IMG/VR virus record: IMGVR_UViG_3300043803_002280
Span: 1 to 33,780 of that record
Strand: one strand, 5' to 3'
DNA from: a virus
Length of the DNA: 33,780 nucleotides
Shown: piece after piece, positions 1 through 33,780 of the stretch
Numbering within the stretch: position 1 is the first letter of the stretch
Layout of the letters: each line of letters starts with the position of its first letter
Position numbers and translations under genes: made by a program
The notes under the pieces: model-generated
Databases searched by the model: none
Told to the model about the DNA's origin: nothing
Seen by the model: the letters and a program-made list of their open reading frames with translations, nothing else

Positions 1-2
1 TG

Positions 3-74
3 AAATCTGAGCTGGAAAGCGTATTATCCCAATTAAATCATATTGAATATCATGAGATGATGGACACAGAATAA
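3..74 (+). CDS. 3' end of an unidentified protein (partial)
   Basis: An open frame enters from the left edge and stops at the TAA at 72-74, giving 23 residues that end in HEMMDTE. The composition (Glu, Leu, Ser) suggests the end of a helical protein. Too little remains for a family call. The promoter of the next gene overlaps its last codons. Confidence 0.5.
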   Translation, partial: KSELESVLSQLNHIEYHEMMDTE

Positions 75-89
75 TTAAAATAGTACAAT
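61..89 (+). promoter_or_regulatory. sigma70-type promoter giving a leaderless transcript
   Basis: TGGACA at 61-66 and TACAAT at 84-89 are separated by 17 bases. Six bases separate the -10 hexamer from the ATG at 96, so transcription should start at or next to the A of the start codon. No Shine-Dalgarno sequence is present. Confidence 0.6.
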
Positions 90-95
90 AAAGGT

Positions 96-653
96 ATGAC
101 TTGTATTGTTGCAATTGCCCAAGGCGGTGTCGTTTATATGGCATCAGATCATGCCGCATCAGATGATAAAACTGGATGGATCTTATCAAGAAAAGAACCC
201 AAGTGTTTTAAAGTTGGTCAGTATGCTGTTGCATTTACAGATTCATTTCGCATGGGACAAATTCTTCAGTACATGTGGACCCCGCCAAAATATACACCAA
301 CAAAAACAAATTCTGGATTAGATAAATTCATGCGAACAAAATTTGTTGATTCAGTAAAAGCCGCCTTTAAAGAACATGGATATGGAAGTATTGGATCCTC
401 ATCAGAAGAGGATACAGGAGGTATTTTTATAGTAGGTGTTGAAGGTAGAATCTTTACTATAGATGAAGACTTTCATGTTGGAGAAAACATAGTAAACTAC
501 ATGGCAGAAGGTAGCGGTGGCATGATCGCTTTGGGAGCACTTCATGCAACAAAGAATCAAAAGAACCCTAAACTAAGACTTAAAGCAGCGCTAGAGGCAG
601 CAACTGAGTTTAACATGAGCGTAGCAGCCCCCTATACATACATTCAAGTTTAG
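96..653 (+). CDS. HslV/proteasome beta-like Ntn-hydrolase (threonine peptidase)
   Basis: This 185-residue protein resembles HslV (about 175 residues), the peptidase chamber of the HslUV protease, and proteasome beta subunits. After removal of Met1 the N-terminal residue would be Thr (T2), the family's nucleophile. D18 in the MASD stretch matches Asp17 of HslV, K36 lies where Lys33 is expected with a two-residue insertion, and a GSGG motif sits at 139-142 followed by an alanine-rich helix. No unfoldase partner (HslU, Mpa) is in the window, so it may use a host ATPase, act alone or decoy. Its start is fixed by the leaderless promoter, which also places Thr directly after Met. The fold is likely; the target is unknown. 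Confidence 0.75.
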   Translation: MTCIVAIAQGGVVYMASDHAASDDKTGWILSRKEPKCFKVGQYAVAFTDSFRMGQILQYMWTPPKYTPTKTNSGLDKFMRTKFVDSVKAAFKEHGYGSIGSSSEEDTGGIFIVGVEGRIFTIDEDFHVGENIVNYMAEGSGGMIALGALHATKNQKNPKLRLKAALEAATEFNMSVAAPYTYIQV

Positions 654-655
654 TG

Positions 656-661
656 TATAAT
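656..661 (+). promoter_or_regulatory. -10 element of a leaderless promoter
   Basis: A perfect TATAAT ends six bases before the ATG at 668, the same geometry as the promoter at 61-89. I see no convincing -35 hexamer, so strength is uncertain. It overlaps the end of the peptidase gene. Confidence 0.45.
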
Positions 662-667
662 TAGTTA

Positions 668-880
668 ATGGATATAAACGACTTAAGACCAGACTATTCA
701 AAATCAATGGACATAAGAGGTGTACCAACACATGTATGTCCTTGTGGTTGCGAAATATGGAACCTTAAAGTTATTTTTGATAGTTGCGAAATTGCAACTT
801 ATTTCTTAGACATGGAGTGTGCTAATTGTGGCACACTGGCAACAGCACCAACGCCACTGGATAGAGAAGAAGAAGAATGA
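668..880 (+). CDS. small zinc-ribbon protein
   Basis: The 70-residue product has two cysteine clusters, CPCGC near residue 24 and CANCG near residue 51, as in a four-Cys zinc ribbon, and an acidic tail (DREEEE). Such ribbons bind nucleic acid or protein, but no specific function can be assigned. The start follows a TATAAT by six bases, and the stop overlaps the next start in an ATGA junction, suggesting coupled translation. Confidence 0.7.
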   Translation: MDINDLRPDYSKSMDIRGVPTHVCPCGCEIWNLKVIFDSCEIATYFLDMECANCGTLATAPTPLDREEEE

Positions 881-1053
881 GATCACAAAGAAGAATTGAT
901 ATGTTGGAGCTTGAACTATACAAGCTTAGAATTGAATTAGATATAATGCATGAGATTATGAGCAATATTATCAATACTCAGCAGGCAGCAGCCGAAGCTA
1001 AAAACATGGATTCTGGTAAATGGTATCCACGCACACGACCACAGCAAAGCTAA
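877..1053 (+). CDS. small helical protein of unknown function
   Basis: A 58-residue protein that starts in the ATGA overlap with the zinc-ribbon gene. Residues 5-45 are rich in Leu, Glu, Ile and Met and look like one long amphipathic helix or short coiled coil. The tail (KWYPRTRPQQS) is basic and disordered. I do not recognise a family. Confidence 0.6.
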   Translation: MRSQRRIDMLELELYKLRIELDIMHEIMSNIINTQQAAAEAKNMDSGKWYPRTRPQQS

Positions 1054-1060
1054 TATCCTA

Positions 1061-1089
1061 TTGACAATATCTGGTCAATTTAGTAGAAT
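1061..1089 (+). promoter_or_regulatory. consensus sigma70-type promoter, leaderless
   Basis: TTGACA (1061-1066) and TAGAAT (1084-1089) have the optimal 17-base spacer. Seven bases separate the -10 box from the ATG at 1097, so the expected start of transcription is the start codon itself. This is one of the best promoter matches in the window. Confidence 0.75.
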
Positions 1090-1096
1090 TAGCTTT

Positions 1097-2056
1097 ATGA
1101 AAAAACTAATAACTATGGCACTTGCTGCCACACTAATCGCTATGACATCTATGCCCGCTGAGGCAAATTTAAAACCTAAAACGGTTACACCTACACTTGC
1201 TATTCTAGATACTGCGCTTGACACATCAATTCCTGGAATTAAGTCACGAATTGTTGCAGAGGTTTGTATTTTAGATTGGCCATCATGTCCAAATGGAACT
1301 AGATACATGGAGGGTCCAGGGGCATCTGTTATCCCACTCAACATTCTTTCAACATCATCATTTAATCATGGAACTCAAATGGTTTCAGCAGCACTGCATG
1401 CTAATCCAAACCTGAATATTGTTTTTGTAAGAATTGTTGGAAACACAAGAGCTGGTGCTCAGCAGACATACGGAATTAATACACTTGCAAACGCATTATC
1501 TTGGGTTAATAGCAATAGGCTAAAGTATAATATTGTTGCCGTAGCATCATCACATGCAACTAATGCTCCAGTTATTAGAATGAAAACTGCCGACTATTGC
1601 TTACCAACTAAAATTGATTCAATTGTTTCTACTTTGAATAACTCTGGCATTCCAGTGTTTTTCCCTTCAGGCAATAGTGGAACTAATCCAGCAATGAAGG
1701 ATAAGATTGAATGGCCTGCATGCATTAAGCAATCAGTTGCAGTGGGTGGCATTGAAACTCTTAACCTAGATCGACCACAGATATCTTTGATTAGCAATTA
1801 CGATAAGAACCTGGTAGATTTGTGGGGAGAAGTTCAGCTACCAACCATATACCCTGGAAACAAACCTGGTTTTTCTTACGGAACATCTGTTTCTGTCCAG
1901 GTTATCGCAGCAAAGTACGTGCAGTTAAAGACTATCTTTCCAGCATATACAGCTGATCAATTGATTACGCTAATGAAATCTTCTTCTGTAGAAATTTCAT
2001 CACCTAACGGACAAAGCGTTTACTTGTTTAATTTGCTAAAGGCAATCAATGGATAG
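1097..2056 (+). CDS. secreted subtilisin-like serine protease (S8 family)
   Basis: A 319-residue protein with a signal peptide at 1-24 (Lys-Lys, hydrophobic core, cleavage near AEA-N). The subtilase triad is visible in order: D38 in AILDTALD, H91 in NHGTQMVS and S264 in YGTSVSV. The oxyanion asparagine is probably N193 in SGNSG. It should be exported by the host and act outside the membrane. Possible roles are trimming surface proteins at release or processing the secreted protein at 2786-3952; both are inference. The promoter fixes the start at 1097 rather than the in-frame TTG at 1061, which is the -35 box. It opens an operon running through thioredoxin. Confidence 0.82.
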   Translation: MKKLITMALAATLIAMTSMPAEANLKPKTVTPTLAILDTALDTSIPGIKSRIVAEVCILDWPSCPNGTRYMEGPGASVIPLNILSTSSFNHGTQMVSAALHANPNLNIVFVRIVGNTRAGAQQTYGINTLANALSWVNSNRLKYNIVAVASSHATNAPVIRMKTADYCLPTKIDSIVSTLNNSGIPVFFPSGNSGTNPAMKDKIEWPACIKQSVAVGGIETLNLDRPQISLISNYDKNLVDLWGEVQLPTIYPGNKPGFSYGTSVSVQVIAAKYVQLKTIFPAYTADQLITLMKSSSVEISSPNGQSVYLFNLLKAING

Positions 2057-2258
2057 CAAGCTAACAGTACTAGAAGAAATTATTAAAGATATTGGTGAGG
2101 AGTTGTACCAGAAATGGTACAACGCCTTAGCAATTGAAGACAGAACAGAAGAGGCCTCAAAGGCAATGGCTGCTAATGCGGGAGAAACTGCAATTTGGGT
2201 AATTCAAACATTTATGAATAAGTTCAATGATGCAGCGGATGAATTAAAGGGAGAATAG
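2049..2258 (+). CDS. small helical protein of unknown function
   Basis: A 69-residue acidic protein, predicted all-helical (long Glu/Ala/Lys stretches), with no cysteine or membrane segment. It overlaps the end of the protease gene by eight bases, so it is probably translationally coupled. I do not recognise it. Only the tight placement between protease and thioredoxin suggests relevance to that operon. Confidence 0.65.
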   Translation: MDSKLTVLEEIIKDIGEELYQKWYNALAIEDRTEEASKAMAANAGETAIWVIQTFMNKFNDAADELKGE

Positions 2259-2259
2259 A

Positions 2260-2562
2260 TTGATAGTAACAGATGAAAGTTTTGATAATGTTCTTAAATC
2301 TCACGATTTAGTTCTTGTCGACTTTTGGGCTCCATGGTGTGGACCATGTAAAAAGATATCTCCAATCCTAGATGAGATATCGGAAGAGCGTGGATTATGG
2401 GTGGGCAAGTTAAATGTTGATGAAAATCCTATAAAATCAGCAGAATACTCTGTATCTTCTATCCCTTATATGGTACTATTTAAGTCGGGGAAACCAGTAA
2501 AGACTATTACTGGAGCAAAGCCTAAGCATGTAATGCTAGAAGAACTTTCAGAATGGATCTAG
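2260..2562 (+). CDS. trxA: thioredoxin
   Basis: A 100-residue thioredoxin with the active site WCGPC at 26-30 in the usual context VDFWAPWCGPCKK, and a cis-proline in SSIPYMVLF. It is a dithiol reductant in the cytoplasm. In this phage the natural clients are the class II ribonucleotide reductase (28579-30513), whose C-terminal cysteines need re-reduction, and the thiol peroxidase (7508-7969). The start is TTG, supported by an AAGGGAGA ribosome site a few bases upstream. Length and motifs are typical of the family. Confidence 0.93.
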   Translation: MIVTDESFDNVLKSHDLVLVDFWAPWCGPCKKISPILDEISEERGLWVGKLNVDENPIKSAEYSVSSIPYMVLFKSGKPVKTITGAKPKHVMLEELSEWI

Positions 2563-2563
2563 A

Positions 2564-2737
2564 ATGAAGATAAAACTCTTTAATTTCTGGATTAAATTTG
2601 GATATCGTATGGGTTGGGTGTCTGATGTATTTTGCGATACACATGATGGTCCACCTTTAACAGATGAAGAAATGCAAGAATGGGAAGAAGGCGGGGACCC
2701 CTGCTCATTCCATGTAAAAATAAATGCACTACACTAA
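2564..2737 (+). CDS. small acidic protein of unknown function
   Basis: A 57-residue protein starting one base after the thioredoxin stop. The first 15 residues are aromatic and basic, followed by an acidic middle (DEEMQEWEEGGD) and two cysteines. No family is recognised. Placement suggests cotranscription with thioredoxin. Confidence 0.55.
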   Translation: MKIKLFNFWIKFGYRMGWVSDVFCDTHDGPPLTDEEMQEWEEGGDPCSFHVKINALH

Positions 2738-2785
2738 CATTCTGTGATCGCAAAGATTACAGAGGAAATAAGGAGAATAAATTAA

Positions 2786-3952
2786 ATGAACTCATTTAAG
2801 AAAATCGCACTAGTCATGATTGCAGTCATGACTCTGGGCACAATGGTAGCAACACCTGCAAGTGCTAACACCATGACAGTTGTAGCAACAACGTGGAAGT
2901 CGACTCTATCGACTCCAGCGTTTGATGCACCAGCAACTGCTGGAACGGCGCTAACAACTGCAATCGTACGTCCAGTACCTGCAGACAACACAATTGACAA
3001 CACAGATGTTGTTAAGCTAGAAGCAACAGTAACTGCTGGAACAAATGTAGTAGCAACCGCAACAAACGCAACAATCGTTTCTGCATTGCACTCATCAGCT
3101 GCACCAGTAGGAGCATCTTCAGGTTCTTCAACCTTGACAGTTGCAACTGGCACAGGAACAACAGCAACATTTTATGTATACACAAAGACAACAGCAATTG
3201 GAACAGTTGTAATTACAAATGGCCCAGTTACAGTAACATACTACGTACAGGGTACTGCTGGTCTAATTAACAACCTAACTGTTTCTGCACCTTCTGCAGG
3301 AGCAGCAGGAACAAAGCAGGACATTGTTGTAACAGCAACAGATGCGTTTGGAAACAAGGTATCTGGTAAGTCAATTACAGCAACCGTATTTGCTTCGACA
3401 GCAGTTATGGACACAGCAACAGTAACAACTGGTGCTACACTAGCAGATTTTGGAACAGCAACCTTTAAGGCAACTCTTCCAACAACAGGAACACGCTCAT
3501 TAATTACATTTGCTCCAACAACATCAACAGATGCAGTTGCAGCAGCAGTAGTTGGATTGACTGCTCCAACACTTGCACCATTCGCAGAGATTTCAGTTCG
3601 TGATCTAGTATCAGAACTTGCTGCTGAGAAGGCTGCTAAGGATGCAGCAATTGCCGCTAAGGCAGTTGCAGACAAGGCACTTGCTGATGCACTAGCAAAG
3701 GCAACAGCAGATGCAGCAGCAGCTAAAGTTGCAGCAGATGCAGCACTAGCAGCAGCAGTTAAGGTTGAAGCAGACAAGGCAGCAGCAGCAGCCAAGGTTT
3801 CTGCTGACTTACTAGTTGCTAAGGATGCACAGATTGCTAAGTTGACTGCAGACAATGCAGCAGCAATTAAGTCACTTAAGGATGCTTTCAATAAGTTGGC
3901 TCGTCAATGGAATGCAAAGAATCCAAAGGCTAAGGTTACCTTAGTTAAGTAA
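2786..3952 (+). CDS. secreted Ala/Thr-rich surface protein with C-terminal coiled coil
   Basis: A 388-residue protein with a classical signal peptide (KK, hydrophobic core, ASA cleavage near residue 27). Residues 28-260 are rich in Thr, Ala and Val, typical of extracellular beta-sandwich repeats (an Ig-like stretch near 150-230, TVSAPSAGAAGTKQDI). Residues 270-370 form a long Ala/Lys/Asp coiled coil, and the end is a basic motif, FNKLARQWN. From memory, this architecture resembles abundant surface or S-layer-like proteins of planktonic actinobacteria, so it may be a captured host gene that remodels the host surface or blocks superinfection. That role is inference. AAGGAG at 2770-2775 is a strong ribosome site and a terminator follows, suggesting high expression. 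Confidence 0.75.
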   Translation: MNSFKKIALVMIAVMTLGTMVATPASANTMTVVATTWKSTLSTPAFDAPATAGTALTTAIVRPVPADNTIDNTDVVKLEATVTAGTNVVATATNATIVSALHSSAAPVGASSGSSTLTVATGTGTTATFYVYTKTTAIGTVVITNGPVTVTYYVQGTAGLINNLTVSAPSAGAAGTKQDIVVTATDAFGNKVSGKSITATVFASTAVMDTATVTTGATLADFGTATFKATLPTTGTRSLITFAPTTSTDAVAAAVVGLTAPTLAPFAEISVRDLVSELAAEKAAKDAAIAAKAVADKALADALAKATADAAAAKVAADAALAAAVKVEADKAAAAAKVSADLLVAKDAQIAKLTADNAAAIKSLKDAFNKLARQWNAKNPKAKVTLVK

Positions 3953-3959
3953 TTAGTTT

Positions 3960-3989
3960 AATATGGGGCAGGGTCACCTGCCCCATATT
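3960..3989 (+). terminator. hairpin terminator after the surface-protein gene
   Basis: A perfect 13-base-pair stem, with core ATGGGGCAGG against CCTGCCCCAT, closes a four-base loop GTCA. Only a short T run follows. It lies eight bases after the stop codon. Confidence 0.75.
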
Positions 3990-3997
3990 TACTATTA

Positions 3998-4006
3998 TGA
4001 TAAAAT
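3998..4006 (+). promoter_or_regulatory. extended -10 promoter (TGATAAAAT), leaderless
   Basis: A TGN plus TAAAAT extended -10 element lies seven bases before the ATG at 4014. The upstream hairpin occupies the -35 position, so the TG motif probably substitutes for it. Confidence 0.4.
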
Positions 4007-4013
4007 ATATATT

Positions 4014-4166
4014 ATGGAATGGGATCATTTTCACGTAATTCAAAAAAAAGTTTTAAATGAATTAATTAAAGATATGGAAAGTTTAGAAATTCCACCAGAC
4101 TGGAGACCAAGAGAGGTTTTGAGTTTAGTAATTAGAAAATTAAAAGAAAAAGAGGAATCATGTTAA
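4014..4166 (+). CDS. small helical protein of unknown function
   Basis: A 50-residue protein (MEWDHFHV onward), rich in Leu, Lys and Glu, likely two amphipathic helices. An upstream in-frame ATG lies inside the terminator hairpin, so the later start fits the promoter geometry better. It overlaps the next gene by seven bases. Confidence 0.55.
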   Translation: MEWDHFHVIQKKVLNELIKDMESLEIPPDWRPREVLSLVIRKLKEKEESC

Positions 4167-4372
4167 AGAATTTAAAAAATTGGTTAGGATTTAACTCAGT
4201 TGAATCTCAAGTTGAAGCCATGCTAGAAGAAATTAAGACTTCGGCTAAGAAGGCACCAGCCAAGAAGGTTGCTAAGAAGGCACCAGCCAAGAAGGTTGCT
4301 AAGAAGGCACCAGCCAAGAAGGTTGCTAAGAAGGCACCAGCCAAGAAAACTTCGGCTAAGAAAACAAAATAA
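4160..4372 (+). CDS. histone H1-like lysine-rich DNA-binding protein
   Basis: A 70-residue protein. Residues 1-28 form a helical head (MLKNLKNWLG and onward), and residues 29-70 are nearly all Lys, Ala, Pro and Val arranged as KKAPAKKVA repeats. Such tails resemble histone H1 and the C-termini of actinobacterial HupB-type nucleoid proteins, and bind DNA by charge. A role in compacting phage or host DNA is inferred. The tail is encoded by an exact 27-base tandem repeat, so copy number may vary between strains. It overlaps both neighbours. Confidence 0.75.
   Translation: MLKNLKNWLGFNSVESQVEAMLEEIKTSAKKAPAKKVAKKAPAKKVAKKAPAKKVAKKAPAKKTSAKKTK
4247..4347 (+). repeat. 27-base in-frame tandem repeat (3.7 copies)
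   Basis: Units at 4247-4273, 4274-4300 and 4301-4327 are identical, and a fourth partial copy runs to 4347. Each encodes KKAPAKKVA. Identity at the DNA level, including synonymous positions, points to recent slippage or recombination. Confidence 0.92.
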
Positions 4373-4590
4373 TGGAATCAAACAAAAGAAGTTTTTATAA
4401 ATCAATTACTTGGCCAGCAGTTCATATTGGATTTGTTGGCACATTAGTTTACTTCTTTGAAATGGCTATTACTGGCGAAGCCCACTGGGAGTACGCTGGC
4501 ACATTTGCAATTATTTACACTGCATGCGAAATGATAGGGTTTTTTCTACATGAAAGAGCATGGTCAAAATTTGGTGGGAAGATTAAGTAA
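4372..4590 (+). CDS. DUF2061-like membrane protein
   Basis: A 72-residue protein with two predicted membrane helices (about 16-33 and 43-58) and the layout of DUF2061: an N-terminal RSFYKSITWP stretch, central Glu residues, and a C-terminal HERAW motif. The biochemical role of the family is unknown. It starts on the last base of the preceding stop codon (TAATG junction). Confidence 0.75.
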   Translation: MESNKRSFYKSITWPAVHIGFVGTLVYFFEMAITGEAHWEYAGTFAIIYTACEMIGFFLHERAWSKFGGKIK

Positions 4591-4730
4591 TGGGAAAACA
4601 CCTAGATAAAATGCAAAGAGCTTTGGCGCAAAGACAAGCAGGAACATATGCCAGTGGTCAAAAAAAGCCTGGATCTATGAATATAAAGAAGACTGGATAT
4701 AGAGGACAAAAGGCTAAAGGCTCTAAGTAA
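4590..4730 (+). CDS. small basic protein of unknown function
   Basis: A 46-residue, strongly basic, Gly/Lys/Gln-rich protein in a TAATG junction with the membrane-protein gene. It has no hydrophobic segment and is probably disordered; nucleic-acid binding is plausible from charge alone. Confidence 0.55.
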   Translation: MGKHLDKMQRALAQRQAGTYASGQKKPGSMNIKKTGYRGQKAKGSK

Positions 4731-4852
4731 TGTTTAGTGGATTTTGTGAAGTAAAAGGGTGCGGAAATAAAGCTACTAGGCTTTCAGGACATCAGTCAGG
4801 ACCAATTATCGATATATGTGATGATTGCTGGCATGAGCAATATAAGTCCTAA
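4730..4852 (+). CDS. small four-Cys zinc-finger protein
   Basis: A 40-residue protein with CEVKGC near the start and CDDC plus His near residues 30-35, a treble-clef or zinc-knuckle pattern. It starts in a TAATG junction. Function unknown. Confidence 0.6.
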   Translation: MFSGFCEVKGCGNKATRLSGHQSGPIIDICDDCWHEQYKS

Positions 4853-4861
4853 TCAACTAAA

Positions 4862-4901
4862 TGCTATAATAGTCTTATAAGCGGAATACTAGTCCCGCTT
4901 A
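4862..4901 (+). promoter_or_regulatory. extended -10 promoter with leader hairpin
   Basis: TGCTATAAT (4862-4870) is a consensus extended -10. The expected transcript begins near 4877 with a seven-base-pair hairpin (4878-4884 against 4895-4901, core AAGCGG/CCGCTT). TAGGAG follows at 4915-4920 before the ATG at 4928. This is one of the few plus-strand genes with a real leader; the hairpin may stabilise the mRNA. Confidence 0.6.
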
Positions 4902-4927
4902 AATAAATAACCTATAGGAGTAATAAC

Positions 4928-5080
4928 ATGTCAGACGGAAAAGATTTAAACGGATTTACATCACCAAAAGTAAATGATTCAACTGTTTGGGGCAACAACG
5001 AGCAGTATGCAGCTGATCCAAAGGCAGCATTCCCATCAACAGACGTTTCAAACCAAGCGCAGGCTCAGGGCCCTAAGTAA
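4928..5080 (+). CDS. small hydrophilic protein of unknown function
   Basis: A 50-residue protein rich in Asn, Asp, Gln, Ser and Pro, without hydrophobic core or cysteine, so probably disordered. The extended -10 promoter, structured leader and TAGGAG site suggest strong expression, compatible with a minor virion or scaffold-associated peptide (inference). Confidence 0.6.
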   Translation: MSDGKDLNGFTSPKVNDSTVWGNNEQYAADPKAAFPSTDVSNQAQAQGPK

Positions 5081-5081
5081 T

Positions 5082-5174
5082 ATGTGCGTTGAATGCGGTT
5101 GCGAAAGCTTAGGCAGTGAAACTGGTATTAAAGAAGTTAGTATCCAGGATGTTTCAGATCAAGGCAACAGATAA
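5082..5174 (+). CDS. mini Cys-motif protein (MCVECGCES type)
   Basis: A 30-residue peptide beginning MCVECGCES, a CxxCxC metal-binding head, followed by a polar tail. The next gene has the same head (MCKDCGCGV), so the two look like tandem paralogues. Function unknown. Confidence 0.55.
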   Translation: MCVECGCESLGSETGIKEVSIQDVSDQGNR

Positions 5175-5281
5175 TGTGTAAAGATTGTGGATGCGGAGTT
5201 AATGAAGAAATTCAAAACGAGTCTGCTGAGTCACCAGCTAGCAGAAACGTTGTAACTATATCACAAATTAAGGGTGCGTAG
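5174..5281 (+). CDS. mini Cys-motif protein (MCKDCGCG type)
   Basis: A 35-residue peptide starting on the last base of the previous stop codon, with a CxxCGC head and a Ser/Glu-rich tail. The head resembles the N-terminus of nickel chaperone HypB by eye, but nothing else supports that function. Confidence 0.55.
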   Translation: MCKDCGCGVNEEIQNESAESPASRNVVTISQIKGA

Positions 5282-5457
5282 TGTCAGAAAACGTTGTAAA
5301 CTCTGGAGAAGCTACTAAAAAAAATCCTTCTCAGGGTAAATTTAAATCTGGAATACAGCCTAAAAGGCCCCCATTGAAAATAGATGTTAATAAGCACGGA
5401 ATAAGAAGAGAAACTGTTCCAGGGCTACCTAAGAAAACTGGAAGAAAAAAAGTATAG
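5281..5457 (+). CDS. small basic protein, GTG start
   Basis: A 58-residue Lys/Pro/Gly-rich protein whose GTG begins at the last base of the preceding TAG. It has no hydrophobic core and is likely disordered and nucleic-acid binding by charge. Not recognised. Confidence 0.55.
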   Translation: MSENVVNSGEATKKNPSQGKFKSGIQPKRPPLKIDVNKHGIRRETVPGLPKKTGRKKV

Positions 5458-5474
5458 ATCCCTTGGAGAATTAA

Positions 5475-6122
5475 ATGTCTAGCAATAAATATGGATCAGT
5501 AATAAAAAACATTATAGAGCCATTTAAGGTAGAAGGTTTCTTTGAGGAAGAGCAATTTAATATAGTAAAAGATTACTTTGTTGATCATGAGGATCTTAAG
5601 TCAACTCCAAAATCTTACTACTTGTCTAAAAAAATTAGCTCGTACTCAGATGATTTTTTAAAAAAACTTCACGTAGATCTTTTGCCTAGAGTAAAAGAAG
5701 TATTTGGTAATGACTCTATAGTTCCATCCTACGCTCTACTTTTAGAGTATAGCGGTAGCGATGGTCATGTCACGCCTCATATGGACGAGGGTCCCTGTGC
5801 ATTTACAATAGATGTATGTCTATATGAAAATAGCGATTGGCCACTAAATGTAGACGATAAAGTTTTTTCTTTAAAGCCTAACGATGCTATATTTTTTCAT
5901 GGGTCAAGGCATATGCACAGCAGAACTGGTCTAAAAAATAAAGATAACCACAATGTAGTTATTCTATTTCATTATGATCTTCCAGACCACCAATTTTTTA
6001 AGTTACCAGAATCATTGCAAAAGATGTATATACCTCAGACTGGTAAAGATTACATATTTAAATTGATAGATGAGTTTAACGATATGGGAAAAGTAGAAAA
6101 TACTATTGACTCTAAGCAGTAA
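5475..6122 (+). CDS. 2OG-Fe(II) oxygenase-like protein
   Basis: A 215-residue protein with the iron-binding pattern of 2-oxoglutarate-dependent oxygenases: H102-x-D104 in TPHMDEGP, distal His in HGSRHMHSR (146 or 148) and a following Arg (150) for 2-oxoglutarate, within a double-stranded beta-helix order. Such enzymes hydroxylate proteins, nucleic acids or small molecules; the substrate cannot be read from sequence. GGAG lies eight bases before the ATG. It is the first of four such proteins in the window. Confidence 0.75.
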   Translation: MSSNKYGSVIKNIIEPFKVEGFFEEEQFNIVKDYFVDHEDLKSTPKSYYLSKKISSYSDDFLKKLHVDLLPRVKEVFGNDSIVPSYALLLEYSGSDGHVTPHMDEGPCAFTIDVCLYENSDWPLNVDDKVFSLKPNDAIFFHGSRHMHSRTGLKNKDNHNVVILFHYDLPDHQFFKLPESLQKMYIPQTGKDYIFKLIDEFNDMGKVENTIDSKQ

Positions 6123-6134
6123 TTATTGTATAAT
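6106..6134 (+). promoter_or_regulatory. consensus promoter inside the oxygenase gene, leaderless
   Basis: TTGACT (6106-6111), 17-base spacer, TATAAT (6129-6134), six bases, ATG at 6141. The -35 box lies within the last codons of the upstream gene. Confidence 0.7.
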
Positions 6135-6140
6135 TTATTT

Positions 6141-6302
6141 ATGAATAACTTTATTATAATCGGACTAATTGTATTTGTTTTATCAGCATACTTAGGAGTG
6201 AAGCTTTATCGAGATATGTCTTTTATATTTAATGCAAAAAGGATTCAAGAGCAGTACAAAAAAGATAAATTTTGGGAAACCCAAGAATTTTTTGAAGAAT
6301 AA
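6141..6302 (+). CDS. small single-pass membrane protein
   Basis: A 53-residue protein with one membrane helix at about 3-22 and a charged C-terminal tail rich in Lys, Glu and Phe. No signal cleavage site is evident. Function unknown. Confidence 0.6.
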   Translation: MNNFIIIGLIVFVLSAYLGVKLYRDMSFIFNAKRIQEQYKKDKFWETQEFFEE

Positions 6303-6312
6303 GGATATCTAA

Positions 6313-6609
6313 ATGATAAAGCCGTATGGCAACTTGCTATTAGTTAAAGAGCATAAGGTAGAAGATAAAACAACTTCATCTGGAATAGTTTTAATGGCTT
6401 CACTTAATGATTCTGCTCTTAGAACTGGAGAAATCCTAGATCTTGGAAACGGTGAGCATAACTATAAAGGTGAACTTATACCAATTAATGGTCTAGACAT
6501 TGGAGATATAGTTTACTACAATCAAAATAGTGGTACAGATATTGAAGATGAAGGCGGAGAAAAGTATTTACTTTTAAACACTAAGAGTGTACTAGCTCTT
6601 AAGGAGTAA
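6313..6609 (+). CDS. groES: GroES-type co-chaperonin
   Basis: A 98-residue protein matching GroES (Cpn10) in length and order: N-terminal IKPYGNLLLVKE, a mobile-loop region with SSGIVL near 23-28, GEI-x-D-x-G-NG, GDIVYYN in the middle, and EGGEKYLLL...VLALKE at the end. It would cap host GroEL and adapt it for phage proteins, as T4 gp31 does. No groEL is present here. AAGGAT precedes the ATG. Confidence 0.88.
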   Translation: MIKPYGNLLLVKEHKVEDKTTSSGIVLMASLNDSALRTGEILDLGNGEHNYKGELIPINGLDIGDIVYYNQNSGTDIEDEGGEKYLLLNTKSVLALKE

Positions 6610-6611
6610 AA

Positions 6612-6797
6612 TTGAGAAATAGATTTAATTTTAATGTACTGCCAAATTCGGTTTTACTACAGGTGAAAACAAAGTCTCCAGAAAAGTGGCTCCTTCTTGA
6701 TAGAGAAACTGGACAGGTATACCAAGGTAGCGAAAATGGGCATTGGGATAGATTAGATCCAGTTATAAAATACAATGATGACTCATCTGTTTTGTAA
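6612..6797 (+). CDS. small protein of unknown function, TTG start
   Basis: A 61-residue protein following GroES by two bases, with TTG as the start and AAGGAG just upstream. The WLLLDRETGQVYQG stretch suggests a small beta-rich fold. Not recognised. Confidence 0.6.
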   Translation: MRNRFNFNVLPNSVLLQVKTKSPEKWLLLDRETGQVYQGSENGHWDRLDPVIKYNDDSSVL

Positions 6798-6802
6798 ATC
6801 TA

Positions 6803-6831
6803 TTGACAGCACCTATTAAATATTATATACT
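6803..6831 (+). promoter_or_regulatory. consensus promoter, near-leaderless
   Basis: TTGACA (6803-6808), 17-base spacer, TATACT (6826-6831). The ATG at 6840 lies eight bases after the -10 box, so any leader is one or two bases. Confidence 0.7.
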
Positions 6832-6839
6832 TAACCATA

Positions 6840-6971
6840 ATGATAAATAAAATTATATGTATCTTCAAGGGGCATATGCTTGTAGATGCTGGCACATGTC
6901 CCTATACTGGCTCAACATATCAATATTGTGAAAGATGTACTGCAATGATTCCAATTCAGGTGGCAGTATGA
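6840..6971 (+). CDS. small zinc-finger protein
   Basis: A 43-residue protein with an FKGH-x8-C-x8-YCERC arrangement, similar by eye to short phage zinc fingers (IFGH...CxRC type). Probable structural zinc. It begins a run of five tiny overlapping genes. Confidence 0.55.
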   Translation: MINKIICIFKGHMLVDAGTCPYTGSTYQYCERCTAMIPIQVAV

Positions 6972-7078
6972 AAGAGCCTAAGATTATGAAAATGGATTGG
7001 CGTTCATTAGGATATTGGCCAGTATATAAAGATGGAAAGCTTACATGGGAAAAGGATCCAAAAGAAGATGTGCAATAA
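6968..7078 (+). CDS. small Trp-rich protein
   Basis: A 36-residue peptide in an ATGA overlap with the zinc-finger gene, rich in Lys, Trp and Asp. Coding status rests on tight overlaps at both ends. Function unknown. Confidence 0.45.
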   Translation: MKEPKIMKMDWRSLGYWPVYKDGKLTWEKDPKEDVQ

Positions 7079-7160
7079 ATGCGGAATGTACAGAGAAAAC
7101 ATAGAGTATTGGGATAACCACCAGACTATGTCAGATAATAATGTGTGGTGTGCAAAGTGA
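7068..7160 (+). CDS. mini zinc-ribbon protein
   Basis: A 30-residue peptide with CNKC at the start and a third cysteine (VWCAK) near the end. It overlaps the upstream gene by 11 bases and the downstream gene by four (GTGA). Confidence 0.45.
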   Translation: MCNKCGMYRENIEYWDNHQTMSDNNVWCAK

Positions 7161-7243
7161 AGCCATTCTTTATAATTATGCTAGGCCTATTTATATTCTT
7201 AAACTATATGGCTTGGCTACAACAGCAGAGGATGGTTGGATAA
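7157..7243 (+). CDS. tiny single-pass membrane peptide, GTG start
   Basis: A 28-residue peptide that is almost entirely one membrane helix (FFIIMLGLFIFLNYMAW) followed by a polar tail. It is tied to its neighbours by a GTGA overlap and a one-base TAATG junction, which argues it is translated. Confidence 0.45.
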   Translation: MKPFFIIMLGLFIFLNYMAWLQQQRMVG

Positions 7244-7506
7244 TGATTGAATGGTTAGCAAGACGTATATTTAGTTGGACAAGCCTTAGAGAATATATTT
7301 TTGATGAAGTTCATTTACATGATTATTTAGATAGCATTATGAGTGACCCAGAATCTATGGAGACAGCTTCATTGAGCTGGTGTGAAGGAGATACATGGTA
7401 TGGTTGGACACATGATAGTAACGCAAAGCGTTACTACTTTGACGATATTGGTAACAAATCCCTTATCGGTTTATGGGAAGATCAATTCCTAAGCAAGGCA
7501 GACTAG
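7243..7506 (+). CDS. protein of unknown function
   Basis: An 87-residue protein rich in Trp, Asp and Glu. An in-frame ATG exists at 7141, but the ATG at 7243 sits in a TAATG junction with the membrane peptide and leaves the upstream small genes intact. No family recognised. Confidence 0.6.
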   Translation: MIEWLARRIFSWTSLREYIFDEVHLHDYLDSIMSDPESMETASLSWCEGDTWYGWTHDSNAKRYYFDDIGNKSLIGLWEDQFLSKAD

Positions 7507-7507
7507 C

Positions 7508-7969
7508 ATGTCAATATACGATTTAAATTTTACAGACAACAAAGGAAACACAGTAGAGCTAAGATCTTTGAAGGACAAAGTAATCTTGTTAGTTAATGTG
7601 GCAAGCAATTGCGGATTTACTAAGCAATATAGTGGTCTCCAGCAACTTCACGAATCTTATGCAGAAGGTGGGCTTGAGGTTATTGGCTTTCCATGTAATC
7701 AGTTTGGTGGCCAAGAGCCAGGAACTGATCAAGAAATTGAGGATTTTTGCAAGACAAACTATAATGTAAGCTTTACATTAGCAACAAAGACTGATGTGAA
7801 TGGGATTAACGCACACCCTATTTATAAATACATTAAGGAAAAAACTGGAAAAGAAATTCAATGGAATTTTGAAAAGTTTTTGATTAATAATGGAGATATT
7901 GTTGCATACGGAAACTCAAATTTGCCAGTCGCTTCATTGGAACCACAGATAAAAGATCTATTAAAATAG
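7508..7969 (+). CDS. glutathione-peroxidase-family thiol peroxidase
   Basis: A 153-residue protein with GPx hallmarks: NVASNCGFT with peroxidatic C35, GFPCNQFGGQEPG with catalytic Q69, and WNFEKFL with W119 and N120. C81 in the following helix matches the resolving cysteine of Cys-type, thioredoxin-dependent members (yeast Gpx3). It should reduce hydrogen or lipid peroxides using thioredoxin, and the phage encodes its own at 2260-2562. This would protect the infected cell or the cobalamin radical enzyme from oxidation. Confidence 0.9.
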   Translation: MSIYDLNFTDNKGNTVELRSLKDKVILLVNVASNCGFTKQYSGLQQLHESYAEGGLEVIGFPCNQFGGQEPGTDQEIEDFCKTNYNVSFTLATKTDVNGINAHPIYKYIKEKTGKEIQWNFEKFLINNGDIVAYGNSNLPVASLEPQIKDLLK

Positions 7970-8017
7970 ATTATATGTTGGCCCCAATTAGTGAGGTCGG
8001 CGAAAAGAGAGATCCTA

Positions 8018-8049
8018 GTCAACTACGTTGACACAACTGATGGTATAAT
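8018..8049 (+). promoter_or_regulatory. extended -10 promoter with adjacent GTCAAC/GTTGAC palindrome
   Basis: TGGTATAAT (8041-8049) is an extended -10. Just upstream, GTCAAC-TAC-GTTGAC (8018-8032) is a perfect palindrome. Its TTGACA is only ten bases from TATAAT, too close for a -35 but nearly matching the minus-strand early promoters. The transcript would start near 8056 with AAGGG ahead of the ATG at 8079. Confidence 0.5.
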
Positions 8050-8078
8050 AGATACCTAACGATAAGGGTATATTAAAT

Positions 8079-8327
8079 ATGGAACAGTGGGTAAATAGCT
8101 ACGCCTCATACGTGCTTGTTTTAAGCGGTGCTGCAGCTATGTTTGTAATTGGCAGGAAGAAAAGATTTGGTTGGCTCTGGTTCATATTTAATGAATTTAT
8201 GTGGACTGCATATGCTTTGATAACAAAGCAGTACGGTTTTATTCTTGGCGCTATCCTTTATGGGATAGTAGGTGTTAAATCTTATTTACACTGGTCTAAA
8301 AAGGGAATAAACAAGATACATTTATAG
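8079..8327 (+). CDS. small membrane protein, possibly PnuC-like
   Basis: An 82-residue protein with three hydrophobic segments (about 8-25, 30-47 and 52-70) and a basic tail. The aromatic pattern around WLWFIFNEFMWTAYA, then QYGFILGAILYG, recalls one repeat half of PnuC-type vitamin transporters, but the protein is far shorter. Treat transport as a guess; membrane location is firm. Confidence 0.65.
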   Translation: MEQWVNSYASYVLVLSGAAAMFVIGRKKRFGWLWFIFNEFMWTAYALITKQYGFILGAILYGIVGVKSYLHWSKKGINKIHL

Positions 8328-8336
8328 GGGGAACCA

Positions 8337-8585
8337 ATGGCATACTCTAGATTTACAGATAGTGATATATACATATACTCTCATGTAGGCGGATGGATAG
8401 AGTGTGCTGCATGTTGGTTAAATGAGCGTTCAGATGAATACTCCTTATTCTCAATGTCAGAAGAAATACATGATGATGGACACTTGATAGCTCATGTTCG
8501 GGAGCATATTAAAGCTGGGCACGATGTACCACAGGGATTACTAATGCATATCCTTGAAGATAATAACAGATATGGTAAACTATAA
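8337..8585 (+). CDS. conserved-type small phage protein with Cys/His residues
   Basis: An 82-residue protein with CAAC near residue 23 and several His (HDDGH, HVREH), suggesting a metal site. From memory, proteins opening MAYSRF-x-DSDIY-type are widespread in actinophages without known function. AGGGGG precedes the start. Confidence 0.65.
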   Translation: MAYSRFTDSDIYIYSHVGGWIECAACWLNERSDEYSLFSMSEEIHDDGHLIAHVREHIKAGHDVPQGLLMHILEDNNRYGKL

Positions 8586-8587
8586 CT

Positions 8588-8809
8588 ATGGATAATATTG
8601 AATTAACAGATGAAGAGATCTCAAAAGGGTATGAGTCAGAGAACCCAGATGAAGATAAATGGGATAACATTGAAAAGGCTTGCTGGAGCGGATACAAGCA
8701 GGTAGGTATGAAAGACAAAGGCGGAAAAAGAGTTCCTAACTGCGTACCTATAAAGAAGTCTCTATTCGGCACAGAAGGACCCCAGAACCTCATACCAAGG
8801 AACAAGTAG
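8588..8809 (+). CDS. small protein with GYKQVGMK...RVPNCVP motif
   Basis: A 73-residue protein. The acidic N-terminal half (DEEISKGYESENPDEDKWDN) is followed by GYKQVGMKDKGGKRVPNCVP (about 38-57). That motif recurs, from memory, in several phage structural and head-associated proteins, so a virion role is possible but unproven. It lies two bases after its neighbour. Confidence 0.6.
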   Translation: MDNIELTDEEISKGYESENPDEDKWDNIEKACWSGYKQVGMKDKGGKRVPNCVPIKKSLFGTEGPQNLIPRNK

Positions 8810-8810
8810 T

Positions 8811-8975
8811 ATGGGAATACTAGACAACCTTGAAGCAGCCTTAGAGGCGGAAGAGGCAGAAAAGTGTCATTACTGCCAAGCCATAGCTACATATAATGAT
8901 CTAGCTGAAGTAGATAGAAACTATCAAATAGTAGGCGTATGTGCATGTCATTCATATAAAGGATTAGTTTCTTAA
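8811..8975 (+). CDS. small Cys/His protein
   Basis: A 54-residue protein with CHYC at 19-22 and CACH near 45-48, a probable zinc site. The first 17 residues form an acidic helix. Its stop overlaps the next start by one base. Confidence 0.6.
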   Translation: MGILDNLEAALEAEEAEKCHYCQAIATYNDLAEVDRNYQIVGVCACHSYKGLVS

Positions 8976-9550
8976 TGGAATCTTTTAACAAGATAGACGT
9001 ATTTGATAGTACAGTTTTTTCCAGGATCCAGGAGTTTGTATTGGATCACATAAAGCATTCAGATAATCTTAAGTATGCAAGCTCTTATGGAAGATACTGG
9101 AATTTGATTGAGTTTCCTAAAGACATAGAGGATATTCTGGTAAGTACTGCTCAGTCTGAGTTTAATAAAGATCTAGACATACTTTATACGCAATGCGTTA
9201 AATATCAAATAAAAGATGGTGTAGCCCCAGCTTTAGTAGCACACACAGATAACCTTTTTTGCACACATACAATGAATCTAATAATAGATACGAATATAGA
9301 TTGGCCACTAATAGTTCAAGATGTAGAGTTCCCAAGCAAGCCAAACTCAGCTGTATTCCTAAAGGGTGACACAGAATCTCACTGGAGACCAGAGTACCCA
9401 TCTAAAGATGAAGATGACTACCTGATAGCGGTGTTTGTTAACCTTGCCACTAAAGGTAGCGAAATGGCGGAGATTACTAAAAAATTTAGGGGCATGTCCG
9501 ATCTTACGAAGAGTGCTTTCCTAGATCATGGCAACCCTCATGGTCAATAA
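8975..9550 (+). CDS. 2OG-Fe(II) oxygenase-like protein
   Basis: A 191-residue protein with H90-x-D92 (VAHTDN), distal H136 and R138 in ESHWRPEYP, and beta-strand stretches between them (MNLIIDTNIDWPLIVQD), fitting a double-stranded beta-helix oxygenase. It shares the DWPL-x-V and KPN-A-F wording with the protein at 5475-6122, so the two are probably related. Substrate unknown. It overlaps the next oxygenase-like gene by 23 bases. Confidence 0.65.
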   Translation: MESFNKIDVFDSTVFSRIQEFVLDHIKHSDNLKYASSYGRYWNLIEFPKDIEDILVSTAQSEFNKDLDILYTQCVKYQIKDGVAPALVAHTDNLFCTHTMNLIIDTNIDWPLIVQDVEFPSKPNSAVFLKGDTESHWRPEYPSKDEDDYLIAVFVNLATKGSEMAEITKKFRGMSDLTKSAFLDHGNPHGQ

Positions 9551-10118
9551 TACATTCATCTATGATGACAACTTTTTATCTGAAAAAGAAATACAGGAAA
9601 TAGAAGATCTATTTAATTCCAATAGCAACAAGTGGATGTATTCTGAGGTAAGCATTCAATCAGATCATCAAGAATATGAGACAATCGTTTCATCTGAACA
9701 ATTTGGAGACTCTCAATATTTTGTGCTTTATCCAGAACATCAGGATAATGCCTATAAGTTATGTGAAAAGATTATAAATAGGTTTACCGAAAAGCATAAG
9801 GTTAAGTATAATCAATTATTAAGAGTTAAGCTAAACATGACTCCATCTGGGGCGGGACCGATAGTAACCTATCCCCATATAGATGATACCAATCCACACT
9901 ACATATTCCTATATTATGTAAATGATTCCCAGGGAGATACAATAATATATAATGAAACTTATAATGGATCAAAGATAGATGATGTATCAGTCATGACCAG
10001 AATATCTCCTAAAAGAGGATCTGCATTTATTATAGATGGAAGACATTTCCACAGCCTAACAGTACCAAATAATGGAGATTTAAGAAGAGTAATTAACGCT
10101 AATTTATTCTATATATAG
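9528..10118 (+). CDS. 2OG-Fe(II) oxygenase-like protein
   Basis: A 196-residue protein with H117-x-D119 in YPHIDD, a jelly-roll core, H173/H175 in GRHFHS and a following Arg pair (186-187). This is a clear prolyl-hydroxylase-like layout (Fe ligands, then 2-oxoglutarate Arg). Two starts are possible, ATG at 9528 or at 9540; neither has a clear ribosome site, and both overlap the upstream gene, suggesting coupling. The last gene but one before the convergence zone. Confidence 0.75.
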   Translation: MATLMVNNTFIYDDNFLSEKEIQEIEDLFNSNSNKWMYSEVSIQSDHQEYETIVSSEQFGDSQYFVLYPEHQDNAYKLCEKIINRFTEKHKVKYNQLLRVKLNMTPSGAGPIVTYPHIDDTNPHYIFLYYVNDSQGDTIIYNETYNGSKIDDVSVMTRISPKRGSAFIIDGRHFHSLTVPNNGDLRRVINANLFYI

Positions 10119-10154
10119 GGTGCGAAAAAGTGAAGCGGAAAAGTAGAGAACATC

Positions 10155-10183
10155 TTGTCAGTACCTGACTTAAATGCTATAAT
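10155..10183 (+). promoter_or_regulatory. promoter with extended -10, leaderless
   Basis: TTGTCA (10155-10160), 17-base spacer ending in TGC, TATAAT (10178-10183), then six bases to the ATG at 10190. It has both a -35 and an extended -10. Confidence 0.7.
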
Positions 10184-10189
10184 AAATAT

Positions 10190-10354
10190 ATGGCAAAAAA
10201 ACGGAAGTTCAATTGGGATCAACAGGTTAAATATGCCCAAGAAGCATTAGATAAGAATAAAGCCCTAATAGAGTCTACATCTAGAGGAACTAATGCAAAT
10301 AAGGCTTCATCTTGGTCTAGAAGACCATCTAAGAACAAGAGCCCATTGCAATAA
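10190..10354 (+). CDS. small basic protein of unknown function
   Basis: A 54-residue Lys/Asn/Ser-rich protein (MAKKRKFNWD onward) with a helical first half and a disordered basic tail. Its strong own promoter suggests it is really expressed. Nucleic-acid binding is plausible from charge. Last plus-strand gene before the convergence zone. Confidence 0.6.
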   Translation: MAKKRKFNWDQQVKYAQEALDKNKALIESTSRGTNANKASSWSRRPSKNKSPLQ

Positions 10355-10400
10355 ATTAGCTCCTACCCATTATATCCCCCCTCCCTTTATCTCCCTTGTA

Positions 10401-10419
10401 TGAGCCTCCTAGAGGCTTA
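10401..10419 (+). terminator. probable terminator of the plus-strand block
   Basis: AGCCTC-CTA-GAGGCT forms a six-pair stem, eight with a flanking wobble and an A-T pair, followed by TTATTTA. Moderate strength. Confidence 0.5.
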
Positions 10420-10798
10420 TTTAGTGGAGTATTGTGGAGTAAAGTGGAGAATCATACTATCAATTTAGATCCAAATACTATCATTATATATAGTTAAACA
10501 TATGTATGTAATGGAACACGATATCAGATGGGGTTCATAATGTCAATAGGGCCCATATAAAGCATATTGGCCAATATTTGTCAATAGATATTCCAGGAAA
10601 TTTTTTTATTTGTTCGTAAAGAGCAATTTCGGCCCATATTTATGGCAAAAAATTATGTCTAATTCTGTATAATTTGTCTCATATAATGAGATATTTTATA
10701 CAGATATTGACAGATTTTATTCGATTTGCTACAAATTCCAGCGTATTTTTATATGCGTCGTAAAGAAGAAATTTGGCCCATAAGATGGGCATACAAAA

Positions 10799-10832
10799 AT
10801 GGGACATATAGTATATAAACTATATGCCCCAT
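10799..10832 (-). terminator. intrinsic terminator of the minus-strand early block
   Basis: A stem of 13 pairs with one mismatch (ATGGG-x-CATATAGT against its complement) and a six-base loop. On the minus strand the stem is followed by TTTTTG. It lies 14 bases past the stop at 10847. Confidence 0.8.
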
Positions 10833-10846
10833 AGGGGAAAGCTATC

Positions 10847-11191
10847 TTAGAATGAATCTAAGTCCATTATGTATTTGCTATCTCTTACTCTTGTTTCTTC
10901 AAGGGATTTAATAGTTAGGTTTCTATCCACCGCCCCGTATTTTGCCTCAATCATATCGTTGAGAGCATCAGCCAAAAGCAATCCTTCGGATGTATATCCT
11001 TTATCCCATTCTGACTTTAATCTAAGGGAATTATATTGGATAATATATCTAACTAGTTCCATTAGCCTGTCTTGTGTATACAAGGTATGTTCAGTTGTTA
11101 GTACATTAGCCATTACTGCTGGTGAGAAGTTAGCATTATTTAGATAGTCTGTTAGTTTTTCTGCCGCCTTGAATTCGTTCGCCTTAGCCAT
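10847..11191 (-). CDS. helical protein of unknown function (last early gene)
   Basis: A 114-residue, mostly helical protein (MAKANEFKAAEKLTDYL onward) with no cysteine or membrane segment. It is preceded by GAAAGGCGG in the conserved early leader and by a TGTCAG-type promoter at 11212-11233. I do not recognise a family. Confidence 0.7.
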   Translation of the reverse strand: MAKANEFKAAEKLTDYLNNANFSPAVMANVLTTEHTLYTQDRLMELVRYIIQYNSLRLKSEWDKGYTSEGLLLADALNDMIEAKYGAVDRNLTIKSLEETRVRDSKYIMDLDSF

Positions 11192-11211
11192 GAGTTCCGC
11201 CTTTCGTTTTG

Positions 11212-11233
11212 ATTATACCATTGACCACTGACA
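11212..11233 (-). promoter_or_regulatory. early promoter, TGTCAG type (site a)
   Basis: On the minus strand: TGTCA, exactly 11 bases ending in TGG, then TATAAT. The box lies near -28 to -23, inside the normal spacer, and nothing resembling a -35 hexamer precedes it. This is the reference member of a 14-site family. The leader carries AACGAAAGG before the start codon. Confidence 0.75.
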
Positions 11234-11246
11234 TTTGTAAATGAAG

Positions 11247-11276
11247 GGGGACCTGCCTCCGAAGAGGAAGGTCCCC
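11247..11276 (-). terminator. terminator after the mini-Lsr2 gene
   Basis: GGGGACCT pairs with AGGTCCCC, and an inner CCTC/GAGG stem is capped by a CGAA tetraloop with one mismatch between them. The stem is strong but no T run follows. Confidence 0.65.
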
Positions 11277-11287
11277 ACAGTTAGTTA

Positions 11288-11437
11288 TTACTTGACGTTC
11301 TTCTTGTCTGTAAAGACTACGCCTTCTTGTGCTGCCTTGCTGATGACTCCTAGAGCTGCAGCTGAAAAGCGACCACGCTTGCCCACGGCAATTCCCTGGG
11401 TCTTTAGGTATTCACGAGTTGTTGTTGGTGTTGACAT
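11288..11437 (-). CDS. mini-Lsr2: isolated Lsr2-type DNA-binding domain
   Basis: A 49-residue protein that matches the C-terminal domain of actinobacterial Lsr2: a Thr/Arg-Glu-Tyr opening (TREYLKTQG), the minor-groove RGR motif at 21-23 within GKRGRFSAAA, and a closing helix (VISKAAQEG). Lsr2 is the xenogeneic silencer that coats AT-rich DNA. This version lacks the N-terminal oligomerisation domain, so it could compete with host Lsr2 without bridging DNA, i.e. act as an anti-silencer. That role is inference. GAAAGGA precedes the ATG. It has its own promoter and terminator, unlike its neighbours. Confidence 0.8.
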   Translation of the reverse strand: MSTPTTTREYLKTQGIAVGKRGRFSAAALGVISKAAQEGVVFTDKKNVK

Positions 11438-11472
11438 TAGTTTGATCCTTTCTAGATCGAGTTGTTATATAT

Positions 11473-11501
11473 ATTATATCCGAATTTCGGGGTTTTGTAA
11501 A
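11473..11501 (-). promoter_or_regulatory. ordinary promoter of the mini-Lsr2 gene
   Basis: On the minus strand TTTACA, 17-base spacer, TATAAT. It lacks the TGTCAG box of the surrounding early promoters, so this gene may be timed differently. A degenerate cassette copy (CGTAAAGC near 11509) lies just upstream. Confidence 0.65.
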
Positions 11502-11544
11502 TAGGGTCGTAAAGCAATATTTTTGCCCGTGTCCCTTAGCTTAA

Positions 11545-11577
11545 TGGCCGTTATGTCCGAATTGTCCATAACGGCCA
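11545..11577 (-). terminator. terminator hairpin after the 11587 gene
   Basis: TGGCCGTTATG (11545-11555) and CATAACGGCCA (11567-11577) form a perfect 11-base-pair stem around an 11-base loop. It lies ten bases past the stop at 11587. No T run. Confidence 0.65.
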
Positions 11578-11586
11578 AAGCTATCT

Positions 11587-11769
11587 TTATTCAGTTGTTA
11601 GTTCTTCTACTTGGTATGGCTCTATCTTGTCCTTACGATTGGCACCCTTTTCCCATTCCTTTTTGGGTGAGGCTACCGCTTTGTACCATGCTTCATCACT
11701 GTCTTCGGCTTCTACTACAATGTAGTACTCCTGAATGATGTCTCCGTATACTTTAAATTGTTTACTCAT
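11587..11769 (-). CDS. small phage protein of unknown function
   Basis: A 60-residue protein with a beta-strand-rich start (FKVYGDIIQEYYIVVEAED), a DEAW motif and a charged C-terminus. Similar short proteins with VEAED-x-DEAW wording are, from memory, common in actinophages. It starts in an ATGA overlap with the upstream gene. Confidence 0.65.
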   Translation of the reverse strand: MSKQFKVYGDIIQEYYIVVEAEDSDEAWYKAVASPKKEWEKGANRKDKIEPYQVEELTTE

Positions 11770-11909
11770 AGTCCTACCTGCTCTATCTTATCTTTAATTA
11801 ATTTAGCAATGATGTTGTGCGCCTCAATGTTTTCTGTTTCGGACCCACCCCACAAAAGTTTTTGGGCTTTGCTAAGTTGATCGTTTAGATACTCATCACT
11901 CATCTTCAT
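11766..11909 (-). CDS. small helical protein of unknown function
   Basis: A 47-residue protein starting MKMSDEYLND. GGAGGA lies five bases before this ATG; the ATG two codons later is also possible. It overlaps the end of the upstream gene. Not recognised. Confidence 0.6.
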   Translation of the reverse strand: MKMSDEYLNDQLSKAQKLLWGGSETENIEAHNIIAKLIKDKIEQVGL

Positions 11910-12213
11910 CTTCGTCCTCCTCATCTTCTTCAAACATTGTATCCACAATGTAGTCACGGTTAGTCATCCATTCAAGTACATCTTCTTGGTGCTGTTCTGC
12001 GCCATACTCCAAGGAGAACCCTTGGCCAGCCTCCACAGCCTCGCAGAGGTGGTCCCACATCTCATCTATGGTGCAGTTCTGCTTGTAGGTCTCATCCTCA
12101 AAGATGTTGTTGATTGTTGACCAAGTCCACAACCAAACCAGGGATAGACCAAGGTCAGTGCTGTCTAGAATCTTTAAACATTCGTTTAGTTTATCTTTAT
12201 CTTCAGGCTTCAT
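11896..12213 (-). CDS. acidic-tailed protein of unknown function
   Basis: A 105-residue protein (MKPEDKDKL onward). GGAG lies six bases before this ATG, favouring it over the in-frame ATG six codons earlier. The body is Trp-rich and helical, and the last 12 residues are nearly all Glu and Asp, like DNA-mimic tails. That similarity is only compositional. Confidence 0.65.
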   Translation of the reverse strand: MKPEDKDKLNECLKILDSTDLGLSLVWLWTWSTINNIFEDETYKQNCTIDEMWDHLCEAVEAGQGFSLEYGAEQHQEDVLEWMTNRDYIVDTMFEEDEEDEDEDE

Positions 12214-12445
12214 TACGTGCTCCAATCGCAAATGACAGGTCGTATGTTAAGTTGTATAGTTCTGTAAATCCGTCTAGTTTACCAGACCAGTACTTTTTGT
12301 GGTCAGGGTTAGTCCTAGTTAACATCATGTTTTCTGCTTCAAGCATTAGATTTTTTAGTTCGCCGTGCATTATATCTAGTCCACTAACATTTGCATTAAC
12401 TAAGCGTTGCAAATGGGGCGGGAGCCCAATGTCTTCTCTATTCAT
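12203..12445 (-). CDS. helical protein of unknown function
   Basis: An 80-residue protein with Leu/Asn/Met-rich helices. Its start forms a TAATG junction with the upstream gene and is preceded by GAAAGGG; its end overlaps the next gene by 11 bases. It can be expressed from the promoter at 12470-12491, inside the upstream gene. Confidence 0.65.
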   Translation of the reverse strand: MNREDIGLPPHLQRLVNANVSGLDIMHGELKNLMLEAENMMLTRTNPDHKKYWSGKLDGFTELYNLTYDLSFAIGARNEA

Positions 12446-12651
12446 TAATATACCCTTTCGTTGTCAATCATTATATCATTGGCCACTGACAAAATATGTT
12501 CCATAGTATCAATGGCACCAGTGTAATAAGCATCTGATTCAAAATACTCATCTTCATTTAAAGGTACATTATTTCTAGCATCCTCTAAATCTTGATTAAG
12601 ACTAATTAAATGTATCTTCATGTATTCCAGGAAGTGTGATGATCTAGTCAA
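12445..12651 (-). CDS. helical protein of unknown function, TTG start
   Basis: A 68-residue protein starting at TTG (12649-12651), supported by GGAGGG five bases upstream; it overlaps the preceding gene by eight bases. Mostly helical and acidic. Its 3' end contains the early promoter at 12470-12491. Confidence 0.6.
   Translation of the reverse strand: MTRSSHFLEYMKIHLISLNQDLEDARNNVPLNEDEYFESDAYYTGAIDTMEHILSVANDIMIDNERVY
12470..12491 (-). promoter_or_regulatory. early promoter, TGTCAG type (site b), inside a gene
   Basis: TTGTCA, 11 bases ending in TGA, TATAAT on the minus strand, embedded in the coding sequence of 12445-12651. The leader has ACAACGAAAGGG. Confidence 0.7.
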
Positions 12652-12796
12652 AGTAGCCCTCCGACCAAAGCCCGTCTAAAAAGTCTGCTGTCTTTTCTAA
12701 TCCTTTTTCAGTCGGCAGTCCCTTAGAATCATATAGAGCCTTAGTAACAACAGCCCTCATTTCATCTAAATCGTTTAATGTATATCCTAACATCAT
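12644..12796 (-). CDS. small helical protein of unknown function
   Basis: A 50-residue protein (MMLGYTLNDLDEM onward, ending EGYFD). Its start overlaps the upstream stop as ATGA and its end overlaps the next start. The alternation of Leu, Asp and Lys suggests two helices. Confidence 0.6.
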   Translation of the reverse strand: MMLGYTLNDLDEMRAVVTKALYDSKGLPTEKGLEKTADFLDGLWSEGYFD

Positions 12797-13005
12797 AGTA
12801 AGAACTCATCTCCTTCAATATAACCATAGTATTCATTGTATGATTGTTTTAAGTTATCAGGAGCAAATTGCATGAACTTGTATTCAGCATATGCCTCCCC
12901 TTCTTCTAAGTTAGAATTGTTCCATTGCTCAAATAGATGTTGCTCAATATCTACTTGAATTGCTCCAAGGATATGTTCTCCAACTGTATCTGTAAATGCT
13001 TCCAT
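12793..13005 (-). CDS. small acidic protein of unknown function
   Basis: A 70-residue protein (MEAFTDTVGEHIL onward). An upstream in-frame ATG at 13056 would overlap the previous gene by 50 bases; the ATG at 13005 makes a TAATG junction and is preferred. Tyr-rich C-terminus (NEYYGYIEGDEF). Confidence 0.6.
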   Translation of the reverse strand: MEAFTDTVGEHILGAIQVDIEQHLFEQWNNSNLEEGEAYAEYKFMQFAPDNLKQSYNEYYGYIEGDEFLL

Positions 13006-13730
13006 TATGCATCCGCCTTTTCCATAGAAGGTAATAATACCATGTGGGTCTGACAAATTGCCATAGCATCAAGGTCAGCATCATGGCTAAAGAAACAAGA
13101 TGAACATATCTCGCCACAATCATTGTCGCAATACTCAAATGTATCTGTTGCATCACAGTTGTTACATTTTGTATCATATGATGATTCTGAAATAACTTCT
13201 CCACGGAGGAATTCCATTTCTCCACCCCAGCCTGTTTCTTCTTCATATACTAAAGTAAATAGTAGATTAGGGTATTGTGCAGATAGTTTAGATATAGCAG
13301 GAAGAGGTCTTGACCATGCCGTCTCAAAGTTGTAATAGACTACATAGTTCTCGCCATTCTCGGCTTCTTCCATATATGTAGTAGGACTAGTTTCTTCTTC
13401 TGTTACAGCAACATCCCACTTAGTTCCCCAGTTGCGGATATTCCAGTTGTACCAGTCATTAGTTTCAAACTTGTACCAATTCTTGTCGCCAACCGTACCA
13501 AAGTCGGGCTGGGAAAGATAAACCTCGTCAGTAACATTATCATCTATATAGTTATAGATGTTATGAAAACTAAAGATAGGATTAACATGCTTGATATGTT
13601 TAATCTCAAATGCTAAATCACCACGAGATTGAACTTTGCTTACATATGGCTTATTCATTTGTTTAATTAAAGATTTAACTTGGTCAGGATTACCTTCAAT
13701 AGTTAAACCGTTATATACCCAATTTGGCAT
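13005..13730 (-). CDS. YubB/Api92-like protein with C-terminal zinc ribbon
   Basis: A 241-residue protein. The opening MPNWVYNGLTIEG and the later NWGTKWDV and YYNFETAWSRPLP stretches are typical of the YubB ferredoxin-like (Api92/DUF1281) family found on plasmids and phages; its biochemical role is unknown. After residue 180 there is an added Cys-rich segment with CNNC, CDNDCG and CSSC motifs that looks like two zinc sites. The ATG at 13730 follows GAAAGGA; an earlier in-frame ATG lies upstream of the early promoter and is rejected. Confidence 0.78.
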   Translation of the reverse strand: MPNWVYNGLTIEGNPDQVKSLIKQMNKPYVSKVQSRGDLAFEIKHIKHVNPIFSFHNIYNYIDDNVTDEVYLSQPDFGTVGDKNWYKFETNDWYNWNIRNWGTKWDVAVTEEETSPTTYMEEAENGENYVVYYNFETAWSRPLPAISKLSAQYPNLLFTLVYEEETGWGGEMEFLRGEVISESSYDTKCNNCDATDTFEYCDNDCGEICSSCFFSHDADLDAMAICQTHMVLLPSMEKADA

Positions 13731-13757
13731 TTTATATCCTTTCGTTGATATGTGATA

Positions 13758-13779
13758 ATTATACATTGGACCACTGACA
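13758..13779 (-). promoter_or_regulatory. early promoter, TGTCAG type (site c)
   Basis: TTGTCA, 11 bases, TATAAT on the minus strand, driving the YubB-like gene. A one-mismatch CRP-type site is centred about 81.5 bases upstream of the inferred start. Confidence 0.7.
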
Positions 13780-13824
13780 AATGGAATAGAATTGGCATGT
13801 GATACATGCCACATAATTCAGATT

Positions 13825-13905
13825 TGTGGTCAAGATCACAGCAAATTCCAGGGAATATAATTGACAGTCGTAAAGACAATATGCTACCCTCAAGTCTTTG
13901 CGGGC
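13825..13905 (-). promoter_or_regulatory. cassette copy 4: CRP-type half-perfect site plus CGTAA element
   Basis: TGTGG-N6-TCACA (13825-13840, one mismatch), then TTCCAGGG and GTCGTAA as in other cassettes, ending in GCGGGC. DnaA boxes are absent here. Confidence 0.5.
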
Positions 13906-14051
13906 AATAGAAAACCCCCAGCTATGCTGGGGGTTATGAATATGGCTGCTGATTTCCAACGAAAGAAATAAACCGCTTTACTTAGCGCCTGGCCATAAAG
14001 ACTAAATAGACGCACCATTTCATTTCCTATTAAAACCAGGACCAAAGTCCT
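13905..14051 (-). ncRNA. candidate small RNA (or tiny transcript)
   Basis: On the minus strand an extended -10, TGGTATAAT (14058-14066), overlaps the stop codon of the 14059 gene. About 115 bases further on there is a textbook intrinsic terminator. The interval holds no convincing gene; only a 13-codon frame is present. Small hairpins exist (AGGAC/GTCCT near the 5' end). No RNA family is recognised. It could also be just the 3' untranslated region of the upstream gene. Confidence 0.3.
13913..13935 (-). terminator. strong intrinsic terminator
   Basis: AACCCCCAGC-TAT-GCTGGGGGTT: a perfect ten-pair stem with a three-base loop. On the minus strand it is followed by TTCTATT. It ends the transcript passing through 14059-14424 and the candidate small RNA. 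Confidence 0.85.
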
Positions 14052-14058
14052 AGTCTAA

Positions 14059-14424
14059 TTATACCATAACTAGTCGACTGTATTTGTCTACAAATGCCGC
14101 TAATGATGAACTAAATACAACTGTTTCTAGGTCTTCCTCGTATAGCGTAAATGTTTGGCTTGCCCAATTAATTACAGGCACCTTGTGCTCGTTGTCCCCC
14201 AATTGGTTGACATAGATACCCCACGATAATGTTTGGTTCCAGTCTTCTCCAATTAGATGTGAGATGGCAATGCGTGTTGCATATGATGGGTCCTGCCATC
14301 TTGTTTCTGCAGCCTGCACAGCATTTGCTAGTTTTGCTAGCATGTCGTATCCTGCCCAGTGCCCGTATAAAAATACTGTATCACCCTTTTGGTCTTTAAA
14401 CCCAAAGTTTGCTCTGTCTCCCAT
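14059..14424 (-). CDS. conserved actinophage-type protein of unknown function
   Basis: A 121-residue protein opening MGDRANFGFKD and containing FLYGHWAGYDM, RWQDPSYATRI and GDNEHKVPVINW. From memory, this signature is widespread in actinobacteriophages, always without assigned function. The fold looks alpha/beta. It starts one base after the previous stop. Confidence 0.75.
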   Translation of the reverse strand: MGDRANFGFKDQKGDTVFLYGHWAGYDMLAKLANAVQAAETRWQDPSYATRIAISHLIGEDWNQTLSWGIYVNQLGDNEHKVPVINWASQTFTLYEEDLETVVFSSSLAAFVDKYSRLVMV

Positions 14425-14425
14425 T

Positions 14426-14626
14426 TTATTCCGCCGTTTCTAAAGTAGGTATTGCTGGTTCTATCTTGTCTAATTCTATCACTTCATAGGCTACCTTGTC
14501 TAGGCCTGCCTTATTTTTATTGTAGTGGTGACCGCAAAAAGCTAACTCACCATCTACTAGTTTAACTAGATACATTGCATCTGCTGATCCACATGCATCA
14601 CATGGAATGAACTCTCTGTCTCTCAT
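14426..14626 (-). CDS. DUF7455-like zinc-binding protein
   Basis: A 66-residue protein with CDACG near residue 9 and the ELAFCGHHYNKN motif near 28-38, the pattern of the small actinobacterial DUF7455 family (Cys-x2-Cys, later Cys-x-His-His). Likely one zinc ion; function unknown. Possibly of host origin. It starts in an ATGA overlap. Confidence 0.7.
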   Translation of the reverse strand: MRDREFIPCDACGSADAMYLVKLVDGELAFCGHHYNKNKAGLDKVAYEVIELDKIEPAIPTLETAE

Positions 14627-14769
14627 AGAGCACCGCCTTCAATCATTTCAGAAAGACGGTCAAGAATCCAAGAATCAATATCGTTGATATCAATTTCTGA
14701 TAACTTCTCCATTATTTCTTCACGGGCAAACTTATACCCGTCATCCCATCCATCCTTATACTCTGACAT
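14623..14769 (-). CDS. small helical protein of unknown function
   Basis: A 48-residue protein (MSEYKDGWDDGYKFAREEI onward), acidic and helical. The DGY-x-FAREE wording is, from memory, common among short phage proteins. GGAGAG precedes its start. Confidence 0.65.
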   Translation of the reverse strand: MSEYKDGWDDGYKFAREEIMEKLSEIDINDIDSWILDRLSEMIEGGAL

Positions 14770-14778
14770 AATCTCTCC

Positions 14779-14982
14779 TTAATAACCTGTGGTTTCGTAG
14801 TCTGATACATAAGATTCAGTTAAGTTATACTTATCTCTAAGTCTACTTACTTTCTCAATACTACCAGTTCCAATGTTGAATGTCAATGGAGACATTGCTT
14901 GTGGGTCGAGCCCTGTGATTTGTGCATCCCAATAGGCCCTCTCCATGGAGAGCCTATCAGGAGCGGTGAGTTCAAAATACAT
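14779..14982 (-). CDS. conserved actinophage-type small protein
   Basis: A 67-residue protein (MYFELTAPDRLSMERAYWDAQ onward, ending YETTGY). It contains a FNIGTGSIEKV stretch and overlaps the upstream stop by one base. Function unknown. Confidence 0.7.
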   Translation of the reverse strand: MYFELTAPDRLSMERAYWDAQITGLDPQAMSPLTFNIGTGSIEKVSRLRDKYNLTESYVSDYETTGY

Positions 14983-15599
14983 TAGTCCACCTCTACTGAA
15001 TCGATAGATGATGACATATATGTAATAGGCTCATCATAAGATACTGTGTCAAAGTCTGTTTCGTGAATTGCATTGATAGCAGACTCCTCGTCACGAGCAT
15101 TAACTGTAACTGAATATTGTACTGTTACAGTCAACTCAAATTCATTTGTAAGTTCGAACCCACAGATGCTTGCAATCTCTTCTGCTTGAAACTCAGTCAA
15201 TGAATCATCATCAAGGCCCTCTAGTGTAAAGACCTTCATGTTATCACGTAACTGATTTAGAACGCTTGCAGTATTGTAATCTCGTTGAGTTACACGCTGG
15301 ATGTGCTCTTCCAACTGTGTAATGCGGGCCTTGTTCTCAACTAACTGTGACTCAAGGAATTCTCGTGTCATGTAGTGATTATCTGTTGTTGTTTCCATTT
15401 TATCCTCTTTCGTTGTTGTTGGTGTAATTGTAGCATGCTCCACTGACAATAATGTGGTCTTGCGTCCGCATGGGCATGTGAGCGTTGTCACACCTGAAGG
15501 AAAGCCAAATCCATCAGATGATGTTAGTTCTATTAATGAATCACATTCATCTGGGTCACAGACAAATGTATACTTGCTTGATACTAGTTCGTTGGTCAT
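14982..15599 (-). CDS. zinc-ribbon head fused to coiled-coil/beta protein, with an internal promoter
   Basis: A 205-residue protein. Residues 1-50 carry CDPDEC and CPCG cysteine pairs (zinc ribbon). After a Thr-rich linker comes METTTDNHYM (about residue 67), a coiled coil (LESQLVENKARITQLEEHI) and a beta-rich end (FELTVTVQYSVTVNARDEE). The long start at 15599 follows TATAAT by seven bases, so this form is leaderless. A second early promoter lies in the linker (15427-15448) with a ribosome site (AAAGAGG) before Met67 at 15401, so a shorter form of about 139 residues should also be made. Confidence 0.75.
   Translation of the reverse strand: MTNELVSSKYTFVCDPDECDSLIELTSSDGFGFPSGVTTLTCPCGRKTTLLSVEHATITPTTTKEDKMETTTDNHYMTREFLESQLVENKARITQLEEHIQRVTQRDYNTASVLNQLRDNMKVFTLEGLDDDSLTEFQAEEIASICGFELTNEFELTVTVQYSVTVNARDEESAINAIHETDFDTVSYDEPITYMSSSIDSVEVD
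15427..15448 (-). promoter_or_regulatory. early promoter, TGTCAG type (site d), inside a gene
   Basis: TTGTCA, 11 bases ending in TGC, TACAAT. A perfect CRP-type palindrome is centred 64.5 bases upstream of the inferred start, within coding sequence. Confidence 0.65.
15477..15492. promoter_or_regulatory. perfect CRP/GlxR-type palindrome within coding sequence
   Basis: TGTGAGCGTTGTCACA fits TGTGA-N6-TCACA exactly, although it also encodes protein. It serves promoter d at about -64.5. Confidence 0.55.
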
Positions 15600-15606
15600 G
15601 AAGAGA

Positions 15607-15628
15607 ATTATACAGGATCCGACTGACA
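15607..15628 (-). promoter_or_regulatory. early promoter, TGTCAG type (site e), leaderless
   Basis: TGTCA, 11 bases, TATAAT, then seven bases to the ATG at 15599. The only family member without the CAACGAAAGG leader. A one-mismatch CRP-type site, TGTGA-N6-ACACA (15656-15671), lies about 64 bases upstream. Confidence 0.7.
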
Positions 15629-15640
15629 TTATCAAGGATT

Positions 15641-15697
15641 TCCAGGGGATTTTTATGTGAGTCGTAACACACTTTTTGCCCCCTTAGCTTTGAGGGC
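15641..15697 (-). repeat. cassette copy 5 (degenerate)
   Basis: Contains TCCAGGGG, GTCGTAA and a GCCCCC/GAGGGC hairpin (one wobble or mismatch) in the usual order. DnaA boxes are not recognisable. Confidence 0.45.
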
Positions 15698-15700
15698 GCT

Positions 15701-15777
15701 TGGCGATCCATAACGGACTTGAACCGTCGACCTCTACCGTGACAGGGTAGCGCTCTAACCAACTGAGCTAATGGACC
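15701..15777 (-). tRNA. tRNA-Asp (anticodon GTC), CCA encoded
   Basis: The minus strand folds as a full cloverleaf: acceptor GGTCCAT/ATGGATC with one G-U, D arm AGCTCAGTTGGTTAGAGC, anticodon stem CTACC/GGTAG with loop CTGTCAC (anticodon GTC), and T arm GACGG-TTCAAGT-CCGTT. Discriminator G is followed by an encoded CCA. It starts three bases after a terminator T run, so it is probably made by read-through from the DUF932 gene. Confidence 0.9.
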
Positions 15778-15780
15778 TAG

Positions 15781-15812
15781 AAAAAATTGTGAGCAGTTTT
15801 TATTCATGCTCA
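15781..15812 (-). terminator. terminator between DUF932 gene and tRNA-Asp
   Basis: TGAGCA/TGCTCA stem with an 11-base loop. On the minus strand CAATTTTTT follows. Being leaky would let some polymerase into the tRNA. Confidence 0.6.
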
Positions 15813-15825
15813 GGAATTTATTTAT

Positions 15826-16833
15826 TTAGAACGCAGAAATTAATTTCTTAATTTTATTTTTTTCTGCGGTTAGAATTGGGTCAAACCCTGATGCACCCGC
15901 CATGAGTGTTTCAGAATTTCCACGCCCTGAACGATAGTAATCAAGGCGTTCAGTAAGTGCATTGAATGCACCCCACTTTGTTCCCTTGATATTAGCGTTA
16001 GTTGGTGAGTTGTGATACAACTCGTCAAGCAACACGACTTTGTTTTCCCACTTAGTCAATGCAACTTTAGCAGCATCCTTGTCAGGCTTAGGATAAATTG
16101 TCTGAATTAATTTTGAGAATTCAGCATCAGTGATTGATTGAGAATAAAGAGCCTGAGCCTCTTTCTCGAATTCATCAAAGTACCCAAGAGCAAGCCCAAG
16201 AGTTTCACGAGCAACTTGGATGCGACCTTCAACAGATTGCGTGTGGCGAATCTTGAAAGATTGCTTAGCATTCTTCATTGCAAGGTTAAGAGTGTTTTGG
16301 CATACAACACGAACAGGAGTAACAGCAGCCTGAACGGCAACTGACCCGTCATGAGATGTCCAAACAATTAGATACAACTTAGTTGCATCATTTGCGCCTT
16401 GTGGGTCAAGCACCATTGTGCGAGGAATATCCACTGTACCGAATACAACCTTACCGCTACGAAGTGAGCCAGCAGATTCCCAACGGCAATCAGCATTAGC
16501 ATCATGAATTGCATCAGCGAATGCGAATAGTTCCTCATTCTGCACAGGCTTGTAACGCTTTCCAACAGTTGCAAGAACATCAGTTCCATTGTTGAATGGG
16601 TTGTCACGAATAACTAATTGAGCATTAGATACATCATTCCATGTATCTGAGATATGGTCAGTTAGTGGAGACAGGCGAACATTCCAATTAGAAAGTTTTG
16701 CCTCATCTAACATCATTTGAGTTGTGACATCTTCATCTTGTGTAAAGATGCGATTTGCGAGATTGTGCCAAGCGGGTGCGCCACGCAGAGCGAATGCAAC
16801 TTGACCATTTTCGGTTTCGAGATTATGAGCCAT
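15826..16833 (-). CDS. DUF932 phage/plasmid-type protein
   Basis: A 335-residue protein with DUF932 features: an early WHNLANRI stretch, GKRYKPVQNEELFAFAD, SAGSLRSGKVVFG, TPVRVVCQNTLNLA and a C-terminal GTKWGAFNALTERLDYY. DUF932 proteins are common on phages and plasmids, but their biochemical role is not established. AACGAAAGG precedes the ATG. Highest-quality long gene of the early block; its upstream region has the most complete regulatory cassette, with inverted DnaA boxes. Confidence 0.88.
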   Translation of the reverse strand: MAHNLETENGQVAFALRGAPAWHNLANRIFTQDEDVTTQMMLDEAKLSNWNVRLSPLTDHISDTWNDVSNAQLVIRDNPFNNGTDVLATVGKRYKPVQNEELFAFADAIHDANADCRWESAGSLRSGKVVFGTVDIPRTMVLDPQGANDATKLYLIVWTSHDGSVAVQAAVTPVRVVCQNTLNLAMKNAKQSFKIRHTQSVEGRIQVARETLGLALGYFDEFEKEAQALYSQSITDAEFSKLIQTIYPKPDKDAAKVALTKWENKVVLLDELYHNSPTNANIKGTKWGAFNALTERLDYYRSGRGNSETLMAGASGFDPILTAEKNKIKKLISAF

Positions 16834-16863
16834 TATTTTTTACCTTTCGTTTGATTAGTTGTA

Positions 16864-16885
16864 AGTATAACAGACCCCACTGACA
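16864..16885 (-). promoter_or_regulatory. early promoter, TGTCAG type (site f)
   Basis: TGTCA, 11 bases ending in TGT, TATACT. Perfect CRP-type site centred 74.5 bases upstream of the inferred start. Confidence 0.75.
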
Positions 16886-16923
16886 TTGTCTAGGATTAGT
16901 TACAATATGTCCGAATTGATCCA

Positions 16924-17000
16924 TGTGATTAATCTCACAAAATTCCAGGGTTATCCACAAGTGGTCGTAACCCTGTGGATAACCCCTTAGCTTTGCGGGC
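16924..17000. promoter_or_regulatory. cassette copy 6: CRP-type site plus inverted DnaA boxes
   Basis: TGTGATTAATCTCACA (16924-16939), TTCCAGGG, TTATCCACA (16951-16959), CGTAA, TGTGGATAA (16974-16982) and GCGGGC. The DnaA boxes face each other within a 12-base inverted repeat (GGGTTATCCACA). Confidence 0.75.
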
Positions 17001-17029
17001 CAGCTGCATATGCAACTGGTGCTAGATCT

Positions 17030-17284
17030 TTACAGACCTAACTCTTCCCTAGTCAATTGGTTTTTGCGATTGAAGTTAATAACTTCGGACGGGAGATAAA
17101 GAGCAGTAGTCTTAGTCTTCTTCAATGTATCATAGACATAAGCACGAACATCCCCTAAGAAATTACGTCTATTAGAGAATGCTAACTCAGTTAGATAATC
17201 TTTATCTACACCTTGTTCTGAATAGATTGTTACATCATTTGCTTTGTTTGCATCATAGATTTCTACTCTGAAACGATTTTTCAT
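17030..17284 (-). CDS. conserved-type phage protein of unknown function
   Basis: An 84-residue protein (MKNRFRVEIYDANKAND onward) with a beta-rich start, a TELAFSNRRNF segment and a basic end. AAAGG precedes the ATG. From memory similar proteins occur in uncultured phages; function unknown. Confidence 0.68.
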   Translation of the reverse strand: MKNRFRVEIYDANKANDVTIYSEQGVDKDYLTELAFSNRRNFLGDVRAYVYDTLKKTKTTALYLPSEVINFNRKNQLTREELGL

Positions 17285-17355
17285 TTTGTTGCCTTTGTTA
17301 GTAGTTGTCCCAAAAGGGAGAGCAGTTTGGCGACATACTCAGGTCGTTGGATTAT
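17281..17355 (-). other. in-frame extension after the 17356 stop codon (possible small gene)
   Basis: Directly after the TAA of the upstream gene the same frame continues for 24 sense codons (ATA ATC CAA CGA..., giving RPEYVAKLLSLLGQLL) and ends in an ATGA overlap with the next start. The composition looks coding. There is no ATG, GTG or TTG at its beginning, so it is a read-through tail, a decayed gene or an ATA-initiated peptide. Confidence 0.3.
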
Positions 17356-17778
17356 TTACAGATAACGAGCAACTGCATTGTATGTAGAAGTATTTACTAC
17401 TTCCTCATCTGTCATCTTGAGAATACGAATAGCGTTCTCAATTTCTTGCTTTTGCTCTAGGTATGTGTGGCGACCCATTTGCTCAAAATCACGCTCAGGC
17501 TCTGCTGGTAGTTCTGATTGTGTAACTGTCAAATCAAAGTCAATGTTGAGAGTGTTGTTCCAAGCACGATAGTTAGTACGGAAGTTTTCTGCCTTCTTGA
17601 TGTTAGAAACGGCATAGGCAGTAATTTCCTTCTGCCACTTTTCCATAGCCTTCTTATACTTTGCTTCGTTTGTTTCTTGATTAGCATAGTTAGCATTAAG
17701 TTCTACCAACTTTGCTTCTAGTGCCTTGATTACCTTTGGTGTTGCGATTTTAACGCTGATTGCTTTTCCTCTAGCCAT
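17356..17778 (-). CDS. helical protein of unknown function
   Basis: A 140-residue protein (MARGKAISVKIATPKVIKALEAKL onward), strongly helical with probable coiled-coil segments (20-70 and 105-135) and a TYNAVARYL end. Similar sequences, from memory, occur in related uncultured phages. GAAGG precedes the ATG. Confidence 0.7.
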   Translation of the reverse strand: MARGKAISVKIATPKVIKALEAKLVELNANYANQETNEAKYKKAMEKWQKEITAYAVSNIKKAENFRTNYRAWNNTLNIDFDLTVTQSELPAEPERDFEQMGRHTYLEQKQEIENAIRILKMTDEEVVNTSTYNAVARYL

Positions 17779-17817
17779 TTGTTTCCTTCTTTCGTTGTTG
17801 GTTGGTTTGATTAGATA

Positions 17818-17839
17818 ATTATAGCAGGGGGGTCTGACA
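17818..17839 (-). promoter_or_regulatory. early promoter, TGTCAG type (site g)
   Basis: TGTCA, 11 bases (ACCCCCCTGC after the G), TATAAT. No CRP-type site is recognisable upstream. Confidence 0.7.
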
Positions 17840-17864
17840 TTTCTGCGACCCCCCTCCCATTAGA

Positions 17865-18047
17865 TTAAACGCCTAGTAGTGTTTGAGCGGATACGGAAGT
17901 CCAACGAGTTTCCTTGTTGGGCATTTCCAATAGCACACGCACCGAGCCAGATGTTTGTGGGTGGATTTCTTTAATCACACCTGTTTTCTTTGACTTAAGG
18001 GTAGTGAATAAATCGCCTACCTGATACAACTTGTCGTTGATTGTCAT
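17865..18047 (-). CDS. small beta-rich protein of unknown function
   Basis: A 60-residue protein whose pattern (YQVGDLFTTLKSKKTGVIKEI...RVLLEM...RWTSV) suggests a small SH3-like beta barrel. No family call. Confidence 0.65.
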   Translation of the reverse strand: MTINDKLYQVGDLFTTLKSKKTGVIKEIHPQTSGSVRVLLEMPNKETRWTSVSAQTLLGV

Positions 18048-18077
18048 TTATTGCCTCTTTTCTTTGTTAGGTTGGTA

Positions 18078-18099
18078 ATTATAGCATTGGGGTCTGACA
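18078..18099 (-). promoter_or_regulatory. early promoter, TGTCAG type (site h)
   Basis: TGTCA, 11 bases ending in TGC, TATAAT. A one-mismatch CRP-type site, TGTGA-N6-TCACT (18138-18153), is centred 74.5 bases upstream and overlaps the stop of the preceding gene. Confidence 0.7.
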
Positions 18100-18148
18100 T
18101 TAGTCTAGCCCTATCTCATTATTTGAGAAAGTTATTGTGTGACCTTAG

Positions 18149-18409
18149 TCACTCAGGTAGCCAAGCGTGTAAGTGGTGAGCCTCGATGATCGCCCACACT
18201 GGCGCACATGTCTGCCCCTTGTAAGTAATACCATCAGGCATTTCTATGGTTTCGTCCCACATGTCATCATGAGCAAAGTCTATTGCTTCGATACATACTG
18301 GCACCATAGAAAGTGGGACGGGTGGGTAATGATTACCCTGTAAGTGATAGCCTAGTGCTACTTCCAAATCTAATTCATTAGATAAATCTAACGCTGTATT
18401 GTATCCCAT
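18149..18409 (-). CDS. conserved actinophage-type protein
   Basis: An 86-residue protein (MGYNTALDLSNELDLEVALGY onward) with HYPPVP, acidic patches and a closing HLHAWLPE. Recalled from other phages without function. It begins in a one-base TAATG overlap with the upstream gene. Confidence 0.7.
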   Translation of the reverse strand: MGYNTALDLSNELDLEVALGYHLQGNHYPPVPLSMVPVCIEAIDFAHDDMWDETIEMPDGITYKGQTCAPVWAIIEAHHLHAWLPE

Positions 18410-18612
18410 TATTCTGCCACCTTAAGAATTGCGTAAGAGCCGTTAGCATTTATTTCATCAAGAATTGGTTGTAGTCGGCTACCGACTAAATCTTTTAGCA
18501 TTGACTCTAGCATAAAGATACGAGTATTTTCATCAAGTGCCATAACCTGTTGAGTTACTGGGTGATTGTCTGCAAACTCTGTTACAAACTTTAGATTGTG
18601 TTCTACTATCAT
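18409..18612 (-). CDS. small helical protein of unknown function
   Basis: A 67-residue protein (MIVEHNLKFVTEF onward), helical, without cysteines. CAACGAAAGGC precedes its ATG. Confidence 0.65.
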   Translation of the reverse strand: MIVEHNLKFVTEFADNHPVTQQVMALDENTRIFMLESMLKDLVGSRLQPILDEINANGSYAILKVAE

Positions 18613-18641
18613 TTTTTGCCTTTCGTTGTTGGTATAAGAGT

Positions 18642-18663
18642 ATTGTACACTAGGCCACTGACA
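18642..18663 (-). promoter_or_regulatory. early promoter, TGTCAG type (site i)
   Basis: TTGTCA, 11 bases, TACAAT. Perfect CRP-type site centred 73.5 bases upstream. Confidence 0.75.
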
Positions 18664-18700
18664 AATTGTGCAACACGCCCAAGATTTATCTAATTTATTT

Positions 18701-18777
18701 TGTGATTAATCTCACAAATTCCAGGGGGTTGTGGATAACCCACGTAAGCCTGTGGATAACCCCGCAGTATTGCGGGC
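18701..18777. promoter_or_regulatory. cassette copy 7: CRP-type site plus tandem DnaA boxes
   Basis: TGTGATTAATCTCACA (18701-18716, identical to the site at 16924), TTCCAGGGG, TGTGGATAA at 18730 and again at 18751 (21 bases apart, same direction), and a CCCGCA-GTAT-TGCGGG hairpin that may end the upstream transcript. Confidence 0.75.
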
Positions 18778-18792
18778 CTGCATAGCTATGCA

Positions 18793-18924
18793 TCACTCTG
18801 CATATTTATTTTTATGTTTGATCTTTCGAAAATATTTTTTCTTATTGCGAACAGGTTGCGCCGCATTACTGCGACGCAATTCCTGAATTCGCTTTACTTT
18901 ATCTCGTAGTGAGTTTTGGGACAT
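18793..18924 (-). CDS. small highly basic protein
   Basis: A 43-residue protein (MSQNSLRDKVKRIQELRRS onward) with about 15 Lys/Arg, probably nucleic-acid binding. It overlaps the upstream gene by 26 bases, unusually long here, which lowers confidence. A perfect palindrome, TGCATAGCTATGCA, lies just past its stop (18779-18792). Confidence 0.55.
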   Translation of the reverse strand: MSQNSLRDKVKRIQELRRSNAAQPVRNKKKYFRKIKHKNKYAE

Positions 18925-19090
18925 GATACCCACTCGCTTCATGAAATCTATTTACATCAAATCGGTCATTATCTTTTGCGAACATCTCCGCAAAGTCATT
19001 AACCATTTTAGAAAATAGTGCTGGGTGTGCTTTATCGCTTGCGAACTTTAGAATTTCCGCAACCGCGACATAATCTTTTCGTGTCATCAT
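18899..19090 (-). CDS. conserved-type small phage protein
   Basis: A 63-residue protein (MMTRKDYVAVAEILKF onward) with FAEMFAKDN and a FHEASGYHVPK end. From memory this is a common short actinophage protein of unknown function. Its start overlaps the upstream stop. Confidence 0.68.
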   Translation of the reverse strand: MMTRKDYVAVAEILKFASDKAHPALFSKMVNDFAEMFAKDNDRFDVNRFHEASGYHVPKLTTR

Positions 19091-19290
19091 TTAACTGATA
19101 CCATTCCATTTCTGTAAAATACTTTGGTGTACATTTTGCCAGTTGGCGTCATTATGTTTACTGTTGAGAATTCGTTAGCCATACCCCAATCGGTAAAGCG
19201 AAAGAAACTTTCCCAAGCACCGAATTCCTTTTCGTATTCAGCCGTCCAGTGTGGTGCATTGCCGTCATAGGCGCAAGTTAATTTATACAT
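19087..19290 (-). CDS. small protein of unknown function
   Basis: A 67-residue protein (MYKLTCAYDGNAPHW onward), beta-rich with many aromatics. It makes a TAATG junction with the zinc-finger gene upstream. Confidence 0.65.
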   Translation of the reverse strand: MYKLTCAYDGNAPHWTAEYEKEFGAWESFFRFTDWGMANEFSTVNIMTPTGKMYTKVFYRNGMVSVK

Positions 19291-19433
19291 TAGTCATTTT
19301 CTCCGTTCCAAAATAGTGAGCCGTCATCTACGCAATCGCAAGGTTCGCAATCGAAATCATTATCATCACCAAAAAAGATTACTCCGTGCCCGTGGCAATC
19401 TTGGCAATCTATTGCTAATACTGAGTTAATCAT
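19290..19433 (-). CDS. small Cys-rich zinc-binding protein
   Basis: A 47-residue protein with CQDCHGHG and CEPCDC motifs, a four- to five-Cys site recalling one repeat of a DnaJ zinc finger. The rest is acidic. Junctions at both ends are one-base overlaps. Confidence 0.6.
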   Translation of the reverse strand: MINSVLAIDCQDCHGHGVIFFGDDNDFDCEPCDCVDDGSLFWNGEND

Positions 19434-19597
19434 TAGTGTTGTTCCTCGCAATCTTTGTCATAGTCAAATCCGCAAAAGTAGCAACCCATAAATTCTAGGT
19501 GTTCGATACAGTAATACTTAAATTGACTTTCATCACAACAAAAATGTTGTTCGTCTGCGATTTCATAGAAATCGGTTTTGTCGATTATGTTTAACAT
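19433..19597 (-). CDS. small Cys-rich protein
   Basis: A 54-residue protein with CC, C-x-EH, and CYFC motifs (six Cys, several His), likely binding one or two metal ions. First gene of the operon from promoter j. Function unknown. Confidence 0.6.
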   Translation of the reverse strand: MLNIIDKTDFYEIADEQHFCCDESQFKYYCIEHLEFMGCYFCGFDYDKDCEEQH

Positions 19598-19625
19598 AGT
19601 TTTCCTTTCGTTTGTTTATTTAGTT

Positions 19626-19647
19626 ATTGTATCAGGTAGCACTGACA
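19626..19647 (-). promoter_or_regulatory. early promoter, TGTCAG type (site j)
   Basis: TTGTCA, 11 bases ending in TGA, TACAAT. The upstream gene ends only three bases away, so no cassette or CRP-type site fits. Confidence 0.7.
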
Positions 19648-19649
19648 AA

Positions 19650-19862
19650 TTAGTCAGATGTCTTGACCGCTAAATAGCGGTATGTGTCCTTAAGATTTAA
19701 CGGGGCTGAATAATAAGGTCGAACCTGAACCTTGTATGTATCACAATTTGCATACCATACATCATTATTTTTTTCCGCTGAGATAATTTCACCCTTTAAT
19801 GATTTTGAGTGATAGGTCTTTCCTACAAGTAGGCTTTCGATAGAATAAACATTTGCTGACAT
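19650..19862 (-). CDS. small beta-rich protein of unknown function
   Basis: A 70-residue protein (MSANVYSIESLLVGKTYHS onward), predicted mostly beta. GAAAGGCGG precedes the ATG. Not recognised. Confidence 0.65.
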   Translation of the reverse strand: MSANVYSIESLLVGKTYHSKSLKGEIISAEKNNDVWYANCDTYKVQVRPYYSAPLNLKDTYRYLAVKTSD

Positions 19863-19893
19863 TTGAGTCCGCCTTTCGTTGTTGATAGTAGCA

Positions 19894-19915
19894 ATTATAG
19901 CCTATCGCACTGACA
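19894..19915 (-). promoter_or_regulatory. early promoter, TGTCAG type (site k)
   Basis: TGTCA, 11 bases, TATAAT. Perfect CRP-type site centred 84.5 bases upstream. Confidence 0.75.
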
Positions 19916-19963
19916 TTTTCACATTACTGACGAGTAATTCCACATTTTGAGACGCTCAAGCCG

Positions 19964-20059
19964 TGTGATAAAAATCACAAAATCTCGGGCGTGTCGCAAA
20001 TTCCAGGGGTTGTGGATAACCCCCGTAACCCTGTGGATAACCCCGCTCTTTTGCGGGCG
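19964..20059. promoter_or_regulatory. cassette copy 8: CRP-type site plus tandem DnaA boxes
   Basis: TGTGATAAAAATCACA (19964-19979), TTCCAGGGG, TGTGGATAA at 20011 and 20032 (21 bases apart), and a CCCGC/GCGGG hairpin. About 35 bases before the palindrome are shared with copy 9 (GAGACGCTCA and flanks). Confidence 0.75.
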
Positions 20060-20091
20060 CATCAACTTTTGTCAAGTCGACACGCCTTTAC

Positions 20092-20190
20092 TTATTCGAA
20101 ATCCTTAAAAATTTCTTCAAGCTTTAGAATTTGCTCATCTGTTAAATGATCAATTTGAATTGCTTTTTCAAATCCAAAAAAATCTGTCAT
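20092..20190 (-). CDS. tiny helical protein
   Basis: A 32-residue peptide (MTDFFGFEKAIQIDHL onward), an acidic amphipathic helix. It starts in an ATGA overlap, which is the main support for translation. Confidence 0.5.
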   Translation of the reverse strand: MTDFFGFEKAIQIDHLTDEQILKLEEIFKDFE

Positions 20191-20402
20191 TCGCTCATCA
20201 ACCTTTCTAAATCGTCTGCGTTATCTTTCATGTAATTATCTTGAAAATCTAAAAGTGCCTCATTGTATGCAATAGGGTCGCAATCTTTTAGAATTTGGGA
20301 GGGATAAAAAACAGCGTTACCCATTTCATAAACGGGATAACAATCATCAAGCATTTCATCAAATAATTGTTTAATCGCAAAAGTAATTTCGAAATCTAGC
20401 AT
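20187..20402 (-). CDS. small acidic protein of unknown function
   Basis: A 71-residue, acidic, helical protein with two cysteines (DDCYPVY, KDCDP). It overlaps both neighbours by one to four bases. Confidence 0.62.
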   Translation of the reverse strand: MLDFEITFAIKQLFDEMLDDCYPVYEMGNAVFYPSQILKDCDPIAYNEALLDFQDNYMKDNADDLERLMSE

Positions 20403-20563
20403 TATGCGTTTTCCTTTTCTTTTAGTATGTCAAGAATTAACTCTAATTGTGTTGCGGTTAGTAGTGCGGTTGCACAACCCCATGACCATGCAAGGTGTTG
20501 CTCACCATAGTGCTTTTTAGCAAGAGTGCTAATCTCTTGCGTTAATTCGAAATTAGTTTTCAT
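20402..20563 (-). CDS. small helical protein of unknown function
   Basis: A 53-residue protein (MKTNFELTQEISTLAKKHYG onward) with a WSWGCATALLTA hydrophobic stretch too short and polar for a clear membrane helix. TAATG junction downstream. Confidence 0.6.
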   Translation of the reverse strand: MKTNFELTQEISTLAKKHYGEQHLAWSWGCATALLTATQLELILDILKEKENA

Positions 20564-20736
20564 TTAGATACATACCAATCTGTCCACATAGGGAATTGCT
20601 CAGGGTCACTGTCATAGTAGTAACGCTCAATGTTTTGTTCGCAATCTACGCAGAAAGTAAATTGCTCATCTCCTACATTTGAGATAGCGGACACCATAGG
20701 GGTATGGTCTTTACATAGTGTGTTTAGTGTAGTCAT
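20560..20736 (-). CDS. small Cys/His zinc-binding protein
   Basis: A 58-residue protein (MTTLNTLCKDHTPM onward) with CKDH and CVDC pairs, a likely zinc ribbon. GAAAGGTGG lies before this ATG; an in-frame ATG 14 codons earlier precedes the promoter's expected start and is rejected. Confidence 0.62.
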   Translation of the reverse strand: MTTLNTLCKDHTPMVSAISNVGDEQFTFCVDCEQNIERYYYDSDPEQFPMWTDWYVSK

Positions 20737-20769
20737 TTGAGACCACCTTTCTTTTTCGTTATAGTAGGA

Positions 20770-20791
20770 ATTGTACACTAAGGGGCTGACA
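20770..20791 (-). promoter_or_regulatory. early promoter, TGTCAG type (site l)
   Basis: TGTCA, 11 bases, TACAAT. Perfect CRP-type site centred 85.5 bases upstream. Confidence 0.75.
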
Positions 20792-20840
20792 TTTCTCTAC
20801 TTACTAGCCAGTAATTCCATAATGTGAGACGCTCAGCCTA

Positions 20841-20937
20841 TGTGATAAATCTCACATAAATCCAGGGGTTTTCCACAGAGGCCCGTAACCCTGTGGATAA
20901 CTCCCGCAAGTACTTGCGGGCCAGCTTGACATTGTCA
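20841..20937. promoter_or_regulatory. cassette copy 9: CRP-type site, DnaA boxes, hairpins
   Basis: TGTGATAAATCTCACA (20841-20856), TCCAGGGG, TTTTCCACA (20869-20877, one mismatch to the DnaA box), TGTGGATAA (20892-20900), then a perfect CCCGCAAGTACTTGCGGG palindrome and a GCTTGAC-N3-GTCAAGC hairpin. Confidence 0.72.
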
Positions 20938-20955
20938 AGCCGACACGCCGTTAGG

Positions 20956-21078
20956 CTAGTGTGACTCTTGCCACATCTCTCTCATCTCTGCTTTAAAGTC
21001 ATGCCATACGATCCTCGCCATGTATAGGGCGGGGAGGGCAAGGGATAACTGTACTAGTGTAGTAAGTAGTCTATTCAT
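20956..21078 (-). CDS. small single-pass membrane protein
   Basis: A 40-residue protein with one hydrophobic N-terminal segment (LLTTLVQLSLALPALYMA) and a charged C-terminal helix. ATGA overlap with the upstream gene. Function unknown. Confidence 0.55.
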   Translation of the reverse strand: MNRLLTTLVQLSLALPALYMARIVWHDFKAEMREMWQESH

Positions 21079-21242
21079 GCTGTTACCTTTATGTCCATTA
21101 CATTAGCGGTAAACTTTTTAACCTTGCCTAATTCGCTATCGTTGAGCGATTGTATTACATGGTCGATAGCCTTAGCCTCATGCGCTACATTGTCGATTGA
21201 GATTAGTTTAGAGCCTTGCCAAATTGAGTAAGTGATAGTCAT
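21075..21242 (-). CDS. small protein of unknown function
   Basis: A 55-residue protein (MTITYSIWQGSKLISI onward), likely alpha/beta. GGGAGA lies seven bases before this ATG, which is preferred over an ATG five codons earlier inside the previous gene. Confidence 0.6.
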   Translation of the reverse strand: MTITYSIWQGSKLISIDNVAHEAKAIDHVIQSLNDSELGKVKKFTANVMDIKVTA

Positions 21243-21244
21243 TA

Positions 21245-21427
21245 TTAGTTCTCCCATGTTAGTGCGAATAGTTTTGCTAGTTCTTCATCATCTTCATCAT
21301 TAAAGTCATCTAGTGGAGGTTGTTCCTCATCTACCTCATCAAGGTATGCGTATGCGTCTGCGACATCTGATTGGATAGTATCCCACTTAGACACGCTATT
21401 AGTTTCGTATGAGTATGCGTATGACAT
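21245..21427 (-). CDS. small highly acidic protein
   Basis: A 60-residue protein (MSYAYSYETNSVSKWD onward) with roughly a third Asp/Glu (DEVDEEQPPLDDFNDEDDEE). The charge is DNA-mimic-like, but no family is recognised. Confidence 0.6.
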   Translation of the reverse strand: MSYAYSYETNSVSKWDTIQSDVADAYAYLDEVDEEQPPLDDFNDEDDEELAKLFALTWEN

Positions 21428-21540
21428 TATTTATTCATCTCCTTAGCAATAGACTCTGACTTACGGAGTGCCTCTAGGGCGATTGATAGGGAGGCAAGGC
21501 GTTGCGCCTCTACCATTTGCTTGTATTCATCTAGTGTCAT
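21427..21540 (-). CDS. tiny helical protein
   Basis: A 37-residue amphipathic helix (MTLDEYKQMVEAQRL onward). First gene after promoter m; TAATG junction with the acidic-protein gene. Confidence 0.55.
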   Translation of the reverse strand: MTLDEYKQMVEAQRLASLSIALEALRKSESIAKEMNK

Positions 21541-21572
21541 TTATTCTGACCTTTCGTTGTTGTTATGTTGTA

Positions 21573-21594
21573 AGTGTAGCATAGGGGTCTGACA
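21573..21594 (-). promoter_or_regulatory. early promoter, TGTCAG type (site m)
   Basis: TTGTCA, 11 bases ending in TGC, TACACT. Perfect CRP-type site centred 64.5 bases upstream. Confidence 0.72.
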
Positions 21595-21622
21595 AATTGG
21601 GGAGGTTAGCCTAGCGTGTCGG

Positions 21623-21638
21623 TGTGATACTAGTCACA
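21623..21638. promoter_or_regulatory. perfect CRP/GlxR-type palindrome over a stop codon
   Basis: TGTGATACTAGTCACA fits TGTGA-N6-TCACA and includes the TAG stop (21630-21632) of the upstream gene. No DnaA boxes follow. Confidence 0.65.
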
Positions 21639-21806
21639 CTCTCCGCAAGGGCATTGAGGAAACTCTTGCTCTTGCTTGATACGATTAGCAAGGCGCTCTA
21701 CTTTCATGTATGTATCAAATGAAGCGCCTCGGAAAGATACGACCTTTCCTTCAGCGATAAGGTGAGCAGCCTTAGCAATCTTTTGCTCTAGTGTTAGTGA
21801 AGTCAT
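21630..21806 (-). CDS. small protein with Cys-rich tail (first gene of the early block)
   Basis: A 58-residue helical protein (MTSLTLEQKIAKAAHL onward) ending in CPCGECD, a three-Cys metal-binding tail. GAAAGG precedes the ATG. Being the first gene of the block, it may be among the first made. Function unknown. Confidence 0.62.
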   Translation of the reverse strand: MTSLTLEQKIAKAAHLIAEGKVVSFRGASFDTYMKVERLANRIKQEQEFPQCPCGECD

Positions 21807-21838
21807 TTTTTAACTTCCTTTCTTTTTGTTATACCTTA

Positions 21839-21860
21839 AGCATAGCAGGGGGGACTGACA
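21839..21860 (-). promoter_or_regulatory. early promoter, TGTCAG type (site n)
   Basis: TTGTCA, 11 bases ending in TGC, then a poor -10 (TATGCT). Perfect CRP-type site centred 74.5 bases upstream. The weak -10 would make activator dependence likely. Confidence 0.65.
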
Positions 21861-21870
21861 AATTAACTCA

Positions 21871-21914
21871 AATCTCGGGCGTGTCGCAAATAAATCTTTG
21901 TGATAAGGGTCACA
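21871..21914. promoter_or_regulatory. cassette copy 10: CRP-type site with partial repeat
   Basis: CTCGGGCGTGTCGCAAA, shared with copy 8, precedes TGTGATAAGGGTCACA (21899-21914). The order is changed relative to other copies and DnaA boxes are absent. Positions 21915-22030 hold nothing else I can name; a TCCGAAATGTCC sequence recurs near 11555 and 16908. Confidence 0.6.
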
Positions 21915-22030
21915 CTCACGCTCAAGGCTCAAAGAATTATGGGCGCACTATCCGAAATGTCCGTTTTGTCCAGGGTATGTATCATACATCATAAAAATAT
22001 ATTAACATTTTTTAAAATCTGAAATTGCAG

Positions 22031-22058
22031 TCGACTAGAATATATGGCGGGGTATAAT
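22031..22058 (+). promoter_or_regulatory. leaderless promoter of the cargo module
   Basis: TCGACT (22031-22036), 16-base spacer, TATAAT (22053-22058), six bases, ATG at 22065. The -35 is four of six to consensus. Confidence 0.55.
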
Positions 22059-22064
22059 AGAGCT

Positions 22065-22175
22065 ATGACATGTTCATTTTGCGATAAATACGCTTATACA
22101 AGTATGATTAACAACAGGGGTATAAAATACAACCTTTGCGTAGATCATGTAAAAAAGATTAAAACAGAAGATTAA
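22065..22175 (+). CDS. mini zinc-finger protein
   Basis: A 36-residue protein with CSFC and CVDH, a Cys3His site. Its 3' end overlaps the 3' end of the convergent 22159 gene by 17 bases. Function unknown. Confidence 0.55.
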   Translation: MTCSFCDKYAYTSMINNRGIKYNLCVDHVKKIKTED

Positions 22176-22971
22176 CTGTTTCTTTTATTTCTCTAGACAA
22201 ATTCTCATAAACCTTCTTGTTGTACTCAGGAAGAATTCCATCTACTAAAGTATTTTTTTGTTTTTCTCCACCAGGACGAGCATGCTTTGAAAGCAGAAAT
22301 TCTTCTCCTATGGCGTCATAGACTATATCCTGAGTAACTGGTGGAAGCAACCCGTATTCTTCAGAAACTTGTCTTAAAACGGCTATGAAAGACTTTTCTG
22401 CTGCAGATCTAGCTTCATAGTCCAACATCGAATAGGCATATGTTTCAACATGTTTAAATTGTGGGAAAGGCTCAATAAATCTTATTTTTTTGGACGGGAA
22501 CTCAGTAATAAAAGCATGTACATAATCTCTGACTATTTGCTCAGCATTATTGTACTTTGGAATCCAATTGCGACAATCTACATATCCTAAAAATGGCATA
22601 ACAAGATCTGCATCTGTAACATCTGATAGATTAAAGAATAAATCAACAAGATCAGATCCTCCAATAAGATTTGGATATTCAGGATGAGTTGCAGCTAATT
22701 CATTTGAATCAATTGCATCTTCTGCGGCGGAGGATAGTAAATTTTGGTTTATATCTTCTCCCAAATCTAGGCCAAAGCACTTATATCCAGCACGTCCCCA
22801 GAAGTTAACTTCAATATTTGAGTCAACTAGGAATTTAGAGTTCTTCTCTTGAATTTCTGGGTTAAATCTGGTAAGATTTTCTATTGGGCCAAGATGTGCG
22901 TTAATATGTTGACCTTGAAGTCTAGCTGTTTGACAATCTCCAATTACTTGAACTTTTATTTTTTTATCCAT
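22159..22971 (-). CDS. SGNH-hydrolase/WcbI-like protein
   Basis: A 270-residue protein. IGDCQTAR at residues 10-17 resembles the N-terminal nucleophile block of SGNH/GDSL hydrolases and, more closely, the GNCQ motif of WcbI-type polysaccharide acetyltransferase-like proteins. A C-terminal SKHARPGG (H230) could supply the catalytic His. Substrates in this class are acyl groups on glycans. With the neighbouring sulfotransferase-like genes, glycan modification is a reasonable guess only. Leaderless: TATAAT lies six bases before the ATG. Confidence 0.55.
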   Translation of the reverse strand: MDKKIKVQVIGDCQTARLQGQHINAHLGPIENLTRFNPEIQEKNSKFLVDSNIEVNFWGRAGYKCFGLDLGEDINQNLLSSAAEDAIDSNELAATHPEYPNLIGGSDLVDLFFNLSDVTDADLVMPFLGYVDCRNWIPKYNNAEQIVRDYVHAFITEFPSKKIRFIEPFPQFKHVETYAYSMLDYEARSAAEKSFIAVLRQVSEEYGLLPPVTQDIVYDAIGEEFLLSKHARPGGEKQKNTLVDGILPEYNKKVYENLSREIKETVNLLF

Positions 22972-22977
22972 ACAAAC

Positions 22978-23006
22978 ATTATACTATTAAAGTATTGACA
23001 TGACAA
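22978..23006 (-). promoter_or_regulatory. consensus-spaced promoter, leaderless
   Basis: On the minus strand TTGTCA, 17-base spacer, TATAAT, six bases, ATG at 22971. A second TGTCA starts the spacer, 12 bases from the -10, one off the early-promoter spacing. Confidence 0.68.
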
Positions 23007-23226
23007 TTTTTGTTATGTTACACTTAGTTTGCTTTGTGGGGGCTTACCCTGAAACTCAATATGTACCAGATAACATCTGTGGATATCGTTTTAGGAACTG
23101 CTTTCTCTATCTTTCCAAAAAGTTAAAATTTGGGGGGTAGGGGGGCTTTCCTAAAATCTAATATCCCCAGATAAAAAATTACAAAGCATAAAGAAAACAC
23201 AAAAGAAAAAGCGGGAGAGCTAAAAA
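23007..23226. other. non-coding stretch with paired G tracts
   Basis: No gene seen. It contains CAGAT-AAC-ATCTG followed by a near-DnaA-box TGTGGATAT (about 23080), and two G6 tracts, GGGGGGTAGGGGGG (23132-23145). Downstream it is A-rich up to GGGAGAG, the ribosome site of the next gene. Confidence 0.4.
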
Positions 23227-23304
23227 ATGAAAACCCTATATGCCATAATGATAGTCATAGTAATGACAACTATCCTTGGCATAATATATCAGATATGGTC
23301 CTAA
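23227..23304 (+). CDS. tiny membrane peptide
   Basis: A 25-residue peptide that is nearly one membrane helix (YAIMIVIVMTTILGIIY). GGGAGAG precedes the ATG. Possibly cotranscribed with the tRNA that starts six bases later. Confidence 0.45.
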   Translation: MKTLYAIMIVIVMTTILGIIYQIWS

Positions 23305-23309
23305 CATAA

Positions 23310-23384
23310 GGGCCTATAGCTTAATCTGGTTAAAGCAATTGTCTTATATGCAATCGACTTTGGGTTCAAATCCCAATGGGCCTA
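23310..23384 (+). tRNA. tRNA-Ile (anticodon TAT, reads AUA)
   Basis: Cloverleaf: acceptor GGGCCTA/TGGGCCT with two G-U pairs, D arm GCTT...AAGC, anticodon stem ATTGT/GCAAT with loop CTTATAT (anticodon TAT), and T arm TTGGG-TTCAAAT-CCCAA. CCA is not encoded, unlike the tRNA-Asp. AUA is frequent in this AT-rich phage, so the tRNA would relieve a codon shortage. A Met charge via C34 is excluded because position 34 is T. Confidence 0.88.
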
Positions 23385-23385
23385 C

Positions 23386-23414
23386 TTGGTTTCACGTGGA
23401 ACATGGAGTATAAT
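23386..23414 (+). promoter_or_regulatory. leaderless promoter just after the tRNA
   Basis: TTGGTT (23386-23391), 17-base spacer, TATAAT (23409-23414), six bases, ATG at 23421. The -35 is weak. Confidence 0.5.
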
Positions 23415-23420
23415 ACTTAT

Positions 23421-23570
23421 ATGATAGCTTATGACGTTCCTCTTTCCGCCCTCCTTTATATCGTATATGCTGGGGTTCCAGTAGAGCATAAAATTGGCTC
23501 TGAGGAACAACATCTAGCTCATATGGAGTATTTGAGAAGTTTATACGAAGATAAAAATGATGGTCTCTAA
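23421..23570 (+). CDS. small protein of unknown function
   Basis: A 49-residue protein (MIAYDVPLSALLYIVYAG onward) with a hydrophobic start and a charged C-terminal helix. The ATG at 23421 is chosen by its promoter; the ATG six codons upstream lies before the -10 box. Confidence 0.5.
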   Translation: MIAYDVPLSALLYIVYAGVPVEHKIGSEEQHLAHMEYLRSLYEDKNDGL

Positions 23571-23618
23571 TTTTCGGCTCACTTTTCGCCGCACTTTTCA
23601 CTCAACTGAAAGCATATA

Positions 23619-24344
23619 ATGCAATACGATTCTTTTTATTTTTTACATGTACCTAAAAGCGATGGTAGAAGATTTACCGATAGTATAGTTATTCCTTTAA
23701 AAAATAGCAACCCAGAATTTACAGTGTACAACCAAGAAGAGTATATTCCTGTAAACGAAAACGATCAATCACCTTTTCATCACCAAGGATGGGACTCAAG
23801 AATAACTGATAGCACATACATTGTAATGATAATGAGGGACCCAATCGAAAGAGCGGTAAGCTGGTATATAGATAGAATTAAAGCAGATGTCGAAAATACC
23901 CCAGGATATAATAAAAATACAAAGGTGCATTTGTTAAAAGATAAGTTTATAAATTATGTAAATACAGACTCAAGATTTTATAATCCAGTAAGCAAATGCC
24001 TAATAAACGACTTAGGAAAAGACAGATCCTTTCTTGCAAACAATAGTCCTATAAAAAATATAGATTTAGTGTTTGAAAGAGCGCTTAGAGTCAATATGAT
24101 TATCAAAATGAATACTTTTATGGAATGCGACAAAAATCTTATATCTGAAAAAATAACAAAAGATTTATATCTCAATAAGATAATACCCGATCTAGATGTT
24201 TTTAAAGAAACAGATTATTACACTAACTCTGAATCAAAAGAGCTATATTTATCTTTAACAGATTCAGATAAAGAAAATATAAAAAAGAATTTAATGTTAG
24301 ACTACTATATATATAATAACGAGGATCTATTTTGGAAGCCATAA
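23619..24344 (+). CDS. sulfotransferase-like protein A
   Basis: A 241-residue protein with the two PAPS-binding landmarks of sulfotransferases: FYFLHVPKSDGRR (residues 6-18) for the 5'-phosphosulfate loop, and MRDPIERAVSWY (72-83) for the 3'-phosphate site. The usual KTGGT loop is altered to KSDGRR, so activity or cofactor may differ. Such enzymes move sulfate from PAPS to sugars or other acceptors. The neighbour is a paralogue. GAAAG before the ATG is a weak ribosome site; a TATAAT overlaps the start codon. Confidence 0.72.
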   Translation: MQYDSFYFLHVPKSDGRRFTDSIVIPLKNSNPEFTVYNQEEYIPVNENDQSPFHHQGWDSRITDSTYIVMIMRDPIERAVSWYIDRIKADVENTPGYNKNTKVHLLKDKFINYVNTDSRFYNPVSKCLINDLGKDRSFLANNSPIKNIDLVFERALRVNMIIKMNTFMECDKNLISEKITKDLYLNKIIPDLDVFKETDYYTNSESKELYLSLTDSDKENIKKNLMLDYYIYNNEDLFWKP

Positions 24345-25096
24345 AATATAATTCATTTTATTTTTTACATATGGCTAAATGTGATGGAAGAAGGTTTATA
24401 GATTCTATTGTTAAGCCTCTTATAAAATCAAATCCTGATTTAGAATGCTATACTGAGTATTATACTAAACATCATGAGTGGATTTCTTCAGACAACCTTG
24501 CAATAAGAGAAGAAGATATGGCACACCAGGGTTGGGACTCAAGAATATCAGAAAACACCTATATTGTTTCAATACTTAGAGATCCCATAGAAAGAGCTGC
24601 AAGTTGGTATGCTATGGTGGTAGACAATAAAGTAAAGGTTAAAATAGGTTCCAGGAAAGAAACAAATTTGCATCTAGATAAAAATAAATTTATTGATTTT
24701 GTAGCAAAAAATACTAGGTTCCATAATTACTATAGCAAAATGATTTTAAATGATTTTACAAATAATGGGTCTATTATATTTGACAACTCTTCTCTTAAAG
24801 ACGAAGAAAATATTAAGTTAATACTATCCAGGATTAAAACAATTAATCTTCTTTTAAAAATGAAAGATCTTATTAATATTGATAATGTGCAAATATCTAA
24901 AAAAATTATAGATGACTTAGGCAGCAATAGTTTTTATCCAGCTTTAGAAAAAAACAAAAACTCAAAACCTTACACTCTTCCTGCCTCTAAATTACTTTAT
25001 GATTCTTTAACGGAAGATGATAAGGGTAAACTAAAACAGTATATGGATCTAGACTATGCTATATATAACGACAACTCCTTGTTTTGGAAACCATAA
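24332..25096 (+). CDS. sulfotransferase-like protein B, TTG start
   Basis: A 254-residue paralogue of protein A. Shared landmarks are FYFLHMAKCDGRRF (9-22), QGWDSRI (67-72), TYIVSILRDPIERAASWY (76-93) and a common YAIYN...LFWKP end. TTG start with GAGG seven bases upstream; the gene overlaps A by 13 bases. The divergence suggests an old duplication, with possibly different acceptors or a heteromeric pair. Confidence 0.72.
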   Translation: MEAIKYNSFYFLHMAKCDGRRFIDSIVKPLIKSNPDLECYTEYYTKHHEWISSDNLAIREEDMAHQGWDSRISENTYIVSILRDPIERAASWYAMVVDNKVKVKIGSRKETNLHLDKNKFIDFVAKNTRFHNYYSKMILNDFTNNGSIIFDNSSLKDEENIKLILSRIKTINLLLKMKDLINIDNVQISKKIIDDLGSNSFYPALEKNKNSKPYTLPASKLLYDSLTEDDKGKLKQYMDLDYAIYNDNSLFWKP

Positions 25097-25102
25097 GGGC
25101 TA

Positions 25103-25111
25103 TGGTATAAT
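25103..25111 (+). promoter_or_regulatory. extended -10 promoter, leaderless
   Basis: TGGTATAAT ends five bases before the ATG at 25117. A TTGGAA 16 bases further up may be the -35. Confidence 0.55.
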
Positions 25112-25116
25112 TAATT

Positions 25117-26184
25117 ATGGAATTTATAGAGCTAACAAAAGACGTACTGCTTATTAAGAATGCAGTAAATGACCCACAAAAACTATATGATATTTTAAAA
25201 AAATCAAAAACAGAAGAGATTAACTTCTTTGGTCCTTGGACAGACTGGAAACCTTGGGGAGAATACTCTAAGGCATATCCAAGGCAAGAAGCTGGGTGGC
25301 AAGACTGCCCAACAGAAGGTGGACAGTTTGTAACAGAAGTTATGAACTCATTTTTTGCAGCTCTAAAATACTACAAAGAAAATTGTTTGAATAAAGAATA
25401 CTTTGAACTTTGGGGAGAAGATCCTAATATACCAACTTCATGGTTAGAGCTAGTTGACCAACCAGGATATTCAAGAGAAGATACTCATATGTTTAAAAAT
25501 CCAGCAAGATGGGAATACGGAGACCTTCTAATTGCAGAAACTATAAATACAAATCCAAAGAGTGCATATGCTATGGAATTTCATAAAGATAGAAGAATGT
25601 GGTTAACTGGAGCCCCCGCATTTTTTAACTATAATGTTTACATAAACGATGATTATGAAGGCGGCGAGATTCAGTTTATAGATGAAGAGTCAGCTGAAAA
25701 GTCTTTTTATGTTGATCAAAATGGAGAAGAAAAAGAGTGCTGGATGATTGATGATCCAGTAATATACAAAATGGAAGCTGGAGATGGAATGTTATTTAGA
25801 ACAGATCACCCACATTCAGTTTTTCCAATAAAAGGTCATAAGTTTTACGTTAGACATTTTTTAATGGCTAAACAGCCACAAGAGTTTAGAGACCTAAGAC
25901 AATCTCTTTCCGAAGAAGACTTTGCTGCAAAGATGGCACAAATAGAAAAAGATGGATTTGAGAATAATCAGTGGCATGGTAGATTATTTGCTACAAAAGA
26001 AGATATAGATGATGCAGGACATCCAAGAACAAAGAAATTTGTTTTAAAGTCTGGTAACCGTGATCTTGTTTCAAAGCCAGGTAGATATTCTTATGATGAA
26101 AATGAATCTGCTATGCCTATATACGCAACAGATCATCTCTACGATTTTAATGATAGAAAAGACGATATTAAGCTAGAGGATTAA
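25117..26184 (+). CDS. large 2OG-Fe(II) oxygenase
   Basis: A 355-residue protein with H156-x-D158 (MEFHKDRRM), a jelly-roll core with YEGGEIQFI, the distal His in TDHPHSVFPI (231 or 233) and R246 (YVRHFL). It resembles prolyl-4-hydroxylase-like oxygenases of marine phages. The N-terminal 150 residues are extra and Trp-rich (GPWTDWKPWG) and may bind substrate. Together with the sulfotransferase pair upstream and the cupin downstream it suggests a modification module. Substrate unknown. Confidence 0.8.
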   Translation: MEFIELTKDVLLIKNAVNDPQKLYDILKKSKTEEINFFGPWTDWKPWGEYSKAYPRQEAGWQDCPTEGGQFVTEVMNSFFAALKYYKENCLNKEYFELWGEDPNIPTSWLELVDQPGYSREDTHMFKNPARWEYGDLLIAETINTNPKSAYAMEFHKDRRMWLTGAPAFFNYNVYINDDYEGGEIQFIDEESAEKSFYVDQNGEEKECWMIDDPVIYKMEAGDGMLFRTDHPHSVFPIKGHKFYVRHFLMAKQPQEFRDLRQSLSEEDFAAKMAQIEKDGFENNQWHGRLFATKEDIDDAGHPRTKKFVLKSGNRDLVSKPGRYSYDENESAMPIYATDHLYDFNDRKDDIKLED

Positions 26185-26185
26185 A

Positions 26186-26734
26186 TTAAATAATATTGGC
26201 AGTGCCGCTAGTAACTTCAGAAGCATGTTGTTCGCTAAACACTTCGCCTTCCCAATCTTCAGTTCCATCTTTAGGTGCTATTCCATTTTGCCATTTTTGA
26301 ACAGAAAAGAATACTCCACCTTCTGGCCCAAAGTCACCATTGTGCATATCTCCTGGTAAAATTCTTAAGAAGTCTCCTCTATTTTTGGATTGATAAATTT
26401 TTGTTGTATCAACTAAATTAAAATCTTCTGTTTCTAGCTCACCATTTTTAAAGAAATTTATTTGACCACCAGCATAAACTTCAAAGTTATCCATATTTGG
26501 ATGTTTGTGTTTTGGAATAATTGAGTCTGGATCCATTATTACTAATTGAACTTGAAAAGGACCCTTGGTGTACCAGTTTAAAGTATAAGCTCTTTTTTCT
26601 TCATTAAAATATGTAACCTTAAAAGGTTTAAGAAAAGGCATTAATCCAATATGTGGACCAGAATTTAAAAACCAGTTTAAAAAATCTTCAAGTGAGTGAG
26701 ACTCATTCCAATCTTGATCTTTAAATATTGACAT
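26186..26734 (-). CDS. cupin-fold metal-binding protein
   Basis: A 182-residue protein with the cupin motifs: IIPKHKHPNMDNFEVYAGG (H76, H78, E85) and ILPGDMHNGDFGPEGG (H131). Cupins are either dioxygenases, isomerases or sugar-binding epimerase-like proteins; sequence alone does not decide. GGGGAGA precedes the ATG. It converges with the oxygenase gene, one base apart. Confidence 0.75.
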   Translation of the reverse strand: MSIFKDQDWNESHSLEDFLNWFLNSGPHIGLMPFLKPFKVTYFNEEKRAYTLNWYTKGPFQVQLVIMDPDSIIPKHKHPNMDNFEVYAGGQINFFKNGELETEDFNLVDTTKIYQSKNRGDFLRILPGDMHNGDFGPEGGVFFSVQKWQNGIAPKDGTEDWEGEVFSEQHASEVTSGTANII

Positions 26735-26750
26735 AATCTATCTCCCCTGT

Positions 26751-26912
26751 TTATTTTTTAATAAAAAAAATAAAAGCTGATTTTATGGTTTTTTTAATTT
26801 TTCTTAAAAAATCTTCAACTTTTTTTTCAGCTTTTGCTTCAGGAGATTCTTGGTATGCATCAGTATGAAACCTAGGGCTTCTCATTGCTTTTGAAAAATG
26901 ATCTCTTGCCAT
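26751..26912 (-). CDS. small basic protein of unknown function
   Basis: A 53-residue protein (MARDHFSKAMRSPRFH onward) ending in a Lys/Ile/Phe-rich helix (IKKTIKSAFIFFIKK) that could lie on a membrane. TGCTATAAT ends nine bases before the ATG. An earlier in-frame ATG lies in the hairpin and is rejected. Confidence 0.55.
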   Translation of the reverse strand: MARDHFSKAMRSPRFHTDAYQESPEAKAEKKVEDFLRKIKKTIKSAFIFFIKK

Positions 26913-26934
26913 AATAATATCATTATAGCACAAA

Positions 26935-26962
26935 CCCCAATTGGAGGCGGATCCAATTGGGG
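26935..26962 (-). terminator. terminator hairpin (second hairpin adjacent)
   Basis: CCCCAATTGG and CCAATTGGGG form a ten-pair stem around an eight-base loop; TTTG follows on the minus strand. Just upstream TAGCAT-TTGC-ATGCTA (26967-26982) and TGTAGG/CCTACA (26984-27007) form further stems, giving three in a row after the stop at 26999. Confidence 0.65.
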
Positions 26963-26998
26963 TTGTTAGCATTTGCATGCTAGATGTAGGGATTTAAA

Positions 26999-27199
26999 TC
27001 AACCTACACTATTTTGTATATCAGGAAAATTTTCTACAAGATTGTCTAGAACTTTTTCCATACACTTTTTAATAACTTCATCCATAACTTCAATCTGTGA
27101 TTCAGCAGATGTTTTTTCAACACCACTTTCAATAGCTAAGTCTACATTTGCTTTCTTAAAAGAGTGCACCATTATGCTTAAAACTAAATCTTTATTCAT
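26999..27199 (-). CDS. helical protein of unknown function
   Basis: A 66-residue helical protein (MNKDLVLSIMVHSFKKANVDL onward). It overlaps the upstream gene by eight bases. Not recognised. Confidence 0.65.
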   Translation of the reverse strand: MNKDLVLSIMVHSFKKANVDLAIESGVEKTSAESQIEVMDEVIKKCMEKVLDNLVENFPDIQNSVG

Positions 27200-27404
27200 T
27201 TTCTTCCTCCGCTCTAAATGCTGGGCTGGGACCTAGCAAAAAACCTTCTTTGTGATATTCTATCATTTTTTTTATTTTAATGTCATCCTCTTCGCCTCTA
27301 GATTGTATATTTGCAATTAAGGTAAGCACGTCGTAAATCCTATGTAGCATTATATAGTTAACCATAGGAAGATTATCTTCTAGATTATCTCTATTTTCAT
27401 TCAT
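27192..27404 (-). CDS. helical protein of unknown function
   Basis: A 70-residue protein (MNENRDNLEDNLPMVNYIM onward), mostly helical with an acidic end. Overlaps both neighbours by eight bases, the same step as the adjacent pair, so the three genes probably form one translational unit. Confidence 0.65.
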   Translation of the reverse strand: MNENRDNLEDNLPMVNYIMLHRIYDVLTLIANIQSRGEEDDIKIKKMIEYHKEGFLLGPSPAFRAEEENE

Positions 27405-27588
27405 CTTTATTTTTTAGGCTTTCTATAGCCTCATCAATTGTTGAAGCCCCTTTTAACTTTAAATCTTCTAAATATGTAACAAATGAATTTAAAACTCTTT
27501 CACTAATTAAAATTGTATTCATATGCACACACGGAATGCTTCTAGCTATCTGCTTTCTTATCTCTAAGTTATATTGACTTTCCTGCAT
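27397..27588 (-). CDS. helical protein of unknown function
   Basis: A 63-residue protein (MQESQYNLEIRKQIARSI onward). Overlaps the zinc-ribbon gene upstream by 20 bases. Not recognised. Confidence 0.62.
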   Translation of the reverse strand: MQESQYNLEIRKQIARSIPCVHMNTILISERVLNSFVTYLEDLKLKGASTIDEAIESLKNKDE

Positions 27589-27787
27589 TTTTAATTTCCA
27601 ATTCCATTTTTTTATAAAGAGACATGCCGATGTGGCTCTTATATTTACAAGACATGCAATAAATAAATATTTCGTCTTTTTCGTCTAAGTTAGAAAAGAG
27701 AAGGCCTTGATCTAATGGGCAAGCCATTTCTGAAACAAGACCTTCTCTCGAAAGACTTAGATATTCAGATACTAATTGTATCTTAAT
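27569..27787 (-). CDS. small zinc-ribbon protein with probable ATT start
   Basis: A 72-residue protein with CPLDQGLLFSN and YCMSCKYKS, a three-Cys zinc-ribbon pattern. The frame appears coding upstream of the first ATG (27727), giving KIQLVSEYLSLSREGLVSE. The only start near the AAGGGA ribosome site is ATT at 27785-27787, six bases away. ATT starts are rare (infC is the classic case). If ATG at 27727 is used, the protein has 52 residues. Confidence 0.55.
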   Translation of the reverse strand: MKIQLVSEYLSLSREGLVSEMACPLDQGLLFSNLDEKDEIFIYCMSCKYKSHIGMSLYKKMELEIKNAGKSI

Positions 27788-27799
27788 AATAAATCCCTT

Positions 27800-28360
27800 C
27801 TAACTCTTAGATGGAAACTTGCTTAGCCACTCTTTTGTTCGAGGAGTTAAGCCTTTCCATGACGACCAATCTTGACCGCCATTGGTCATATAATACGTTA
27901 TCTCTGCGTTGATTGCTGGATCAAATAACGAATAGTTACTGTCCAGTTTGAATTTTTCTTTACGATCATTACCTAGGTTTCCCAACATGTTAATCTGAAA
28001 AATTCCATAGGAACTGTCTCCAGTTTTCCTGTTGCCGTTATAAGCCATTGGGCGTCCATTAGACTCCTTTTTAGCTACAGCCCACGCCATTTTAAGGGCG
28101 CTACCCTCAAAGCCTACAGCCTTGAGAAGTTCAACCAATTCTTTGTCTGTTAAAGACTCTGATGGTTTCCACACAGTATTGCTGAATTGCTCCAGCTTTT
28201 CCTTGTTAAGTTGTGCTTCGGTTTTTACATCTGGTTTTACAACCAGAGCAGATGCTGATTGAATTATTTCTGGTTGACCAGCAAATAAAAACAATACAAA
28301 CACTGATATTGCAACATAGTGATGTAAAACATCGCTAAGTTTTTGTTTTATATTCTCCAT
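27800..28360 (-). CDS. secreted lysozyme/transglycosylase-like endolysin
   Basis: A 186-residue protein. Residues 13-38 form a hydrophobic signal or anchor segment (YVAISVFVLFLFAG) with a possible SASA cleavage site. The catalytic domain (75-180) has the lysozyme-superfamily layout: AVAKKESNG with Glu99 as the likely acid, then SSYGIFQIN and YYMTNGGQDWSSW. It would cut peptidoglycan. An exported endolysin with an N-terminal anchor fits a pinholin/SAR-type lysis scheme with the holin at 30583. GGAGGA lies seven bases before the ATG at 28360. Confidence 0.82.
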   Translation of the reverse strand: MENIKQKLSDVLHHYVAISVFVLFLFAGQPEIIQSASALVVKPDVKTEAQLNKEKLEQFSNTVWKPSESLTDKELVELLKAVGFEGSALKMAWAVAKKESNGRPMAYNGNRKTGDSSYGIFQINMLGNLGNDRKEKFKLDSNYSLFDPAINAEITYYMTNGGQDWSSWKGLTPRTKEWLSKFPSKS

Positions 28361-28393
28361 AGGCATTTCCTCCAATAGAGATAACGAACTATA

Positions 28394-28423
28394 AGAATAC
28401 CATTAAAAAGTTTAATCTGTCAA
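28394..28423 (-). promoter_or_regulatory. lysozyme promoter
   Basis: On the minus strand TTGACA, 18-base spacer ending in TGG, TATTCT. Leader of about 25 bases with GGAGGA. Confidence 0.6.
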
Positions 28424-28516
28424 CCTGGCACATATAGTATTATTGTTCTAGTTAACTAATAATAAAATGGTTTTTATTGGCTTTTTATTAATGCTCTTCC
28501 TATGTTTAAAAAAGTT

Positions 28517-28525
28517 TGGTAGAAT
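28517..28525 (+). promoter_or_regulatory. extended -10 promoter of the reductase gene
   Basis: TGGTAGAAT, with transcription expected near 28532 and a leader of about 47 bases that ends in AAAAGG. The leader is too short for a cobalamin riboswitch. Confidence 0.5.
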
Positions 28526-28578
28526 AGGACTCTACTTAAATTAAATTATACCGCTAGGCGGAGAAAAAGGTACTATAA

Positions 28579-30513
28579 TTGTCAAATACTATTGCAAACC
28601 CGTATGAAAATTTTATTGCGTTATCACGTTACGCTAGATGGATTCCAGAAGAGAACCGTCGTGAAACGTGGGGTGAAACGGTGGATAGATATTTTGGCTT
28701 TATGCTAAACCACTTGAAAGAAAATTATAATTACATTCCAACTGAAAAGCTTGTAGCGGAATTAAAAGACGGTGTATTTAAAAGAAACGTTATGCCCTCT
28801 ATGCGCTCCGTAATGACTTCAGGAGCAGCATTAGAAAGAGATAATGTAGCAGGCTACAATTGTTCATTTGTACCAGTTGATTCGCCAAGATCTTTTGATG
28901 AAACCATGTATATTCTTATGTGCGGAACAGGTGTTGGTTTTTCTGTTGAATATAAGTATATTAACAAGCTTCCTTCCGTCCCAGAAACATTTGAAAAGTC
29001 TACAACAGTAATTACAGTAGAAGATTCAAAGCAAGGTTGGGCAAAAGCTTACCGTGAGCTTCTTGCATTACTTTGGTCAGGACAAATTCCAGCAGTTGAT
29101 GTTTCAAAGGTTCGCCCAGCTGGCGCACGTTTAAAAACAATGGGAGGCAGATCTTCAGGTCCTCAACCTTTGGTCAATCTTTTTGATTTTACAATCGCAA
29201 AGTTTAAATCAGCAGCAGGAAGAAACTTAAAGCCCATAGAGGCGCATGACATTATGTGCAAAATTGGTGAAGTTGTTGTTGTTGGAGGGGTTCGTCGATC
29301 AGCTATGATTTCTCTTTCAAATATTAACGATATTGAAATGGCCGCAGCTAAATCAGGAAACTGGTGGGAAAACAATACGCAACGTGCTCTTTCAAATAAC
29401 TCTGTAGCTTATTCTCGCAAGCCAGACATGGAACAATTTATTGCAGAATGGAAATCCCTTTATGATTCAAAATCAGGAGAGCGTGGAATATATAATGTTG
29501 CAGCAGCTCAAAAGCAAGCCTCAAAGTATGGACGAAGAGATCCAGAAATTCATTACGGAACAAACCCTTGCTCAGAAATTATTTTGCGTCCTTATCAATT
29601 TTGTAATCTTTCAGAAGTCGTACTACGTGAAAGCGATACAAAGAAAGATATTGAGCGCAAAGTTGAGCTTGCAACAATCCTTGGAACCTGGCAAGCAACA
29701 TTAACAGATTTTAAGTATCTTAGAAAAATTTGGAAAGATAACACAGAAGAGGAAAGGCTTTTGGGCGTTTCCCTTACTGGACAGTTTGGTCATAAGTTTA
29801 TGTCTGGAAAAGAAGACATGGTTGCATTAGAGGCTTTTTTAATGTCTATGCGTGAAAAAGCAAGAGACACAAATAAAGAAGAGGCTAGCAAGATAGGAAT
29901 TCCAGAGTCAGCAGCAATTACATGCGTAAAACCTTCTGGAACAGTATCTCAGCTTGTAGGAGTATCTTCAGGAATGCATCCATGGCATTCTCCATACTAC
30001 ATTCGAACAGTTCGTGGATCTAAAGGAGATCCTATTTCTGTTTTTTTAAAAGAAGTTGGAATTCCAGTAGAAGATGATGTTATGAAGCCAAATGAAACTT
30101 ATGTTTTTTCATTTCCAGTAAAAGCTCCAGAAGGCGCAATTGTTAGAAGCGACCTGACTGCCCTAGATCACTTAAACACTTGGTTAATTTATCAACGTGC
30201 ATGGTGTGAACACAAGCCATCTATTACCGTTTCTGTAAAAGAAGATGAGTGGATGGAAGTGGGCGCCTGGGTATACAAGCACTTTGATGAAGTTTCTGGA
30301 ATCTCATTTTTGCCTCATTCAGATCATACTTATAAGCAAGCCCCTTACCAAGAGGTAACCAAGGAAGAGTACGAATCCCTTGTTGCAAAAATGCCTAAAG
30401 AAATTAGATGGGAAGATCTATCTTTTTATGAAACAGAAGATGGTACTTCTGTAAATGCGACACTTGCTTGCAGCTCTGATGGTAATTGCGAATTGGTAGA
30501 TATTAGCGCATAG
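28579..30513 (+). CDS. nrdJ: class II (adenosylcobalamin-dependent) ribonucleoside-triphosphate reductase
   Basis: A 644-residue enzyme that makes deoxynucleotides using a B12 radical. Visible sites: C95 (YNCSF) and C342 as the redox pair, the NPCSE loop at 329-333 with radical Cys C331, N329 and E333, and a C-terminal C631/C637 pair for thioredoxin. The spacing 331 to 342 equals that of the monomeric Lactobacillus leichmannii enzyme, which is about 95 residues longer, so an insertion or allosteric part may be missing. TTG start with AAAGG eight bases before. It needs host or imported cobalamin and fits the phage thioredoxin. Confidence 0.93.
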   Translation: MSNTIANPYENFIALSRYARWIPEENRRETWGETVDRYFGFMLNHLKENYNYIPTEKLVAELKDGVFKRNVMPSMRSVMTSGAALERDNVAGYNCSFVPVDSPRSFDETMYILMCGTGVGFSVEYKYINKLPSVPETFEKSTTVITVEDSKQGWAKAYRELLALLWSGQIPAVDVSKVRPAGARLKTMGGRSSGPQPLVNLFDFTIAKFKSAAGRNLKPIEAHDIMCKIGEVVVVGGVRRSAMISLSNINDIEMAAAKSGNWWENNTQRALSNNSVAYSRKPDMEQFIAEWKSLYDSKSGERGIYNVAAAQKQASKYGRRDPEIHYGTNPCSEIILRPYQFCNLSEVVLRESDTKKDIERKVELATILGTWQATLTDFKYLRKIWKDNTEEERLLGVSLTGQFGHKFMSGKEDMVALEAFLMSMREKARDTNKEEASKIGIPESAAITCVKPSGTVSQLVGVSSGMHPWHSPYYIRTVRGSKGDPISVFLKEVGIPVEDDVMKPNETYVFSFPVKAPEGAIVRSDLTALDHLNTWLIYQRAWCEHKPSITVSVKEDEWMEVGAWVYKHFDEVSGISFLPHSDHTYKQAPYQEVTKEEYESLVAKMPKEIRWEDLSFYETEDGTSVNATLACSSDGNCELVDISA

Positions 30514-30564
30514 TGGTACAATAATATAATTGGGTTAAAGCCCAAAATTACTAGGCTTCCCGCC
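30514..30564 (+). promoter_or_regulatory. extended -10 promoter with two leader hairpins
   Basis: TGGTACAAT (30514-30522) follows the reductase stop directly. The leader holds TTGGG/CCCAA and CTAGGC-TTCCC-GCCTAG stems, then AAGGAG before the ATG at 30583. Layout matches the promoter at 4862. Confidence 0.6.
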
Positions 30565-30582
30565 TAGAAATAAGGAGATACG

Positions 30583-30807
30583 ATGAAGGAGACACTTATG
30601 AAGGCAGAAGAATGGTTATCAGCACTACAAAGCTACGGAAGACATTTCTTGGTATTGGCAGTTGCTCAATATGCTTACTTAGTTCAAAATAATGAAGTCC
30701 CAACTCTGCAAAACTTAGTTTTGCCAGCCCTGGTAGCAGTTATTGGACCAGCATTAAAAGCGGTAAATCCAAACAATTTAGAGTTTGGCTTTAAAGCTAA
30801 GAAATAG
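30583..30807 (+). CDS. putative holin
   Basis: A 74-residue protein with two hydrophobic stretches (about 20-35 and 44-60), a charged N-terminus and a tail ALKAVNPNNLEFG that, from memory, recurs in small actinophage holins. Size and position before tail genes and near the lysozyme support a lysis role. Topology is uncertain. Confidence 0.65.
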   Translation: MKETLMKAEEWLSALQSYGRHFLVLAVAQYAYLVQNNEVPTLQNLVLPALVAVIGPALKAVNPNNLEFGFKAKK

Positions 30808-30819
30808 TAGTCGATTAGA

Positions 30820-30853
30820 AATACTCCTGTGCTAAAATTAGTACAGGAGTATT
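30820..30853 (+). terminator. long palindrome: terminator containing a promoter -10
   Basis: AATACTCCTGT (30820-30830) and ACAGGAGTATT (30843-30853) form 11 pairs, extended inward by a wobble and CTA/TAG. The loop side contains TGCTAAAAT (30830-30838), an extended -10 for the tail operon. A TCGATT lies 16 bases upstream of it. Confidence 0.65.
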
Positions 30854-30875
30854 CCTATTTAGGAGACTATAATTA

Positions 30876-31220
30876 ATGGCAGCACAAAAAAATTTTGAGG
30901 TCGATCAAAATGCTACTTTCTCATTTGAAGTTCAGTATCTTGACGAAGATCAAAACCCAATTCAACTTAATTCTCATACTGCAAAATTGCAAGTTAGAGA
31001 TACACAAGGTGGTAAGAAGCTAGCCTTTACCCTGACAGAAACTGATGGAATTGTAATTAATCCAACTTTAGGAAAGTTGCAAATTTCTATTTCAGCTGAA
31101 AGAACAAATAATATGTTTTATCCAAAATCAGCATATGATTTAGTTATAGTTGATCCAAGTGTTAACAAGACTAGATTGCTAGAAGGGTATATGACCTTAA
31201 ATAGGTCTGTGACGATATAG
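30876..31220 (+). CDS. virion structural protein (tail/baseplate, BppU-N-like)
   Basis: A 114-residue all-beta protein: FEVDQNATFSFEVQYLDED opening, AKLQVRDTQGG, GKLQISISA and YDLVIVDP...LLEGYMTL. This is the pattern of baseplate upper-protein N-terminal or tail-spike adaptor domains. First gene of the tail operon; AGGAG upstream. Confidence 0.68.
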   Translation: MAAQKNFEVDQNATFSFEVQYLDEDQNPIQLNSHTAKLQVRDTQGGKKLAFTLTETDGIVINPTLGKLQISISAERTNNMFYPKSAYDLVIVDPSVNKTRLLEGYMTLNRSVTI

Positions 31221-31657
31221 TGGCAACCCGCTTAATAGTAACCGAAAATAATCCTTTAGTAGTCGTTAGAGCTTCTGGTGCCCCTGGACGTACAATTATA
31301 AGCGGAGCGGGAAATCCAAACAATAACTTAGGCGTACCTGGAGATTTTTATTTTGATACATCAACGACAAGATTCTGGGGTCCAAAAGATTCTCAGACAA
31401 ATACGTGGAATATAGCTCAAAGTTTTATTCTGGATAAGCCAATATCGTTATCCTACTCTTGGGAAATGTCTCAAATAACTGGACCAGTAAATGGGATCTA
31501 TTCTATCGTAATAAATCATAATTTGGGATTTAGCCCTAATGTGACAGTCAAATCTAGTGCAGGCGACATATTAGAGACAGGAATAGACTATAATAGTACT
31601 AATCAAATAACACTGACAATGGCTCAACCATTCTCAGGGACAGCGCACCTGTCATAA
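31220..31657 (+). CDS. tail-fibre-type protein, GTG start
   Basis: A 145-residue protein with GAPGRTIISGAGNP, a GDFYFDTSTTRFWGPK motif typical of phage tail fibres, and a C-terminal beta domain (SIVINHNLGFSPNVTVKSS). GTG overlaps the preceding stop by one base. Confidence 0.7.
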   Translation: MATRLIVTENNPLVVVRASGAPGRTIISGAGNPNNNLGVPGDFYFDTSTTRFWGPKDSQTNTWNIAQSFILDKPISLSYSWEMSQITGPVNGIYSIVINHNLGFSPNVTVKSSAGDILETGIDYNSTNQITLTMAQPFSGTAHLS

Positions 31658-31668
31658 GGAGATAGCAA

Positions 31669-32964
31669 ATGGCAAGAAAATTTTTAGTTAGCGTTGATCT
31701 CAATAAAAACGAGTTGCTCAATGCTAGAATCCAAAACTTAGGCGCAGCGCCTTCTAGTCCAGTATCTGGACAAATTTATTATGATACATCTAATCAAACG
31801 ATGTACTACTACAATGGATTGTCTTCACCTAACGGTCCATGGATGCCAATGTCTGGCTCCACAGAAGTTATTCAGGATGCTATTGGTTCATCTGTACTTG
31901 CTGGAACAGCGCTTACTTCAACATACGATGATGCCGCAGGAACAACAACATTAAAATTAAATGACACCGCAGTTACAGCTGGATCATATGGATCAACAAC
32001 AGCAATTCCTACATTTACAGTTGACGCACAAGGTCGTTTGACTGCAGCAGGAACAGTAGATGTAGCAACTAATCTTTCAATTGCTGGAGATACTGGAACA
32101 GACACAGTAGATTTGCTTGTAGACACACTTACAGTATCTGGCGGAGAAGGAATTGATGTAGCAGTAACAAATAATACAATTACAGTTTCTGCAGAAGATG
32201 CAACTTATACCAACAAGGGTGTTGCTTCATTTAACTCAACAGATTTTACAGTTACATCAGGAGCTGTATCCCTAAATAAAGATCCAGTAATTACTCTTTC
32301 AGGAGATGTAACTGGTTCGGCAGTAATGACAAACCTGGGCGATGTTGAAATTACAACAACAGTTGAACCAAATTCAGTAGAGCTTGGAACAGACACTACT
32401 GGAAGCTATATATCAACAATTGCTGGTACAGCTGGAGAAATTACAGTATCAGGTTCTGGTTCAGAATCAGCAGCAGTAACTATTGGTTTGCCAGATGACG
32501 TAACAATTGCAGGTACTCTTACAATTAACGGAAACCTTGACGTACAAGGTTCAATTAACTCAATAAGCACAACTGAAGTTAATATTGTTGATAACAAAGT
32601 TGTACTAAATACAAATGTAACTGATGCTCCTTTAGCAGATGCTGGATTAAAGGTAAACCGTGGAACATCTGCAGATGTAGAAGTTTTATGGAATGAAACA
32701 TCAGATCAGTGGACATTAACAAATGATGGCACAAACTATCATGAAATAACAAGAAAGTATAAGACCACACTAAATACATCAGAAACATCTTATACAGTTA
32801 CACATAATTTAGGCACAAAAGATACAGTAGTTTCTATTTACGAAGTTGCCTCCCCATTTGCAGAAGTACTTGCAGATGTTGAGCACACATCGGATTCAGC
32901 TGTAACTATTAAGTTTGCAGTTGCACCAGCATCTGGAGAATATAGAGTCGTTGTAATAGGATAA
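31669..32964 (+). CDS. tail fibre protein
   Basis: A 431-residue protein. The N-terminal block (residues 1-65) has GQIYYDTSNQTMYYYNG, a virion-attachment style repeat. Residues 70-330 are Thr/Ser/Gly/Val-rich beta repeats (TFTVDAQGRLTAAGTVD, GNLDVQGSINS) as in trimeric fibres. The end (TVTHNLGTKDTVVSIYE) is a compact tip domain. It likely recognises the host surface. GGAG precedes the ATG. Confidence 0.82.
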   Translation: MARKFLVSVDLNKNELLNARIQNLGAAPSSPVSGQIYYDTSNQTMYYYNGLSSPNGPWMPMSGSTEVIQDAIGSSVLAGTALTSTYDDAAGTTTLKLNDTAVTAGSYGSTTAIPTFTVDAQGRLTAAGTVDVATNLSIAGDTGTDTVDLLVDTLTVSGGEGIDVAVTNNTITVSAEDATYTNKGVASFNSTDFTVTSGAVSLNKDPVITLSGDVTGSAVMTNLGDVEITTTVEPNSVELGTDTTGSYISTIAGTAGEITVSGSGSESAAVTIGLPDDVTIAGTLTINGNLDVQGSINSISTTEVNIVDNKVVLNTNVTDAPLADAGLKVNRGTSADVEVLWNETSDQWTLTNDGTNYHEITRKYKTTLNTSETSYTVTHNLGTKDTVVSIYEVASPFAEVLADVEHTSDSAVTIKFAVAPASGEYRVVVIG

Positions 32965-32973
32965 GGATTTTAA

Positions 32974-33483
32974 ATGGCTAAAAAGTTTAAGTCCCTACTC
33001 AATCTACTTACACTTACAGAAGATCCACTTGTTGGATCATCTGGAGATGTGTATTTTAATGTTACAAGCAAAAACATTAAGATATACAACGGTAGTATTT
33101 GGGTTGACTTGACTCCAGCTTCTGACGATCCCGCCCCATTTTACATGCACACTCACTCTTACGATGGAGATGTTCACACAATTGACCTAAAAGAAACTAT
33201 TGACTTTTCTAATATTAACGAAAACGCTAATGTTGAAGAAAATATTCCTGTTATAATTGGCCTTGACGGCGGCGGCCCAAATGATGAGGTATTAAATCCA
33301 AATCTTAAAAGAATGTCTTTGATAAATGGAGGAGAGCCAGATTCTACATATTACCCAGAATCTGAATACCAACTCATTCTTGGCGGGGACTCTATTTCAG
33401 GATACTCATCAACAATAAATAGTGGAAATTCTAATTCACAATACTCATTAACAATAGATGGAGGAAATTCAAGTGGCAACTAG
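32974..33483 (+). CDS. tail-associated structural protein
   Basis: A 169-residue protein opening MAKKFKSLLNLLTL with a SSGDVYFNVTSKNIKIYNGS motif shared with the fibre upstream. The C-terminus is Gly/Ser/Asn-rich with repeats (GGDSISGYSSTINSGNSN). It has an 11-base overlap with the next gene. Confidence 0.72.
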   Translation: MAKKFKSLLNLLTLTEDPLVGSSGDVYFNVTSKNIKIYNGSIWVDLTPASDDPAPFYMHTHSYDGDVHTIDLKETIDFSNINENANVEENIPVIIGLDGGGPNDEVLNPNLKRMSLINGGEPDSTYYPESEYQLILGGDSISGYSSTINSGNSNSQYSLTIDGGNSSGN

Positions 33484-33780
33484 AATTCAATTAAGAAGAG
33501 ATATAGACGATGATTGGTTTAGAGATAATCCAACACTTTATGCTGGAGAAATTGCAATATCTTTAGATTTAAATACATTTAAAATCGGAGATGGAAGCAC
33601 CCCATGGAGAGAACTTGACTATGCTCTTTCAGGTACACTAGAAGAATACATTGCCCTTAGCACAAAAGGTGTTGCAAACGGAGTAGCCTCTCTTGACGGA
33701 GCAGGATTAATACCTTTGGCTCAGCTTCCAGGTGGAGCAGCACTTGATGCAGAAGTAGCTACAGCAGTTACTAACCACAA
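33473..33780 (+). CDS. tail fibre protein, N-terminal part (cut by window edge)
   Basis: The first 102 residues are seen: MATRIQLRRDIDDDWF, NPTLYAGEIAISLD and FKIGDGSTPWREL form the common phage-fibre head domain (GEI...KIGDG), then a GVASLDGAGLIPLAQLPGG repeat. GTG start with GGAGG eight bases upstream. Probably a receptor-binding fibre. Confidence 0.78.
   Translation, partial: MATRIQLRRDIDDDWFRDNPTLYAGEIAISLDLNTFKIGDGSTPWRELDYALSGTLEEYIALSTKGVANGVASLDGAGLIPLAQLPGGAALDAEVATAVTNH

Follow-up and report, generated by a model that had tools for sequence, protein, structure and literature searches.

A conserved Ig-like/coiled-coil protein with a predicted export signal in putative freshwater actinophages: a candidate for remodelling the infected-cell surface

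The surf locus raises the question why a phage should encode a protein that carries an export signal and does not look like a virion part. The locus lies in a viral fragment of 33,780 nt (IMG/VR record IMGVR_UViG_3300043803_002280), referred to here as the window. Fresh waters are dominated by Actinobacteria such as 'Ca. Nanopelagicales', whose abundant phages have received little study. A phage protein that is near-universal, strongly expressed and equipped with an export signal would imply a phage-made surface on infected cells; if true, this would bear on superinfection and host range, and perhaps on grazing. Moreover, surface-protein genes that are exchanged while their neighbours are not would give a direct and testable handle on what phages compete over. 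The features of the locus are collected in Table 1.

Table 1. Features of the surf locus and its partner genes; positions refer to the window unless another contig is named.
Feature	Position	Strand	Basis or remark
HslV-like Ntn hydrolase (phrog_1040), linked marker gene	96..653	+	linkage to surf
Exported subtilase (S8), predicted signal peptide	1097..2056	+	PF00082, 33.9 bits vs cut-off 21.8
Thioredoxin	2260..2562	+	linkage; near surf in window-type order
5' UTR stem-loop, 10 bp, loop GCAAA	2740..2764	+	directly 5' of ribosome-binding site; -11.9 kcal/mol, z -5.6
Shine-Dalgarno AAGGAG	2770..2775	+	sequence, 10 nt 5' of surf ATG; nearly all relatives have AAGGAG or a close variant
surf gene, 388-aa Ig-like/coiled-coil protein, predicted to be exported	2786..3952	+	ORF, relatives, AlphaFold2 model
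Predicted signal peptide, 27 aa	2786..2866	+	n-, h- and c-regions with AxA, kept across surf family
Two predicted beta-sandwich (Ig-like) domains, ~residues 28-247	2867..3526	+	AlphaFold2 block, pLDDT mostly 57-83; Foldseek
Long Ala/Lys-rich helix, predicted coiled coil, residues 274-378	3605..3919	+	pLDDT ~88-93 over most; weak break at 335-341
Conserved basic tail NPKAKVTLVK	3920..3949	+	retained even in members scoring only 105-250 bits
Intrinsic-terminator-like hairpin, 13 bp	3960..3989	+	directly 3' of surf stop; z -5.5; comparable hairpins in relatives
Small DUF2061 membrane protein	4372..4590	+	near surf in one gene order, adjoins CHAP endolysin in the other
PA14/PT protein (example)	L083:1454-3595		contig with identical surf; upstream of window region

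A sequence-only reading of the window had described surf as an open reading frame with a signal peptide, a Thr/Ala-rich β region and an Ala/Lys-rich helix, and had regarded the product as S-layer-like. The frame and its parts are present as described, and relatives were detected in at least 393 IMG/VR stretches with one probe set and in at least 593 with another. The N-terminus, MNSFKKIALVMIAVMTLGTMVATPASA, is predicted to act as a Sec signal peptide of textbook form, including an AxA site; signal peptides, here and in the partner proteins, were recognised by eye and with a crude script. It is followed by approximately 220 residues rich in Thr, Ala and Val and then by the Ala/Lys helix. In an AlphaFold2 model calculated with 39 relatives in the input, the long helices comprise residues 274–335 and 342–378; since the mean pLDDT is 72.8 and the pTM is 0.44, the arrangement of the domains is uncertain. 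The C-terminus reads KLARQWNAKNPKAKVTLVK, and among the relatives the signal peptide, the Ig region and the C-terminal motif FNxLAxxWNxKNPKAKVxLVK are conserved.

No match to the surf sequence was found in Pfam, NCBIfam, PHROG, the PDB or 50,697 annotated phage records; no Pfam family appeared at E≤1, and the only NCBIfam hit was a spurious weak match to a tRNA ligase. Foldseek searches with the model returned intimin and invasin as well as two S-layer proteins, SbsC and SbsB, with E-values of 1e-5 to 1e-3, whole-model TM scores of 0.20–0.31 and, between the β region and its top matches, sequence identities of 9–17%. On the phage side Big-1/Big-2-type proteins were retrieved, together with Ig-like phage tail and head proteins at TM scores of at most 0.28 only. 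As judged from the model, the fold matches are those of generic Ig-like domains, with invasin and intimin as much as with SbsC. Searches of surf for known anchors (LPXTG, SLH, lipobox, and also CWB2-type or known S-layer domains) found none. With no SLH domain or other wall anchor found, and with a generic Ig-like fold, S-layer membership is not upheld.

The coil differs in length among the relatives: values of 64, 68, 71, 75, 79, 82, 86, 93, 100, 157, 164 and 171 are observed (66 distinct coils), mostly separated by steps of 7, 4 and 11. The steps show a periodicity with R 0.70 at a period of 3.6 (p 0.0009, for the best of six periods and uncorrected). Indels of 7, 4 and 11 residues preserve the register of a helix. 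The hydrophobic periodicity of the coil shows no clean peak at 3.5, so that the coiled-coil assignment rests on the model and on the indel spacing.

Strong expression signals had also been proposed for surf, and these hold up well. A consensus promoter scan of the window gave nothing above chance, and it missed the hairpin behind the stop codon because the T-run after this hairpin is short; the signals were instead judged by comparing surf relatives. All 63 distinct downstream sequences contain a GC-rich hairpin 3' of the surf stop, compared with 10 of 600 other ORF ends (criterion: a perfect GC-rich stem, 7 bp or longer, starting no more than 35 nt from the stop; the controls include chance ORFs), and in 55 of the 63 it is followed by at least four T. 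At the position equivalent to the 5' stem-loop, a hairpin of other sequence occurs in only a subset of the relatives, with one compensatory example (CTGGTC/GACCAG vs GTGGTC/GACCAC). Measured by the use of C/G-ending codons, the codon bias of surf is the 3rd highest among 100 genes in one related genome and the 4th highest among 93 in another, its peers being the major head protein (phrog_1623), a major-tail-like protein, an Ig-domain tail-like protein and SSB. The GCA-rich Ala codon use noted earlier is real, with GCA in 66 of 93 Ala codons against 50–60% in most of the longer neighbouring genes, but it is the lesser part of the bias, which is stronger overall (AAG in 25 of 27 Lys codons). The hairpins and the codon bias are signs, not a measurement, of strong and separate transcription of surf.

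The distribution of surf was assessed in HslV-seeded loci, chosen without regard to surf and divided by their HslV into two lineages. The gene is present in 110 of these 111 loci, namely in 67/67 of lineage A and 43/44 of lineage B, and the idea of surf as an accessory moron gene is rejected on these counts. Of 61 subtilase-seeded loci with sufficient flank, 59 likewise contain it, as do all 32 PA14-seeded loci, and twelve contigs each carry a single copy. WhiB, the usual sign of actinophages (PMC10202952), is encoded in each of the ten larger surf-bearing contigs tested (48–114 kb). Together with a low G+C content and what has been published about such phages, this indicates that the carriers are probably freshwater actinophages. 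In large (~110–118 kb) WhiB-encoding phages of this kind surf is near-universal and, by its sequence signs, highly expressed. The nearest sequenced cultured relatives found are Streptomyces phages of 131–134 kb, such as Jay2Jay and Yaboi; phages of this type give the best matches to the ribonucleotide reductase (RNR) and the phrog_1221 protein of the window (65% and 51%, respectively). They share these two proteins with the window, but surf and the subtilase were matched neither in them nor in any of the 50,697 phage records, at the sensitivity of tblastn. Two scans of 84,980 bacterial and archaeal species genomes with exact 8-residue patterns gave no surf relative, and an origin as a recent host-gene copy is rejected to the extent that such patterns exclude close copies only.

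The sequence-only reading had coupled surf to a secreted subtilase, and this coupling is confirmed. The protease has a predicted signal peptide and all catalytic residues (D38, H91 and S264 invariant, oxyanion N193 conserved), and its linkage to surf (59/61 and 110/111 loci) is seen in two gene orders. The order in lineage A, to which the window belongs, is TerL ... PA14/PT protein – lipoprotein – CHAP endolysin – whiB – HslV – subtilase – thioredoxin – surf, and in lineage B it is TerL – surf – PA14/PT protein – (lipoprotein) – HslV – subtilase – CHAP endolysin – DUF2061. The linkage of surf to the subtilase, PA14/PT, lipoprotein and CHAP genes thus holds in both. The PA14/PT protein, of ~670–730 residues, contains a signal peptide, a coiled coil, a Pfam PA14 domain, a Pro-Thr-Glu stalk (PT repeats) and a hydrophobic C-terminus; because of its signal peptide, stalk and hydrophobic C-terminal end it looks membrane-anchored. 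The CHAP endolysin matches lysis PHROG families, and the DUF2061 membrane protein is a holin candidate. What had escaped the sequence-only reading is that surf is near-universal rather than accessory, that it has this second, putatively exported partner outside the window, and that both genes are exchanged between lineages.

Several other genes of the region deserve mention. An SLT_3/transglycosylase lysozyme with its own signal peptide (27803–28375, minus strand) is a predicted exported lysin besides the CHAP endolysin, and its counterparts in lineages A and B are 69% identical over 130 residues. A 70-residue protein with near-perfect APAKKVAKK repeats (4160–4372) resembles the histone H1-like HC2 tail and varies in presence among the relatives. 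The thioredoxin gene and a glutathione-peroxidase-like gene (7508–7969) recur near the exported-protein genes and may have a redox or disulfide role in infection. In one locus the surf slot between thioredoxin and DUF2061 is occupied by a different protein of 538 residues (L216:11645-13261), with a signal peptide, predicted strands and a C-terminal helix, which resembles surf only in its signal peptide and whose single-sequence fold (pLDDT 39) is too poor for a fold search. It is an apparent replacement of surf, as if the slot needs an exported rod.

Sequence comparison of the two lineages indicates that the surf and PA14 genes are exchanged between them, which is a new result. Across lineages A and B, TerL is 56%, HslV 37–38% and the subtilase 35–36% identical, and the Ig region of surf is 78–83% identical, like its within-lineage values. 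Loci picked through surf/PA14 similarity form a biased sample, and the comparison was redone with the HslV-chosen loci. In these the Ig region of surf has 78% identity across lineages, compared with 75% inside lineage A and 83% inside lineage B; one pair is identical. HslV is 38% identical across lineages versus 93% and 87% within them. One A/B pair of long contigs has 57% identity in TerL, 33% in the subtilase and 35% in HslV, but in this pair the identity of surf is 67% from end to end, and that of a portion of the PA14 protein (188 aligned residues) reaches 87%. When cross-lineage DNA segments of at least 150 nt and at least 80% identity were counted by gene, 1264 were assigned to surf, 636 to PA14, 161 to DUF2061, 68 to other sequence and 7 to CHAP, and none to HslV, the subtilase, thioredoxin or whiB. 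In one A/B pair the DNA identity reaches 95.3% over 1340 nt spanning surf.

Quick trees, built with no mixture model, give 14 lineage changes for surf (60 sequences), 9 for PA14 (46 sequences) and 1 each for HslV and the subtilase. For HslV the single change follows from the design, because the lineage labels were set by HslV; the independent control is the subtilase. Divergent surf variants, scoring 86–250 bits, occur in lineages A and B alike. The simplest reading of this mixing is frequent transfer of both surface-protein genes, presumably among phages that share hosts. A locus with a lineage-A HslV in which surf directly precedes PA14, as in lineage B (L344:2-7223), has a hybrid gene order that is compatible with cassette exchange.

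The reading that we favour, with a probability of roughly 0.45, is that surf is an abundant host-facing envelope protein which acts with the subtilase and the PA14 protein to remodel the infected cell's surface. That distantly related phages exchange surf suggests that it rebuilds the host surface during infection. As we infer, the product, made with a signal peptide, would probably be exported by Sec to the host's own surface, where the rigid Ala/Lys coiled-coil rod would hold the two Ig-like domains and the basic C-terminal tail would probably attach the protein to the cell envelope. The exported subtilase may remove host surface proteins, whose place phage proteins would fill, and the stalked PA14 surface protein may act with both on the infected-cell surface. 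The most likely benefit would be the blocking or removal of receptors, which would keep competing phages, or the phage's own progeny, from binding. This reading is weakened by the search for LPXTG, SLH and lipobox motifs, which found none, and by the Ig region, which is strongly conserved, in contrast to a fast-evolving receptor blocker or exclusion factor. In its most far-reaching form, which we put forward tentatively and consider rather doubtful, the proposal describes a dedicated re-surfacing module in lytic freshwater actinophages: a protease would strip host surface proteins while a pair of exported phage proteins, one of them made at capsid-like levels, would coat the cell, and these host-facing genes would be common goods, passed around among lineages that otherwise keep their neighbouring genes to themselves.

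The main rival to surface remodelling is a role in lysis, which we regard as unlikely. Here surf, the PA14 protein, the subtilase, the lipoprotein and the endolysin would jointly weaken or clear the protein or glycan envelope of the host late in infection, with surf as an exported structural or scaffold part. The tight linkage of surf to the CHAP endolysin is compatible with such an egress module too, as are the DUF2061 small membrane protein adjoining the endolysin and the SLT lysozyme, predicted to be exported, elsewhere in the window. However, surf has no enzymatic domain, and the cassette does not pass down as a single unit for lysis, because surf and PA14 are exchanged whereas the endolysin, HslV and the subtilase stay with their phage lineage. 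Less probable again is a host-like surface protein that would serve the infected cell in the lake, through adhesion or aggregation, protection from grazers or cell integrity during infection. The surf Ig-like domains resemble bacterial adhesins, and the partner protein has a PA14 domain, a domain that binds carbohydrate in many families; against this stands the pattern scan of 84,980 bacterial and archaeal genomes, which gave no relative and excludes close host copies only.

We hold it improbable that surf is a virion-associated Ig-like decoration or tail accessory protein whose hydrophobic N-terminus is incidental, even though its codon bias resembles that of capsid genes, many tail and head decoration proteins of phages have Ig-like folds, and surf directly follows TerL in lineage B. 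The signal peptide is classical and conserved, the gene has its own terminator and sits among genes for predicted exported proteins, and it is exchanged between lineages while the terminases do not follow; a virion decoration protein is judged unlikely on the conserved signal peptide and the lack of a PHROG match. The earlier description of an envelope protein rather than a virion part is kept as far as the export signal, the apparent high expression and the unlikeness to virion parts go, and finds no support as regards the S-layer. Least credible of all is exchange through homologous recombination only, favoured by strong conservation in a highly expressed gene and free of host-facing selection. 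As surf and PA14 rank among the best conserved of the shared genes, crossovers would find the most homology there; but their cross-lineage conservation is itself mostly owed to exchange, with mixed trees and divergent variants in both lineages.

The proposed surface remodelling by surf can be compared with several known systems. With invasin, intimin, SbsB and SbsC the β region of surf shares a common Ig-like fold, not membership, and unlike these proteins surf is without an SLH or outer-membrane anchor. The lipoprotein Llp of phage T5 is an exported phage product that blocks the receptor and protects the infected cell or the progeny. By analogy, surf might work in this mode; Llp, however, is a small lipoprotein on the Gram-negative outer membrane, whereas surf is a large rod without a lipobox. 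CwpV of Clostridioides difficile is an antiphage cell-wall protein that confers phage resistance reminiscent of superinfection exclusion (PMC4737114). It is, as predicted for surf, an exported Gram-positive cell-surface protein, but it is host-encoded and phase-variable and has a repeat-containing C-terminal domain, and no homology to surf is claimed. Gene 23 of the methylophage Melnitz encodes a putative S-layer-type protein, for which altered receptors and protection from superinfection were postulated (PMC9004378). The resemblance to surf is one of description, in that a phage of a streamlined aquatic bacterium encodes a putative surface-layer protein (PMC9004378); the Melnitz case is a single annotation in a phage of a Gram-negative OM43 host. 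The surf family, in contrast, is near-universal in its phage group, and both its partners and its exchange between lineages are documented.
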